Source: Enchytraeus crypticus (Eukaryota > Annelida > Clitellata > Enchytraeida > Enchytraeidae). Taken from it: a DNA stretch of 64,000 nucleotides. Made by a program: the position numbers and the translations under genes. Each line of letters opens with the position of its first letter. Position 1 is the first letter of the stretch. The stretch covers positions 686,001 through 750,000 of the forward strand of contig CAJHZI010000458.1 in NCBI GenBank assembly GCA_905160935.1. The letters run 5' to 3'. Positions 1-64,000 of the stretch are shown one piece after another. The notes below the pieces were generated by a model. It was given only the letters and a program-made list of their open reading frames with translations. It ran no database searches and had not been told where the DNA came from.

Positions 1-120
1 TCTCTCTCTTCTCTCCCTCTTTTCTCTCTCTCTTCTTTCTCTCTCTCGCTCTCTCTTCTCTGACTCTCTCTCTCTCCGCCTCTCTCTCCTATCTCTCTCC
101 TCTCTCTCCTTATTTTTATG
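1..120. repeat. (TC)n microsatellite
   Basis: The window opens in an impure CT/TC tract. It lies in an intron or flank of the aminotransferase-like gene whose last exon begins at 421. Confidence 0.9.
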
Positions 121-171
121 GATGAGAAAGATCTGTCGTACATACACTTCGAATAAGTGATATTATCTGTT

Positions 172-418
172 TAGTAATTGTTTGTTTGACTGACTGATTG
201 AGTGGTTGACAGATTGATCGATCGATCGATTGTTTGATTGAGTGATTAATTGATTTCTTGATTGATTTCTTGATTGATTTCTTGATTGATTGATTATTTG
301 ATCGATTGATCGATCCATTGCTTGATTTATTGATTGACTAATTGACTGATCGATCCATTTGCTTGATTGATCGCTCCATTGCCTGACTGATTGATTGATC
401 GATTGATTGATTGATTAC
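172..418. repeat. (GATT)n-like imperfect tandem repeat running into a splice acceptor
   Basis: Degenerate tetranucleotide repeats (TGAT/GATT/GATC) run without a break up to the acceptor at 419-420. The pyrimidine tract expected before the acceptor is poor, and the repeat itself supplies the last 240 bp of the intron. Confidence 0.85.
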
Positions 419-420
419 AG

Positions 421-754
421 CTTGAAGAAGAGGTACATTCTACTGAGCGCTGACGGACCCAGACGTAACGTACTCAAGTTCAAGCCACCGATGTGCTTCA
501 GTAGAGACAACGTTGACGAGGTCGTCACCGCCCTCGATGACATCATGTCCTCCTTGTCCAGTGCTGTCACTGCGTCCAGAGACGTCCTCAACACTGGGGT
601 ACATGGTAACGCTGATAGTTGTGACGGTGTTAGGGCTAAGATGGCGAGGAAGAATGGAGTGGAGGGGGAACAGGGTAGTAATGGTAGTGGAGGGGTTCAT
701 ACACTGGAGGGGAGGGTGAATAGTCAGGTAGCAGTTGTGCATGGCAAATCATAA
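421..754 (+). CDS. C-terminal exon of a class-III aminotransferase-like phospho-lyase (ETNPPL/PHYKPL family)
   Basis: After the acceptor at 419-420 and one base completing a codon, the frame reads LKKRYILLSADGPRRN, then VLKFKPPMCF, then a helix ending DDIMSSL. This is the typical C-terminal block of the AGXT2-like PLP enzymes that cleave O-phosphoethanolamine or 5-phosphohydroxylysine; the KFKPPMCF strand is the recognisable signature. The PLP-lysine exons lie left of the window. After about residue 45 the frame becomes low-complexity (E, G and N rich) and stops at 752-754. Either this is a divergent tail, or the exon uses a donor at 599 (GGG then GTACAT) and continues elsewhere; no further matching exon was seen downstream. 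Family membership is seen directly. The choice between ETNPPL and PHYKPL cannot be made from this piece. Confidence 0.85.
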
Positions 755-764
755 GATTACCTTA

Positions 765-1180
765 TAATTGTGTAATTACCATTTTTGTAGTTACTATTGT
801 GTAATTACTATAGTGTAATCACTATTGTGTAGTTACTATAGTGTAATTATTGTGTAATTATCATTGTGTAGTTACTATTGTGTAATTACTATGGTGTAAT
901 TATTGTGTAATTACCATTGTGTAGTTACTATTGTGTAATTACTATAGTGTAATTATTGTGTAATTACCTTTGTGTAGTTACTAGTGTGTAATTATTGTGT
1001 AATTACCATTGTGTAACTACTATGGTGTAATTATTGTGTAATTACCATTGTGTAGTTACTAGTGGGTAGTTACTATAATGTAATTATTGTGAAATTACTA
1101 TTATTTTGTAGTTACTATTGTGTAATTATTGTAGTGTAATTATTGTGTAATTACTGTTATGTAGTTACTATTGTGTAGTT
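765..1180. repeat. Degenerate minisatellite (TGTGTAATTAC/TGTGTAGTTAC units)
   Basis: About 20-40 bp imperfect units built from GTGTAATTA and GTGTAGTTACTA run for 415 bp just after the end of the aminotransferase exon. No coding content is seen. Confidence 0.9.
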
Positions 1181-1490
1181 GAGGAAGGCAATGGGAAACC
1201 ACCTCAGAAGCCATATTATTCTCAAGCTATTGGCTGCATTAAGGTATAAGCATATGCATGAAATAAGACATAGACATTTGTGAAGGGATTAACTCGTTAA
1301 TCGATAATGTGCTCTTTATGGAGCTTGAAATACAAGCATATGCATGAAATAAGACATAGACATTTGTGAAGGGATTAACTCGTTAATCGATAGTGTGCTC
1401 TTTATGGAGCTTGAAAAGCAGCTTGTGAGTAGGAATATGTTCATTGGACCTGCGTTGTGGCAGAACACAAGAGACAGAGAGAGAAGAGAG
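1181..1490 (+). repeat. LINE-F 3'-end fragment with an internal 86-bp tandem duplication
   Basis: The segment starts with the motif GAAGGCAATGGGAAACCACC and ends in a GA-rich tail. The same block recurs near 2800, 12200, 26265, 30715 and 52615, and inverted near 8930 and 25930. Inside it, the stretch from about 1246 is repeated head-to-tail almost perfectly up to about 1418, so that duplication is recent. The GGCAATGGSAAACCACC core resembles 3' ends of RTE-type LINEs; that family assignment is inference. Confidence 0.7.
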
Positions 1491-2142
1491 ATTGTGTAGT
1501 TGCTATTGCATAATTACAATTTTGTAGTAACTATTGTGTAATTAGTTATGTGTATTTTAATTACCAAAGTATTAGCTATTTAATGTGTATATTAGGCGCT
1601 ACTGTGTCATTATACATAGAGCGAGCGGCGCTTTATTATACACTTATACACTTATCGAGTGATTTATTACATATATTTATTGAGTGATTGATTGATGAAA
1701 AATCAAGAAGTGTTTAATAATGTATTGTAATGTAGGAATGCCTCGTGATGAGGCAAACCAGACGTTGTTAATTACTGTTAGGCTTAGTTAATTAATTAAT
1801 TAGGCTGTGATGTTATCGGTTTGGTGTTCCAGTGCAAGACAGGCGCAAACAAATTAGAGATAGTAATAGAACCGAACCGAAGCCTGAAAATTTAGAAAGT
1901 TTCTATCTCTAGTTAAAATCCAGCTCTCGTCCATCCTCGTGATGAATAATCTCTCAAGAGATGAAACTGACGTTAAACTAGGGTTTGGTTTAGTCTGCAA
2001 GTAGTATTGAGCTATTAATATTGCTGCTGTATCAACGGTTCAGTATTTTCAGTTCTTGCATGTGATGAAACATTTTCACAAATGTTATGCTAAGTGTTTG
2101 TAAGCGGTTCTGTGAACCGGGACAAATCAGAAAATATGTCTG
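1491..2142. other. AT-rich intergenic sequence, little recognisable
   Basis: No exon-like ORF is seen. Near 1940-1975 there is a short stretch ending GATGAAACTGACGTTAAA, which matches the shared 3' motif of the local SINEs and is probably a degenerate SINE tail. Confidence 0.5.
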
Positions 2143-2455
2143 ACTTGATTTAAGCTGCGCTTGAATAGGCCTAGTTCATGATATAGGCTGCGCTTGAATA
2201 GGCCTAGTTCATGATTTAGGCTGCGCTTGAATAGGCCTAGTTCATGATTTAGGCTGCGCTTGAATAGGCCTAGTTCATGATTATGGCAGCGGTTTATTAG
2301 CGGTTTAACCTTTCATGATTTGAGGGTGTGGTTTGGGGGTGTACTAGGCCTAGTTCATTTAGGCTGCAGTTTACTAGGCCTAGTGCATGATTTAGGCTGC
2401 GGTGTACTAGGCCTATTTCATGATTTAGGCTGCGGTTGACTAGGCCTATTTCATT
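2143..2455. repeat. 33-bp minisatellite, four good copies then degenerate
   Basis: The unit contains GGCTGCGCTTGAATAGGCCT and ends with AGTTCATGATTTA. Four near-identical copies occupy about 2150-2282, then diverged copies continue to 2455. Confidence 0.9.
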
Positions 2456-2469
2456 TGATTACAATATTA

Positions 2470-2800
2470 ATACATGGTCGGATGGTCGAGTTGTTAGATT
2501 GTTGATCTTCAACATAATGTTGTCGGAGTTCAATTAGGATATAAACCTTCAGTTGGCTTTATTTTCAAACATCTGACTGTATAGCAGTTCTACTGTAAAA
2601 TATTACTATTTATTATGGCTGGTTTATTGTTTGTTCAGAATTATTATTTGTATTTCCTGGTATGTTATTGGTAGCAGTTCTTAAATGCATTTAGTTTAAT
2701 TTTCATTCAAATGCCTGAAATTCTTGTGTTGTGTTCGGGACACTGAAGACCTACCGTTAACATACCCTTGTCGTAAGAAGCGAGAAAGAAAAACCGAGAA
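2470..2800 (+). repeat. tRNA-like fragment and unassigned sequence
   Basis: GTCGGATGGTCGAGTTGTTA and a downstream GGAGTTCAATTAGG look like weak A and B boxes of a tRNA-derived retroposon. The rest to 2800 is AT-rich with nothing recognised. Confidence 0.35.
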
Positions 2801-2996
2801 GAGCAAGGGGATTCATCTCAGAAGCCATTTTCCCGAAGTTATGTAGTACGTGTAGTACATATGGGTAAGGCATAGCCTTTTATGAATGGATTAACTTGTT
2901 GATCTATGGAGTGCTCTACATGGAGCATGAAAGCAGACTCTGAGTAGGAATGTGTACCATTATTGGACCTGCCATTTGTCAGAACACTAGAGAGCT
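2801..2996 (+). repeat. LINE-F 3'-end fragment
   Basis: A second copy of the block seen at 1181-1490, including the phrase ATGGAGCATGAAAGCAGACT and ending at a degraded GAGAG tail. Confidence 0.65.
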
Positions 2997-3029
2997 TAAC
3001 TGAAACAAAAAACATGTATAGATAAAACT

Positions 3030-3171
3030 AAAAAGCTAATGATAAAGCTAATGTTAATGTCAGTTTCCTCACTCGAAAGCGATGTCAGTGACGGGAGAGC
3101 CCAGGATTTGAACCCCGCACATACTGATCCGCGGTCGAATATCTTACCGACATGGCCCCTGGCTCCAGCCT
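3030..3171 (-). repeat. SINE-A copy (tRNA-derived)
   Basis: Read on the minus strand it starts GGCTGGAGCCAG, has an A-box-like GGTAAGATATTCGACCG region and a B box GGGGTTCAAATCC, and ends with the family tail GAGGAAACTGACATTAA. Confidence 0.85.
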
Positions 3172-3807
3172 CAGTTGGCCCATTATGCTTAGCTGTGTTC
3201 TGGCGGCCTATAACGTTGTGCATGTTAAGTTTGAGACAACCTTCGCATTGCTTTTAAGTGAGAACCGAGCGTAACATTTGTATTTTATTGTATTGCATTT
3301 CTGTTTTAAATAATAAAAAATGAATAAAACGTAAGTTCTATAAATAATTATAGTGTTGTGCAGTTATTGAATTGCTAATTATTCATATACTGTACTAGTT
3401 ACACTTTAGACGCTGTTGTACTTGAACGTTTTACTTGCTCTCTTGCTATTCAGTCAGTTGTTAGTATTTTTGCTATTTTACTTTGCATCAGTATTCAATC
3501 GGAACTACTTGCAGACTTTTTGCTTGAAATATTCTTTAGATATGCCTGTATATCATTTTCATATCAAACTTATACAGTTGTTGTATTAAACCTTATGTAT
3601 TCATTTTGTGTACTGCTGATCGTTTCTTTTAATAAAAAACTGTAAATCATGTTTAGAATAATCACAGGCTTTCTTTTTGAAGGGCTAGGCTATACAGAAG
3701 GGCTCGATGTAACATTTATCCCCCTCCTGACACATTTGTTTCAGTAGCTAGCTTCTTGTTTAGTAGGAATAGCGACCTTCTTATTAACTAAAATAGAGAA
3801 CTTACTA
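3172..3807. other. Intergenic, no recognised feature
   Basis: AT-rich sequence without exon-like ORFs or recognised repeat families. Confidence 0.5.
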
Positions 3808-4180
3808 TTAAAAGCTTGTTTTGACGAGATGAGGATGAAAATGGACTTTTAATAACTTGATTTCTTGTCGTTGCAGTAAAATATCATGAAAATAGACTCT
3901 AATTTCTTTTTATCATCGTTGCAGTATTAGTAAACTATCATGAAAATGTTCTTTTAATACCCTTATTTAATTTCTTTATAGTATTAGTAAAATATCATGA
4001 AACAGGACTTTTAATACCTTTATTTATTCACGTTGCAGTATCAATAAACTATAATGAAAATGAACTTTTAATATCTTAATTTATTCTCCTTATAGTATTA
4101 GTAAAATATCATGAAAATAGACTTTTAATAGCCTATCTTTGTTTATTCTTGTGCACTATTAGTAAAATATCAACTTATCT
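3808..4180. repeat. Minisatellite, ~60-bp unit, 5-6 degenerate copies
   Basis: Each unit has TAGTAAAATATCATGAAAAT then GACTTTTAATA and a T-rich stretch. Several units contain TTGCAG-like ends, but no exon follows. Confidence 0.85.
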
Positions 4181-4390
4181 GTGAGTAGACATTTTATTAG
4201 CCTGCTTATGAGCTTGCATGTGTGTCTGTCTACTTGTATGTTTGTATTCGCACTGTTTGTAAGTGTACGTCAGTGTACGCTTGCTTGTATGCCTACGTCA
4301 GTATAATTCTGCTGGTTACCATCCTCTTTTATTAAATATTTTATTGTGTTGATTTTGTGAACTTAAAATATTACAAATTCTTTTCGCAAA

Positions 4391-4741
4391 TTATGATATC
4401 TTCATTTTATGATGACTTTCCTCGTCATAAGCAGCATCCCCCAAGAAAATGGTGTATAACATCAAGAAGGAGTATTGCTGGGTGATTTTAGGTAAAAAGC
4501 TGCTAAAGCTAAGGTTAACGTCAGTTTCCTCACTCGAAAGCGATGTCAGTGACGGGCAAGCCCAGGATTTGAACCCTGCACGTACTGATCCGCGGTCGAA
4601 TAACTTACTGAGTTCGTCACTCACTCCAGCCAGGGTTACACTCGTATGAGAGACATGAAGAGGAAAGCGGAAAACAGAGAAGAGTGGAGGCGTTATATAT
4701 CGTGGCCCTGCCAGTAGGCAGAAGAGAGAGACGACTTTCAA
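4391..4741. repeat. LINE-G 3'-end pieces with an inserted SINE-A copy
   Basis: 4640-4741 carries the LINE-G end block (AGAGTGGAGGCGTTATATAT, GGCCCTGCCAGTAGGCAG) also found at 23665, 48010, 57705 and 63606. A minus-strand SINE-A copy occupies about 4497-4631, with the family tail GAGGAAACTGACGTTAA on its own strand. Confidence 0.7.
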
Positions 4742-4745
4742 GTCA

Positions 4746-4772
4746 CAGATATATATATATATAATATATATA

Positions 4773-4814
<42 letters not shown>

Positions 4815-4832
4815 CAGATATATTTGCGTCAG

Positions 4833-4867
<35 letters not shown>

Positions 4868-4983
4868 ATTATATCTATAATATATACAGATATATATATA
4901 AATATATTTATATATATATATTCTGTATATTATATTATTAATATATCTCTAGATATAATATATATGTATATTAGATATATAAG

Positions 4984-5072
<89 letters not shown>
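4746..5072. repeat. (TA)n microsatellite block
   Basis: Almost pure TA/ATAT for about 330 bp, with a short non-repeat island near 4811-4835. Confidence 0.95.
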
Positions 5073-5077
<5 letters not shown>

Positions 5078-5381
5078 TCTATACGAGACAATCGAGTGAG
5101 AGGTAGGCTGGGCTGGCAGTATGTTGGTAAGTTGTCAGACTGCGGATTTAAACCCTGCAGGAGCAGAGCTCAAAATTTAGTGCCACTTCACTGGCACACG
5201 TTCAATCAGGATACCGATGTTAAATCAGGCCAAGAGTCTTTAGCCATCTAGACGAGCTATTTCATAACAACGACTAGTGACTTTGCTTATTTAGAATTTA
5301 TAAGTAAACTGTTGCCTAGACCAGACTAACGAATAAAATTGTCATTTAAACAATGCATAAATAACAGCAATTTAGATACTC

Positions 5382-5517
5382 TGGCTGGAGCCAGTGGCAA
5401 AGTCGGTAAGGTACTCGACCTCGGATCAGTAGGTGCGGAGTTCAAATTCTAGGCTCGTCCGTCACTGCCATCGCTTTCGAGTGAGGAAACTGACATTAAC
5501 CTTCGCTTTTAGCTTTT
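5382..5517 (+). repeat. SINE-A copy (tRNA-derived)
   Basis: Full-length copy: GGCTGGAGCCAGTGGC head, diverged B box GAGTTCAAATTC, and tail GAGGAAACTGACATTAA followed by CTTCGCTTTTAGC. Confidence 0.85.
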
Positions 5518-5809
5518 TACTCTCAGATTTCTGTTCTAAAACTTGCTACACCGAATTTAGCGCCTATTTCAGCGTCCACGCCTCGGGTCTATAGGACAGA
5601 GCTGGACTGAGCCGGTAGCATATCAGTACTTGATAGCCTGCAGATAAATAATTAATTGTAATAATAATAGCGGTGTAATGGCCGGTGTCCGGTCTTCGAG
5701 ACCTCTTTACAGGTTCCTGGCAGGTTATTGTTACCCCTTTCCATGATTAATCATTTCTTTGCTATTGATAGCGCCAATCGGCAGCAAACTTCGATACAAG
5801 ATTAACCTT

Positions 5810-5922
5810 CCATGGGCCCGAGGGGATATCTATCATTACTTGACTGACCTGGGCTTTGAACCCAGGCCACTTGTATCCGAAGCGAACACTCAAACCGTTA
5901 CGCTATAACCCCTCCACAGAAT
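5810..5922 (-). repeat. SINE-D copy (tRNA-like)
   Basis: On the minus strand GGGGTTATAGCGTAACGGTT supplies an A box, and GGGTTCAAAGCCCAGG supplies a perfect T-arm/B box. Related copies lie near 34325, 43670 and 49880. The T arm pairs well, but the acceptor stem does not close, so this is a tRNA-derived retroposon rather than a tRNA gene. Confidence 0.6.
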
Positions 5923-6019
5923 AGACTCGAGCTCAAATCCAGTGCTTGCCTCTCCATTCGATAAGCTTTCTCGTAACAGATATGTAACATTAAACTTGGC
6001 TTTAAATGCTTGTAAAAAC

Positions 6020-6300
6020 CTGCAAAACAGTATTAATATCAGTTTCATCTCTCGAATGCGATATCTGTGACGGGAGAACCCAGGATTTTAACCCACACAT
6101 ACTGCTCCGCGGACGGATGTCTACCGACATCGCCACTAGCTGGAGCCAAGTTGTAAGCTCTTAAGATGAGCAGATATGAACATTTGGCACGCTATTCGAC
6201 AGCGGATTGGTAGGTGCGGGGTTCAAATTCGGAGTTCTCCACGTCACTGACATGCTATTGAGCAGGGATCAGACGTTAAACTTGGCTTTTTTAGATTTGA
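6020..6300. repeat. Two adjacent SINE-A copies in opposite orientation
   Basis: 6020-6145 is a minus-strand copy (ACCCAGGATTTTAACCC across its B box). 6150-6300 is a diverged plus copy with GGGGTTCAAATTC and the tail CAGACGTTAAAC. Confidence 0.7.
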
Positions 6301-6340
6301 GATTAAAAAGCAACAAATTCGCCACACCATAATCAAATAT

Positions 6341-6549
6341 TCAAAATAATCTATTGGAGATCTACGAAATAAAATTAAATAAAAATATCTATGTTTATCT
6401 ACAACTAAAATTTAAAAAAGAAAATTGCTCAAACAGGTCACTTACCTACTATTAAATACAAGCTGATTAAGAAAAACTACATAACTAAACTCTACGAATT
6501 CTTTAAAAATTCTATAAAACTGTACGAATTCCTTAAAAATCTGTGGAAT
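6341..6549. other. Unassigned AT-rich sequence
   Basis: Short TACGAATTC-containing tandem pieces near 6490-6540; nothing else recognised. Confidence 0.4.
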
Positions 6550-6812
6550 AGGGTTTAGCGCAATGGGTTTAGTTGCTTGTCAATTATCGAAGTTAAGCTT
6601 GGTTAATACTTTGTGGGTGACCACCTTGGAAGACGGAGTGTTGACAGCTTAGGAAAGAAAAATCCCAGGGTGATGAACGGTTATTCTTAAATCTGTGCCA
6701 GCTGCAATTGATGCGCCATCAACAAGCAACGATTATTAATAATCATGGAGAGGAAGGAGGAAATGGGCCTTAAACAAGCATCCGTGCTTCCTGACCCAGT
6801 GTGCCGTTATGT
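6550..6812 (+). repeat. SINE-C copy (5S rRNA-derived)
   Basis: The head contains GAAGTTAAGC, GGTTAATACTTTGTGGGTGA and CCACCTTGGAAGAC, which follow the 5S rRNA order (GAAGCTAAGC, GGTTAGTACTTGGATGGGTG, ACCACCTGGGAATACC). An unrelated body follows (CCGGCTGCAATTGATGCGCC-like) and an end GTGTGCCGTTATGTT. The internal 5S promoter region is what would let Pol III transcribe such an element (established for SINE3-class elements). Confidence 0.85.
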
Positions 6813-7424
6813 TTTTGAGAGCTCGGTGGTTTATAAGACTCAAAGTGACACATGTGTTAAATTTCACTTTTGCAAGCTTTAAATAGATTTAATGTTACTA
6901 GAATTCACTCGACAATCATTACACAGACAGGCATTTGGTACGGTAACGCAGTAGAAAGTTCAAAGGGGTATGAAGTTCAAACATTTGACACAAATTACAA
7001 TCCTTTCTGAACGTAGTATAACCGCCGTGACTTTTACAAGATTATCATTAAAATAAGGTGCGCACCTTGAACAATGTACACGCTAATAATGTTGCTAATA
7101 ATGTACAAGCTAATAATGTGCTTATATTAATGTATGATCAGTGTGAATATTCGTGATAGGTCAACTTCATTCTACACCAAGACCCGTTCATTCAGCACAA
7201 GATACTGCACTTGTGCATACAGTATGTGAAATAGAAAATACGTCCCACTGCGCTAAAAAGAAGAACACTGACGTGTAGTTACTGGAAGATTGTGAGAATA
7301 TCACGTATTTTAAAATAACACAACGTGTAATCGTTCAATTGGGGTTCGCACATCCAAAATGACATCAAAGTTTTTTACGATAGGCTCAAATGAAGAAAAC
7401 AAAGAGTTCAAATGATACAAACAA
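6813..7424. other. Intergenic with a foldback-arm copy at its start
   Basis: 6858-6893 repeats the arm TTTCACTTTTGCAAGCTTTA of the foldback at 8154-8266. The rest is unassigned. Confidence 0.5.
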
Positions 7425-7540
7425 TCATCATCATCATCTTCCCTTGAATCCCAGTTTAACTAGGGTCGGGATACGAATAGACTTTCGCAAGTCCTCTCTG
7501 TCCTACATCATACAGACAATCAGTCATTGGTTGCATCAGT
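7425..7540 (-). repeat. Repeat-E fragment with (CAT)n tail
   Basis: (ATC)n followed by CTTCCCTTGAATCCCAGTTT and GGTCGGGATACGAATAGACT. This is the tail half of the ~285 bp repeat-E, truncated on its far side. Confidence 0.75.
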
Positions 7541-7700
7541 CAAATGACGCAAACAGAGAGTTCAAATGATGCAAACAGAGAGTTCAAATGATGCAAACAG
7601 AGAGTTCATACGATGCAAACAGAGAGTTCAAATGATGCAAACAGAGAGTTCAAATGATGCAAACAGAGAGTTCAAATGATGCAAACAATGAATAGAAATG
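7541..7700. repeat. 22-bp minisatellite (GATGCAAACAGAGAGTTCAAAT)
   Basis: About seven copies of a 22-bp unit made of GATGCAAACAGAGAG plus TTCAAAT, with few mismatches. Confidence 0.95.
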
Positions 7701-7970
7701 ATACAAAGAGTTCACATGATGTACAATTGATGCCTCAAACCATAAATAAACAGCTTCAATCAATGACTACTGACTAAACAACTTAGACCGAATAATGTTA
7801 CATAATATTTGCCTAGTAAATATATAATAATATATAATAATTTACCTGGTAAACCACTAAATGAATTATTATGTTATTAATTACTCAACAGTTATTTCAC
7901 ATTTTCACGGACAGCAATACAAACTCGTCTCATTTCGTAACACGGTTCACACATCAATGCACAAAAAAAC

Positions 7971-8100
7971 TCCTAAAGCTAATGTTAACGTCAGTTTCCT
8001 CAATCTAAAGCGAAGTCAGTGACGGGCGAGCCCGATTTGAACCCCGCACATACTGATCCGCGGTCAAGTATCTTACCGACATCGCCACTGACTCCAGCCA
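7971..8100 (-). repeat. SINE-A copy (tRNA-derived)
   Basis: Minus-strand copy ending at GGCTGGAGTCAGTGGCGA on its own strand. Its tail matches GAGGAAACTGACGTTAA and its B-box region is slightly shortened. Confidence 0.8.
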
Positions 8101-8153
8101 TAGCCATAGAGAGCATTCACAATCTCGGCCTACTCTGACAATATACAATATAC

Positions 8154-8266
8154 GCAAGTGTATACATTTGTAAATTTCACTTTTGCAAGCTTTAAATAGA
8201 AATTTTTTATTGTATTAAATCTATTTAAAGCTTGCAAAAGTGAAATTTACAAATTTATACACTTGC
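8154..8266. repeat. Foldback element: 46-bp arms, one mismatch
   Basis: Left arm 8154-8199 and right arm 8221-8266 are reverse complements with a single difference, separated by a 21-bp AT-rich loop. A single-arm copy lies at 6858-6893, so the sequence is dispersed. It resembles a small foldback MITE; no target duplication was identified. Confidence 0.85.
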
Positions 8267-9842
8267 AGAGTCGAGCAGGGGCGTCCACACAATGATAATA
8301 GCGACGCAAGTTAAGTCACTGGCAAAATAGGGGGGAGTGGAAAAAGGTACAGAGTTTTAAAAAGAGGGAGGCAAGAGGAAAAATTGCGTATTGTATTAGG
8401 CTGGTGGGGAATGTGTGCATGCGTCATTGCTTTGGAGGGGAAGGACGCCCCTAGTGTACTAAGTACACAAAACAGGCATATAATTTTATACAAACAGTAT
8501 ATAATTAATTATCAATATCAGCATACATCACTACTACCACAAAAAGTTGACAAGATATCATACATCTCTTTATATCTCCAATATAAAAGCACTTAAAGCT
8601 AATGTAAGTGCATTATTATGTAGGATGTTCAAATTTACAGTTCATAGCATTCTAATAAAAGTTTTTATCTTTCAAGAGATGAAAATGATTTAGTGTTTAG
8701 GCACTCTGAAAATGCGATTCGTTATTTCAGGTCATGCATTGCGCGTTTAAAAAATCACTTAAAACTGCATTAGAATATCATATTACTTTACAAATCAGAC
8801 CTCAGTCAACTGAGAGTATTTAAATTAGCATTTCACTCCACTTTATTATATTAATAAATTTAATCAATTTACAACATACCAGCATCCAAGCATAACAATC
8901 ACATTAAATAAATGAGATATCTCTCTCTAGTGTTCAGCCAAATGGCAGGTCTAAGGTAATATTCATACTCACATACTGCTTTCACGCTCCATAAACAGCA
9001 CACCATTGATTACTTACTTAATCTCTTCACAAAAGGCTATTCCTTATGCTTGCTAGGCTACATTAAGGCTACATTAATTACCTGACTGTAGTCTATAGGA
9101 TGAGAATAATTGGCTTCAGAAGTGATTTTCCGTTGCCTTCCTCAGTTTTTGCTCAGTTGCCTCTTTCGACACATGCAGTTTAAGGATTGTTTATTTTCCA
9201 GCGTACCGAGCAAAATTATATATATAATGATACATATAATGATATATATAATGATATATATAATTCACCCAAACTATAACGTGAATAGTATATCAAAATT
9301 ACGTACAAGAGCAGTGATGGGCATATGCTAGAGTAAGAGGAGGATGTGTCTGTGACTTTATACGTTACTCTGTCTCCTCATTTTTTTAATTTACCCCAAG
9401 TCGTAACAGCTCGAAAAATAGCCAGGCTTTGAATTCAACTCAAACTAGAGTCTCCAAACTAAAGCTGCCGCTATGCAAGTAACAATATCAGCGTAACAGT
9501 ATTTATTTATAATAACACATAACATATCATGCAATGTTATGTTATGTATTATAACATTGTATTATAACATACTATAACATAATGTATTATAACATTATAA
9601 TATTGTACTATGTATTATAACTATGTATTGTTAAACATAACATATAAATGTTATTACATAATATTACAAGAACATAACATTGAACAATGAACATAACATA
9701 TCGTGTAACGATATGTAACATATAATGTTACAAGTAACGTTTTTCAATGTTTATGTATTGTAAGTAATGCATTAAGATAAACGTAATACCAGTACAGCTT
9801 AATCAGCATAATAATTATAATTAAAGCCATGAGCCAGTACAG
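8267..9842. other. Intergenic, mostly unassigned; inverted LINE-F piece and AT repeats
   Basis: 8930-9150 carries the LINE-F block on the minus strand. 9225-9260 is an ATAATGATATAT repeat and 9500-9760 a degenerate ATAACATA array. The ORFs here are too weak to call coding. Confidence 0.5.
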
Positions 9843-9982
9843 ACTGGCTTAAGCCAGTGGCGATGTCGGTAAGATACTCGACTGCGGATCAGTATGTGCG
9901 GGGTTCAAATCCAGGGCTCACCCGTCACTGACATCGCTTTTGAGTGAGGAAACTACTGTTAACATTAGCTTTACCAGCTTTA
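9843..9982 (+). repeat. SINE-A copy (tRNA-derived)
   Basis: AAGCCAGTGGCGATGTCGGT head, B box GGGGTTCAAATCC, tail GAGGAAACTACTGTTAAC and the GCTTTACCAGCTTT end. Confidence 0.85.
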
Positions 9983-10164
9983 CAGTCTCACAGATTACAG
10001 CAATTGTTAAATACATTGCATCAGCTTAACAGCAGTGTCTGGTATAACGATATTCAGGAATTTTAAAGCTTTACTGAAAATTAAGTTTAAATAAAGGGTA
10101 TTCAGCAGACAGAAATATATCATGTAACCAATCAATTAACAGAGATGTTCTTGTATACTGATGT

Positions 10165-10260
10165 TTTGACGCCTGCTTGCACAGAGTCTGCAAGAGACAT
10201 TCCTGACATTACGAGGAACCGGAGGCAAAATTCTTATTGATTGATTGATTAAATCTAGAA
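10165..10260 (+). repeat. Short SINE-tail fragment with (TTGA)n end
   Basis: CACAGAGTCTGCAAGAGACA, then GAGGAACCGGAGG, then (ATTG)n. A sister copy at about 36665-36750 has GAGGAACTGGACGTTAAATT, so this is a further family sharing the common 3' motif. Confidence 0.6.
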
Positions 10261-10559
10261 TTAATGTCTTAAAGTGAACTGATCAATGTACATAACAAAT
10301 GTTTAATCAATAAATCAACAAGTTTAATTGAGAAGAACTGCTCTATGCAAAAATACCACAGTATTCAGATATACATAGACAAAGAAAGATCAGAAGCATA
10401 GCCACGACCAGTGTAACAACTAGATCTCTGCAAGTCTTAAATATAAACGATTAAAAGTTGTATTTGCTCATTAAACAAATACAGAAACAATGTCTGCAAA
10501 TCATACACACTATATATGTACACATATCCTGCAAACAGAAACCACCCTCAACTTACACA

Positions 10560-10668
10560 AGCACATGTAGTCATAGCGACGTCAAACACATGTAGTCATA
10601 GCAACGTCAAACACACGTAGTCATAGCGACCTCAAACACACGTAGTCATAGCGACTCAGTTTAACACA
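10560..10668. repeat. 27-bp minisatellite in the DPM3 3' flank
   Basis: Four copies of CACGTAGTCATAGCGAC plus CTCAAACA-like sequence, ending 34 bp beyond the DPM3 stop codon on the minus strand, so probably within its 3' UTR. Confidence 0.85.
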
Positions 10669-10701
10669 GGAAGAGAGACGTGTTTGGAACGAGTGGAGCT
10701 G

Positions 10702-10752
10702 CTATAGACTGTAACCCTTCGACTTCAGATCCTTTCTTGCCGCCTCGATTTG
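10702..10752 (-). CDS. DPM3: DPM3 exon 4 with stop (residues 77-92)
   Basis: Acceptor TTTTTTAG, then [16 protein letters not shown] and TAG at 10704-10702. Confidence 0.93.
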   Translation of the reverse strand, partial: QIEAARKDLKSKGYSL

Positions 10753-12407
10753 CTAAAAAACACAAAAAATCATAATATTACAGCAACATAACATTTAACA
10801 AAGAACATAACATATAACGACATGCAACATATAATGTTACAAGTAATGTTCTTCTGTATTTATGTATTGTAAGTAATGCATGTAAGATATATGTAATACC
10901 ACTGAACAAAACTCCATTGAACATTAACAATACCATTAATTAATTCTAAAAATCATTACAAGTAGTCCAAGTAGTAGTCCAAGTAGTAGTCCAAGTTAGC
11001 GGAAGTTGATCTTTTCTGTAAACAAACATTTATGTTAAATTGCTAACCTGATTAGGCAACGTACATTACTCAGGACATGCTCAGCCGAAATACTTCACTT
11101 CAAAAACATGAATATTTTGGGCAGAATAGAACCTACCAAATGGTCAAATTTCTCAGCTAATTTAAAGAATCTACGCCATACTCGACAGCAACTTGTAACA
11201 CAGTCAACAATCAAATGACGTTTAAGCGATGGTGTGAATGACTGTGACATACATTACGAAGAATACATAAATGTATATACTATGACTAACAAATTATATT
11301 ACAAATACTTTTCTATTAGAATTAGTACAAAATAAATTCAATACTAAGTGATTTAAAACATATAGTAATGAAGCACTCGGTCAGGAAACACAGATACTTG
11401 TTTAAAGCCCATTTCCTCCTTCCACTCCATGGTTTTTAGTAATCGTTGCCTTTTGATACCGCATCAATTGCAGCCGGCACGGATTTTAAAAAACCTTCCA
11501 ACTTCCCAGGATTTTTCATTCAAAGCAGTCAACACTCGGTCTTCCAAGATGGTCACGCACAAAGTACTAAACGAGGCCAATGTAGCTTAACTTCGATCAT
11601 TGACGCGCCACTAAACCAATTGCTCTAAATTCCGCCGTCGATTTAGAGTAGCACAATATCACGTTATTTTAATCCCAGTGTTTTGTAACATTAATACATT
11701 ATCACATGATTTCAATCCAGTTAATTTGGTTTATACAGAATCATGTGATTTCAATCCAAGTGATTTTTAAATAATCGCGTGAATTCAATGCAATTTATCC
11801 CGATGCTCAGAGACAATCAATCAATCAACGTCAAATCTAAAGAACTTAACAAGAACTAACCATCTTAAGCTCCTCTGCAGCCTCCGGGCAGTCGTTGAAT
11901 GTCGCGACACGGTAGCCAATGGTAGCGAGAGAATAACACTGTCAGAAATAAATCATTAAACAATTATTAATTTAATGATTTTTCCATTCAAGGAATCAAT
12001 TATTTAAACAAGTAATTATACAGTAAATTATACAGTAATTATTTAAACAAGTAATTATGCTTTGTTAATCTCATGACTCATAAATCAAATCATTGAGCTA
12101 GCAATGCAGTGGTTTATGAAATTAACACGGTTTTGCAGGTCACGGTAAAATAAATAGAAATTTGCTGAGTGTGTTGTACAAGAAAAAAAAGCATAACTAT
12201 GAAAGGCTGCGAGAAATCACCTCAGACACTATATTAATCCCAGGCTAAAAGCTTCATTAAACTCTACATAAAATAAAGCCTGCATGAGAGGATCAGCTTA
12301 ACTGTCAATATTTCACAGAGCTCCCTATAGGAGGGACTGAAAGAAGACTGAGAGTATGAATATTTGCCTTAAAGCTGGTGTTCTTAAATCACTAGAGAGA
12401 GAGAGAG

Positions 12408-12467
<60 letters not shown>

Positions 12468-14142
12468 TATCAAATTATTAATTGGCAAGTATGCACTTGT
12501 TACGACTAGTGATTAAGTCTTAAAGAGGGGAGAAATCATTTTAATGAAGTCATTAACATTACTGTTCGCTCAGATATTAAAGCTAAGTATTTTGATAGAT
12601 CTACCAAGAACAGCCAAGTTAACAAAAGCAGACATCAGAACATTTACGTTTTAATTTGATAATCAAACTAATTTAGAGCTGACAGTGGACAGCAAGGAAG
12701 ATAATTAAAATTATAAATATGGCGATTATTTAACGTATACTCACTGCAAATGCCATCAGTATATAGAGGGGTGACTGAAACATCAAAACAATATACAAAT
12801 AAGTTAGTCGCAAAGGTTCACTTGAGAAAATATTTATTTACCAAAAAACCCACGCATATCATATTAGAAGAGTATGATTATTAATATAGTATAATTATAT
12901 TGTTATTATTACTATTATTATTATTATTATTCATACTTTAATTCAAACGAGATCATATAAGCATTATTATAATAATAATGTGAGGTTCGAACCCGGGGCT
13001 CGCCCATCACTGACATCACTTTCGAGAGGGGAAACTGACGTTAACCTTAACTTTACCAGCTTTAATAAATTAACAATAATAATAATTATTATTATTATTG
13101 TTATTATTGTTATTATATTTGTCACATTGTGCAGGATCAGATTCAGTTGAAGAGCTTCATCTGCTGGAATCTGTCACAAGCTTCAGCGTATTATTCCCCG
13201 AATTGTTAATATTATTATTATTATTATTTTATTATTATAGTATCATAATTATGCTATCATATCACAAAAGCACATCATACTTAGCAGAACTGGCTACAAA
13301 AATTTCTTAATTTCTTAGAGAACTTATTTATTTAAATGAAAAGTAGTTTGCCATGGAATGATTGATTTCAGTCAATATATATATAATTTTATGAAAGAAA
13401 TTGAATTATATATATTTCTGAAATTTAAAGACAGAGCTAATGAAAATTTAGAAGTGACACAAAAACAGACGTTTCCTATGTAGCTTGATACAGTAAAAGT
13501 TTAGGCACGCGGACGCTTTATTAATTTTAAGTTTATGCAAGTAGACACTAGCTATGCAGCTTGCTACAGTAGCTTTATATAGTAGAAGTTTATGCATGCA
13601 TACGATAACTATGTAGCTTTATACAGAGAAGTTCATTCACGCAGACGTTAGCTATGTATACAGTAAAAGTTCTACAAGCAGACGGTTACAGCTTAGTACT
13701 AAAAGTTATGCAAGCAGACGGTTACAGGTTAGTACTAAAAGTTATGCAAGCAGACGGTTACAGCTTAGTACTAAAAGTTAGGCAAGAAGACGGTAGCTAT
13801 GTAGCTTGATGCAGTAAAAGTTTATACACACAGACATTAGCTATGTAGCTTGATGCAGTAAAAGTTATGCAAGCAGATGGTAGCTATGTAGCTTGTTGCA
13901 GTAAAAGTTTTTGCACACAGTCATTAGCTATGTAGCTTAATACAGTAAAAGTTTATGCACACAGACATTAGCTATGTAGCTTGATATGTACATTAAACTT
14001 TGCGCATGTTAATTACACTAACCATTACGATGATGCCCTTACAGTGTGGACAGACATCCAGAGGCGTCAAGTCAAGAACAAAAGCAAGATACACGGCTAG
14101 GTATATGATCAGCCCCGTCAACCATTCCATTAGTTTAGTCAT
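10702..14142 (-). CDS. DPM3: DPM3: dolichyl-phosphate mannosyltransferase subunit 3
   Basis: Four exons join to a complete 92-residue protein, the same length as human DPM3: 14142-14023, 12774-12745, 11938-11861 and 10752-10702. All introns are phase 0 with GT-AG ends. It starts [10 protein letters not shown], has a first membrane segment (about residues 8-26), a second around residues 42-60, then the conserved block [20 protein letters not shown] and a charged C-terminal helix ending KSKGYSL. DPM3 is the small ER-membrane subunit that anchors and stabilises the catalytic DPM1 subunit, which makes dolichol-phosphate-mannose for N-glycan, GPI-anchor and O-mannose synthesis. The gene is interrupted only by repeats. 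Exon 2 is a 30-nt microexon. Confidence 0.94.
11395..11640 (-). repeat. SINE-C copy (5S rRNA-derived) in DPM3 intron 3
   Basis: On the minus strand ATCGAAGTTAAGC, TTTAGTACTTTGTGCGTGAC and CATCTTGGAAGACCGAGTG follow the 5S order. The body includes CCGGCTGCAATTGATGCG. Confidence 0.85.
11861..11938 (-). CDS. DPM3: DPM3 exon 3 (residues 51-76)
   Basis: Acceptor GACAG, 26 codons [11 protein letters not shown] through AAEELKM, donor GTTAGT, phase 0 at both ends. Confidence 0.94.
12200..12465 (+). repeat. LINE-F 3' end with (GA)n tail in DPM3 intron 2
   Basis: GAAATCACCTCAGAC through CACTAGAGAGAG, followed by about 60 bp of pure GA. The LINE-F block is followed by GA repeats at several loci, so the (GA)n may be its tail. 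Confidence 0.7.
12745..12774 (-). CDS. DPM3: DPM3 exon 2, 30-nt microexon (residues 41-50)
   Basis: Acceptor TTTCAG, ten codons [10 protein letters not shown], donor GTGAGT. It encodes the first part of the second membrane segment and keeps the frame. Confidence 0.92.
12890..13240 (+). repeat. (ATT)n tracts flanking a SINE-A tail fragment
   Basis: 12975-13065 holds a truncated SINE-A: GGTTCGAACCCGGGGCTCGC, then GGGAAACTGACGTTAACC. ATT/AAT repeats lie on both sides, in DPM3 intron 1. Confidence 0.7.
13440..13992. repeat. ~44-bp minisatellite next to the DPM3 exon 1 donor
   Basis: About a dozen copies of a unit containing CAGTAAAAGTTTATGCA, CAGACATTAGCTATGTAGCT and TGATA. The array stops about 30 bp from the exon 1 donor, and the sequence at the donor can be read as a very diverged last copy. 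Confidence 0.85.
14023..14142 (-). CDS. DPM3: DPM3 exon 1 (residues 1-40)
   Basis: ATG at 14142, 40 codons, donor ATG then GTTAGT (phase 0). Upstream on this strand an in-frame stretch continues, but homology begins at this methionine. Confidence 0.93.
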
Positions 14143-15640
14143 CTTTAAATTTATCTTCAACCCTATACCTAAATATTCATGAATAAACATTACATTCAAA
14201 AATGAACTCTTTACACTAATTAATGACAATTCAATAGATTTAGTAACTCTCAACCGTATTATTGCAACTTATTAAAATGAGCAATACATGTATGTAGTAA
14301 ATTCTTCAAAACCATTTAAGCTATGTTAGACTATCATTCATGCTAGTTATAGTGCTGATATCACACTGACTAATATTCAAACCAGCAACCTCCCGCTTAC
14401 ATAACAAGTATTCTACTGACTCCACCATTCATCATCAACATCATCTTCATTTGAATCCCAGTTTAGCTGGGGTTGAGATATGAATAGATTTTCTCCAATC
14501 CTCTTTGTACCACACGATATCATTATAAGGTTTGGGACATACAGTGAAGTATTAATCCATGACTAGACTGGTGTTACAAGGCAATAGTGACTTCTAGAAG
14601 CTAAAAATTCAGTGATAATTAAAGTTATGGGCACATAGAAATATAGTATGTTTAGGCTCTCTTTAACTGATCGCTTCAATTATAACTTTCCCTCCAATAT
14701 ATTCAAGACATTCTTATCAATTAGTCCATCCCTGATTAAAAACATGTCACTCTATTGTCTCTTCTATGACATTTTTAGGCCTGCTGCAGGGGAAACAATT
14801 TGTGGTAAGAACTTACAGGGGTGGGGGGGTCAAAATATGCCTGAATTTTTTTAAAGGGCACGTAAGTTTTTATATAAAAGGTACCGAATTCTTCCGTCGA
14901 GACAAAAATTTCCCTTGTTTGCAAACAAATTTCTTTTAAAACAAAAGTGACGACCAGGTTTTGGATTGAAAACAGCCGCTTAATTAGTTTATTTTTAGAG
15001 CTAGGGCAAATAATTGTAGGCGAATCTCGTTTATTGGGGGAATCCTCTGACTCGGACGGGGCAATAGCTCCCAAAGTTACCATCTTAAAGAGCTTGTGTG
15101 CTTCGAAAGATTATAACCAATAAGCAAAAGAAGCCGGTTTCCTTTCGTTATTTTCCATATATTAGCCTAAAATTTCAATAATAAAACCAAATCTTTAAAT
15201 AACATTCATTTGCTACCATGACGATCATCTAGGGTAAACTTTCTTTTCAGTAAGACCTTAATCAGGCTTCATCACTAATCAGTAATCTAAAACAATAATC
15301 ATAATCCAAATCTGATGTAAAAAGTTACACGAATTCACGTATCAATTTCCAATCAATTTCCAAATGTCAACATTGACCATTAACAAACCCGTACGCTCTC
15401 TTAGCACAGGACTAGAACTAGAAGTTAGCGCTAATAAATAATATTGAGCAAAAATTAATAGGGATATAAAAACTTTTCTTGAAAATGTTGCAGAATGCGT
15501 AATGTAGCTTTTCAAACTGTTTAATTTTACGTAATAAAATGCACAATTTCGAAGTTAGGATCACCCGTTATATTTATGGTATTTTTTGTCAACAGGAACA
15601 CGCGAACCATGGTAACAAATATATAAAAATATACAGCAAA
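14143..15640. other. Upstream region of DPM3; no further gene recognised
   Basis: The DPM3 promoter should lie just above 14142 on the minus strand, but no clear TATA box or other element was identified. 14430-14520 is a repeat-E fragment. An open stretch on the minus strand at 15083-14775 has no recognisable similarity. Confidence 0.4.
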
Positions 15641-15654
15641 TATATAGCTCTAAC

Positions 15655-15655
<1 letters not shown>

Positions 15656-15718
<63 letters not shown>
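15656..15718 (-). repeat. (ATT)n tail of the retrotransposon
   Basis: About 21 ATT units on the element's strand, lying immediately beyond its 3' region. Non-LTR elements often end in such a microsatellite, so this is read as the tail. Confidence 0.75.
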
Positions 15719-15719
<1 letters not shown>

Positions 15720-15739
15720 TTCACCAGTAATTTGTTCAT

Positions 15740-16488
15740 TCAACTCTTCCAATTCAGTGTCCTGCAACTCACCGGGCTCGCTTTCCGCAACGCTATATAT
15801 CCTTTCGACGAATTAGCGGATTCTGCATGTTCAGACATAGGCCCCAGCGCCCTTCTCCCCTGTCGTATTCCGTGATAAACTCTGCAGAGAATGTCGAGGG
15901 GAAGCGTGACTGGGGACGGGGCATGCCGCAGATTGCAGGGAGATCTGAACAGATGGCTGGGTGAGGAGAGGTAGCCAGCCTGAGTACCAGAGGAGCTACC
16001 GCATTCGTCAGGCCTCTGTTTCATTGTCCTCTCGTGAGTCCCGTAGTTCTTAGCCTTCACTGTTTTAACGCGCTTCTGGTCGTTGTGATATGTGGCGACC
16101 CACGTTCGGTTCGTGAAAATTTCATTCATTATCTTACCACACTCTCTGACTCTTCAAGCCCTTCGACAGGCTGACTGCCTAAATTTCTCCGAGGATCGAT
16201 CAATGTCAGCCTCGATACCTGCCTCTTCCTACTCGACGGGAATTTATTCCTTCCATCCCTGGAGACACCCATGAGGGTCTCGGACTTCGAGCATCTAGGG
16301 GATAGGGCGTTGGTGCGCCGTGGAGGACAGGGCTGAGAGGCGGCGGAGAAACGCTCCCTGAGGCTGTAGCTCAGGACTCCCTGTTCGAGGCGGCGCAGTG
16401 AGATGGGCTTATAACCTCGGCCCACTGACTGAGTAGCCTCTGAGTCACTCTCCAACAAACCTAAGCTCTCTTTGTAGATAGCAGTCAC
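15740..16488 (-). other. 3' region of the retrotransposon, open but unrecognised
   Basis: Two overlapping open stretches (16488-16129 and 16129-15740) follow the RT ORF and overlap it and each other by a few bases. They have no recognisable domain and are rich in R, S and P. They are most simply a GC-richer 3' UTR, though a small second ORF cannot be excluded. Confidence 0.5.
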
Positions 16489-19400
16489 AGTTGGGTGGAA
16501 GTGAAGTCAGAGGTCTTGTAAGGGTTGTGAGCGTCATATTTGAATAGCGCAGATTGAGGAGGAGAAGCGTCTGTAGATGGACTAGTGGACAAAACTCTCT
16601 TAATCACATCACGTTTTTCCGTTGCATCAGCCTTGGCAAGACCTATGGCAGGTGCCGTAGGTTCGGGTTGAAGTTCATGAAGATCTTCAGAAACTAGTTG
16701 ATGTGCATGAAGAACTTCATTATCAGTCTGACCATGATGATAATATTCCGAACGGAGCTGTGCATGTGGGTAGACTGTTGAAGAATGGCGGGGTGAAATT
16801 AAATTCTGAGTGTGAGCCAAGCTGTTGGAGAGAGAAGTGGAACGAATTAGATAATCAGATGCAAGAGAGTTTTCAGTTGTAACATCTGTCCGATTTGCAC
16901 TAAAGGTCCCCCTTACACAAATGGAATTATACCTCCGTAGGCAGATTGAGAGTCTCTGTCTCAGGAAGCTGGTTTCGCGCTTATCTAATGTAGCGGCGGA
17001 TAAATGATGACCCAATGAAGAAATAAATTCCCTTCCTTTCTTATTCATAGGACCTAAAGTCTCGAGAGCAAGTGGTATGAAACAATAGCTACGAGACAAT
17101 TCATGATATTTGCTTATTTTTCTGTCGGCGGCTAGTTCAGCAGCTCCACCAGCTGACACCGAAGACACGTTTAAATAAGACTTAGCTACGGTATCTGTTA
17201 CTGTAACATCCCAAAGCAGAGATTTGCCACCTTTCCACGGGATCAGAGTAAGACCATCTGGTCTTTTGCCATCTGATCTAGAAATTCCAGTCGGTTCTAA
17301 TTTGGAGGGTATATTGGCCTTAATCAGGGCATGCCAAATTATGTGATTTATGTTGTGGTGCCTGCTCGATCTGCCAGCGCTCTTGCGGCAGGAAAGTCCA
17401 CGATGACCTTTAGGATCTACCAGACTACCGCACACACATTGGTGAATTTCAGAAAGCTTGGTGCCGAGACGAAGGCCAACTGTTATTCTGATAGATTCGT
17501 CGTCAAGGCGTAATCCGCAGGAGGCAATCGGAAGCGCGTGCAGCCAGTCATTACTGTGTGGAGACGAAAGTGGAATCAGTCGAGCTTTCTCTTTCAAGTC
17601 AGAAAGTGAGTTTAGAATCTGATTGAAGCTCTTCTTCACAATACAATCGTCCCAATTTCTTTGAATTCCAGCAGCAGGACCGACTGGAGCGCTGGCCTCG
17701 ACTTCACTGCACCACATTGACTCAGCAGCTTTGATGTACACAGGATCGATGGAAGAGACACTGCTTCTCAGTATTTCTTCTTGAAGGCTCCGAGTTGAAT
17801 TATAAGACGACAGGTAGGCTGACGGAGACAGTTGAGAAATACTGCGAATTCCGAGACCACCGTTCCGAACTGGAAGACTTGCTTGCTGCCATTGAGAGTC
17901 TGATAAATCTGCATTTATCAGGCTGCACAAACAGTCTGTTAAAATCTTGTCAATATTCTGAAGTAATGGGTGTTGAAAACAGGGTGAAGAACGCAGAGTG
18001 TGCATAACCTTAGGAGCGCTAACAGAGTAGCGCAGCAAGATCAGAGCATCGTGACGCTGTATATCCTTCAATCTTGCAGCTCTGTCGATCCTGTAGATCC
18101 GCAATCTCAATCTCTGTAGATCCGCAACATGTTTCTCAAGTTTAGTATCCATGGCATGGCCTACAGATAGAGAAGCACCTAAAAGTTCCGCATCAGTGAT
18201 TGAAGTTTTCATGAGAGATTCTAGGAGAGGATCATCATGAGTAATTGTCTTAGAGATGATCTCGCACTTGTTTAAATTGAGCCTCAGACCGAGCTCTGCC
18301 CCCTTAGACAAAATAATCCTAACATCATTAGCTACCGTACTATCTAAACCTCCGAGCGTTAGATCATCCAGGTAGCTTAGCCTGAAAGTACTTTGAAGTT
18401 GGGTAAGTACAGGTTGAATAGTTAAACAGAAAAGTAACGGGCCCAAAGGGTCCCCCTGTTAAACTCCTTCACTAGAGTGGATGAATTGATTCCCAAATTT
18501 GAGAAGGGTCGGTTGGCTATAGGCAGATGAACAAAAGCGGAATATCTCCGGCAGAAGTCTGTGAATAGTTTCTAACATCTTTGACCTACTTAGGCAGTTG
18601 AATGCGTTAGCAAAATCCAACTTAACTACAGAGAAACCCGGGGTCAAATTCGTTATAAACTGATGGGTAGCATGACTTGCAGCTTCACATCCACCTGATA
18701 CACCAACACCCAGCTGAATAGGACGAAGATAGTCAGAGATCTTTGGTAGAGCATACATGTTCACGCATTTAGCCGCTAGTCTCCTCCATGTATAACTTAT
18801 GCTATTGGACGAATATCACCATTCTTCTTCTGAATAGCAATTAGGTTGGCTCCGAAAAGTACTGGTCGTACTTGAATAGGGCAGCCACCCCGAACTAGGC
18901 AGTTAATAAAAGCAGTGATTGCATTAAGCAACTGAGCACCTACCTCCTTGCAAGAAACTAAATCTTTGAGATGTTGAGGACGTAAGCCATCAGGGCCGCC
19001 AGCGGTTCCGGCGGTAAAGCTCAGCACGGCCTTCAACACAATGTCTTCTTCGATTTGGATCGCAGGTGTTGGAGTTGATGAAAGATTGTTAGGAGACTCA
19101 GCTTTAGTAGGATGTTTATCCAACAGCCGTTTGAAAGTGTTTTCATTATTTTCCGCTAAAGAATCGTCCGAGCAGAGAATTCTGACCGCAGCTCGAATAT
19201 TACCTTCCTCTAACTTGGATTGCACTGAAGCGGAAAGAGACGATTTACAGAAAAGCCTTTTCTTTCCAAGGGCCTCCTCTTGAGGTACATCAATGTTGTG
19301 AGTAATCTGATCTTTAGAGAAACGATTACGAATGAGATTTGCCAAACTAACTTTGTTCCCCACCTTAGCAGGAACTGATAAGGTTGAGAAAGCAAAATTA

Positions 19401-20035
19401 GAGAGATTGTCCCAATTGACTAAATTCTCAGAATTTCTGGAAATGTTCGTAAGAATAGCAATCAGAGCTCTAGCACAGGGAGCTCTGGCAGACCTCGGAA
19501 TGTGTTTGATAATGGGTTGTGACAGCGTGGGATGGCGAATGGCAGAGGAATCAGTTGATGAGCCAGTATCATGGGGACATATGAGGTCAGAAGATTTACT
19601 GCTAGCAGCATTGGCGTTGAAACTACTGCTGCCAACTGCGTTGCTGACGATAGAATTTCTGCTGGCAGCAGAGTTCCTGCCTGTTCTGCAGCTTTTATGT
19701 TTACAATTAGCTGCGACATTTGAGCCTGCAGTGCAGTTGACTGTATGATCAAATTTAGCGTTGCTGCTATCTGTAAGGTTGTCTGGTTGGCTGGATATTG
19801 AGTGGTCAGGTGAAGGTATAGCACTACGGGAGTTGAGTGAAATGTTTTGAGCCAGAGGCGGCTGACCTGAACCCGGACAAGGAGACTTACGAGGACCGTG
19901 TTTATGAATAAGACCATCCCTCAAGTGGACTTGCCGCACAGCTAGACATACCCGGCAGACGCCATTCAGCTTACCAATGGTTTGAGATAAAGGCCAATTT
20001 TGACGAGACATTTTCAGATAAACTTCATTAATCAA
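16485..20035 (-). pseudogene. Retrotransposon ORF: zinc finger, reverse transcriptase (YLDD), CCHC, PD-(D/E)xK-like domain
   Basis: Segment 20035-18797 starts with a zinc-finger-like C-x2-C...H-x-H...C region (CRVCLAVRQVHL, HKHGPRKSPCPG), then a polar S/N-rich stretch, then RT fingers (DGLRPQHLKDL). Reading shifts by one frame near 18797-18799 and continues at SYTWRRLAAKC. RT motif A is KLDFANAFNCLSR; motif B reads GV-stop-QGDPLGPLLF, with an ochre codon at 18461-18459; motif C is YLDD at about 18368 in place of the common YADD. The C-terminal half has C-x-C-x8-H-x4-C (CVCGSLVDPKGHRGLSC), then KRPDGLTL...LLWDVTVTDT, a PD-(D/E)xK-like endonuclease core. The last codon is at 16488. One frameshift and one stop mean this copy is not autonomous. 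Confidence 0.9.
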
Positions 20036-20244
20036 GACGAGAGTGACTATGTTAGGTAGAATTATGGACTAGAATTATGAGACAGTTAGGTTAATCCTTC
20101 AGAATATAATACTCTATATCCTTAATTATAAATTAACGAGTCAAGAGATAAAGGAAGCAGTCACTAGGCTAATATTAATCAAGCATATTACTAAATTAAT
20201 AACGGTGTTTTTATTTAACAAATATAAATTTAAATATAATAACA

Positions 20245-20655
20245 ATAAGAATGCCACAGTCATCAATGACAACATCGAGCACTGTTGAGACAAAATCAAG
20301 CCGGCGAGCAAAAAGAAGGTCCAAAGACGGCGGGATTAGCGCACTTGGTTTAGTTGCGCGTCAATTATCGAAGTTAAGCTGCATCGACCTCGGTTAGTAC
20401 TTTGTGGGTGACCACCACCTTGGAAGACCGATCGAGTGTTGGTAAAAGCTTAGGAAGGGAAAATCCAAGAGTGATAGAAGGTTATTCTTAAATCCGCGCC
20501 GGCTGCAATTGATGCGCCATCAAAAGGCAACGATTACTAATAACCATGGAGAGGAAGGAGGAAATGGGTCTTAAACAAGCACCTGTGCTTCCTGACTCAG
20601 TGTGCCGTTATGTTAAAAACGGTGCAAATTCCAAAATCCAGAAATTCAGTCCAAA
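20245..20655 (+). repeat. Repeat-I copy split by an inserted SINE-C
   Basis: GACAACATCGAGCACT, CAAGCCGGCGAGCAAAAAGA and GAAGGTCCAAA run to about 20330. The remainder, AACGGTGCAAATTCCAAAAT, resumes at about 20617. An uninterrupted copy at 50530-50655 shows that the two halves belong together. Confidence 0.85.
20330..20614 (+). repeat. SINE-C copy (5S rRNA-derived)
   Basis: Contains GAAGTTAAGC, CGGTTAGTACTTTGTGGGTG and CACCTTGGAAGACCG, then the SINE-C body and the GTGTGCCGTTATGTT end, as at 6550-6812. Confidence 0.88.
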
Positions 20656-20698
20656 GTAAAGGGAATAACAAATCTAACGTTGTCCACACCAATACTTA

Positions 20699-20760
20699 AT
20701 AAAGCTGGTAAAGCTAAGGTCAACGTCAGTTTCCTCACTCGAAAGCGACGTCAGTGACAA
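20699..20760 (-). repeat. SINE-A tail fragment
   Basis: AAAGCTGGTAAAGCTAAGGT and GTCAGTTTCCTCACTCGAAA; only the 3' half of the family is present. Confidence 0.75.
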
Positions 20761-20954
20761 ATAGTAATAAGTGGTAATACTATTAATTCATCTTTACAAA
20801 AATAGAAGATTCAGGTAACTGTGACAATTAAAAAGTCATACCACCACTCCGAGGAAGAGCTGGACTATTGTAGTTTACCTTGTAGCTAACAATATAGTTT
20901 GTATTCATGATATATACATTAGTATATATTATTGTAGCCAGGCTGATTAAATGA

Positions 20955-21150
20955 CTGATATCCTGAGGTGAATTGAACTCTCGTGGTTCGATTCTCCGCG
21001 GTGCTGATCTTAGGGCCAATTCTCGGACATTCAGAGGTAGGCCTGTGGCAGTTTCAAAAGCCGTTGTTCTGATTGCACGGAAAGTGGGCTAAATTACCTA
21101 ACGGTTTAAGCATTTGGTTAAAGTGATAAATATCAACATGGTTGATGGGT
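20955..21150 (+). repeat. SINE-B copy with internal insertion
   Basis: CCTGAGGTGAATTGAACTCT, GTGGTTCGATTCTCCGC, then CTAAATTACCTAACGGTTTA and GATAAATATCAACATGGTTG. About 45 bp of other sequence sits in the middle. Confidence 0.75.
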
Positions 21151-21204
21151 ATTATTATAACTATTCCTAAGTAAGTGTGTATTGTAAACAACAACAACAA
21201 CAAC

Positions 21205-21345
21205 AGAATTAGAGTGCTACTGTCGTCAGTGACAACATTGAGCACTGTGGTACCAAATCAATCCGATGAGCAGGGTTTGGGGTCCAAAAACGGTGCGATC
21301 CAAAATCCGGGAGTCCGGCTAAGCCAGTGGTGATGTCGGTGGTTT
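21205..21345 (+). repeat. Repeat-I copy followed by a truncated SINE-A head
   Basis: GACAACATTGAGCACTGTGG and GGTCCAAAAACGGTGCGATC, then TAAGCCAGTGGTGATGTCGG, which breaks off. A matching SINE-A 3' half appears at 21635-21715. Confidence 0.7.
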
Positions 21346-21634
21346 TTTGGACCACGTGACTTATGGCATAGCTAGATAAGGTGACTTTAGATATTAATTT
21401 ATTAATTTATCACATCAAACATTAAAAACGCAGGTAAAGCAAATAGGAAAGCGAAATATGGAAACGTTTGAGTGAACGGAAGATACAGGCCATAAAAGAG
21501 TTTACATATTCCGGATTTAGTGCATTAAAAGTATAAAATTAATATGAAAAGATTAATTAATAGAATTACAGTATCCTACGTACAAGAGTAATCACAGACA
21601 TATAAATATAGATACGTTGAGTTATGGTAGGCAG

Positions 21635-21715
21635 TGATACGGTGTCATATGTGCGGGGTTCAAATCCTGGGCTCGCCCGTCACTGATATCGCTTTTGAGA
21701 GACGAAACTAGCAGT
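21635..21715 (+). repeat. SINE-A 3' fragment
   Basis: GTGCGGGGTTCAAATCCTGG through GCTTTTGAGAGACGAAACTA. Confidence 0.75.
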
Positions 21716-22075
21716 ATTCTACTACTTAATGTAGCCCTTCAGTAGTGGGGTCAGACACAACACGGGCAGTTAACAATACGTAACATAATAACAATACTTT
21801 GCAATATTTCTGATTAAATAAACCGTAAAACTTAGGTGCTATAAAGTACTTATTTCATCCCTTGAATCCCAAGTTTCTATTACATTATAAGTGTATAACT
21901 CAGGATAATATTTTAATTACATATGAAACTGTAATATAATTGTCATAATTCATAATAGTCATGACTCGTTTAATTAAGAACATTATGATTGAGTAGCCAT
22001 AATTACAAATACATTTAAATACTCGTCAGTTTCTACTTCGTCAGGCAATGTACTGATACGAATGATGACTTCATG

Positions 22076-22147
22076 TTATTTATTCTTTAAGAGATCTGGA
22101 ACGTTGTTGATCTTGAAATCGAGCAGCATTTGAGCATAGGCTTTACC
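22076..22147 (-). CDS. atuA-like: AtuA-like exon 18 with stop (residues 624-646)
   Basis: Acceptor [30 protein letters not shown] then KNK and TAA. AATAAA overlaps the stop codon and is too close to be the likely poly(A) signal. Confidence 0.92.
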   Translation of the reverse strand, partial: GKAYAQMLLDFKINNVPDLLKNK

Positions 22148-24756
22148 CTACACAATACATACACTAAACATTGCAGTGTATGTATCATAGGCTTTACCCT
22201 ACACAATACATACACTAAACACTGCAGCATATGTATCATTGGCTTACATACACTAAACACTGCAGCATATGTATCATTGGCTTTACAATACACAATACAT
22301 ACACTAAACACTGCAGCATATGTATCATTGGCTTTACAATACACAATACATACACTAAACACTGCAGCATATGTATCATTGGCTTTACAATACACAATAC
22401 ATACACTAAACACTGCAGCATATGTATCATTGGCTTTACAATACACGATACATACACTAAACACTGCAGTGTATGTATCATAGGCTTTACCCTACACAAT
22501 ACATACACTAAACACTGCAGTACATGTATCACAAGCTTTACCCTACGCAATACATACACTAAACACTACAGTACATGTATCACAAGCTTTACCCTACACA
22601 ATACATACACTAAACACTGCAGTACATGTATCACAAGCTTTACCATACATAATACTTACATTAAACACTGCATCACATATGTCATAGGCTTAACACTACA
22701 CAATTGCAGCACATGCATATATAAATATAAACACAACAGAGCTTGGCAGAAACATAATATAAAAATATGTAACACAGCTTATCACAATAAAAGCAGAGCA
22801 AATCGTAACACAAGAGAACACAACCAATTGATTAGAAACATAAAAATGGTGAAAAAACTACAAAACCTTAGAACAATATTACAATATTACACACAACAGA
22901 ACAATTCAAGTTGCCATCGTCATTGACTCCACTTATGGAGATATTGTTACGATATCCGACAGCTGATCAAAATGTGCGGGGTTCAAATCCTGGTCTTGCC
23001 AGTCACTGAGATCACTTTCGAGAGATAAAACTGAGGTTAACAACGGCTTTATTTTGAATGTCTCAATGGCGTAGGGGTAACGCCATGAAGTTTTAAATGA
23101 CAGATCCTGAAGTGAATTGAAACCTCCTGGGTTCGAATCCCAGCCGCGCTGATCTGAGAGTAAAATCTCGGGACATTTACAGGACTGGTTAAGGAAAATG
23201 GAATAAATTGCCTAACGGTTTAAACATGTTGTATTAAGAGTGATAGATATCAAGTGATAGATATCATAGTTGATTATTCACTACAATGCATGTTTACTTT
23301 AGCTATAACTCAAACGCGACAGCCACAGAATGTATGAACGAATGACAGGGGCTGTACCTGAGGATGAATGAAGAGAATGAGTGAAGAGAATGAGTGAAGA
23401 GAATGAATGAAGAGAATGAATGAAGAGAATGAGTGAAGAAAATGAGTGAAGAGAATGAATGAAGGAATGACATGAGTTATACCTGAGGATCCGCCCTGAG
23501 TGAGGCGATGCCTCCTCCACCCAGTGCCTGCTTTAAGACAAAGTTAAACGCATTGACACCTGGCAGCTCATATCTAAAATCAATCAATAAATCACTCGAT
23601 CAATCTGCGAGCAATATACTCAACAAACAACAATAAAAATAATATTATATATATATATATATCGCTCTTAGTGCACTGCCTACTGGCAGATCCTTGGTAC
23701 ATAACGCCTCTACTCATCTCTATCTTCCGTCTTTCCCCTTCATGTCCACATACGAGTGGATCCCTAAATGATCTATAACATTCCTTTTGATATACCATTA
23801 TTCTAGCGGGATAATAATAATCATAACAGTAGTAATAATAAAAGTAATAATAATAATTTGAACAGCAAATAGGAATCCCAGTTTAACGGGATATAAATAG
23901 ACTGTCTCAAATCCTCTCTGTCCTGCATCATATAGTCAATTCCCTATTTGAGACTTTTCCATTCGTTTACATTTTTGAAGCAATTTCTGGAGCCTAGGCG
24001 CTCACCAACCGAATGCTCTTTATGACGTTGGTATGGATCTTAGTGCTTTAGACGCCTTCTACGACACGTTCAGTTATCGGTTGGTCAATTTTTCAAACAA
24101 CCCGGACACAACACGGGGAAAATAATTAATACAGATGCCATAAAATACTCAATACACATGATATGCAATAACCAATATAGATGACACAAATAACCAATAT
24201 GGACGAGATCGTATAGAAAATGAAAAATGAAATAAACTAATCAACATATCACATGTGAAATCAATTTGTCAATACATAGCTGACCTGGTGACAAACTTCT
24301 GCGCTACACTGCTATCGTTGCATTCACCAGGTGTCAGCGGTGAGCCGTCACTGTTCTCAAACACATGAGAGAAATATTTAAAGACTGCCTCTGCAGTCAT
24401 CTGAGCTCTGAGGTACGGCAAAAATCGAGCATCTCTCGCTATCACTCCTGCACCATACCACAAAACATATTATAGGAATATAAGTAATTAAAACACAACA
24501 ACAACATCATCATCTTCCCTTATATCCCAGTTTAACCAGGGTCGGGAATTCCAATCGTTTAAATTTGTGCAACAATTTCAGGAGCCTAAGCGCTCACCAA
24601 CGTCACCAACCGATTGCCCTTTCTAACGTTGGTGTGGATCTTAGTGTTTTAGTCGCTTTCCTCGACACGTGCAGTCAACGGTTGGTCAATTTTTCAAACA
24701 CGGGGTCTTAACAAGGTCAGTAAAACAGAAAGATTAAGATTAAAAGAATAAGAGAC

Positions 24757-24795
<39 letters not shown>

Positions 24796-25534
24796 TAAGA
24801 AGAAGAAGAAGAAGACGAAGAAGAAGATTTAGAGTTACCAATGTTACACGTGTCGCCCTTATCACCGCTTCTCGCATAGGCCAGCTCCTCCAGTCTGAAG
24901 CTGAATGAACCGGTCGGAACCGGTTCCTCTGATTTGTTTACACTTGATGACGGCTCGGCTGAGGCGGCAGTTTGTTTAGGTTGGTGTATATCCACAGCTG
25001 ATTTCTCTCCATTCAAGTCCACTGTGACCTTGAAAAAATATCAGACATAATATAGTAGTAAATGCACACCAGCAAATAGAAAACACGATAGTAATTATAT
25101 TAAACAAAATCAAATGACCATAAACACAAATAAAACATATAATAATATATAACAAAACAATATAACATATTGTTTGAAAACAAATCTAACATATTTGCTT
25201 AGGCAAATAAATATCTGTAATCAACTATTTAACAGCTATATTTAAAAAGTATTCTTCACGACAGTTTAAAACTCTATCAATTTTTGAGACCTGTACTGTA
25301 CTGTAGGATCTATTTAAATGCAGTATTTTGCGTCAGTTGATTGAAAAAGAGATAAATTTAAATAGCAACAAGAGCAACATTCCTACATTTTAACTTAGAA
25401 CAGATAATTAAAGACACTCACCTTACAATCTGACTTCGGGTGAAGGAATGAAAACAGTTTTAAAACTGGAGATCTACAAAAAACAGGATTGTATATATAA
25501 ACACGTAATCATTGGAGTAATCATCTAGCAGAGG

Positions 25535-25572
<38 letters not shown>

Positions 25573-26461
25573 GAGCGAGAGAGCGAGAGAGAGATATGTG
25601 TTTATTTCGGGATCAATATGAATTACTGACAAGTAAAAATAGAAAAAAACATTTAAAAGAAATAAAATAAAAAAATCCCAGAAACACAGGGAATCAAACT
25701 AGCATCCAAGAGGGTTGAACTTGCTGGGGGGGGGTTCGCCTCTACTCTTGGCATATGTCTGACCCCCTGATTAAAGTTTTAATCCCCTCCAGTTAAACCC
25801 CCCCCTAGGACGAAACTCAGATTACCCCTGGCAAGCCATTGACCCCCCGTTAAACGACCCCCCTTTGAATAATTTAACAAATCCAAGTCTGGAACCAACT
25901 ATTTAGAAATTAATTATCATTAGTGGTTAGTGTTCTTCTTCAGTGTACAGCTGTACAGGTTCAAGGTACATATTCATACTCAAAGTTTGCCTTCTCGCTC
26001 TATAAAAGCACTCCTTAGATCAACAAGTTAATCGCTTCACAAAGTCTATGCCTTATCCATACCTTATGTAGCCTATAGCTTGGGAAAAGTATGGCTTCTG
26101 AGGTGGTTTCCCGTTGCCTTCCTAAGTGATTAGTAATCATTTAATAAAAATTTATCACCCAGCAGTGAGCGATTTTCACCGTGCTCGGTCCAGAACAACC
26201 GAAGAATAGAAAAACCGTAAACCGCTACAATAGGTAAGAGGCTACTGAGAAAGAAATGAGGAAATCTACGTTAAACCACCTCAGAAACCATATTATTCTC
26301 AAGCCATATTATTTTGAACACATTATAGGCTAAGTGTGTGGAAAAGGCTTAGCCTTTTGTGAATGGATAAACTCAGTAATCGATGAAGTGCAATTTATAG
26401 AGCCTGAAAAGCGGCATGTGAGCAGGAATATGTACCTTAGACCTGCTATTAGGCAAACTAC

Positions 26462-26497
<36 letters not shown>

Positions 26498-29413
26498 ATC
26501 AGCTTGGAGAATCTGAGAGAACAATGCTTGGAATATTCATTTAGCATCCAGTAATCAGGTATTAGATATCATTTAGAATAAATACATTAATCATCTAGAA
26601 TAAATACATTAATCATCTAGAATAAATACATTAATCATCTAGAATAAATACATTAATCATCTAGAATAAATACATTAATCATCTAGAATAAATACATTAA
26701 TCATCTAGAATAAATACATTAATCATCTAGAATAAATACATTAATCATCTAGAATAAATACATTAATCATCTAGAATAAATACATTAATCATCTAGAATA
26801 AATACATTAATCATCTAGAATAAATACATTAATAGTTTACAAAGTTATTATTCATTAATATGTAGCTTTTAGTCAAAAGTCATAATAAGCAAAAATCGTA
26901 GTAATAGACAATGTCGAATCTAAACAGCACACATAATGCCAGTAAAATGATAACTGATTACATTTTCTAAAATTTAAAGTGAACAATTGAAGTGACAATT
27001 ATCATCGTGAATATTTTATTTTATAACACTATAATGCATATTTGTTTAACTCACACTTTTGGTCGACCACCAACGATGGCACATAAACCTGGTGCTGTTG
27101 AAAGTTAACACACAAAACAGCTGCTTACAATAATCTAGCAACTGAACGTACCAAGAGCTAATACACTGTATATTCACCATCACCCTTGAATCCAAGTTTA
27201 GATAGCGTCAGGATCAGAAAGTTTTGTAACAATTTCCTACGACGTCCCTGACATCATCCTTGTATGATGAAACGAACGTTAAACCTTTAATATTATTAAT
27301 TTCTGTAGCCTAGGCTCTCAGCAACTGAAAGCCCTTTCTGACATTGGTTTAGATCTTAGAGCTTTGTCGCCTTTTACGACACGTGCAGTCCACGGTTGGT
27401 CTATTCTTTAGCAACCCGGACACAACATGGGTAATTATTTTATACCTTGCTTCTCCTCAGCACATTTCTTTCGCAGATTGGTCTGGGTGAATTGATCTGT
27501 AGTGATATGTGCTGTTGAGGACGTCCCTTACATCATCCCTGGATGAGGAAACGGACGTTAAACCTTTATTATTATTATTATTATTATTACTATACTGTTA
27601 TACTGGTTCAGGTCCTCATGAAGACTATGGCTGTGCGAAGCTTCAAAGAGGTGTATTTAAGGGGTGTAACATCAAGGTCTAAACCTTGATGTTAAAGCCA
27701 TTACAACTAAAATTATTTACTTGATTTCAGAGGCTCGCTTTCGTGCTTTGTGAAATGGCAGGCCCACTGTAAATCTTTCTATTAAAGAGCTTCTAAGCTC
27801 AATGCTACTGACCAACAAGCTATGAAGCTCTCACTAGAGTTCTGCCAAGTGGCAAGTCCAAGCATAACCCACAAATGGTGCATTTTTGTAACATATCATT
27901 CTTAAGAACTATTGATTTTTGATTTGTCAAACATTTATGTAGGTCTTTACTTAACATCATCATCATCGTCATCGTCGTCGTCATCCTCATAATCATCATC
28001 ATCATCACCACCACCACCACCACCACCACCACCCACCACAACCACCACCACCACCACCATCATCATAATCATAATCATCATCATCATCATCTTCTGCTTC
28101 TTCTTCCCTTGAATCCCAGTTTAACTATAGGTTTTGGGATTAAAAACTTTTATAGCGATTTCTGGGGCCTAGGCGCTCACCAAAAGAATGCCATTTCCGA
28201 CGTCGGTTGCGGTTTGGATCTTATCGCTTTGTAGCCTTTTACGACACGAACAGTCCACGATTGATCTCTTATCCAGCAATCAGGACACAACACAGGTAAA
28301 ACGTTAAGGCATTAAGTGCCATTAACTTAACAAAACTATAAAAATCTTATCTAACATTGCCATTCAATATCATCATCATCACCACCACCACCTGGTTCAG
28401 GATCCGTCTCAAGCGCTACCAGGAATGAATCTCTGCAGAGGAAGTTGGTGCCATTTGAATCGTTTCCGTACGGGTCATGGTAGATGCAGCGAAAGTGAGT
28501 TTCGCTGGGTATTTGTGATTCACTGCTTTGCGACTGCTGTCAACCTCAAAACATGAAACATATCGTTGAGGAGTGCCCTCTAACCCGCCTACCGGGTGGA
28601 CTGTCTACGCTAAGTTGCCTTACAAGTGAAGCAACTTTCTGGATTAAACGCAAACGCTAAATAAATTTTAAAAATATTCAATATCACAGCCTGTTGACTA
28701 CAGACCCATGCCTGTGCCAGCAGGCGCTATCTCTCTGGCCAGCAGCTCCAGGGCTTTCTTGTCCTCATGATGAACAGCTAGCCAAGCTGTGCACTCGCGT
28801 ACCTACACGCACACACATTAACCCAAGCTGTGCACTCACGTAACTACACGCACACACAGGTTAACCCAAGCTGTGCACTCACGTACCTACACGCACACAC
28901 AGGTTAACCCAAGCTGTGCACTCACGTAACTACACGCACATTAACCCAAGCTGTGCACTCACGTAACTACACGCACACACATTAACCCACGCTGTGCACT
29001 CACGTACCTACACGCACACACATTAACCCAAGCTGTGCACTCACGTACCTACACGCACACACATTAACCCAAGCTGTGCACTCACGTACCTACACGCACA
29101 CACATTAACCCAAGCTGTGCACTCACGTACCTACACGCACACACATTAACCCAAGCTGTGCACCGATGTGTGTGTCTAGTCATAGATTAATATTCATATA
29201 GACAATCACGAACATACTACATACATATATCATTATTACATGTGCTAAAAGTGTGTCCGAATATAAATGAATGTATACATAAGTATATATATTTATATAT
29301 ATATATTTATCTTTATATATTCATATAAATTCGCACGCACTTTAACACGCGTATATATACACACACAAACACACGTACACACACACAGACACACGCGCGC
29401 ACACACACACACA

Positions 29414-29472
<59 letters not shown>

Positions 29473-29514
29473 CATATATAAAATTATATATACATGTATA
29501 TATATAAATAAATA

Positions 29515-29572
<58 letters not shown>

Positions 29573-31667
29573 GCATGCAGCTACTTATACACTCACACAT
29601 AAGAATGCACGCAAAGTACATGCAAACTTTTTCAAACCCTATTTGTATAAGCTATTTGCTAACTCTAATCTTCTAAAATGGCAGGTCCAAGGTACAAAGC
29701 ACTAAGATATAAACCAACGTCAGAAGAGACATTCGGTTGGTGAGGCCTACACGTGACGGCAAAATTTAGCCATCTACATGTAAGAGGTACAACATTAAAT
29801 GTATCTAATTATGCGTACGAGTAATTGTAAAACTGCTTCAGTGACATTTATTCAGCAGCAACTCGTGATGTGAGATCAAGATGGCAGAGAGAAGAAGCTA
29901 GCACTAACGACATTAGAGTTAGCCTGAGCTCCGTAGCTGTCCTCAGCACCAAGTATCTGAGTATGAACTCTCGTGAAGTCTTTCATGCCCAACACACTGT
30001 ATATACCCCGCACTCTACACACAACAATGAGTACTTCATATTCAACACATGTACAGTCTGGGGCAGAAAATAATAATCCCCTACCGAAATCTCAATAACT
30101 TCAACAAAACTAGAAATATTTCACCAAAAATTTCGGAGCTTCTAGAGGAAGAATGTCTGCGTATATTCTGAAAATTTTGTGAAAAAAATCTTCAAAGTAA
30201 CAAAATTATAGCGACTCTACGAAAAAAGTGCTAAAATCAATTTTAACAAGGTTTTTGAATAGTCAGTCATTCCTTTCAAGTAATTAATGGTCCTGAAATG
30301 GGCCGTATACTTACATGTATGTTTTCGAGTCATCTATTCAGTAGACGCTCAAAATGCCCACCCTCGGCTAGAATGCATGCCTGCAGTCTTGTCGAAATGC
30401 AAGAATAGGTCGATTGATTGTCTCTTGCCGCCAGGCCAGGCTTGTTATTGTTATTTATTGTTGTTATAATTATTTATTTATTATTGTCATTTTGCTTATT
30501 GTTGCCTCAGTGCTGCAGCAGCCTAGGCAGGGCCTACTGAGACAGATGATTGCTGGAGCTGTAGTGCATCTGAACTTTGGAGCTTGAAGCATATTCATAC
30601 ATTTCAGCTGCTCTAACTTATTAGAGATTTCAAATTATTTATTCTGTTATAATTATTCCAAATTTTGAAGAAAATTCCCGGTACCTTTAATTAAGCCTTG
30701 TTAAAATTGATTTGCTCAGGAAGGAAACGGGAAACCACCTCAGAATCCATACTTTTCCCAAGCTATAGGGTACGTAAGGTACAGATATAGTATAGACTTC
30801 GTGAGAGAATTACTGTGATCTAAAGAGTGCTCTTATGGAGCGAGAAAGCAGACTTTGAGTATGAATATGTACCTTGAACCTGCCACTTGGTAGTGCACTG
30901 AAGTGAAGAAAATTGATTTGAGCACTTTTTTCGTAGAAACGCTGTACGTTTGTAACTACTGAATATATTTTCACCAAATCTGCAAAATATATGCGGAAAT
31001 TCCTATTCTAAAATTTCCGAAAATTTTATTTGAGTATTTTTAATATCTCTCTCTCTCTCATTCTTTCTCTCTCTCTCTCTCTCTCTCTCTGCTTTTCTCT
31101 TTGTCCCTTTCTCTCTGTCTCTCGATGTAGCATCCCGACAGGACCTCTGGATGTACTTATTCAATACATATTGGTACCCTAACGAGCACTCCACTGATCA
31201 TCAGTTGATTCTACAAATCTTTTAAACCATATTTGTGAAAGCCACTTTCTCACTGTAATGTTCTGGAAATGGCCGGTCCAAGGTACCATTCGGGTAATCA
31301 TATATATGTACGGGTAATCTATATATATCAACATCATCACATCTCTACTCACCGCTTAATGATGGAGTCACAGGTCTTCCTCGCTTTATCAGCCGCCCTG
31401 GTGCCTATCACGACACACACAGCCGTTAGACGATACCCGTCAGCATATGTAGCAGACACCTTGTAGTCTTCTGATGGTCTGCTGCCCCGAGCACCCTGTA
31501 CTGACACTGCTTCACCAACACTGTCTACTCAATCAGCCAATCAATCAATCAATCAATCAGCCAATCAATCAATCAATCAGTCTGATTGTCTGCAGCCCCT
31601 AGCACCCCGTACTGACACTGCTTCACCAACACTGTCTACTCGATCAGCCAATCAATCAATCAGTCAG

Positions 31668-31698
<31 letters not shown>

Positions 31699-34600
31699 GC
31701 CAATCAATCAATCAGTCTGGTGGTCTGCTGCCCCGAGCACCACGTACTGACACTGCTTCACCAACACTCTCTACTCAATCAATCAACCAATCAATCAATC
31801 AGTCAGTCTGATGGTCTGCCGCCCTGTGCACCGCGTACTGACACTGCTTCACCAACACTGTCTACTCAATCAGTCAATCAATCAATCAGTCAGTCAGTCA
31901 ATCAATCAATCAATCAATCAATCAGTCAGTCAGTCAGTCAGTCAGTCAGTCAGTCGGTCGGTCAGTCTGTCAGTCTGTCTGTCTGTCTTAGTCGCCTTCT
32001 ACGACACGTGCAGCCACCGGTAGGTCAATTCTTCAAACAACCGCGACACAATACGGGGAAAACCTACTAATCAATTAGTAAAATCATAATCCAAACCATC
32101 GATTCATTAATTTCAAAAATACATTAGAAACCAATGTGGTGTCCAGGTTGCGGAATAACATAACAACCGTGAACTGCACGTGTCGTAAAAGGCGACACAA
32201 CACTAAGAAATCAACGTCAGAAAGGATATTCCGTTGGTGAGCGCCTAGGTTCCAGAAACTGCAACAAAATTTTCTAATCCCGACACTAATTAAACTGAGA
32301 TTAAGTTATTTTGAAAACATTACTTTAATTGAAATTCGAGGGAAGATGAGGATGATGACGACTGTAAACAAAACAATCAAATAGGCAGAGGGAAAGCAGA
32401 GAAATTAAAGTTCCTAAATTATTCAATACACTTAGTTAATGTTTAGTTGTTACACAAAGAATCGCTGTTAGATATTTTTCGATGTCGTTTTATGCTAGGT
32501 ATTTATAATGATTCTCACATGGTTACAAAACCATTTTTGTGCGGCTAATAAATAAGAAATTAATAATTAATTTAAAATGTTGCCCACTGATGAAAAAAGA
32601 ACTGCATACTCACAACTAATGAGATACAAGATGTATCTCATTAGTATTCAAGGGAATACCAATGATGATATAAGAGATCTCTAGAGATCATATAGGAGAG
32701 AATGTCTATGAGATACATAGTATAGGAGAGAATGTCACACATCAGGACATTCCTCTATCTATGAGATACACAGTATTGGAGAGTGTCACACACCAGGACA
32801 CGCCTCTATCTATGAGATACACAGTATAGGAGAGAGTGTCACACACCAGGACACGCTCTATTTATGAGATACACAGTATAGGAGGGTAAGGCATACACCA
32901 GGACACGCCTCTATCTATGAGATACAAAGTATAGTAGAGTGTGTCACACACCAGGACACGCCTCTATCTATGCGATACATCGTATAGGAGAGAATGTCAC
33001 ACACCAGGACACGCCTCTATCTATGAGATACTAGCACAGGAGAGTGTGTCACACACCAGGACACGCCTCTATCGTGACGTGGCTGAAGTCACACGTGACG
33101 TCAGGCAGGACGTATCTAGACGGGTCTCCTATCTCGTAGACGAGTTGCTCGGCAACGGTTGCCGGGGTAACCAGACCTCCAGTGTTGGGCGGCTTCGTTA
33201 GTATGAAGCTTCCGTCAGATGAGACGTCTACTATAGGAAACCCAATGTTCTCCCTGTCAACAACAACAATAACATAACACACACTGCAGAGATACCCAAT
33301 GTTCTCCCTGTCAACAACAACAACATAACACACACTGCAGAGATACCCAATGGTCTCCCTGTCAACAACAACAACATAACACACACTGCAGAGATACCCA
33401 ATGTTCTCCCTGTCAACAACAACAACAACAACATAACACACACAGCAGAGATACCCAATGTTCTCCCTGCCAGCAATAACAACAACAACGTAACACACTG
33501 CAGAGATACCCAATGTTCTCCCTGCCAGCAACAACAACAGCATAACACACACTGCAGAGTTACCCAATGTTCTCCCTGTCAGCAACAACAACATGACACA
33601 CACTACAGAGATGTGATCATTCATGATGATATCTATCACTTTAATACCACATTTTTAAACCGACCGTTAAAAGCTGTTTTTTATATTTAGCCTATGCGAT
33701 ATCCAGATAGTTGCTTCACTTGTAAGGCAACTTATCGTAGACAGTCCACCCGGTAGGCAGGTTAGAGAGCACTCCTCGACGATATGTTTCAATCAGTTTC
33801 ATATTTTGAGATTGGCCGCAGTCACAAAGGGGCGAATCACAAATACCCCAGCGAAACTCACTTTCTCTGCATCTGCCATGACCCGTACGGAAACGATTCA
33901 AATGCACACATACCGATCGGCGGTCGGATATCCTACCACATCGCCACCTGCTCCAGCCAGCTTATAGCAGTTAAACAGTTTGTCATTAATTCCAAAGTTA
34001 CCCGTCCTGCGAATGTTCTAGATTTAACTCGCTGATCATCCAGAACAGAAATTTATGCCATGACCAAAGGAGCATAGACATTACGACCAAGATTCTAAAC
34101 AGTAGCTTCCTGCTTCTCAAACAAGTGTTCTATCCATTTGGCTATTCAACCGGTAAAATAATTTTACTACTTTACAGACAACAAAGATTAAGAAAATAGG
34201 CAATAATTTCTTAATATCGAAAATTCAATGAGACACACATTTTAACAGTTAAATCCAGAAACAATTACACAGCAATAGATGTAGATAATCATGACAATGG
34301 ATAAAGTGTATTTTAAAGTCTTGGGTATTTGTGAGGGGATTTGGCAGAATCGATAGAGTGTTCGTCTCGGATATCCAATGGCTCAAGTTCAAAGTCCAGG
34401 TAAGTCAACTAAAAGAAAGAACGTAGCCTCTTGAACGCAACAAAGACAACTTATCTACTGTAGATCCTATCTTTCAATTTTTTATTCTATTCTATTCTGG
34501 GAGCTAGATTTAATTGCCGCTGTATACGGCAAAGATATAATAATAAACAAGGAAAGGTAAAAAATGGTTCCTTGTAAAGTAGTCTCGAAGACAGGTGAAC

Positions 34601-35434
34601 AGCCCGGGCATTGATATAGAAATGTTGTGTCATTAAGTAATTAATCAGTATCACATTTCGAAAGCATATCAGCGTCGGACAAGCACTAAACTTGAACCCT
34701 GCACCACTGATCATGTAGCAATATGCTAGATTGAAATGTATTGATTTGCTGTAAGCTTTTAAACTACTTTATATGGTTTATTTGTTTCTTTTGGCTATGT
34801 TTGTTCAGGGCACACGTCAGTGCCTTTGTGGCTGTCGTGTCCTTTTTCACTTTATCTCATGTATTTCTTGCGTATGATGTAGCCCTAAAGTGAAATAAAC
34901 ATGATTCAATTCAATCATCAGTCGGTTATCCTAATCGATCATGTCACTGGCCCAGTCTAGATATTGATTGATTAAGAGATTGTAATCATTTCAGCTGTAG
35001 ATCATAAGACAAATAGACACTAAATGTAACCTTTCAGACAGTGATGTCTATGATCTTGCCCAAGACCGGTATCAGTGGAAATATAAGGTAAAAGAGGCTG
35101 CTCTGGTGTCCACAAAGTGACGTTACACAGAGAAAAGAAGAAGAAGAGATCATAAGAGAGACAACAACAGCAGCACATACCAGCCCTGCACTGTGTGCCA
35201 GTCAGTGAAGATACCTCCAGTAGCCTGTGCTCCACACTCTATCAGATGACCTGCTAGACTGTGATCAATCAATCAATCAATCAATTAATCAATAACCACT
35301 GCTCCACATTCTATCAGATGACCAGCTAGACTGTGTATAATCAATAAATCAATCAATCATCTCAATCAATTAATATCATGTGCTCCGCATCCTATCAGGT
35401 GATATGCTAGACTGCGTACAATTAATCAATCAAT

Positions 35435-35478
<44 letters not shown>

Positions 35479-35949
35479 AGCAATCAATCAATTAATAACC
35501 ATTGCTTCACACTCTATCAGACGACCTGCTAGACTGCGTACAATCAATCAATCAATTAATTAATCAATGAATCAATAAATAAATAAATCAATCAATCAAT
35601 CATTAGCAATCAACCAATTAATAGCCACTGCTCCACACTCTATCAGAATAAAAGCTAGACTGCGTACAATCAATCAATCAATCATTAACAATCAATCAAT
35701 TAAAAACCACTGCTCCACACTCTTAATAGCGGTTAATTTAATAAAATACCACACTTTATCAATACAATAGTTCTTAAATTTAGGCTTAACAATTTCCTAA
35801 TATTACAATGATGGGCTTTACTGTTGACAATTAACTAACATTACCACAGTTCTTAATAACAAATCTAACCTGCCAGCAGCCAGCTTGTCGTAGTCATCGT
35901 ACGCCCAGTTAAACTAAGCACAATAATTAAATATACTTGTTTATATATG

Positions 35950-35996
<47 letters not shown>

Positions 35997-37223
35997 CATA
36001 TATATATATTTTATACTGGTATATATGTTTATATACTATAGCATACACTATTTATAGTATATGTTTACATACTAGTTCAACAATTTAGCTATAGCATGAA
36101 TTATAGTAGGATATGGTCACCAGCTAATCAATATACGAGTTTAGTCAAGGCAAAAGAAGTGCATAGATAAATTTCTCAAAGAGTTAGAGACACTCTTTAC
36201 AGCAAAGTCAAGTTTCTAGCATGTCTATCTAATAATCAGGAGGCCTTCAGTTCGAAATCCAGCCAACCGGCTCTCACAATATCCAATATCTCTCGTTTAC
36301 AGAGAGACAGATTTATGCTAAACTTAACTATATTTTATTTGCTTTTGATACATATAACATTAAATTTTTACTAAAATATTCAAAATCTTTCTCTAAAATA
36401 GTTCTTTAGAGAAAGAGAAAGTTAGATAAAACAAGTTCATAATTTTGGCCCTCTTGATCTGGATTTTGGACCACCACAGTTTTGATCTGGTTTTGATCTG
36501 GCTGGAGCCAGTGGGTTCAAATCCTGGGCTCGCCCGTTACTGACATCGCTTTCGAGTGAGGAAACGGACGTTAACCTTAGCTTTACCAGCTTTTTATCTC
36601 GCTTTCTCTTGTTAGTCTTTGTACACTCAGTCATCATATTGGCAGAAGCCAAAACATCACACGTTTGTACAGAGTCTGCAAGAGACGTCTCTCACATTGC
36701 CTTATGGCGAGGAACTGGACGTTAAATTCTTATTGATCGATTGACAGATAGACAGATAATAAAATATTGGACAAGAAAAGCAGTAAAAGTGACGAAAGAG
36801 TCAAATGATTGAAGCCAAACGTGTGAAACAGAGAGATAAGATATATAGTAGGACGAGCATACAGAGTGTCACATAGAACTATGATGTTATGAATAGATGC
36901 ATTAATGTGAGACACTAGGTAATCTAGTTACCCGTGTTGGGTTCGGGTTCTAAAGAATAGACCAACCGTGGACTGCACGTGTCGTAAACGGCGTCAAAGT
37001 ATTAAGATCCAAACCAAAGGCAGAAAGGGCATTTGTTAGTGAGCACTTAGGCTCCAGAAATTGCTACAAAATTTTCTAACATGAATGGAAAAGTTTATCC
37101 CAAACCTAGTTAAAATGGGATTCAAGGGAGGATGATGATGATGATGACGATGTTATTACGAACCGATAAAGCAGAGCGCTATTACATGGTGCTATTACAA
37201 AGTAATAAAGCATAGCAGAGAGG

Positions 37224-37261
<38 letters not shown>

Positions 37262-38509
37262 ATGTGCGAGAGAGTGAGTGAGAGAGAGAGAGTGAGAGAG
37301 AGAGAAATCATGACAGAAAAGAGTTACGTAGAGATCTCACAGAATGGATGAGAGGCGCGAGAGCTAATGCTGAATCCGTGCATCGTCCAGTAATGACAAC
37401 ATCCGCTCCTAAGTCGAGAGCTCTATGTATTCCTGCCGCACTGTACAATGTATCAAGTATTTTAAATCGTTCTTTAAAAAAGCTATAAAGCCGATGTTAA
37501 CGTCAGTTTCCTCACTCGAAAGTGACGTCAGTGACGGGCGAGTCCAGGATTTGAATCCACACATACTGATCCGCAGTCGGATATCTTACCGACATCGCCA
37601 CTGCTCCAACCATTTTTATCTAATTACTTTCATTTTAATGTCAGTAGTTTTAGCTTCCCTGTTAAAGGCTATAATGATAAAGTTCAATTTAGCATCGGTT
37701 TAATGTCTCGAAGCATATCAGTGACGGGACAAGCGGGGAGGATTTGAAGTCTGCACTTAGACGACTTTGAATCAGATCTGCCATTGGACGAGGAACTGAG
37801 CGTTACACAGACTGCAACGACTAAGTATAATCTGCTTAGAATAATATCATCGTCATTATTATCATCTTATCCGAATCCCAGTCTAACTAGGGTCGGGATA
37901 CGAATAGACTGTCTCAAATCCTCTCTGTCCTACATCACATTGTCAGTCAATTCCCTATTTGAGATTTTCCATCTGCTTAGAATATAATAATCTATTAAAA
38001 ATTAACTGCTAGACTAAACCCGCGAAGATCCGGTGGAACAAGAACGAGACAGAACAACTGCGAACTGAGAGCTAACTAAAGAACAAGGAAGCAGGCCCTT
38101 ATATAGACTAAAGAAGGAGAGAGAGATACTAAGAGAGGGATAAAGAGATAGAAGTAGAAGAGATACACATTGAAGTAAAGTAAACACACATTATAGTGAA
38201 ATGATCAATTATGTCGATATCTATCACTTTTTAACACCACATGCTTAAACGGTAAGGCAAATTAGTCCATTTTCCGAATAGCCAGTCCAGTGAATGTCCG
38301 AGATTTTAATCTCAGATCAGCGCGGCCGGGATTCGAACCCACGAGGGTTCAATTCACCTCACGATATGTCATTTAAAATTTCATGACGTTACCCCTACGC
38401 TATTGAGACATTCTAATAGAAGAAAAGAAACAGATACACGAGCTACAAGAAACTATTAATCAATAACAAGGAAGCAAGATAGCACAAAGGTCAACATTCA
38501 AACATGGAT

Positions 38510-38550
<41 letters not shown>

Positions 38551-41500
38551 GATTAATGTCATAACAACCTAATCATCTAATTATAGGACAGAAAGTAAGG
38601 CCTAGTGAAATAGGTATCGTGAGAACGATACGATTCCACTACTCCATTTGCAACTGTCAGACTAATGATTTTTTGATTTTTTAAAAATTTTTTTTGTTCC
38701 TTTCGTTACACACATGACATACCGCATGTGCTACATGGTTTCCTTTCTTGGTTTCTGTTTTTGTAGTTTTCAGTATTTCCTCCATTCCTTTCCATGGTTA
38801 TTAGTAATCGTTGCCTTTTGTTGTCGCATCAATTGCAGCCGGCGCGGATTTAAGAATAACCTTTCAACACCCTCGGGATGATAATGTGATTTTAACATCA
38901 AGTTCAGAAGCCCAAACAGCTTCCATTCAAGACGGGAGCTTCAAGCTGCCTACCGACCCTAATTAAACTGGGATTTAAGGGAAGATGATGATGACGATGA
39001 AAGATGAACTAAATTTTAAAATCTATTAGTAAATTTTCATTTCTTTATACGTAAATTCAGAAATTTATTTCCGAGTTTCGAATTTTCTGTGTATCTTCTG
39101 AGAAGCTGATATGTTTTGGTACAGATTGCTTCTGCTAGTAGTTCTCCTCCTCATGGTATCTACATTGATTTATTAATTCATCATCGTCGTCATCAGATGA
39201 GGAGTAACTAACATCAAACAATCAAGACTTCTCATGAAACACACTAATGTTCAATAATTGGACTTCTTGTCGTTCATTGTCCAAAGTGAGGACACGAATG
39301 TGAGTACGAACGTTCATTTCCCTGCTTCCATATCACTCTCTTGTCCGTACTGATCTTCCTCAAATTTGACCATGATCGAACTTGAAATTTGTCATCAACT
39401 GCAGAATTTTCTGGCATGGATGAGGAAAAAGAAATGACGAAAGGCTTGAGCTTCAAGTAATTGAATGCATAAGGTCGATGACGCAGACACCTCTGCTACT
39501 TAGAGCTAACAATGAATTCTCAGATTTTATTGGATATAGTTATCAACACTGCATGGATATTTTGGATGGATACACTATGGATACAAATGAACGTCTTATT
39601 TTTTCCGACTCTTTATGCCATGACATAGCACATTGATGTAAACAGCCATGCTGATAACATTTACCATGACTAAAATATTTACAATAGGTACGCAGTCACG
39701 CTACTGAAATATATAACCTGATACTATTATTTACCCTAGATATGCAGTCATGCTGGTAACAGTTGATGGTAGGGGTTGCCCTGAAAACATTTCTCTCACA
39801 TTTCTTCTTTCCAACTCAGACTTCTGCAAAACGTTTAAATTAAATTACCATAAATATAGCAATACGTACTGAATTCATACAGGGAATGCATTAGATGGTT
39901 CTGGTGGCCCCTTAAAGCAATGCATGGGCCCTATGAATACCAATGGAGTTGACTTTATAAATGGCATGGGCAGGCTAATCTAAGAGTTAACAGATGATGA
40001 GTGAGATATCTATTTTCAACGGCAGAGGCTTTCAATAGCTTTTGAAAGAATCAATGCTGACAGCTTCAGTAGTTCAACTGGATGAACAAGTGTCATGTGA
40101 TCATCCTGGGGCTGATTCCAGCCAAAGATTTCTCTATGATGTTCCTCCACAAAACTCAATTTTCGTCATTTCCTCGATATTCATTCTTTTTCTTCCTTCT
40201 GTTCTTCCGTAAATGCTAACTCCAGCAGCCTGAACAAGAGTAGGTACACGTTATGATAATATTCACATCATTGGAATTTTCTGGATACCATACAGTTTGA
40301 CAGGAATACGAATTCGCAGGACTTGCAAAAATGGTGTTCCATCGAATTATTTCACACAGACCTTACAGGAATTAAGATCAGTACTCTGTTCAGCTATCAA
40401 TTTCAGATCCTGAGGTGAATTGAAACCTCGCGGTTTCGAATCCCAGCCGCGATGATCTGAGAGTAAAATCTCAGATATACACTGGACTGGTTACATGGAA
40501 AATGGTCTAAATTGACTAATGGTATAAACATAAGGTATTATAAAAAGTGATAGATATCAACATAGTTGATCATTTCACTATAATGCATGTTAACTTTTTT
40601 TATCAATGAAAGTATCACCTGTGAATAATTAGTAATATTTCCGAGTAATTAAGATTCTTACACAGCAGAATATTTATAAACCCCTATATGGTCATATTCA
40701 GATCATTGGAATGATTTGAATATCAAGGTCATAACGTTTGATATGAATACGAATTTAAGAGAGTAATTAAGATTTTTCCACAGCAGAACAATAAACAGCA
40801 GTACCACCCGACTAAAAGAATTAAAAACACAGTAATACTGACACCTTTAAGGAATTGTACTAGAGATGGGAATCGAACCGAACCCGAACCGAACCCTAAA
40901 ATCTGGAATTTTGATCGAACCGAACCGGAACCCAGACTCTGGCCGAACCCGAACCGAACCCGAACCCAGACTCTGGCCGAATCCGAACCGAACCCGAACT
41001 TTGTCCAGACCGAACCGAACCGATCTCTTGAAGTTCCTTTCTCCTTCGCCAGCTCCAGGAGAAAAGAACAATTTTCTTTTCAGCTATTTTTCAAAGTCTG
41101 CATTAAGATATTATGGAGAATGTTTGACATTATATAAGGATAGTAAGAACAATACACATATATATTAGTTTTTGTATTTACATGTCTTACAGTATCTAAC
41201 AGCATATATTCAGGTAAGGCTGGTTCCGACACAAATTTTAAAATTAATAGTAGAGAGCGATACAAAGGAATGGTAGCGTTACAAAGGAGTGGTAGCTGGA
41301 AGCGAGACTGGTCTACAGAAGATAATGGCTAGTGTGAATGATACGGGATTGAAATATGGAATCTTCATTCCATATTTCAATCCAGTAATTAACATCAAAA
41401 AGACAAAAGTGATGAGAGTATCCCATAATAATCTGAAAATTCTTGACTCAATCTAGGTGGATCTGTTCTTATTAAATTCAAATTATGAAATTTTTTAAAT

Positions 41501-44500
41501 TTTAGTGTGCCATCTTAATATTTTTGCAGCCAGATTTACAAATAATTATATATAACATTAGATATGTGTTACGGATATCTGGAGTAAATAATTTTGCGCC
41601 ATAGCAATGCATTAATTTTCATAACTATTTTTGTAACTTCATAATTGACCTGAGAGTTTCAAATTTTAAATCCTAAGGTAAATTATGAAGTTTATTACTG
41701 GTTCAGTTGATAAAAAACGATACACATTATGGTCATTTTTCTGTGGAAGTATAGGTGTTTATCAAATCGTTCTTATTTGACATTTTTATGTTACTAAATT
41801 ACACTTAGTCTCTGAAATATTGGATCAAATTTTAGCCAAGACATTTCCACGTAATTATAAACCTTTCTAATATATAGGCCTAGTGACAAAATCTTTTTGT
41901 AATTGATTAAGCATTCTATTTGCTTTTTATAATCAAGGAGAATATTTCAGATAGGCCTACAGTAATAAAGTTTAATATCTATTTTATGAACATTTGTTGG
42001 TCAACTTACAATATATTAAGAAATGTACAGGAATAAATACCACTTCTGTCCCTTTTTCATTGTCATATTTTTACTCAGGTGAAAAATGAGGCAACTATTA
42101 TGACTTCACGTATTTTTAAGTGTATTTACCATAAACCATTTTAAACAAGTTTATCATAACCATGATTATTATAAGTAATGTTAAACATTTGCAACAGTAT
42201 CCAAACCAAACCATTTCGAACTCGAATTGAACTCTTGTGAGGTGGAAAGCAAGCCGAACCGAACCCGAACCTTCAAATTGTCAATTGCTAACCGAACCCG
42301 AACCGAACCAAACTTTCATTTTCAACAAACCGAACCGAACTCTCAAATTGCCAACTGCTAACCGAACCCTAACCAAACCGAACTTTCGTTTTCAATGAAC
42401 CGAACCGAACCAAACTCTGGAAATTCAAAAAATTCCCATCTCTTAATTGTACCGTAGACTCCTATAATACTAACGAGAACTTGTATATAATAGGAGTCTC
42501 TGATTTGTAAGTTTCATTTATTCATTCCAGCGCACTAAGGAACAGAACCATCTGACTTACCGACATCGCCATTGGCTCCATCGGCTAAAACTGACCCTAA
42601 TTAAACTGAGATTTAAGGGAAGATGACAAAAATTATAACTCAACTAACCATTGCTAACAAATCGTCCCCAGTTACAGTTGCTATTTTTAGTTCAACTCCG
42701 GCTTTTCCCGCAGCCTCTTTCAAAGCCTCAGCGCATGACTGTGGGTTTATCCCACCAGCGTTACTTATCACTCTTATACCTGCAAATAATCAACAAAATC
42801 GTCAAAATAGCAATTATCATTAGGCACTCTATACATGGCAATCGATTGCAAGTGTTTCTTGCATGCATCGGTGCGCAGAATTGCATACTACTACTACACT
42901 CACTCACAAAGTAAACTTCACATTTTAAACATTTTAGGGCACATGTTTCCAGTCTTCGGACCTTTGTGTCCTTTTCATTTCATGTGAATTTCTGTATTTT
43001 GCGAGACTTTTCCAGCTCCATTGTGTGAAATAATAGAATTATTTAAATATAATAAAAAAAATAAAACAGCATACTATCTTTTTCACGATATAAAGAATAG
43101 CACCAGAGTTGGCACAGTTGATCCGATGACCTCCAGCCCATCAGGCAAGCAAGCTACCAGCTTGGCCGTCCAACCACACAATCATCATCATCTTCTTCCC
43201 ATTAATCCCAGTTTAACTAGGGTCGGGATACGAATGGACTTTCTCCACTCCTCTTTGTCTCATACTATATCAAAATCTCTTTTATTCGTTTTAGAAAATT
43301 TCGTAGCAAATTGCTGGAGCCTAGGTGTGCTCACCAACCGATGCCTTTTCCGACGTTATCCTAGTGCTTTAGTCGCCTTCTAAGACACGTGCAGTCACCG
43401 GTTGGTCAATTCTTCAAACAACCCGGACACAACACGGGGAAGTCCATCACAGTCCATCCAAGCACATGATGCTGTAGATATTAAAGACTTGCATACAGAG
43501 CTATACTACTTCCTACATATGTTAATAATGTCCTACTAAGATAAATCTAGATAGAACATCAGCAAGGAGCCTGACTATCAGTCAATGACTCGTTTGATGA
43601 TCAAAATAACTTAACTTCAAGCCTCTCCGACAGTATCCTTATGCTGAAGAATAAGAATGGCAGAGAAATGGGGCAATGGTTGAGTGTTCGCCTAGGATGC
43701 AAGTGGCCTTGGTTTAAAGCCCAGGTCGGTCAAAGCGCAACCTACTTCACGTAAGCATAGGTTCAACGTACATAACTGTCTTTGGCTGGAGCCAGTGGCG
43801 AAGTCGGTAAGATACTCGACAGCGGATCAGTAGATGCGGGGTACAAATCCTGGGCTCGCCCGTCACTGACATCGCTTTCGAGTGAGGAAACTAACGTTAA
43901 CCTTAGCTTTTAGCTCTACTAGCTTTTAGCTCTACTAGCTTCATAACTCAGAACATGCTCAGTAGAAATATTTCACTTGAAGAACATGAATAACGTCGGC
44001 AGAATAGAATCTTCCAGTCGGCCGAATTTCACAACTAGTTTAAAGAATCTCAGACACACTAGTTTCAGTAGCAACTGGTAACACAGTCGACAGTCAAGTA
44101 AACGATAGTTGAACTAGTGCGACATACACTAAGAAGAAGAAAAACAAGAAATTAAACTTAGTGTTATTGTCCTTTTTGTTCAATCCCCTTGTAATGAGAG
44201 GCTACTAGTATGATAAACTAATGGTATGATAAATTAATATTGTGAGAAATTAACTAATGTGAGAAATAAATAATAATAGAAATTAATCATGTGAGAAACT
44301 TACAACATTCACAAATTAAAACATGAGAGACTCGTGTTGATAAAGTGAGAAAAAAGAAATAGGACGGGATTTTATAATCTTCAGCATCTATTGGCGGCCC
44401 TGCTAGAAGTATCAGTCAACTTTATCAAAACAAAAACAATAGAAATACACAACACATAAGTCTTAGTGCGTAAAACTGCTGGCTATAAACAGTACAGCAA

Positions 44501-47178
44501 ATACAGAAATACAAGATGTAAGTGCAAGAAAAAATTATTTAAAATATAAGCACACACAGTAAATAAATGAAAGCAGAGTTCAATACTGAGCAAAATTCAA
44601 TGAAGCATACACTTGAGCAATTATACAATTTAAAAAAACTGGCAAAGCTAATGTTAGCGTCAGTTTTCTCACTCGAAAGCGATGTCAGTGACGGGCGAGC
44701 CCAGGATTTGAGCCCCGCACATACTAATCCGCGGTCGAATATCTTATCGACATCGCCATGGCTCCAGCCACAATTAGATTTAAAGGAATTTGATAAATCA
44801 AACCTTTCTTCTTTATAGTCTTCAAATGAGGTCCAACAGCAGCTTGAACGAAGTCTGGCGCATAGCCAAGACTCTGCATTATAATAAAACACATCCTGTG
44901 TGAATAAATAGAAGTATAAGATGCATTACTTGTGTACTGTTTCTTTGATCAGAGAATCAACTATCAATGTCATTTTTAATCAATTTACAGTAGATTATAT
45001 ATGTATCTACTTCTTTATTCGCCAACATTTGACGAGAAGTAAAATAACTGAAAAAAATCATACAAACATAAAAAGTAAGATAAAAAAAGACATCACAGTA
45101 AAACGAAATAAACCACTACCAATTACACAGTAATTACACGAATTGTATTTGAATTCAATTAAATTTAATAGTATTAATATTACTAATATTATATTAAGGT
45201 TATTAAGTTTATTAATTTCATATCTGTTAGTAGGACTGCAAGGTGGCTAAATAGATGGGATAATTTGTCTCTTCATTAGTGTCCTAGTGTGTGTGTGCCT
45301 AGTGTGTGTGTATGCTTAGTGTGTGTGTGTGCCTAGTGTGTGTGTGTGTGTGCCTAGTGTGTGTGTGTATGCCTAGTGTGTGTGTGTGTGTGTGTGTGCC
45401 TAGTGTGTGTATGCCTAGTGTGTGTGTGTGTATACCTAGTGTGTGTGTGTGTGCCTAGTGTGTGTGTGTGCCTAGTGTGTGTGTGTGCCTAGTGTGTGTG
45501 TGCCTAGTGTGTGTGTGTATGAATAGTGTGTGCGTGTATGAATAGTGTGTGCGTGTATGAATAGTGTGTGTGTGTATGAATAGTGTGTGTGTGTGTGCGT
45601 GCGTGTGTGTGTTTGTGTGTGTCTGTACGTATTCTGTACTACTGAAACTGAAATAAACATTTTATTTCTCTCTTTCTCTCTCTCTCTCTCTATCTCTCCC
45701 TCCATCTCTATCAGGATATTTCTTATTCCTTTACACTTTCACAAATTTAAGTAAAATACAATATAATATTAGGCTACACACACACATGTATGCACAGACA
45801 TAATAAAATCATTCATTAATTAAACCGTCAATTCTCAAGCTAAAAAACAATACCGATCCCTATGACAATACTAACCTATTTACAGGTGAATACCTAAATA
45901 AAGGATTAATTAAAAATTTAAATATCCAACTGTAGCCTAAGACTTTTACTAAAGACTGATTATTATGATTAAAATTGATTTCTAGGTTTTAGTTTACAGG
46001 ACTAAGTTTAACACATACTCCAACTAAATAATCACCTGTGAGGATAAGAATAATAACTTAATAAGTACCACTCGTAATGTAATAAGTGCTAGATGTTGTC
46101 ACAGACGACATTAACATTCTAATTGTTGTTGCTGATGTCATCTTTATTGCAAACATTAGGTAGTTTATTCAACTTTCAAATACTTTCTCTAAGATCAGTT
46201 CTAATCTTTAGTGATGATGCACTTTAAAATCACTTGCAATATGCTAGCAATATTCAGCAACTTATGGTAAATGCTATTTGTACATTAATGCTATTTGTAC
46301 ATCACTTGCTATTTGTTTACTATCTCATGTGCTAAATTATAATGTAATTTTTATTTAGTCTACTGTTACTGAACACTTTCTGTAAAGCAGTTTAGAAGCC
46401 TGATTATGGTGAAGGCTCTTTTATATAAGTTTTCATTGTTAACAATAATAATATAATATCGCTTGATTCTGAAATATTAGTTTCCTCACTTGAAAGCGAT
46501 GTCAGTGATTGACGAACCCAGGATTTGAACCCCGCACATACTGATGCACGGTCGAATATCTTACCGATGACTGGTCAGCTCGATAGGCTACCTTTGGGCC
46601 CTCTATGATGGCCATAGTAATCAAATTTTAGTTGCTGTTTGATACTACATCTTGATATCCCTGTTCTGACTACTAAGTTTGATTCACACTGTTTGTTAGA
46701 ACTCGTTATGATTAGTCGGCATTTATGTAAGTAATTTTTTATTTATCTCCTTATTTTGATATTTCGATAGATATTTTTGATGACTTTCAAAAAACATATA
46801 TAGTATATACTACTACTATACGCACTTAACAATTAACTGTTTTTTCATAAAAGCATTCATGCTCAGCCTCTCAACAGATTGAATATTTATAAATCTTTTT
46901 TTTTTCTAAGTTCACCATAGTTCACATTTAGTTGGTGTTTTTTCCTGTTGCATTTTTTGTTTGTATGTTGTGTATGTGAAATGGCATTCGGTTGGTGAGC
47001 GCCTAGGCTCCAGAAATTGCTACAAAAATTTAAACAAATGGAAAAGTCTCAAATAGGGGATTGGCTGGTAGTGTGGTGCAAGACAGAGAGGATTTGAGAC
47101 AGTCTATTTGTATCCTGACCCTGGTTAGACTGGGATTCAAGGGAGGATGATCACGATGATGATGATGATGATGTTTTC

Positions 47179-47211
<33 letters not shown>

Positions 47212-49420
47212 TAATATAAAAGGTTTAACGTCCGTTTCCTCATCCAGGGATGATGTCAGGAACGTCAATACCTGGATTGTATGTGAACTCTAAAGGTTTG
47301 AATGACCCTTTTGGTGTTATTATTAAATTGAATTGAAGTAATTGTACTCACAGGCACTTTAGACTTGGCCGCTGTGAGAAGCGACATAGTGATCTCTGAG
47401 AGGTAGTCGAGTACGAGGAAATCCAGCTTTCCTCCATGGATCAGCTGATGACCTATAAAACATTCATCATCATCATCATCATCATAATCAACCTCCCTTG
47501 AATCCCAGTTTAACCATGGTCGGGATACAAATAGAGTGACTCAAATCCTCTCGGTCCTACACCACACCACCAACCAATCCCCTATTTGAGACTTTTCTAT
47601 TCGTTTAAATTTTTTAGAAATTTCTGGAGCCTAGGCGCTCACCAACCGAATGCCCTTTCTGAGGATGGTATGGATCTTAGTGCTTTAGCCACCTTCTGCG
47701 ACACTAAAAGTCACCGGTTTGTCAATTCTTCAAAAAACCCGGACACAACAGGGAGATGACCTATAAAACATTAGATGCAATAAATCACAACAGTCAATAT
47801 ATATTGAAGGTTTCATTTTTAATATTCTTTTTGCTTAGTCTGATCTGTAGCCTGCTAGGTTAAAACATAGGTACCTTGTTTTAAGTCTCTAAGATTACTT
47901 GCCGATAACAGTGATAAAACTCTGCTGTACGAAATGACTCAAATACAGTTCAACAGTGTTCAGAATACTGGCAAGTATTCTTATCAGTCTGATTAGTACC
48001 CTGCTCTCTCTTAGGGGACTGCCCACAGGCAGGTCCATGGTATATAATGCCTCCACTTTTCTCTGTTTTCCATTTTTCTCGTCATATCCAAACACGAGCA
48101 GATTTTTAAATCGTCTAACATTCTTAGCCTCGGTCTGCCCCTGTTTCTCTTTCCTTCCATTTTACCTTCTACGACCTCCTTTAGTAAATTATCTCCACTA
48201 AGAATGAGTTCTATCCAATTCTTGTTGCTATTTCTTATAGAATTGATCAACTGTCTATCTGTACCCACTCACTTCAAGACTTCTCCATTAGTAAGTTTTT
48301 GAGTTCAGTTAATCTTTTCCGTTCTTCTCCGTGCAAAAAAGCTGGTAAAGCTAAGGTTATGTTTAGAATGTCTAAATAGTGTAGGGGTAATGTCATGAAG
48401 TTTTAAATGTCAAATCCTGAGGTGATTTGAATCCTCGTGGGTTCGAATCCCGGCCGTGCTGATCTGAGAGTAAAATCTCGGACATTCACTGGACTGGTTA
48501 TACGGAAAATGGTCTAAATTGCGTAACGGATTAAACATGTGGTTTTAAAAGTGATAGATATCAACATAGTTGATTATTCACTATAATGCGTGTTTACTTG
48601 TTAATGGCAGTTTCCTTACACGAAAGCAATGTCAGTGACTGGCGAGCCCAGGATTTTAACCCATTTTTTGTCCACATTTCCAACGCAGTACCCTGCTAGG
48701 CCACAACATATGTATCTAGTTTTCAGCCTCCATGAGAAGATGCTTATAGAGGCTCAATCTCTGATGTACACAACCTCTACTACAATCCATAAGGGCTCAG
48801 AATACTGAGAGAACATAAAATTTCAGTAATCACCTGTCGAATCAAATTTAAATGTATTGCCCAGGTGAACCTCATCCGTCTTTAGTGATAAAAGTATACT
48901 TTTATCTGCCTGTGTCAATAGTTAACGATACCGTATATAGAAGAGCTGAAGTTAACTTTAAAGTCTTATTCTGCATAAAGCAATACTGACAGAAATGGTC
49001 TGGCTAACAGGACGTTTTATCAGACAAGTGTGCTAGGCGGGAGCCATCCATCCAGTTCAAAATTGAAGCAACTAAGCTATGGCGGAACTTATAACATCAT
49101 AGCATGATTATGGTTACTACTATATTACTGCACAGCCTCACTTTCACAGTGCAAAGATGGTGAGCGAACGAGCATCATCACTGATGATAAGGAAAGAAAC
49201 ACTAAACACTATGTAATATTAAATAATCGAAATAAAACAAACCAGCAACAGCAGTGTCTCCCCAAAATCCTGATGCACAGCCTATTCGAACACTGGATTT
49301 GTTGGATGCAAATCTAACAACATAGCTGTCACAATGTCTCGGAAATAATGGAAGCTTCAATGGCTGAGAACCGGAGAGCTTTGCAGCCGGAATCCGACAT
49401 AGCCTTGTCAACGAAATCAT
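22076..49420 (-). CDS. atuA-like: AtuA/DUF1446-family protein with mitochondrial-type leader, 18 exons, 646 aa
   Basis: Eighteen exons join in one frame from ATG (49420) to TAA (22078-22076). Residues 1-45 are basic, S/L-rich and acid-poor, like a mitochondrial targeting sequence. Residues ~46-475 form the AtuA (DUF1446) domain: [125 protein letters not shown] polar linker leads to the C-terminal AtuA-like domain (~520-646: [30 protein letters not shown]-type helix, [19 protein letters not shown]). Bacterial AtuA belongs to acyclic-terpene (citronellol/geraniol) utilisation; its chemistry is not established, and the animal role is unknown. Exon 9/10 joining has two in-frame options. Introns are packed with repeats, several covering splice sites. 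Confidence 0.94.
22139..22690. repeat. 51-bp minisatellite duplicating the exon 18 acceptor
   Basis: About eleven copies of a unit GGCTTTACCCTACACAATAC + ATACACTAAACACTGCAG + TGTATGTATCATA. The first unit is the true boundary: on the minus strand TATTGTGTAG precedes GGTAAAGCC, the first codons of exon 18. Copies near 22190, 22483, 22535 and 22587 keep the AG acceptor; the middle copies (ACAATACAC) have lost it. Confidence 0.95.
22925..23050 (+). repeat. SINE-A copy, diverged
   Basis: GTGCGGGGTTCAAATCCTGG, then CTTTCGAGAGATAAAACTGA. Confidence 0.7.
23060..23300 (+). repeat. SINE-B copy (tRNA-derived), full length
   Basis: AATGGCGTAGGGGTAACG is the A box and GGGTTCGAATCCCAGC the B box. The body is CTGATCTGAGAGTAAAATCT and GTGATAGATATCA; the 3' end is TTCACTACAATGCATGTTTA. 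Confidence 0.88.
23338..23490. repeat. Tandem (GAATGAGTGAAGA)n flanked by copies of the exon 17 donor
   Basis: The array of GAATGA(A/G)TGAAGA units is bounded by two similar blocks, ending TGTACCTGAGGAT at about 23366 and TATACCTGAGGAT at 23489. The second is the exon 17 donor on the minus strand (ATCCTCAG then GTATA); the first keeps ATCCTCAG then GTACA. Confidence 0.8.
23483..23573 (-). CDS. atuA-like: AtuA-like exon 17 (residues 593-623)
   Basis: Acceptor [26 protein letters not shown] then [11 protein letters not shown]; donor GTATAA, phase 0. Confidence 0.93.
23660..23800 (-). repeat. LINE-G 3'-end fragment
   Basis: CTTAGTGCACTGCCTACTGG, CGCCTCTACTCATCTCTATC and CATACGAGTGGATC match the coding end of LINE-G at 48011-48268. 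Confidence 0.8.
23870..24720 (-). repeat. Two repeat-E copies (23870-24118 and 24505-24720)
   Basis: Both contain GGAGCCTA(A/G)GCGCTCACCAA, a GTTGGTRTGGATCTTAGTG stretch and ACGACACG(T)...CGGTTGGTCAATTTTTC. They flank exon 16. Confidence 0.8.
24285..24447 (-). CDS. atuA-like: AtuA-like exon 16 (residues 539-592)
   Basis: Acceptor [26 protein letters not shown] then [10 protein letters not shown], followed by about 20 polar residues ([17 protein letters not shown]) that look like an insertion; donor GTCAGC, phase 2. Confidence 0.92.
24759..24825. repeat. (AAT)n/(AGA)n microsatellite
   Basis: AAT then AAG triplets between exon 15's donor and the repeat-E copy. Confidence 0.9.
24839..25028 (-). 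CDS. atuA-like: AtuA-like exon 15 (residues 476-538): linker and start of C-terminal domain
   Basis: Acceptor [20 protein letters not shown], a polar S/P/E linker, then [20 protein letters not shown]. Donor GTAACT, phase 1. (TTC)n and (ATT)n tracts start just past the donor. Confidence 0.93.
25422..25473 (-). CDS. atuA-like: AtuA-like exon 14 (residues 458-475)
   Basis: Acceptor [26 protein letters not shown]; donor GTGAGT, phase 0. 52 nt. Confidence 0.92.
25513..25600. repeat. (GA)n microsatellite
   Basis: GA-rich tract upstream of exon 14 on the minus strand, in intron 13. Confidence 0.9.
25920..26490. repeat. Two LINE-F 3' ends, inverted then direct
   Basis: 25930-26135 reads as minus-strand LINE-F (ends GTGGTTTCCCGTTGCCTTCC). 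26265-26490 is a plus-strand copy ending in (GA)n. Confidence 0.7.
26560..26835. repeat. 22-bp minisatellite (AATAAATACATTAATCATCTAG)
   Basis: About twelve nearly perfect units made of ATCTAGAATAAATACATTA plus ATC. The homogeneity suggests recent expansion. It lies in intron 13 and does not touch an exon. Confidence 0.97.
27055..27094 (-). CDS. atuA-like: AtuA-like exon 13 (residues 445-457)
   Basis: Acceptor [19 protein letters not shown]; donor GTGAGT chosen over an overlapping GTGTGA two bases earlier because it restores GGRPKVSP across the junction. 40 nt, phase 2. Confidence 0.92.
27175..27600. repeat. Repeat-E copy with repeat-J insertions
   Basis: Repeat-E pieces (CTAGGCTCTCAGCAACTGAA, TTTTACGACACGTGCAGTCC) are mixed with two repeat-J ends reading TGAGGAAACGGACGTTAAAC; the second ends in (ATT)n at 27570-27590. 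Confidence 0.7.
27957..28310 (-). repeat. (CAT/CAC)n tract joined to a repeat-E copy
   Basis: About 130 bp of CAT, CGT and CAC triplets followed by CTTCCCTTGAATCCCAGTTT and the rest of repeat-E. The triplets are the expanded (GAT)n tail of the element. Confidence 0.85.
28430..28635 (+). repeat. LINE-H C-terminal coding remnant
   Basis: The plus strand resembles the minus-strand sequence at 33907-33716, which encodes [12 protein letters not shown]...[10 protein letters not shown], the usual C-terminal cysteine motif of jockey/CR1-like LINE polyproteins. This copy has frame damage. Confidence 0.7.
28706..28802 (-). CDS. atuA-like: AtuA-like exon 12 (residues 413-444)
   Basis: Acceptor [26 protein letters not shown] then [12 protein letters not shown]; donor GTCTGT, phase 1. 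The 5' edge is the first unit of a 41-bp array. Confidence 0.93.
28790..29165. repeat. 41-bp minisatellite duplicating the exon 12 acceptor
   Basis: About nine units of CCAAGCTGTGCACTCACGTA + CCTACACGCACACACATTAAC. In the first unit (28781-28810) the minus strand GTGTAG is the exon 12 acceptor and the next 22 nt are exon 12 codons. Most copies keep TAG before GTACGTGAGTGCACAGCTTG. Confidence 0.95.
29280..29570. repeat. (TA)n and (CA)n microsatellites
   Basis: Alternating TATA, CACA and TATA blocks in intron 11. Confidence 0.95.
29909..29996 (-). CDS. atuA-like: AtuA-like exon 11 (residues 383-412)
   Basis: Acceptor [27 protein letters not shown] then YGAQANSNV; donor GTTAGT, phase 0. A mariner-like TIR end begins only 57 bp above the acceptor. 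Confidence 0.92.
30054..31045 (+). mobile_element. Mariner-like TIR element copy, interrupted by LINE-F
   Basis: Starts CAGTCTGGGGCAGAAAATAA after TA and follows the element at 54764-55519 (CCCCTA-CGAAATCTCAATAA, GGAGCTTCTAG). LINE-F sequence occupies about 30715-30905, after which the right half of the element resumes (CGTAGAAACGCTGTA). The right terminus is lost in a CT tract. Confidence 0.7.
31353..31520 (-). CDS. atuA-like: AtuA-like exon 10 (residues 327-382)
   Basis: [37 protein letters not shown], then a helix ending CDSIIKR; donor GTGAGT, phase 2. The acceptor region and the first ~50 nt are copied three more times upstream on this strand (31581-31873). Confidence 0.92.
31470..31875. 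repeat. Tandem array duplicating the exon 10 acceptor and first ~50 nt
   Basis: Four blocks (about 31470-31535 true, 31581-31650, 31713-31780 and 31805-31873) share GTCTGCTGCCCCGAGCACC, GTACTGACACTGCTTCACCA and ACACTGTCTACTC. They are separated by (AATC)n. On the minus strand each is acceptor AGTAGACAG plus exon 10 sequence. Confidence 0.93.
31876..32060 (-). repeat. (CAGT)n/(AATC)n tract and repeat-E end
   Basis: CAGT and AATC tetranucleotides, then the repeat-E terminus CTTCTACGACACGTGCAGCC and ACACAATACGGGG. Confidence 0.85.
32130..32360 (+). repeat. Repeat-E copy
   Basis: GTGAACTGCACGTGTCGTAA, TTGGTGAGCGCCTAGGTTCC, ending GAGGATGATGACGA. Confidence 0.8.
32690..33073. repeat. ~52-bp minisatellite duplicating the exon 9 donor
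   Basis: About seven units of GTCACACACCAGGACACGCC + TCTATCTATGAGATACACAG + TATAGGAGAGT. The last unit (33047-33073) is the true exon 9 end. On the minus strand each copy reads ATAGAGGCGTGTCCTGGTGT, containing both candidate donors. Confidence 0.94.
33065..33253 (-). CDS. atuA-like: AtuA-like exon 9 (residues 264-326), end ambiguous
   Basis: Acceptor [24 protein letters not shown] through [16 protein letters not shown]. Two donors keep the frame: GTGTCC after 33065 (joined with acceptor 31520 gives [17 protein letters not shown], which best fits family spacing) or GTGTGT after 33057 with acceptor 31524 (adds four residues). Both ends lie in tandem arrays. Confidence 0.88.
33236..33605. repeat. 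~50-bp minisatellite duplicating the exon 9 acceptor, open in frame
   Basis: Seven copies of ACCCAATGTTCTCCCTGTCA + ACAACAACA...CACACACTGCAGAG. The first (33241) is the true boundary. Every copy keeps (GACAG or GGCAG) before GGAGAACATTGGG on the minus strand. The minus strand stays open from above the array into exon 9, in the exon 9 frame. Confidence 0.95.
33710..33960 (-). repeat. LINE-H C-terminal remnant and a SINE-A head
   Basis: 33907-33716 encodes a LINE C-terminus with [10 protein letters not shown]. 33905-33960 matches the 5' half of a minus-strand SINE-A. Confidence 0.75.
34325..34405 (+). repeat. SINE-D copy (tRNA-like)
   Basis: GGGGATTTGGCAGAATCGAT then GTTCAAAGTCCAGGTAAGTC. Confidence 0.55.
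35181..35258 (-). CDS. atuA-like: AtuA-like exon 8 (residues 238-263)
   Basis: Acceptor [26 protein letters not shown] then WHTVQG; donor GTATGT, phase 2. Its 5' edge is the first unit of the array at 35224-35722. Confidence 0.93.
35224..35722. repeat. Tandem array duplicating the exon 8 acceptor
   Basis: Blocks beginning at about 35224 (true), 35298, 35379, 35504, 35628 and 35706 (partial) share GCTCCACACTCTATCAGATG + ACCTGCTAGACTG. They are spaced by (AATC)n. On the minus strand each is an acceptor (CACAG or CGCAG) followed by TCTAGC and ~30 nt of exon 8-like sequence. Confidence 0.93.
35870..35913 (-). CDS. atuA-like: AtuA-like exon 7 (residues 224-237)
   Basis: Acceptor [20 protein letters not shown]; donor GTTAGA, phase 2. 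Only 44 nt. Confidence 0.9.
35953..36012. repeat. (TA)n microsatellite
   Basis: TA repeats about 40 bp above exon 7 on the minus strand. Confidence 0.95.
36500..36594 (+). repeat. SINE-A copy with internal deletion
   Basis: GGCTGGAGCCAGTG joins directly to GGTTCAAATCCTGGGCTCGC, removing the region between A and B boxes. Tail GAGGAAACGGACGTTAACC. Confidence 0.85.
36935..37155 (+). repeat. Repeat-E copy
   Basis: CCGTGGACTGCACGTGTCGT, GTGAGCACTTAGGCTCCAGA, ending GGATGATGATGATGATGA. Confidence 0.85.
37341..37440 (-). CDS. atuA-like: AtuA-like exon 6 (residues 190-223)
   Basis: Acceptor [26 protein letters not shown] then [13 protein letters not shown]; donor GTGAGA, phase 0. Confidence 0.94.
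37480..37612 (-). repeat. SINE-A copy 40 bp above exon 6
   Basis: Minus-strand copy with CCAGGATTTGAATCCACACA over the B box and GCCACTGCTCCAACC at its head. Confidence 0.85.
37850..37980 (-). repeat. Repeat-E fragment
   Basis: GAATCCCAGTCTAACTAGGG and GGTCGGGATACGAATAGACT; truncated. Confidence 0.75.
38195..38415 (-). repeat. SINE-B copy
   Basis: Minus-strand copy: AGCGCGGCCGGGATTCGAAC over the B box and GTTACCCCTACGCTATTGAG over the A box. Confidence 0.88.
38700..38890 (-). repeat. SINE-C body and tail (5'-truncated)
   Basis: On the minus strand CCGGCTGCAATTGATGCG, TGGAAAGGAATGGAGGAAAT, GAAAACTACAAAAACAG. It carries the same ACTACAAAAACAG tail as the copy at 53872 and differs from the tail at 6550 and 20330. 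Confidence 0.75.
39735..39823 (-). CDS. atuA-like: AtuA-like exon 5 (residues 161-189)
   Basis: Acceptor [28 protein letters not shown] then TVTSMTAYL; donor GTAAAT, phase 2. Confidence 0.92.
40408..40600 (+). repeat. SINE-B copy, 5'-truncated
   Basis: CCTGAGGTGAATTGAAACCT, GGTTTCGAATCCCAGCCGCG, GATAGATATCAACATAGTTG. Confidence 0.85.
40861..42444. mobile_element. Non-autonomous hAT-like transposon, 1,584 bp, with 8-bp target duplication
   Basis: The ends AGAGATGGGAAT (40862-40873) and ATTCCCATCTCT (42432-42443) are perfect 12-bp inverted repeats. The flanking 8-mer AATTGTAC occurs at 40853-40860 and again at 42445-42452. An 8-bp duplication and this type of terminal sequence are features of the hAT superfamily. 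Both subterminal regions carry CGAACC-type repeats, in the same orientation at each end. No transposase ORF is present. It lies in intron 4 of the AtuA-like gene. Confidence 0.9.
42649..42779 (-). CDS. atuA-like: AtuA-like exon 4 (residues 117-160)
   Basis: Acceptor [27 protein letters not shown], then the Lys/Ala-rich helix and VTGDDLLAM; donor GTTAGT, phase 0. Confidence 0.94.
43021..43445 (-). repeat. Repeat-E copy, near full length (about 43180-43445)
   Basis: (CAT)n, GGTCGGGATACGAATGGACT, GGAGCCTAGGTGTGCTCACC, ACACGTGCAGTCACCGGTTG, and CCCGGACACAACACGGGG at the head. Confidence 0.85.
43665..43740 (+). repeat. SINE-D copy (tRNA-like)
   Basis: GGGGCAATGGTTGAGTGTTC then GGTTTAAAGCCCAGGTCGGT. 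Confidence 0.6.
43783..43922 (+). repeat. SINE-A copy, full length
   Basis: GGCTGGAGCCAGTGGCGAAG head, GGGGTACAAATCCTGGGCTC B box, GAGGAAACTAACGTTAACCT tail. Confidence 0.9.
44632..44770 (-). repeat. SINE-A copy 34 bp below exon 3
   Basis: Minus-strand full-length copy ending GGCTGGAGCCATGGCGATG on its strand, inside intron 3 close to the exon 3 donor. Confidence 0.88.
44804..44873 (-). CDS. atuA-like: AtuA-like exon 3 (residues 94-116)
   Basis: Acceptor [25 protein letters not shown] then KKK; donor GTTTGA, phase 1. Confidence 0.92.
45280..45690. repeat. (GT)n-rich minisatellite with CCTAGTGTG units, then (TC)n
   Basis: Units GTGTGTGTGCCTA and GTGTGTATGAATA run to about 45620; a CT tract follows at 45665-45710. 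Confidence 0.95.
46480..46572 (-). repeat. SINE-A copy, truncated
   Basis: GTTTCCTCACTTGAAAGCGA, CCAGGATTTGAACCCCGCAC. Confidence 0.8.
46980..47280 (+). repeat. Repeat-E copy followed by (AAT)n and repeat-J
   Basis: CATTCGGTTGGTGAGCGCCT through GGGAGGATGATCACGATGAT; then AAT repeats and GGTTTAACGTCCGTTTCCTC. Confidence 0.85.
47352..47452 (-). CDS. atuA-like: AtuA-like exon 2 (residues 60-93)
   Basis: Acceptor [28 protein letters not shown] then [13 protein letters not shown]; donor GTGAGT, phase 0. Confidence 0.93.
47466..47756 (-). repeat. Repeat-E copy, near full length, 13 bp from exon 2
   Basis: (CAT)n, CCTTGAATCCCAGTTTAACC, GAGCCTAGGCGCTCACCAAC, and the head CCCGGACACAACAGGGAG. After the repeat, the exon 2-side sequence GATGACCTATAAAACATT recurs at 47754-47771, so the insertion probably duplicated about 18 bp containing the exon 2 acceptor. 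Confidence 0.85.
48003..48330 (-). repeat. LINE-G C-terminal coding remnant
   Basis: The minus strand at 48268-48011 encodes [34 protein letters not shown] and a W-R-x-Y-I-P-W end. This is the typical C-terminal tail of RTE/BovB-like LINE reverse transcriptases (GKR-RGRPR). The repeated CACTGCCTACTGGCAGGTCC-type block elsewhere is the sequence just past this tail. Confidence 0.8.
48364..48600 (+). repeat. SINE-B copy, full length
   Basis: GAATGTCTAAATAGTGTAGG start, GGGTTCGAATCCCGGCCGTG B box, end TTCACTATAATGCGTGTTTA. Confidence 0.9.
49243..49420 (-). CDS. atuA-like: AtuA-like exon 1 (residues 1-59): leader and domain start
   Basis: ATG ATT TCG start; leader [17 protein letters not shown], then [16 protein letters not shown]. 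Donor GTTTGT, phase 1. Confidence 0.92.
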
Positions 49421-50529
49421 TTCAATGATTTGAGAGAATTTAAGTTTTAAAAGAGATATATTTCCACAAATAAATCATATCAGCTGATCGTTTAAATGTA
49501 AACACAAAGATCTCGAACAAGATCCAGTGTCAAAAAGTAGTTCATAAACACTGCTGTAACCCATTTTATCTCACCTAACATTCTCTGCCAGATCCAGTAA
49601 TTGCACAATAGTCAGTGGTTGTTAATAGTAAGTGGGAATTGAGAGCTAGGGGAACTGTCAGCACTTTTGGGGCCCCCGGTAATGTATTTACTGGTCTCCT
49701 AGTATATAATATGGGTCCCTAGCAGGGGAACTCACTTCAGAAAAAAATGATTACTAGGGGAACTCAGTTCCCTTTCCTCCACCCTAACCACTGACAGTAG
49801 TATGAATAAAAAGATAATTATATTGATTTGGCAACAAATTTCTGCTTAAATTGGTTCGTGTAGCCGATAGCTTAATCAAGATCGTTTAAATTGCTGACTG
49901 ACTAGCTGGGCTTTTGAATCTAGGCCATTTGCATCCGAGCCGAAAACTTTAACCGTTACGCCATGTCCCCTCCCCATGCGGCGGTACGGTCTTAAAAGTA
50001 GGGAGAGCAGAATAAATAACTCACGAATCCAGCGCGAGAATAGTACACAAGGATAGGCCTACATACTTTAACTTAATTCATGGTGCAAAGATTGCTATAG
50101 CTAAACATAAGGCACTATAGTATGCTATTACTATTTATAGTATATATTTAGTATACTATCATTATTCATAAGGCACTATAGTATACGTATGTATACTATT
50201 AGACTCGACGGACCGACGGTGCATTGTGTATAGGGGCCTACATGCATAGGCCTATATGTAGATGCATAACCATCTATGAACACATCCGTACACACACACG
50301 CATATACACATACATGTAGGCCTACACACACCCACGCATTACACCTACACCTTTACAATCGTGTGTTTCTTGCAAAGATATACATGTAGAATATGGTTTC
50401 TTCCATATCCGCTGTTTAAACTGCAGCTAAGAACTGAGTGTGGTTCTTGTCTTCTTGTACAATTAATCCAAGTTGGATAAAAATAGTTCAATTTTTAAGT
50501 CTCTTGATTGTGCAAGATAATAACAACAC

Positions 50530-50660
50530 TTAGAGTGCTACAGTCATCAATGACAACATCGAGCACTATTGAGACAAAATCAAGCCGGCGAGCAAAAAAG
50601 AAGGTCCAAAAACGGTGCAAATTCCAAAATCCAGAAATTCTGTCCAAAGTAAAGGGAGTT
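50530..50660 (+). repeat. Repeat-I, uninterrupted copy
   Basis: GACAACATCGAGCACTATTG through AACGGTGCAAATTCCAAAAT; the reference for the split copy at 20245-20655. Confidence 0.85.
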
Positions 50661-50939
50661 AAAGAAAAGGTGGTTTAGGCGCAGGTCGCTGCTCATGGCC
50701 ACTGGATGGAAAAGAGAGATGGAAAAGATAGGTTTTCAACTGCTTATGGAACTGCTCATAGGAAAGCAAAGGCTGATGTGATTCAAATGAAGAGATAGTC
50801 TTTCATGTGTAATTCGTAATAGTTTCAAGTATTCATATATGACATATGTTAATTTACAATCCCATGTAGAAATCTTAATTTTCAATAAATAATGATTATG
50901 GCAAGTGTTGTGAGAGTGATGTTTCCCCGTGTCCGAGTT

Positions 50940-51212
50940 ATTGGAAGAATTGTGTCCGAGTTATTGGAAGAATTGATCAACCGGTGACTGCACTTGTCCT
51001 AGAAGGCGACTAAAGCACTAAGATCTGCACCAACGTCATTCGGTTGGTGCGCGCATAGGCTCCAGAAATTGCTACAAATAATTAAACGAATGGAGAAGTC
51101 TGAAATAGGGGATTGACTGATGGATGGTGTGGTGTAGGACAGAGAGGATTTGAGACAGTCTATTCGTATCCTGACCCTGGTTAAACTGGGATTCAAGAGA
51201 GGATGATGATGA
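50940..51212 (+). repeat. Repeat-E copy, full length
   Basis: TCAACCGGTGACTGCACTTG through TTCAAGAGAGGATGATGATG; full (GAT)n tail. Confidence 0.85.
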
Positions 51213-52106
51213 AAGATTATAGAGAGTATAGATTAAACTACAGGTCGGCTTTGTAGAGTGAACGTTTAAGTCCGTACGTCGCCGAGACAAAGACAAGCGG
51301 TTCGAGATTTTCGCTATTGATGATGCCATGAACATCTTGTGGAAAAAGTACACTAATGTCTCGATCACTTGTAGTAAGTATAAGCAGTCTTCTATAACTC
51401 GATGTTACTCTTAAGTTAATTAAATTCACATTCACATTCACTGATATTCACTGCATTCACATTCACATTTACATTCACTGGACTGGTTAAAGGTCTACGG
51501 AAAATGGATTAAATTGCCTAACGGTTTAATCATGTGGTATTAAAAGTGATTGATATCAACATAGTTAATCATTTCAATATAATGGATGTTTACTTTTTTT
51601 ACTTTTTACTCTTGGGACCTATAGCCATAGCTGTATTTACCTTTAAAAGAACAACTCCAGTTTCGTTGCCTTCGGTCTCGTAACGCGACTTTGGTTAGCA
51701 ACTTATATGCCGTGGTTTCGGTCTGATTTGGGTAATTTAATACCTTGGCCTGCGCTATTCATGTAGGCCTTTGTCACCGTATTGTCAACTGAGATACGTA
51801 GGCTATTAATTTTACATAGGCCGACGTGTGTAGAATTTTGATATGCAGTAAATATGCGTAGGATAATCTCTGAGATAGGCCTAACTGATTAAAATCATCA
51901 AAGTCAAGACACAGCTAGATTTCTATACATGGCCTCCAAATTTAATATAGCAACAGCACTATTATTCAATATAAACTACATGTAAAAAACTAAGATATAA
52001 ATGCTTTGCTAAAATCTAAATAAAAAATCCCTGAAATATCAATACTCCAACTGATACGCCAGTTTGCACCCTCTGCCTACCCGCGTAGACTTTCTTTTGC
52101 CACTGG

Positions 52107-52243
52107 TTGGAGCCAGTGGCGAAGTCGTTAAGATACTCGTCTGCGGATCAGTAGGCTATGTGTGGGGTTCAAATCCTGGGCTCGCCCGTCACTGACATCG
52201 CTTTGAGTGAGGAAACTGACGTTAACCTTAGCTTTATCAGCTT
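52107..52243 (+). repeat. SINE-A copy, full length
   Basis: GGTTGGAGCCAGTGGCGAAG, GTGGGGTTCAAATCCTGGGC, GAGGAAACTGACGTTAACCT. Confidence 0.9.
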
Positions 52244-53561
52244 TTATAGACTTAGCGTCAGAACTTGACTGGCTCCACCTGCATTAACCGCACAGCAATC
52301 ATTCTAGGCCACTTTAGCTGTCCCAAGTGACTCTTGGTCAGTGGTCAAAGTGGGAATTTAGAGCTAAGGGAACGGTCAGATTTCTAGAGCTCCCTGTAGC
52401 CTAATTTATTTACAGGTCTCCTAGTATTTAATATGGGCAAGAGAACGTATCTTAGAAAAAAATTAGAGCTAGGGTAACGTAGTTCGATCCCTGCGTCCCC
52501 CCACTTCAACCACGGTTCTTGGCCACTTTGAAAACTGACAAATTAGATTCGTATATTCTGCATCTTTTTTATTTGTATAAAAACTAAAACTTTTCAAAAA
52601 ACTTTTTTATTTGTATATAGCCAAGCTACAGGCTACATTAGGTATGGATAAGGCATACTTTGTGAAGGAATTACCTTGTTGATCTAAAGAGTGCTATTAT
52701 GGAGGAGAAAGCAGACTTTGAGTATGAATATGTACCTTGAACTTGCCAATTGGCAGTGCACTGAAGAAGAAGATTCTGCATCTTCTACACTTGCATATTG
52801 ACCTCTGAATAACCCAAAGCATGTGTGCGTAATTATTACAAAAATTATAAGAGCACAGCCTAAATGCATATAACTACATCACAAATTATACCTACATGTA
52901 ACTAATCATCATCATCTTCCAGTGAATTTAAGTTTAACTTAAATTCAAGGGTCGTAATTAGAAAACTTAATAGCAATTCCTGGAACCTAAGCGCTCACCA
53001 ACCGAATGCCCTTTTTGACGTTGGTTTGGGTCTTAGTGCTTTGTCGCCTTTTACACGTGCAGCCCATGCTCTTAGGAATAATTTCAGGCTTCCAATACCT
53101 TCACGATGTTAGCTGCCTTATAACTCTTTCCAGAAGGCTAATCCGAAAGCATGGAATGTTCTTCAATCCACTCGTCAAAAGGCATTTTAAATAACATCGT
53201 TTTATGAATAGCAATTTGTTTATAAAAACAATTTTTTTCTGAAAAACAATTTTTTGATGAACACCATTTTGAATAACATTCATTTTGAATAACATCGGCC
53301 TTTGGGTTCCTATGAATAGTTCCATGGGCAGTTAGAAATCTACTTTTTTCGTAACTTTTTTTCAACCTAATGTCCATTTGCGATCAGCACTTTAAACTCC
53401 TTATCCTTAATCCCTATCTAAATATACATGTAGACTGGTTTTTTGAATTTTGAATTTGACATCGTTCTTGCAACGCGTTTACTTATTGCTAGTCAGCTTG
53501 GATTTGACTAAATAGAAAGTTCATTTAAATTTTAAATTTCGCGCGACACCTCTAACTAGGC

Positions 53562-53690
53562 TGGAGCCAGTGGCGAAGTCAGTAAGATACTCGACCGCGG
53601 ATCAGTATGTGCGGGGTTCAAATCCTGGGCTCGCCCGTTACTGACATCGCTTTCGAGTGAGAAAACTGACGTTAACCTTAGCTTTTTAAG
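53562..53690 (+). repeat. SINE-A copy, full length
   Basis: GGCTGGAGCCAGTGGCGAAG, CGGGGTTCAAATCCTGGGCT, GAGAAAACTGACGTTAACCT; close to the apparent consensus. Confidence 0.92.
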
Positions 53691-53871
53691 CAGCGAATGG
53701 TGGTATTCAAATTCCTTCATGCTTCATTCCTGCAGTATGAAGGAATTTCGTATTTTGAATGCATCAAGACCGGGTATTAACTGAATGTGTCAAATGTATG
53801 GTCCAAAAAACTCCTTTATCACGACTTTGTTAACTATGTGTTTAATGCGACATTCAATATTAAATGAAGGG

Positions 53872-54180
53872 GATTTAGCGCCCTAGGTTAAGCTGCGCGG
53901 CAATTGCACGAAGTAAAGCCACGTTGCGCGCGGTTATTACTTTGTGGGCGACCACTTTGGAAGGCCGAGTGTCGACAGCTTGGAATGTAAATAATCCCCA
54001 TGGTGCTGGAGATTATTCTTATATCCGTGCCGGCTGCTACTGAAGCGCCAACAAATGGCAACGATATCTAATAACCATGAATAAAAAGGAAATAACGAAA
54101 ACTACAAAAACAGCGACTATAAGAAAGGAAAGTCTAGTGCACATGCGTATGACAGATGTGTAACTATACGAAATAAAAAG
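53872..54180 (+). repeat. SINE-C copy with ACTACAAAAACAG-type tail
   Basis: GGTTATTACTTTGTGGGCGA and CCACTTTGGAAGGCCGAGTG follow 5S rRNA order. The tail runs through GAAAACTACAAAAACAGCGA to TACGAAATAAAAAG. Confidence 0.85.
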
Positions 54181-54222
54181 AAAAAGAAATCCGGTACCCG
54201 TTTCTAGTGATATATACAGTAC

Positions 54223-54289
<67 letters not shown>

Positions 54290-54420
54290 CATGAAAAAAC
54301 TACAAAAACAGCGACTATAAGAAAGGAAAGTCTAGTGCACATGCGTATGACAGATGTGTAACTATACGAAATAAAAAGAAAAAGAAATCCGGTACCCGTT
54401 TCTAGTGATATATACAGTAC

Positions 54421-54487
<67 letters not shown>

Positions 54488-54620
54488 CATGAAAAAACTA
54501 CAAAAACAGCGACTATAAGAAAGGAAAGTCTAGTGCACATGCGTATGACAGATGTGTAACTATACGAAATAAAAAGAAAAAGAAATCCGGTACCCGTTTC
54601 TAGTGATATATACAGTACGC

Positions 54621-54660
<40 letters not shown>
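54097..54660. repeat. Three ~197-bp tandem units, each a SINE-C tail plus (TA)n
   Basis: Units starting at about 54097, 54293 and 54491 are nearly identical: CTACAAAAACAGCGACTATA, CACATGCGTATGACAGATGT, GTACCCGTTTCTAGTGATAT, then a long TA run. Their identity implies recent unequal exchange or slippage through the TA tracts. Confidence 0.95.
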
Positions 54661-54664
<4 letters not shown>

Positions 54665-54763
54665 GTATATATATACATGTATATATAATATTACATATAT
54701 ATATATATATATAATATATATATATATATTATATATATATATACATACATACATACATATATA

Positions 54764-55519
54764 CAGACTGGGCAAAATATCCCCTAGCGAAATCTCAATA
54801 ACTTTAAGAAAACTCTAAATATCTCTACGAAATTTACGGAGCTTCTAGGGGAGGAATTTCTGCGTATATCCTGCAAATTTGACGAAAATATTTTCATTAT
54901 TTACGAAATTACAGCATTTCTAAAGGAAAAGTGCGAAAATCAATTTTAACAAGGCTTTTCGAAATGTCAGTTATTCCTTTTAAAGATAATAACGACCCTG
55001 AAAAGGGCCTTTTACTTAAGTGGTGGAGTTTAAGCCTGCACTACCTTGTTAGCTACTCAAATAAAAGATGCTTAAATTTCGTTCTTCTGTTAAAATTATT
55101 CCTAAATTTTGAAGAAAATGTCCGGTACTTTTGTTTAAAAAAGCTTTGGTAAAATTGATTTTAACATTTTCTTCGAAGAAAAGCTGTACTTTTGTCACTT
55201 CTGAATATATTGTCACCAAATTTGCAGGATATGTGTCGAAATTCCTTCTCTGGAGGCTCCGAAAATTTTGTAGAACTATTTCGAGTTTTGTCCAAGTTAT
55301 TAAGACTTTTGGTAAAAAAAAGCCTTGTTAAAACTGATTTTGCACTTTTTCGTAGAAACGCTGTAATATTTTTCCTGCTCAATATATTTTCATAAGATTT
55401 GCAAGATATACGCAGAAATTCCTCTCCTAGAAGCTCCGAAGTTGCGTAAAGATATTTTGAGTTTTCGTAAAGTTATTGAGATTTCGCTAGGGGATTACTT
55501 TTTTTGTTGCCCCAGTCTG
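54764..55519. mobile_element. Mariner-like TIR element, 756 bp, no transposase
   Basis: Left end CAGACTGGGCAAAATATCCC and right end GGGATTACT...GCCCCAGTCTG are inverted. The match extends inward (CGAAATCTCAATAACTTT against AAAGTTATTGAGATTTCG, then GGAGCTTCTAGG against CCTAGAAGCTCC), so the TIRs are long. TA flanks both sides, but the flanks are TA microsatellite, so the duplication is not diagnostic. A related copy is at 30054. Confidence 0.8.
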
Positions 55520-55524
55520 TATAC

Positions 55525-55606
<82 letters not shown>

Positions 55607-55751
55607 TATATATATCGTATACAGTATAATATATATATATATATATATATATGATATATATAATATTATATATATATACATATATATATATACATATATG
55701 TATATATACATATACAGTATATATATCACATATATACATATATATATATAT

Positions 55752-55784
<33 letters not shown>

Positions 55785-55805
55785 ATATGTATATAAGTAT
55801 ATATG

Positions 55806-55839
<34 letters not shown>

Positions 55840-55855
55840 TGTATGTATGAATACA
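55525..55855. repeat. (TA)n block ending in (TATG)n
   Basis: TA repeats to about 55815, then GTAT tetranucleotides to 55850. This lies within 65 bp of the HAO-like stop codon, so in its 3' UTR or flank. Confidence 0.95.
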
Positions 55856-55917
55856 TGAGGGTGACGAAGTGAGGGCGACACTTAAAAGCTCCACGCCTGA
55901 CAGCAAAGGAAAAGTTT

Positions 55918-55988
55918 TCAGAGTTTAACTGGTATCTCACTTTCATGTCTAACCAGTGCCGGCGTTATATCTGACACTCTTGCGCAAC
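55918..55988 (-). CDS. HAO-like: HAO-like last exon with stop
   Basis: Acceptor [26 protein letters not shown] then VKL and TGA at 55920-55918. Confidence 0.93.
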
Positions 55989-58900
55989 CTACAACATACA
56001 ACAATCAATCAATCAAAAATCAATAGAATAGAGAAATCAGTCAGAATGTCTGTAAATCTAAATTCTCAATTAACCAATCGATGAACAAATTTAGGAAATA
56101 AAAAAACGTGCACTGAGAGAGAGAGAGAAGAGTAGAGGTGTTATATACCATGGATCTGCCAGTAGGCAGTGTAATGAGAGAGAGAAGAGTAGAGGTGTTA
56201 TACACCATGGACCTGCCAGTAGGCAGTGCAATGAGAGAGAGAGAAGAGTAGAGGTGTTATACACCATGGACCTGCCAGTAGGCAGTGCACTGAGAGAGAG
56301 AAGAGTAGAGCTGTTATACCATGGACCTGCACTAAGAGAGAGAGAGAGAGAGAGAATAGTAGAGGTGTTATATACCAAGGACCTGCCAGTAGCCAGTGCA
56401 CTAAGAGAGAGAGAAAGAGAGAGAAGAGGAGAGGTGTTATATACCATGGATCTGCCAGTAGGAAGTGCACCGAGAGAGAGAAGAGTAGAGGTGTTATACA
56501 TCATGGACCTGTCAGTAGGCAGTGCACTAAGAGAGAGAAAGAGAGAGAGAGAGAGAGATCAATACCTGACATCGCCATGGCTGCTTTAAACTCCGCCTTC
56601 AGAGTCTCGAACATTTCCTCAACGCTCTCAGCTCCCTGTAAGTACAGTTAAACACACTTCTAACAGAGTGTATAATAATATAGCACCTCTTCAGCACATG
56701 TTGTTTTAGATCGTTGTGGGTGAATCGATCTGTGGTGACATGTGACGGGGGGACGTCCTTGATATCATCCTTGTATGAGGAAACGGACGTTAAACCTTTA
56801 TTATTATTATTGCTATTAATATACGTGTTACACGTATAATAATAATAACACGTTACAGTGAAACGATTAACCATGCTAATATATTTCACTTTTAATACCA
56901 CATGCTACATTTCAATATCATCATCACGTTCCCCTAATCCCAGTCTAACTAGGGTTATACAGTCTAACTAGGGTTATAGGGTTTTACGGGGTTCGTTTAA
57001 AAGTAACTACATTTAAATTATTAAAATTGTAAATAAATGATAAACATTGTTACCCCAACAGCTAGAGCATAGAGCACAGGACGTCCAATAAAGACAGCCT
57101 GAGCTCCCAGAGCGAGAGCTTTAAGGACATCTGTACCCGTGCGAAACCCTCCGTCAACATAGACCTCACACCTCCCCCTCACAGCTAATACCACCTCTCT
57201 TAGTACATCCATCTGTTCAGTAATCAATCAATCGCAATTAATAAATAAAATAGATAAATTAATTAATCAATCGTTAGGTCGGCCCGTCGGTCGCTGGATA
57301 GATAGATCATCGATCAATATAATCAAATACATCAATCAGTGTAGGCCTAATTAATTCAATTAACCATTCAATCAATAGATCGATTAATCAATCAATCAAT
57401 CAATCAATCAATTAGACCTAATCAGTTAGTCAGTCAATCAGTCAATCAATCAATCCTTAAATGCAGAGATTATCAAATCTATGCAAGCGAGATATTCTTT
57501 ATTGTGGGTAACCAATCTATATCAAATACAATTACTAGCCGTCTGAGGCTAACTTAGTTAACATTACTGTTTTAATTTTGAATAAAATAATTCCTAGTAA
57601 ATTATAGATATATATTCACGCCATGAATTATAATCTAATACTGAAATATCTTTCTCTGGGATTTAAGGGAAGATGATGATAATGATTGAAATCTCTTTCT
57701 TTCTCAGTGCACTGCCTTCTGGCAGGTCCAAGGTATATTACGCCCCCACTCTTCTTTAGCTTCCGTTTCCTCTTCATATCCACATATAAGTGGAACTTTA
57801 AATCATCTAGAAATACTCATTCTTGTTGTTATATACCATTTTCTTGGGGATTCTGCTTATGACGAGGTAGGCCCCATATGTCTTTCTCGGCTTCAACTAA
57901 CATTTACTGGGCAGGGGCGTTACTCCCTGAGAAAACTATCCTGTTTACCCAGAACTTTAAAGAATAATGAAATAAATATTATTAACATTAATATATTAAA
58001 TAAATATATATATTAGGCTTCTTTGAAATATTATTAAAATATTTTCTCTCTAATAATGCTGGAGGAATAGGATTAATCTTACTGTCTTCAAAAGTGAAGA
58101 CCAACACAAGTTTGGTAGTAGGAAGGTTTGTAGCTTTGATGTTTTGATTTCTGTATTTTATAAAATGCATTATAATATATGTGCATATATATTCTATACC
58201 TATTTATTGCAGACTAGTAGAAGCCTCCCCCCCTAGGTTCTCGCCTAAAGTCGTTAGACTATTTGTTCTTTATTTTCTCTATTTAGTTCAACTGAGGATG
58301 TCGGTTCTAATTTTGTTCTAGAAATATAATAATTTCTAGATTTATTTAACTATAAGTTTTATTGGTCACAATTACATTATTTAAAAGAGAAGCAATAAAC
58401 CGAAAAAAGCTCAACGAGTTTCTCTTAGTACTAGACCTTGTACAAAATTGTTATGTTGCACATAGTACGGCATATCGTACTACGTACGATATGCCGTAGG
58501 CTTAGTTGTTGGTTTTGCTATATTTCATCATCATCATCATCTTCCCCTGAATCCCATTCTAACTAGGGTCGAGATAAGACAATATTGAAGCAATTTCTGG
58601 AGCCTAGGCTCACCAACCGAATGCCCTTTCAGACGTTAGTGTTGATCTTAGTGCAATGTCGCCGTTTACGACACGTGCAGTCCACGATTTGTCTATTCTT
58701 CAGCAACACGGACACATCACGGGTACATCCTTCTTATAGCAAAAATTAAAAAATTCATTTAATTTATTTTGCTTTTGCGGTTCTAGTTACCTCCTTCCTC
58801 CTCTCTTTGATCATTATGAACAGTTGCTTTTAGATAAAATAGATTGCAACTAGCTTAGATTTAGAATAGTCTTCCATAAACATGGCTTTTTATTAAAGCA

Positions 58901-59082
58901 TTCAGCATTCAGAATTCTCAGGTGGTCACCCATCTAATAAGTACTAACCGGGCCCGACGTTGCTTATTTATCCCCGTATATGACACTACAGAAATACACT
59001 AACATCATCATCATCGTCATCGTCGTCGTCGTCATCGTCGTCGTCGTCATCGTCGTCGTCGTCGTCGACGTCGTCGTCATCG

Positions 59083-59123
<41 letters not shown>

Positions 59124-61645
59124 TTCCCTTGAATCCCCGTTTAACCAGGGTCGGGATACGAATAGAGTATCTCAAATCATCTCTGTCCTATACCACATCA
59201 TCAGCCAATCCCCACTCGAGACCTCCATTCGTTTAAATTTTTGTAGCAATTTCTGGAGCCTAGGCGCTCACCAACCGAATGCCCTTTCTGACGTTGGTAT
59301 GGATCTTAGTGCTTTATTCGCCTTCTTCGACACGTACGGTCACCGGTTGGTCAATTCTTCAAACAACTCGGAAACATGGGAAGAAATACACTGACACTCT
59401 TCAACAATATTGAATAGTGTTACAAATCAACATTATTGAATGGTGTTACCATTCAACTTTATTGACTGGTGTTAGAAGTACACTAACAACATTAAATAAT
59501 AATTCCTCAGGTACTAACGAAAGTACTTGAGGAATTATTATTGAGTGATTTTAGTGAAAATGCCGCTAACGAGTTAACGAGAACCAGCTTCGTCAAATAT
59601 TTCATAAATCATGTTCTGAGTTTTTTAACAGTTAAATGAGTTAACACTCACAGCTCCTGTTGTGCTGCCGACCTGGCGGCCGCCATGATTGGACACCAGT
59701 ATCCCAGCAACACCCGCATCTACAGCCAGCTCTGCATCTTCACCTGATCAATCAATCATTAGATCAGTCAATGAATATTCCGGTAATCAATCAATCAATC
59801 GATTGAAAAATAAAAGGATCAATGAATTAATTAATTAATTATACAATATAAAAGTAAGTCAGAGTCTGACTATGATAAACCGTTTTATATAGGCCCTATA
59901 CCTGGTTGGCTTATATTTCAGTACAGGAAATGAACGCTTATATTAAAGACACTATGGCCATGATGCACTTGAACCGCACAACACTACAAAATTCTTATCG
60001 GTAAATAGTAAAAAACATAATAAATGAAGAAGTTTATTGAAGAAGAAACGATAATAATAATAATAATAATAATATAATAATAATAATAATAAAGGTTTAA
60101 CATCCGTTTATTCATAGAAGGATATTGTCAGGGACGTCAAAAAATAACGTGAAAGGCTGACAGCTGTAAATTCTGCTTTAAGATCGTTTGTGTGTAAAGC
60201 TGTAAAACTGATGTTAACGTCAGTTTCATCTCTCGATATCAATGACTGTGGCGTCGAGCCCTGAATATGTACCCCGCATATACTGATCCGCAGCCAGATA
60301 TCTTACCGAGATCGCCACTGACGCGTCATCGTGGCATCGCCATGGTCCCTGATGATGATATTACTCAAAGACATTTTAACATGTGGCGCCACGCTTATTA
60401 GATAAGGGCATTAATAGCTACCACGTCTAATTGAAACAAATTCCTGAACGATTAACCACAGCAACTAACATAACAATGCGAAATAATAGCTGTACATTTT
60501 AATAAAACGATTATAATAGAAGCAATAATACTAATAATAATAATGTCGATAATAATACTACTTATAAATTAATAACTACAGGCTATTTTTTATTATCGTT
60601 ATTTGTTTAATTTGTTTTTAAATACCCCGCGTGTGAAGAACCCGAGGTTTGATAAAAAACGATTCGAGCAATACGTGCTGAATCGCCGCCCGGCATCACA
60701 TATTGTTATTATTATTGTTATTTACTACAATAATGACGATAAAAATAATAATAACAAATAATGATAATAATAACGATAACAATGCTGTAAAATTACTGTG
60801 TCTATCATCAATTCAATTTAAATGGTATGTAGTTTCTTAACTGTGTAGGCCTAGTTAATTGATTGATTGATGTCTTGCTGCATTGATTACCACAGAGAAT
60901 GCCCTTGACGATGATGGGCAGTGACGTAACAGATTTGAGCCACGTGACGTCACGCCACGTGGCTCTGGAGTTAAACAGCTCTCCAGTGATCTGATACTGA
61001 GCGGTCGTATACTGTTTATCAGTAGGAACCACGTTCTTGAAGCTAAGTACAGCAATTTTACTTAAATGTCAAAAGAGAAACACTGAGTAATACAGACAGT
61101 AACTGATAAATAACCACGTTCTTGAAGCTAAGTATAACAATTTTATTTTTTATATATTTAGAATGTCTCAAATAGCGCAACGGTTAAGGGTGTAGATAAC
61201 GTCATGAAGTTTTAAATGACAAACCCTGAGGTGAATCGTACCCTCGTGGGTTCGATTCCCAGCCGCGCTGATCTGAGAGTAAAATCTCGGACATTCACTG
61301 GACTGGCTACACGGAAAATGGACTAAATTGCCTAACGGATATAACATGTGGTATTAAAAGTGATGGATATCAACGTAGTTGATCATTTCACTATAATGTG
61401 GGTTATTATTATTATTATTATTATTATTATTTAAATGGCACAAGAGAAATACTGAGTAATACAGAAAGTAACTTATGAACAACCACGTTCTTGAAGCTAA
61501 GTATAACAATTTTATTTAAATATCACAAGAAATATACTGACCTCCGGTTTCATAGGAAGCAATGAAACTTTAATGACAAGTCATGAGTAATACAGAAAAT
61601 AGAGCTACGAAAAACGGAGACTTTCCAAAAACTCAGTTTCTCTCT

Positions 61646-61691
<46 letters not shown>

Positions 61692-62581
61692 CTCTTTCTC
61701 TGTTTCTCTTTCTGTTCTTTCTTCAAGAAACGGAAACTCAGAACATGGGAAAAAGTGATTCGCGGAGTTGATACGGATAGGCCAGTGAATGTCCGAGATC
61801 TTACTCTCAGATCAGCGCGGCTGGGATTCAAACCCACGCGGGTTCAATTCATCTCAGTATCCGTCATTTAAAACTTCATGACGTTACCCCTAATCTATTA
61901 AAGGAATATTTTAAATGTATTTTAAAATCTACACTTAACTAACAAAAATACCTACATAACGCAAAATACATAGTTCAGTGAGAAAATGACATTATATCGT
62001 TATATTTAAAACAGATAAGTAAATAGCTACATTGAAATGAAATTTCTTAACTTATGGTTCTATTTATACCTATAGTCTAATTTCACTTATTTGTACACCA
62101 TCAATGTCTAATACTTCGGTATGAAATGACTTCACTATAAAATGACTTCGCAACTGGCTCGAGCCAGTTGCGAAGTCGGTAAGATACTCAACCGCGGATC
62201 AGCAAGTGTGGGGTTCAAATCCTAAGCTCTCCCGACACTGAAATCGCTTTCGACTGGGGAAACTAACGTTAACCTTAGCTTTACCAGCTTTAATAAATTT
62301 CTAACAAGTTACTCACGTGTAGGGTCTTCTCTTCAGCTGGACATGCGAGCTGTCGGACTTCTTGCCCACTCTGAGGCCGGTCACGGGCGAGTCTATCGTG
62401 AGCACGAGGGCCTGGTAGCCCGACGACTCGGCGGCCCGTGCTAGCCTGAGCACGAGCTGCCGGTCAGTGAATACGTAGAGGTTGAAGAACTTAACGGTGC
62501 CCGGGCACGCCTGGGCCACCTCCTCGAGGGACTTGTTGCTGAACGCGCTCAGAGTGAATATCACACCTGCCTTGCCTGCCC
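55918..62581 (-). CDS. HAO-like: FMN-dependent 2-hydroxyacid oxidase (HAO/glycolate oxidase family), 3' six exons
   Basis: Six exons (62581-62317, 61042-60891, 59743-59652, 57212-57054, 56635-56566, 55988-55918) give 268 residues to the stop; the N-terminal third lies beyond 64000. Hallmarks of the (S)-2-hydroxyacid oxidase TIM barrel are all present: FNLYVFTDR with the substrate tyrosine, [11 protein letters not shown] with the conserved aspartate, LPIIVKGIL with the catalytic-site lysine, SNHGGRQ with the catalytic histidine and substrate arginine, and [20 protein letters not shown]...[10 protein letters not shown] for FMN phosphate. Such enzymes oxidise glycolate or longer 2-hydroxy acids to 2-oxo acids with H2O2, usually in peroxisomes. 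Two oddities: N replaces the usual Q two residues before the tyrosine, and the protein ends PVKL, not a canonical PTS1. Frames and phases all close. Confidence 0.95.
56100..56560 (-). repeat. Tandem array of LINE-G end blocks with (GA)n, HAO-like last intron
   Basis: About eight units of AGAGTAGAGGTGTTATA + CACCATGGACCTGCCAGTAG + GCAGTGCACTGA separated by GAGAGA. The unit is the terminal block of LINE-G amplified in place. The right edge comes within 10 bp of the penultimate exon's donor but does not contain it. Confidence 0.9.
56566..56635 (-). CDS. HAO-like: HAO-like penultimate exon
   Basis: Acceptor [27 protein letters not shown] then AMS; donor GTATTG, phase 1. Confidence 0.94.
56690..56895 (+). 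repeat. Repeat-J copy with (ATT)n tail, then SINE-B end
   Basis: GATCTGTGGTGACATGTGAC, CATCCTTGTATGAGGAAACG, GACGTTAAACCTTTATTATT. A minus-strand SINE-B terminus follows at 56845-56895. Confidence 0.75.
57054..57212 (-). CDS. HAO-like: HAO-like exon with FMN phosphate site
   Basis: Acceptor [59 protein letters not shown]; donor GTAACA, phase 0. Confidence 0.95.
57280..57460. repeat. (AATC)n-like degenerate tetranucleotide tract
   Basis: AATCAATC, AGTCAATC and GATAGATA units above the 57212 exon. Confidence 0.8.
57690..57850 (-). repeat. LINE-G 3'-end fragment
   Basis: CTCAGTGCACTGCCTTCTGG, CCACTCTTCTTTAGCTTCCG, CATATAAGTGGAAC. Confidence 0.75.
58466..58498. repeat. Perfect 15-bp hairpin
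   Basis: TACGGCATATCGTAC, three bases, then its exact reverse complement. No T-run follows; it sits in an intron of the HAO-like gene. Confidence 0.85.
58525..58735 (-). repeat. Repeat-E copy, internally shortened
   Basis: (CAT)n, CTTCCCCTGAATCCCATTCT, GGAGCCTAGGCTCACCAACC, ACACGTGCAGTCCACG. Confidence 0.8.
58913..58965 (-). pseudogene. 5S rRNA fragment
   Basis: On the minus strand AAGCAACGTCGGGCCCGGTT, AGTACTT, then AGATGGGTGACCACCTGAGA. This is a near-exact internal piece of canonical 5S rRNA with a 3-bp insertion. The 5' third and the 3' end are missing, so it is a pseudogene and distinct from the diverged SINE-C heads. Confidence 0.85.
59005..59385 (-). repeat. Repeat-E copy with a ~115-bp (CAT/CGT)n tail
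   Basis: CATCGTCGTCGTCGTC... expands from the tail. The body is CCTTGAATCCCCGTTTAACC, GGAGCCTAGGCGCTCACCAA, GTCACCGGTTGGTCAATTCT. Longest tail of the family here. Confidence 0.9.
59495..59542. repeat. 21-bp inverted repeat, one mismatch
   Basis: AATAATAATTCCTCAGGTACT at 59495-59515 faces its complement at 59522-59542 across a 6-base loop. Confidence 0.8.
59652..59743 (-). CDS. HAO-like: HAO-like exon with catalytic His/Arg
   Basis: Acceptor [26 protein letters not shown] then [11 protein letters not shown]; donor GTGAGT, phase 0. Confidence 0.95.
60045..60130 (-). repeat. (AAT)n and repeat-J copy
   Basis: AAT triplets then AGGTTTAACATCCGTTTATT and CATAGAAGGATATTGTCAGG. Confidence 0.7.
60196..60345 (-). 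repeat. SINE-A copy, diverged
   Basis: AAAGCTGTAAAACTGATGTT, CAGTTTCATCTCTCG and TACCGAGATCGCCACTGAC. Confidence 0.7.
60891..61042 (-). CDS. HAO-like: HAO-like exon with barrel lysine
   Basis: Acceptor [18 protein letters not shown], then [20 protein letters not shown] and ILC; donor GTAATC, phase 1. Its acceptor edge is copied at 61113 and 61481. Confidence 0.94.
61026..61515. repeat. ~85-bp tandem triplication of a HAO-like exon acceptor, split by SINE-B
   Basis: Blocks with ACCACGTTCTTGAAGCTAAG occur at 61029 (true exon edge), 61113 and 61481. The intervening sequence GAGTAATACAGACAGTAACT is also repeated (61084-61104 and 61452-61472). A full SINE-B (61161-61400) with (ATT)n lies within the third unit, so the triplication predates the SINE. 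Confidence 0.93.
61161..61425 (+). repeat. SINE-B copy with (ATT)n tail
   Basis: GAATGTCTCAAATAGCGCAACG, GGGTTCGATTCCCAGCCGCG, GATGGATATCAACGTAGTTG, then ATT triplets. Confidence 0.9.
61640..61712. repeat. (TC)n microsatellite
   Basis: CT-rich tract with a few TTT interruptions. Confidence 0.9.
61778..61910 (-). repeat. SINE-B copy, 3'-truncated
   Basis: CCAGTGAATGTCCGAGATCT, AGCGCGGCTGGGATTCAAAC, CATGACGTTACCCCTAATCT. Confidence 0.85.
62157..62296 (+). repeat. SINE-A copy 20 bp from a HAO-like exon
   Basis: GGCTCGAGCCAGTTGCGAAG, GTGGGGTTCAAATCCTAAGC, GGGAAACTAACGTTAACCTT; ends just before the donor side of exon 62581-62317. Confidence 0.88.
62317..62581 (-). CDS. HAO-like: HAO-like exon (5'-most in window)
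   Basis: Acceptor [27 protein letters not shown], then [22 protein letters not shown], ending KRRPYT; donor GTGAGT, phase 2. The preceding intron is phase 1. Confidence 0.94.
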
Positions 62582-62628
62582 CTGCGCCAATACAAGCATA
62601 CCACCGAGTTACCAGCTAGGTTGAAATA

Positions 62629-62840
62629 AAGCTGGTTAAGCTAAGGTTAACGTCAGTTTCCTCACTCGAAAGCGATGTCAGTGACGAGCGAGCCCAGGAT
62701 TTGAACCCCGCACCATCTGATCCGCGGTCGAGTATCTTACCGACTTCACCACTGGCTCCAGCCAAATAATCATAATAATAATATAATAAAGGTTTAACGT
62801 CCGTTTCCTCATACAAGGATGATGTCTGGGACGTCAAGGT
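62629..62840 (-). repeat. SINE-A copy and adjacent repeat-J
   Basis: 62629-62763 is a minus-strand full-length SINE-A. 62790-62840 is repeat-J (GGTTTAACGTCCGTTTCCTC, CATACAAGGATGATGTC). Confidence 0.88.
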
Positions 62841-63039
62841 TCAGAATACAATCATATATATATATATGAAACAGATAGAATGGTATATATGATTGAATAG
62901 CAGTAGCTTACTATTAGATTAATCTTTGCGACGGTAGCTCGATTTTGTCGAGTCGTCTTGAAGAGACGCATTATGCTTCTGAACCTTGACATTAAACATA
63001 CTACAACCTACCTACCAGCCAGGTTTTCATCAGATGTGG

Positions 63040-63158
63040 AGAAGTCGGTAAGATATTCGACCGCGGATCAGTAATTGCGGGGTTCAAATCCTGGGCTCGC
63101 CCGTCACTTACATCGCTTTCGAGTGAGGAAACTGACGTTTACTTTAGCTTTACCAGAT
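63040..63158 (+). repeat. SINE-A copy
   Basis: GAGAAGTCGGTAAGATATTC, GCGGGGTTCAAATCCTGGGC, GAGGAAACTGACGTTTACTT. The head is missing. Confidence 0.85.
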
Positions 63159-63159
63159 A

Positions 63160-64000
63160 GCGATGTCAGTTACGTCACGATGGCAGCAATAAGAGTTGAG
63201 TGATAATGTAGTTCACGACAATACCGAACACTCAACAATTTAAAAGTGGGAAGTAGACAATTCTTTATGGATGTTAACTGGAAATCTGGGTGAACTGAAA
63301 AGTTTAACACTGTACGTAGAATGGAATAATTTACAGTAGACCTATCAGTTAAATTTTCTATTATTAGGTTATTTATGAAACACAGGCTACACATACAAGT
63401 AGGCCTCTGCTCACTTACATGCTCACTTACGTATTTGTTTTTAACTTCTGTGATCTTATGTACGTGGCTATATTTGTAACTTGTTACTGCGTATGCTGTG
63501 AGAAAACACTAACAATTAGACAAACCTATCTCGCGTGTATTGTTGTTTCATATATTACTAATGATGTTTTCTGATAATAATATAATCTTGTATTGCATCA
63601 TTCTCTCTTAGTACACTGCCTACTGGCAGGTCCATGGTATATAACGCCTCCACTCTTCTCTGTCTTCCGCTTTCCTCTTCATGTCCACATATGAGTGGAT
63701 CAACTGTCTATCTGTATCAACGCTCTCCGGAACTTCTCATTTGTAAGCTTTTGAGTTCATTGCATCATTATAGTTTAAAATACGATGCCACAGTGTTGCT
63801 GTGCACCATCATGTCACAAGTGGCCTATGGTGGCCACTCTTTCACCAAAATCGATCCGGGGAATTTGTCGTGGCAAATGGAAGCCATCTACATGGAACGT
63901 AGTAGTAATAATAATGGTTTAACGTCCGTTTCCTCATACATGATAATTATAATAACAACAATTTGAGTGCTACAGTCATGAATGACAACATCGAGCACTA
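63160..64000. other. Upstream intron of the HAO-like gene: LINE-G piece and a repeat-I start
   Basis: 63606-63700 is a minus-strand LINE-G end block. 63925-63950 is a repeat-J head, and 63960-64000 begins repeat-I (GACAACATCGAGCACTA). No HAO N-terminal exon was found, so the missing exons lie to the right. Confidence 0.6.

Follow-up and report, generated by a model that had tools for sequence, protein, structure and literature searches.

The window, a 64,000-nt stretch of an Enchytraeus crypticus contig (CAJHZI010000458.1, positions 686,001 to 750,000), carries on its minus strand an AtuA-like gene (22076-49420). The gene model that we rebuilt has 18 exons (e1 to e18) and 17 GT-AG introns with consistent phases, and encodes 646 amino acids. 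The protein matches Pfam AtuA (PF07287; E = 1.5e-139) over profile positions 1-436 of 437 and also contains the AtuA ferredoxin-like domain (PF23544; E = 1.5e-32). As the AtuA match is nearly complete, the exon starts rest on protein continuity. The sole unsure site is the exact e9 donor, which lies within the first unit of an array; the modelled GT scores 2.5 and a GT 8 nt downstream scores 9.9. Neighbouring this gene, also on the minus strand, is a gene for an FMN-dependent dehydrogenase (HAO-like). Long minus-strand open frames at 16485-20068 read as reverse-transcriptase-like and are probably a retrotransposon.

A sequence-only reading had proposed that at least seven exon edges of the AtuA-like gene (acceptors of e8, e9, e10, e12, and e18; donors of e9 and e17) each begin a tandem array that runs into the intron. 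Tandem Repeats Finder (TRF) and tables of copies, scored as ungapped matches to the junction of at least 17/24 on the intron side, bore this out. The e18 acceptor (exon 22076-22147) starts an array of 51-bp units (22123-22704) with 10 intron copies, five of which keep the AG. At e12 (28706-28802), eight intron copies with AG occur in an array of 41-bp units that each hold 21 nt of exon (28782-29163), together with two weaker matches that lack AG. Three copies, with about 51 nt of exon per unit, precede e10 (31353-31520; array 31470-31916), and three, all with AG, precede e8 (35181-35258; array 35228-35703). Exon 9 (33065-33253) is flanked on both sides: its acceptor array (33240-33612; units of 51-57 bp, 14 nt of them exonic) has six copies, all with AG, and its donor-region array (32705-33073; 53-bp unit) has six, of which five keep GT. 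The e17 donor (exon 23483-23573; donor region 23358-23490) differs in form. A 13-bp array (TRF 23360-23475) ends 8 bases short of the donor, and a single outer copy at +125 spans it with 8 exon bases; the ungapped criterion finds no copy there, and blastn finds one of 39 nt at 85% identity.

The array units differ between junctions, in line with the view that duplication across exon edges is a recurrent process. The pattern is also not confined to one gene. In the HAO-like gene, which the sequence-only reading did not list, the acceptor of exon H2 (60891-61042; region 60891-61510) is copied twice upstream, at -85 and at -454. The e5 donor (39735; region 39660-39745) may have one decayed copy, at +52 (28/40), but this was recovered by neither the copy table, blastn, nor the automated junction tests and was excluded from all counts. 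We also did not count an array abutting the donor of HAO exon H5 (56117-56568), whose units are a dispersed repeat of the TGCACTGCCTACTGGCAGGTCCA type and contain no exon sequence. A 22-bp array in AtuA intron 13 (26568-26833) touches no junction and was set aside. Its twelve near-perfect copies carry, on the sense strand, the acceptor-like TTCTAG/ATGAT with no adjoining exon, and CTAGATGATTA, which is similar to this unit, lies upstream of e14.

Junction copies in genes outside the window

We searched the genome (524 Mb in 802 contigs) for ALDH-family and CCT/HSP60 genes, chosen independently of junction arrays. The ALDH genes contributed 30 exon matches from six stretches and the CCT genes 50 from nine; tblastn match ends approximate exon ends only. 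For ALDH, two of 32 matches outside loci L008 and L009 contained stops and were dropped, and some of the remaining 30 are pieces of one exon. For CCT, we used 50 of 57 matches, omitting five in long, apparently intronless frames and two partly outside the retrieved stretches. Two contigs (C259, 219813-222410; C400, 245545-248142) have 894-aa open frames whose Cpn60-family matches score the same, possibly reflecting a duplicate contig or contamination.

By eye, junction-spanning upstream copies were present at six of 30 ALDH and 15 of 50 CCT exon starts (21/80 in total), while only one of 80 exon ends, in a CCT exon (L043), had a clear junction-spanning copy (Fisher P = 3e-6). The acceptor pattern occurs in nine of the 15 genes, and in one ALDH gene (C71) it is present at four of five matches; no junction copies were seen by eye in the other six (L025, L029, L031, L039, L041, and L045). 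Automated detection gave 22/80 starts and 2/80 ends outside the window and 28/103 starts and 4/103 ends over all 103 exons (Fisher P = 4e-6 to 9e-6), and a separate automated run outside the window gave 23/77 and 1/80. At three starts (L030 4207, L038 2414, and L040 2479) and one end (L044 7110), we judged the automated call to be microsatellite only and left it out of the by-eye count, which does include two ALDH acceptors that automation missed (L026 near 7793 and L030 near 2747). Position 6894 of L043, a start in one automated run and not in the other, has an array that abuts its end and is possibly a donor case; neither edge was counted. The set scored by eye includes weak cases, C71c (gapped only) and L044 near 248 (81% over 31 nt).

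Thus, roughly one in four of the sampled exon starts is preceded by tandem acceptor copies and very few exon ends are affected. Both types of boundary are involved, with donors rare (e9, e17, and the L043 exon). Local copies containing coding sequence occur on 30 of the 103 exons and every one was called at an edge, although an individual piece of alignment may start as far as 18 bases into the exon; copies were present at two of 88 exon-interior points. The proposal that local tandem duplication across exon edges lengthens existing introns is supported, with its anchor now mainly the acceptor rather than either edge.

Unit geometry and decoy acceptors

Acceptor units, measured at 25 of 26 acceptors (C71c lacks an ungapped copy, and L044 near 248 was left out of the set), are 17-139 nt long, with medians of 73 nt in total, 21 nt exonic, and 38 nt intronic. 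The exon part ranges from 4 to 79 nt, and the lowest values may reflect registers within simple repeats. Unit lengths fall into the three classes modulo 3 as 9, 10, and 6, with no bias to multiples of three.

On the sense strand, (TTGA)3 or one of its rotations occurs within 150 nt upstream of 20/101 exon starts, compared to 2/101 downstream of exon ends and 23/529 intron windows. The antisense motif was found upstream of 3/101 starts (all ALDH), downstream of 3/101 ends, and in 1/529 intron windows. In the upstream and intron windows of the sampled genes, (TTGA)n is thus 43 times sense and four times antisense, versus two and three in donor-side windows. This strand bias suggests a role in RNA, and TTGAT fits the general branch-point consensus. 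We did not find (TTGA)n in the units of e9, e12, e18, and H2. In an ALDH exon on contig C105 with a single duplication, the breakpoint on the exon side reads TTGA and agrees with the tract in the intron, which is consistent with microhomology.

We examined the decoys, the intronic copies of each acceptor, in the AtuA-like and HAO-like genes. The AG is kept in 27 of 32, and 14 of the 32 equal or exceed the score of the authentic acceptor they copy, indicating that local consensus alone cannot always discriminate. If used, 22 of the 27 AG-keeping decoys would introduce a stop, so accurate acceptor choice should matter. These stops, with unit lengths that show no multiple-of-three bias, argue against the decoys being a coding reserve, and in-frame expansion, which we tested, was unsupported.

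A sequence on contig C125 (149665-149898) bears on which copies are used. Considered as a second AtuA locus, it proved to be a spliced fragment, in which 235 bp correspond to AtuA exons 6, 7, 8, and 9 joined without introns (217/235 identical, 92%), from base 9 of exon 6 (8 nt inside) to the first 21 bases of exon 9. Its three exon joints are those of our gene model. The fragment appears to derive from a spliced RNA that was reinserted into the genome. We read it as a fossil showing past use of the exon-proximal acceptor at both e8 and e9, with the decoys skipped. It bears on these two exons only, and for the other junctions the basis is protein continuity.

Origin of the junction arrays

We propose, with a probability of about 0.72, that these are 'mirage' minisatellites, whose defining trait, a tandem repeat unit that spans the exon-intron boundary, is found here. 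Segments spanning 3′ splice sites would be tandemly duplicated and expand into the upstream intron, such that existing introns grow and no new introns form. The duplicated segment would take in the intron 3′ end, its AG, and between a few and about 80 bases of the exon. The array would then grow into the upstream intron, leaving the last, exon-proximal copy as the working exon start and earlier copies as intronic decoys.

Tandem arrays are common in this genome, and some could cover splice junctions by chance. Whether arrays meet splice sites more often than expected depends on how arrays are counted. In the window, 7/44 junctions (16%) have a spanning copy according to a detector that misses e8, whose intron part is a simple repeat. 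This is not significantly above the per-base rate at noncoding points (57/427, 13.3%; P = 0.37) or at points in gene introns only (26/231; P = 0.22), but exceeds the rates obtained when each array is counted once (4.7%, P = 0.004; gene introns only, 3.6%, P = 0.0009). As the window was chosen for its junction arrays, the genes outside it weigh more. There, intron points have copies at a rate of 18.8% per base and 5.2% with each array counted once, and the 21/80 starts give P = 0.06 and P = 5e-10, respectively, with acceptors about five-fold enriched on the latter count; automated calls against the per-base null give P = 0.01-0.04. The 1/80 ends fall short of the rate per base (P = 1e-6) and do not differ from the once-counted rate (P = 0.08). 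Each junction represents one ancestral position, which makes the once-counted null the fairer one; for junctions we judge the per-base null to be wrong. However, as the per-base null is not clearly rejected, the strength of the enrichment rests on counting each array once, and it could be inflated, perhaps two-fold, because a conserved seed copy prolongs the detectability of junction arrays. Per-base local-copy rates at intron and noncoding points (11-27%) are indeed near the values for window junctions and outside starts (26%), yet chance does not predict the excess of starts over ends, and we consider it quite unlikely as the explanation. That the arrays are artefacts of assembly, in which tandem arrays are error-prone, is extremely improbable: the copies mostly differ, with aligned pieces largely 72-97% identical, and the pattern occurs on ten contigs with a one-sided polarity.

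The retained AGs and high-scoring decoys, together with the acceptor polarity and the strand bias of (TTGA)n, might instead reflect function, with repeated branch points, tracts, and AGs under selection because they strengthen weak acceptors or regulate splicing. We regard this as unlikely, since by our reasoning AG retention is about that expected from approximately 90% identity without selection, unit lengths and stops fit poorly with it, and most exon starts have no decoys. It was also suggested that the introns themselves arose or moved by tandem duplication of exon sequence containing AG/GT. Precedents include amphioxus globins, for which an intron-gain model was proposed (PMC3087553), and a potato RdRp gene that gained an intron via a boundary-crossing duplication (PMC4974935). 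Such gain requires that both splice sites derive from the duplicated segment. For the five AtuA introns with an acceptor array this was not supported: the upstream donors (e7, e8, e9, e11, and e17) match the acceptor-side arrays at 17-22/40, within the range of shuffled donors (up to 22-25). With the exon part of units also short, birth or relocation of the introns by duplication is very unlikely, and the suggestion was not upheld for these AtuA introns.

Growth of existing introns by junction duplication is thus the supported reading, and the most likely mechanism is tandem duplication at the DNA level. Replication slippage, unequal exchange, or microhomology-mediated duplication would act at intron 3′ ends, which may be slip-prone as they are often simple sequence such as sense-strand (TTGA)n. 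The duplications that survive would be those that leave a complete acceptor in the innermost copy, which would explain why they are tolerated. As the consensus score does not set many decoys apart from the authentic site, we invoke exon definition as the means by which the spliceosome would take the last copy.

This mechanism accounts only partly for the acceptor polarity, as a duplicated donor should be no harder to tolerate. A highly improbable alternative is an RNA-templated origin, in which the lariat-plus-3′-exon intermediate would be reverse transcribed from just inside the exon to the branch point and the short product added in tandem to the locus it came from. RNA templating predicts the unit size seen at the median, and the e6-e9 fossil on C125 indicates that RNA, once spliced, can be copied back into DNA in this genome. 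If true, it would be the source of the polarity.

Relation to known systems

The mitochondrial contig (C802) has 13 protein frames on one strand, named by reading of the frames, in the order cox1-cox2-atp8-cox3-nad6-cob-atp6-nad5-nad4L-nad4-nad1-nad3-nad2, with room for rRNA genes beside trnV. This order agrees with the annelid order in two reports (PMC2639372 and PMC4866719). On C802, trnR and trnH are adjacent, whereas the second report (PMC4866719) places the clitellate control region between them.

If about a quarter of acceptors follow copies of themselves, nature has set up in this genome a test of how a true 3′ splice site is recognised among decoys that are almost identical to it, and of how introns grow. 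The sparing of donors is a constraint for any model. Gene prediction in such genomes can misplace exon starts in decoys.

The original paper on the amphioxus Adh mirage minisatellite reportedly appeared in NAR in 2002. Zhuo et al. are said, by the title of a 2007 paper, to have described human introns from tandem arrays; the likeness, in joining tandem arrays with introns, is by title only. In earthworm metallothionein, intron 1 contains a large minisatellite with units of about 180 bp, also intronic and in an annelid gene, although the part of the report available does not describe it at a splice junction (PMC12783039). The potato duplication likewise crosses an intron-exon boundary, but gave a new intron, whereas here an existing intron is enlarged (PMC4974935). 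Our literature search, for which subscription papers were mostly out of reach, found no earlier report of such junction arrays in an annelid.

The closest counterparts are the amphioxus mirage minisatellites in Adh3, the globins BflGb6 and BflGb9, PGBD5, and troponin C, which, in the available portions of two papers, involve both 5′ and 3′ boundaries (PMC3087553; PMC3902484). Those cases concern single genes of a cephalochordate and affect both boundaries, whereas the arrays described here occur in an annelid, at roughly one in four of the exon starts examined, and with a strong acceptor polarity. Thus, while this kind of structure is already known from amphioxus, its presence in an annelid, its prevalence, and its bias to acceptors look new.
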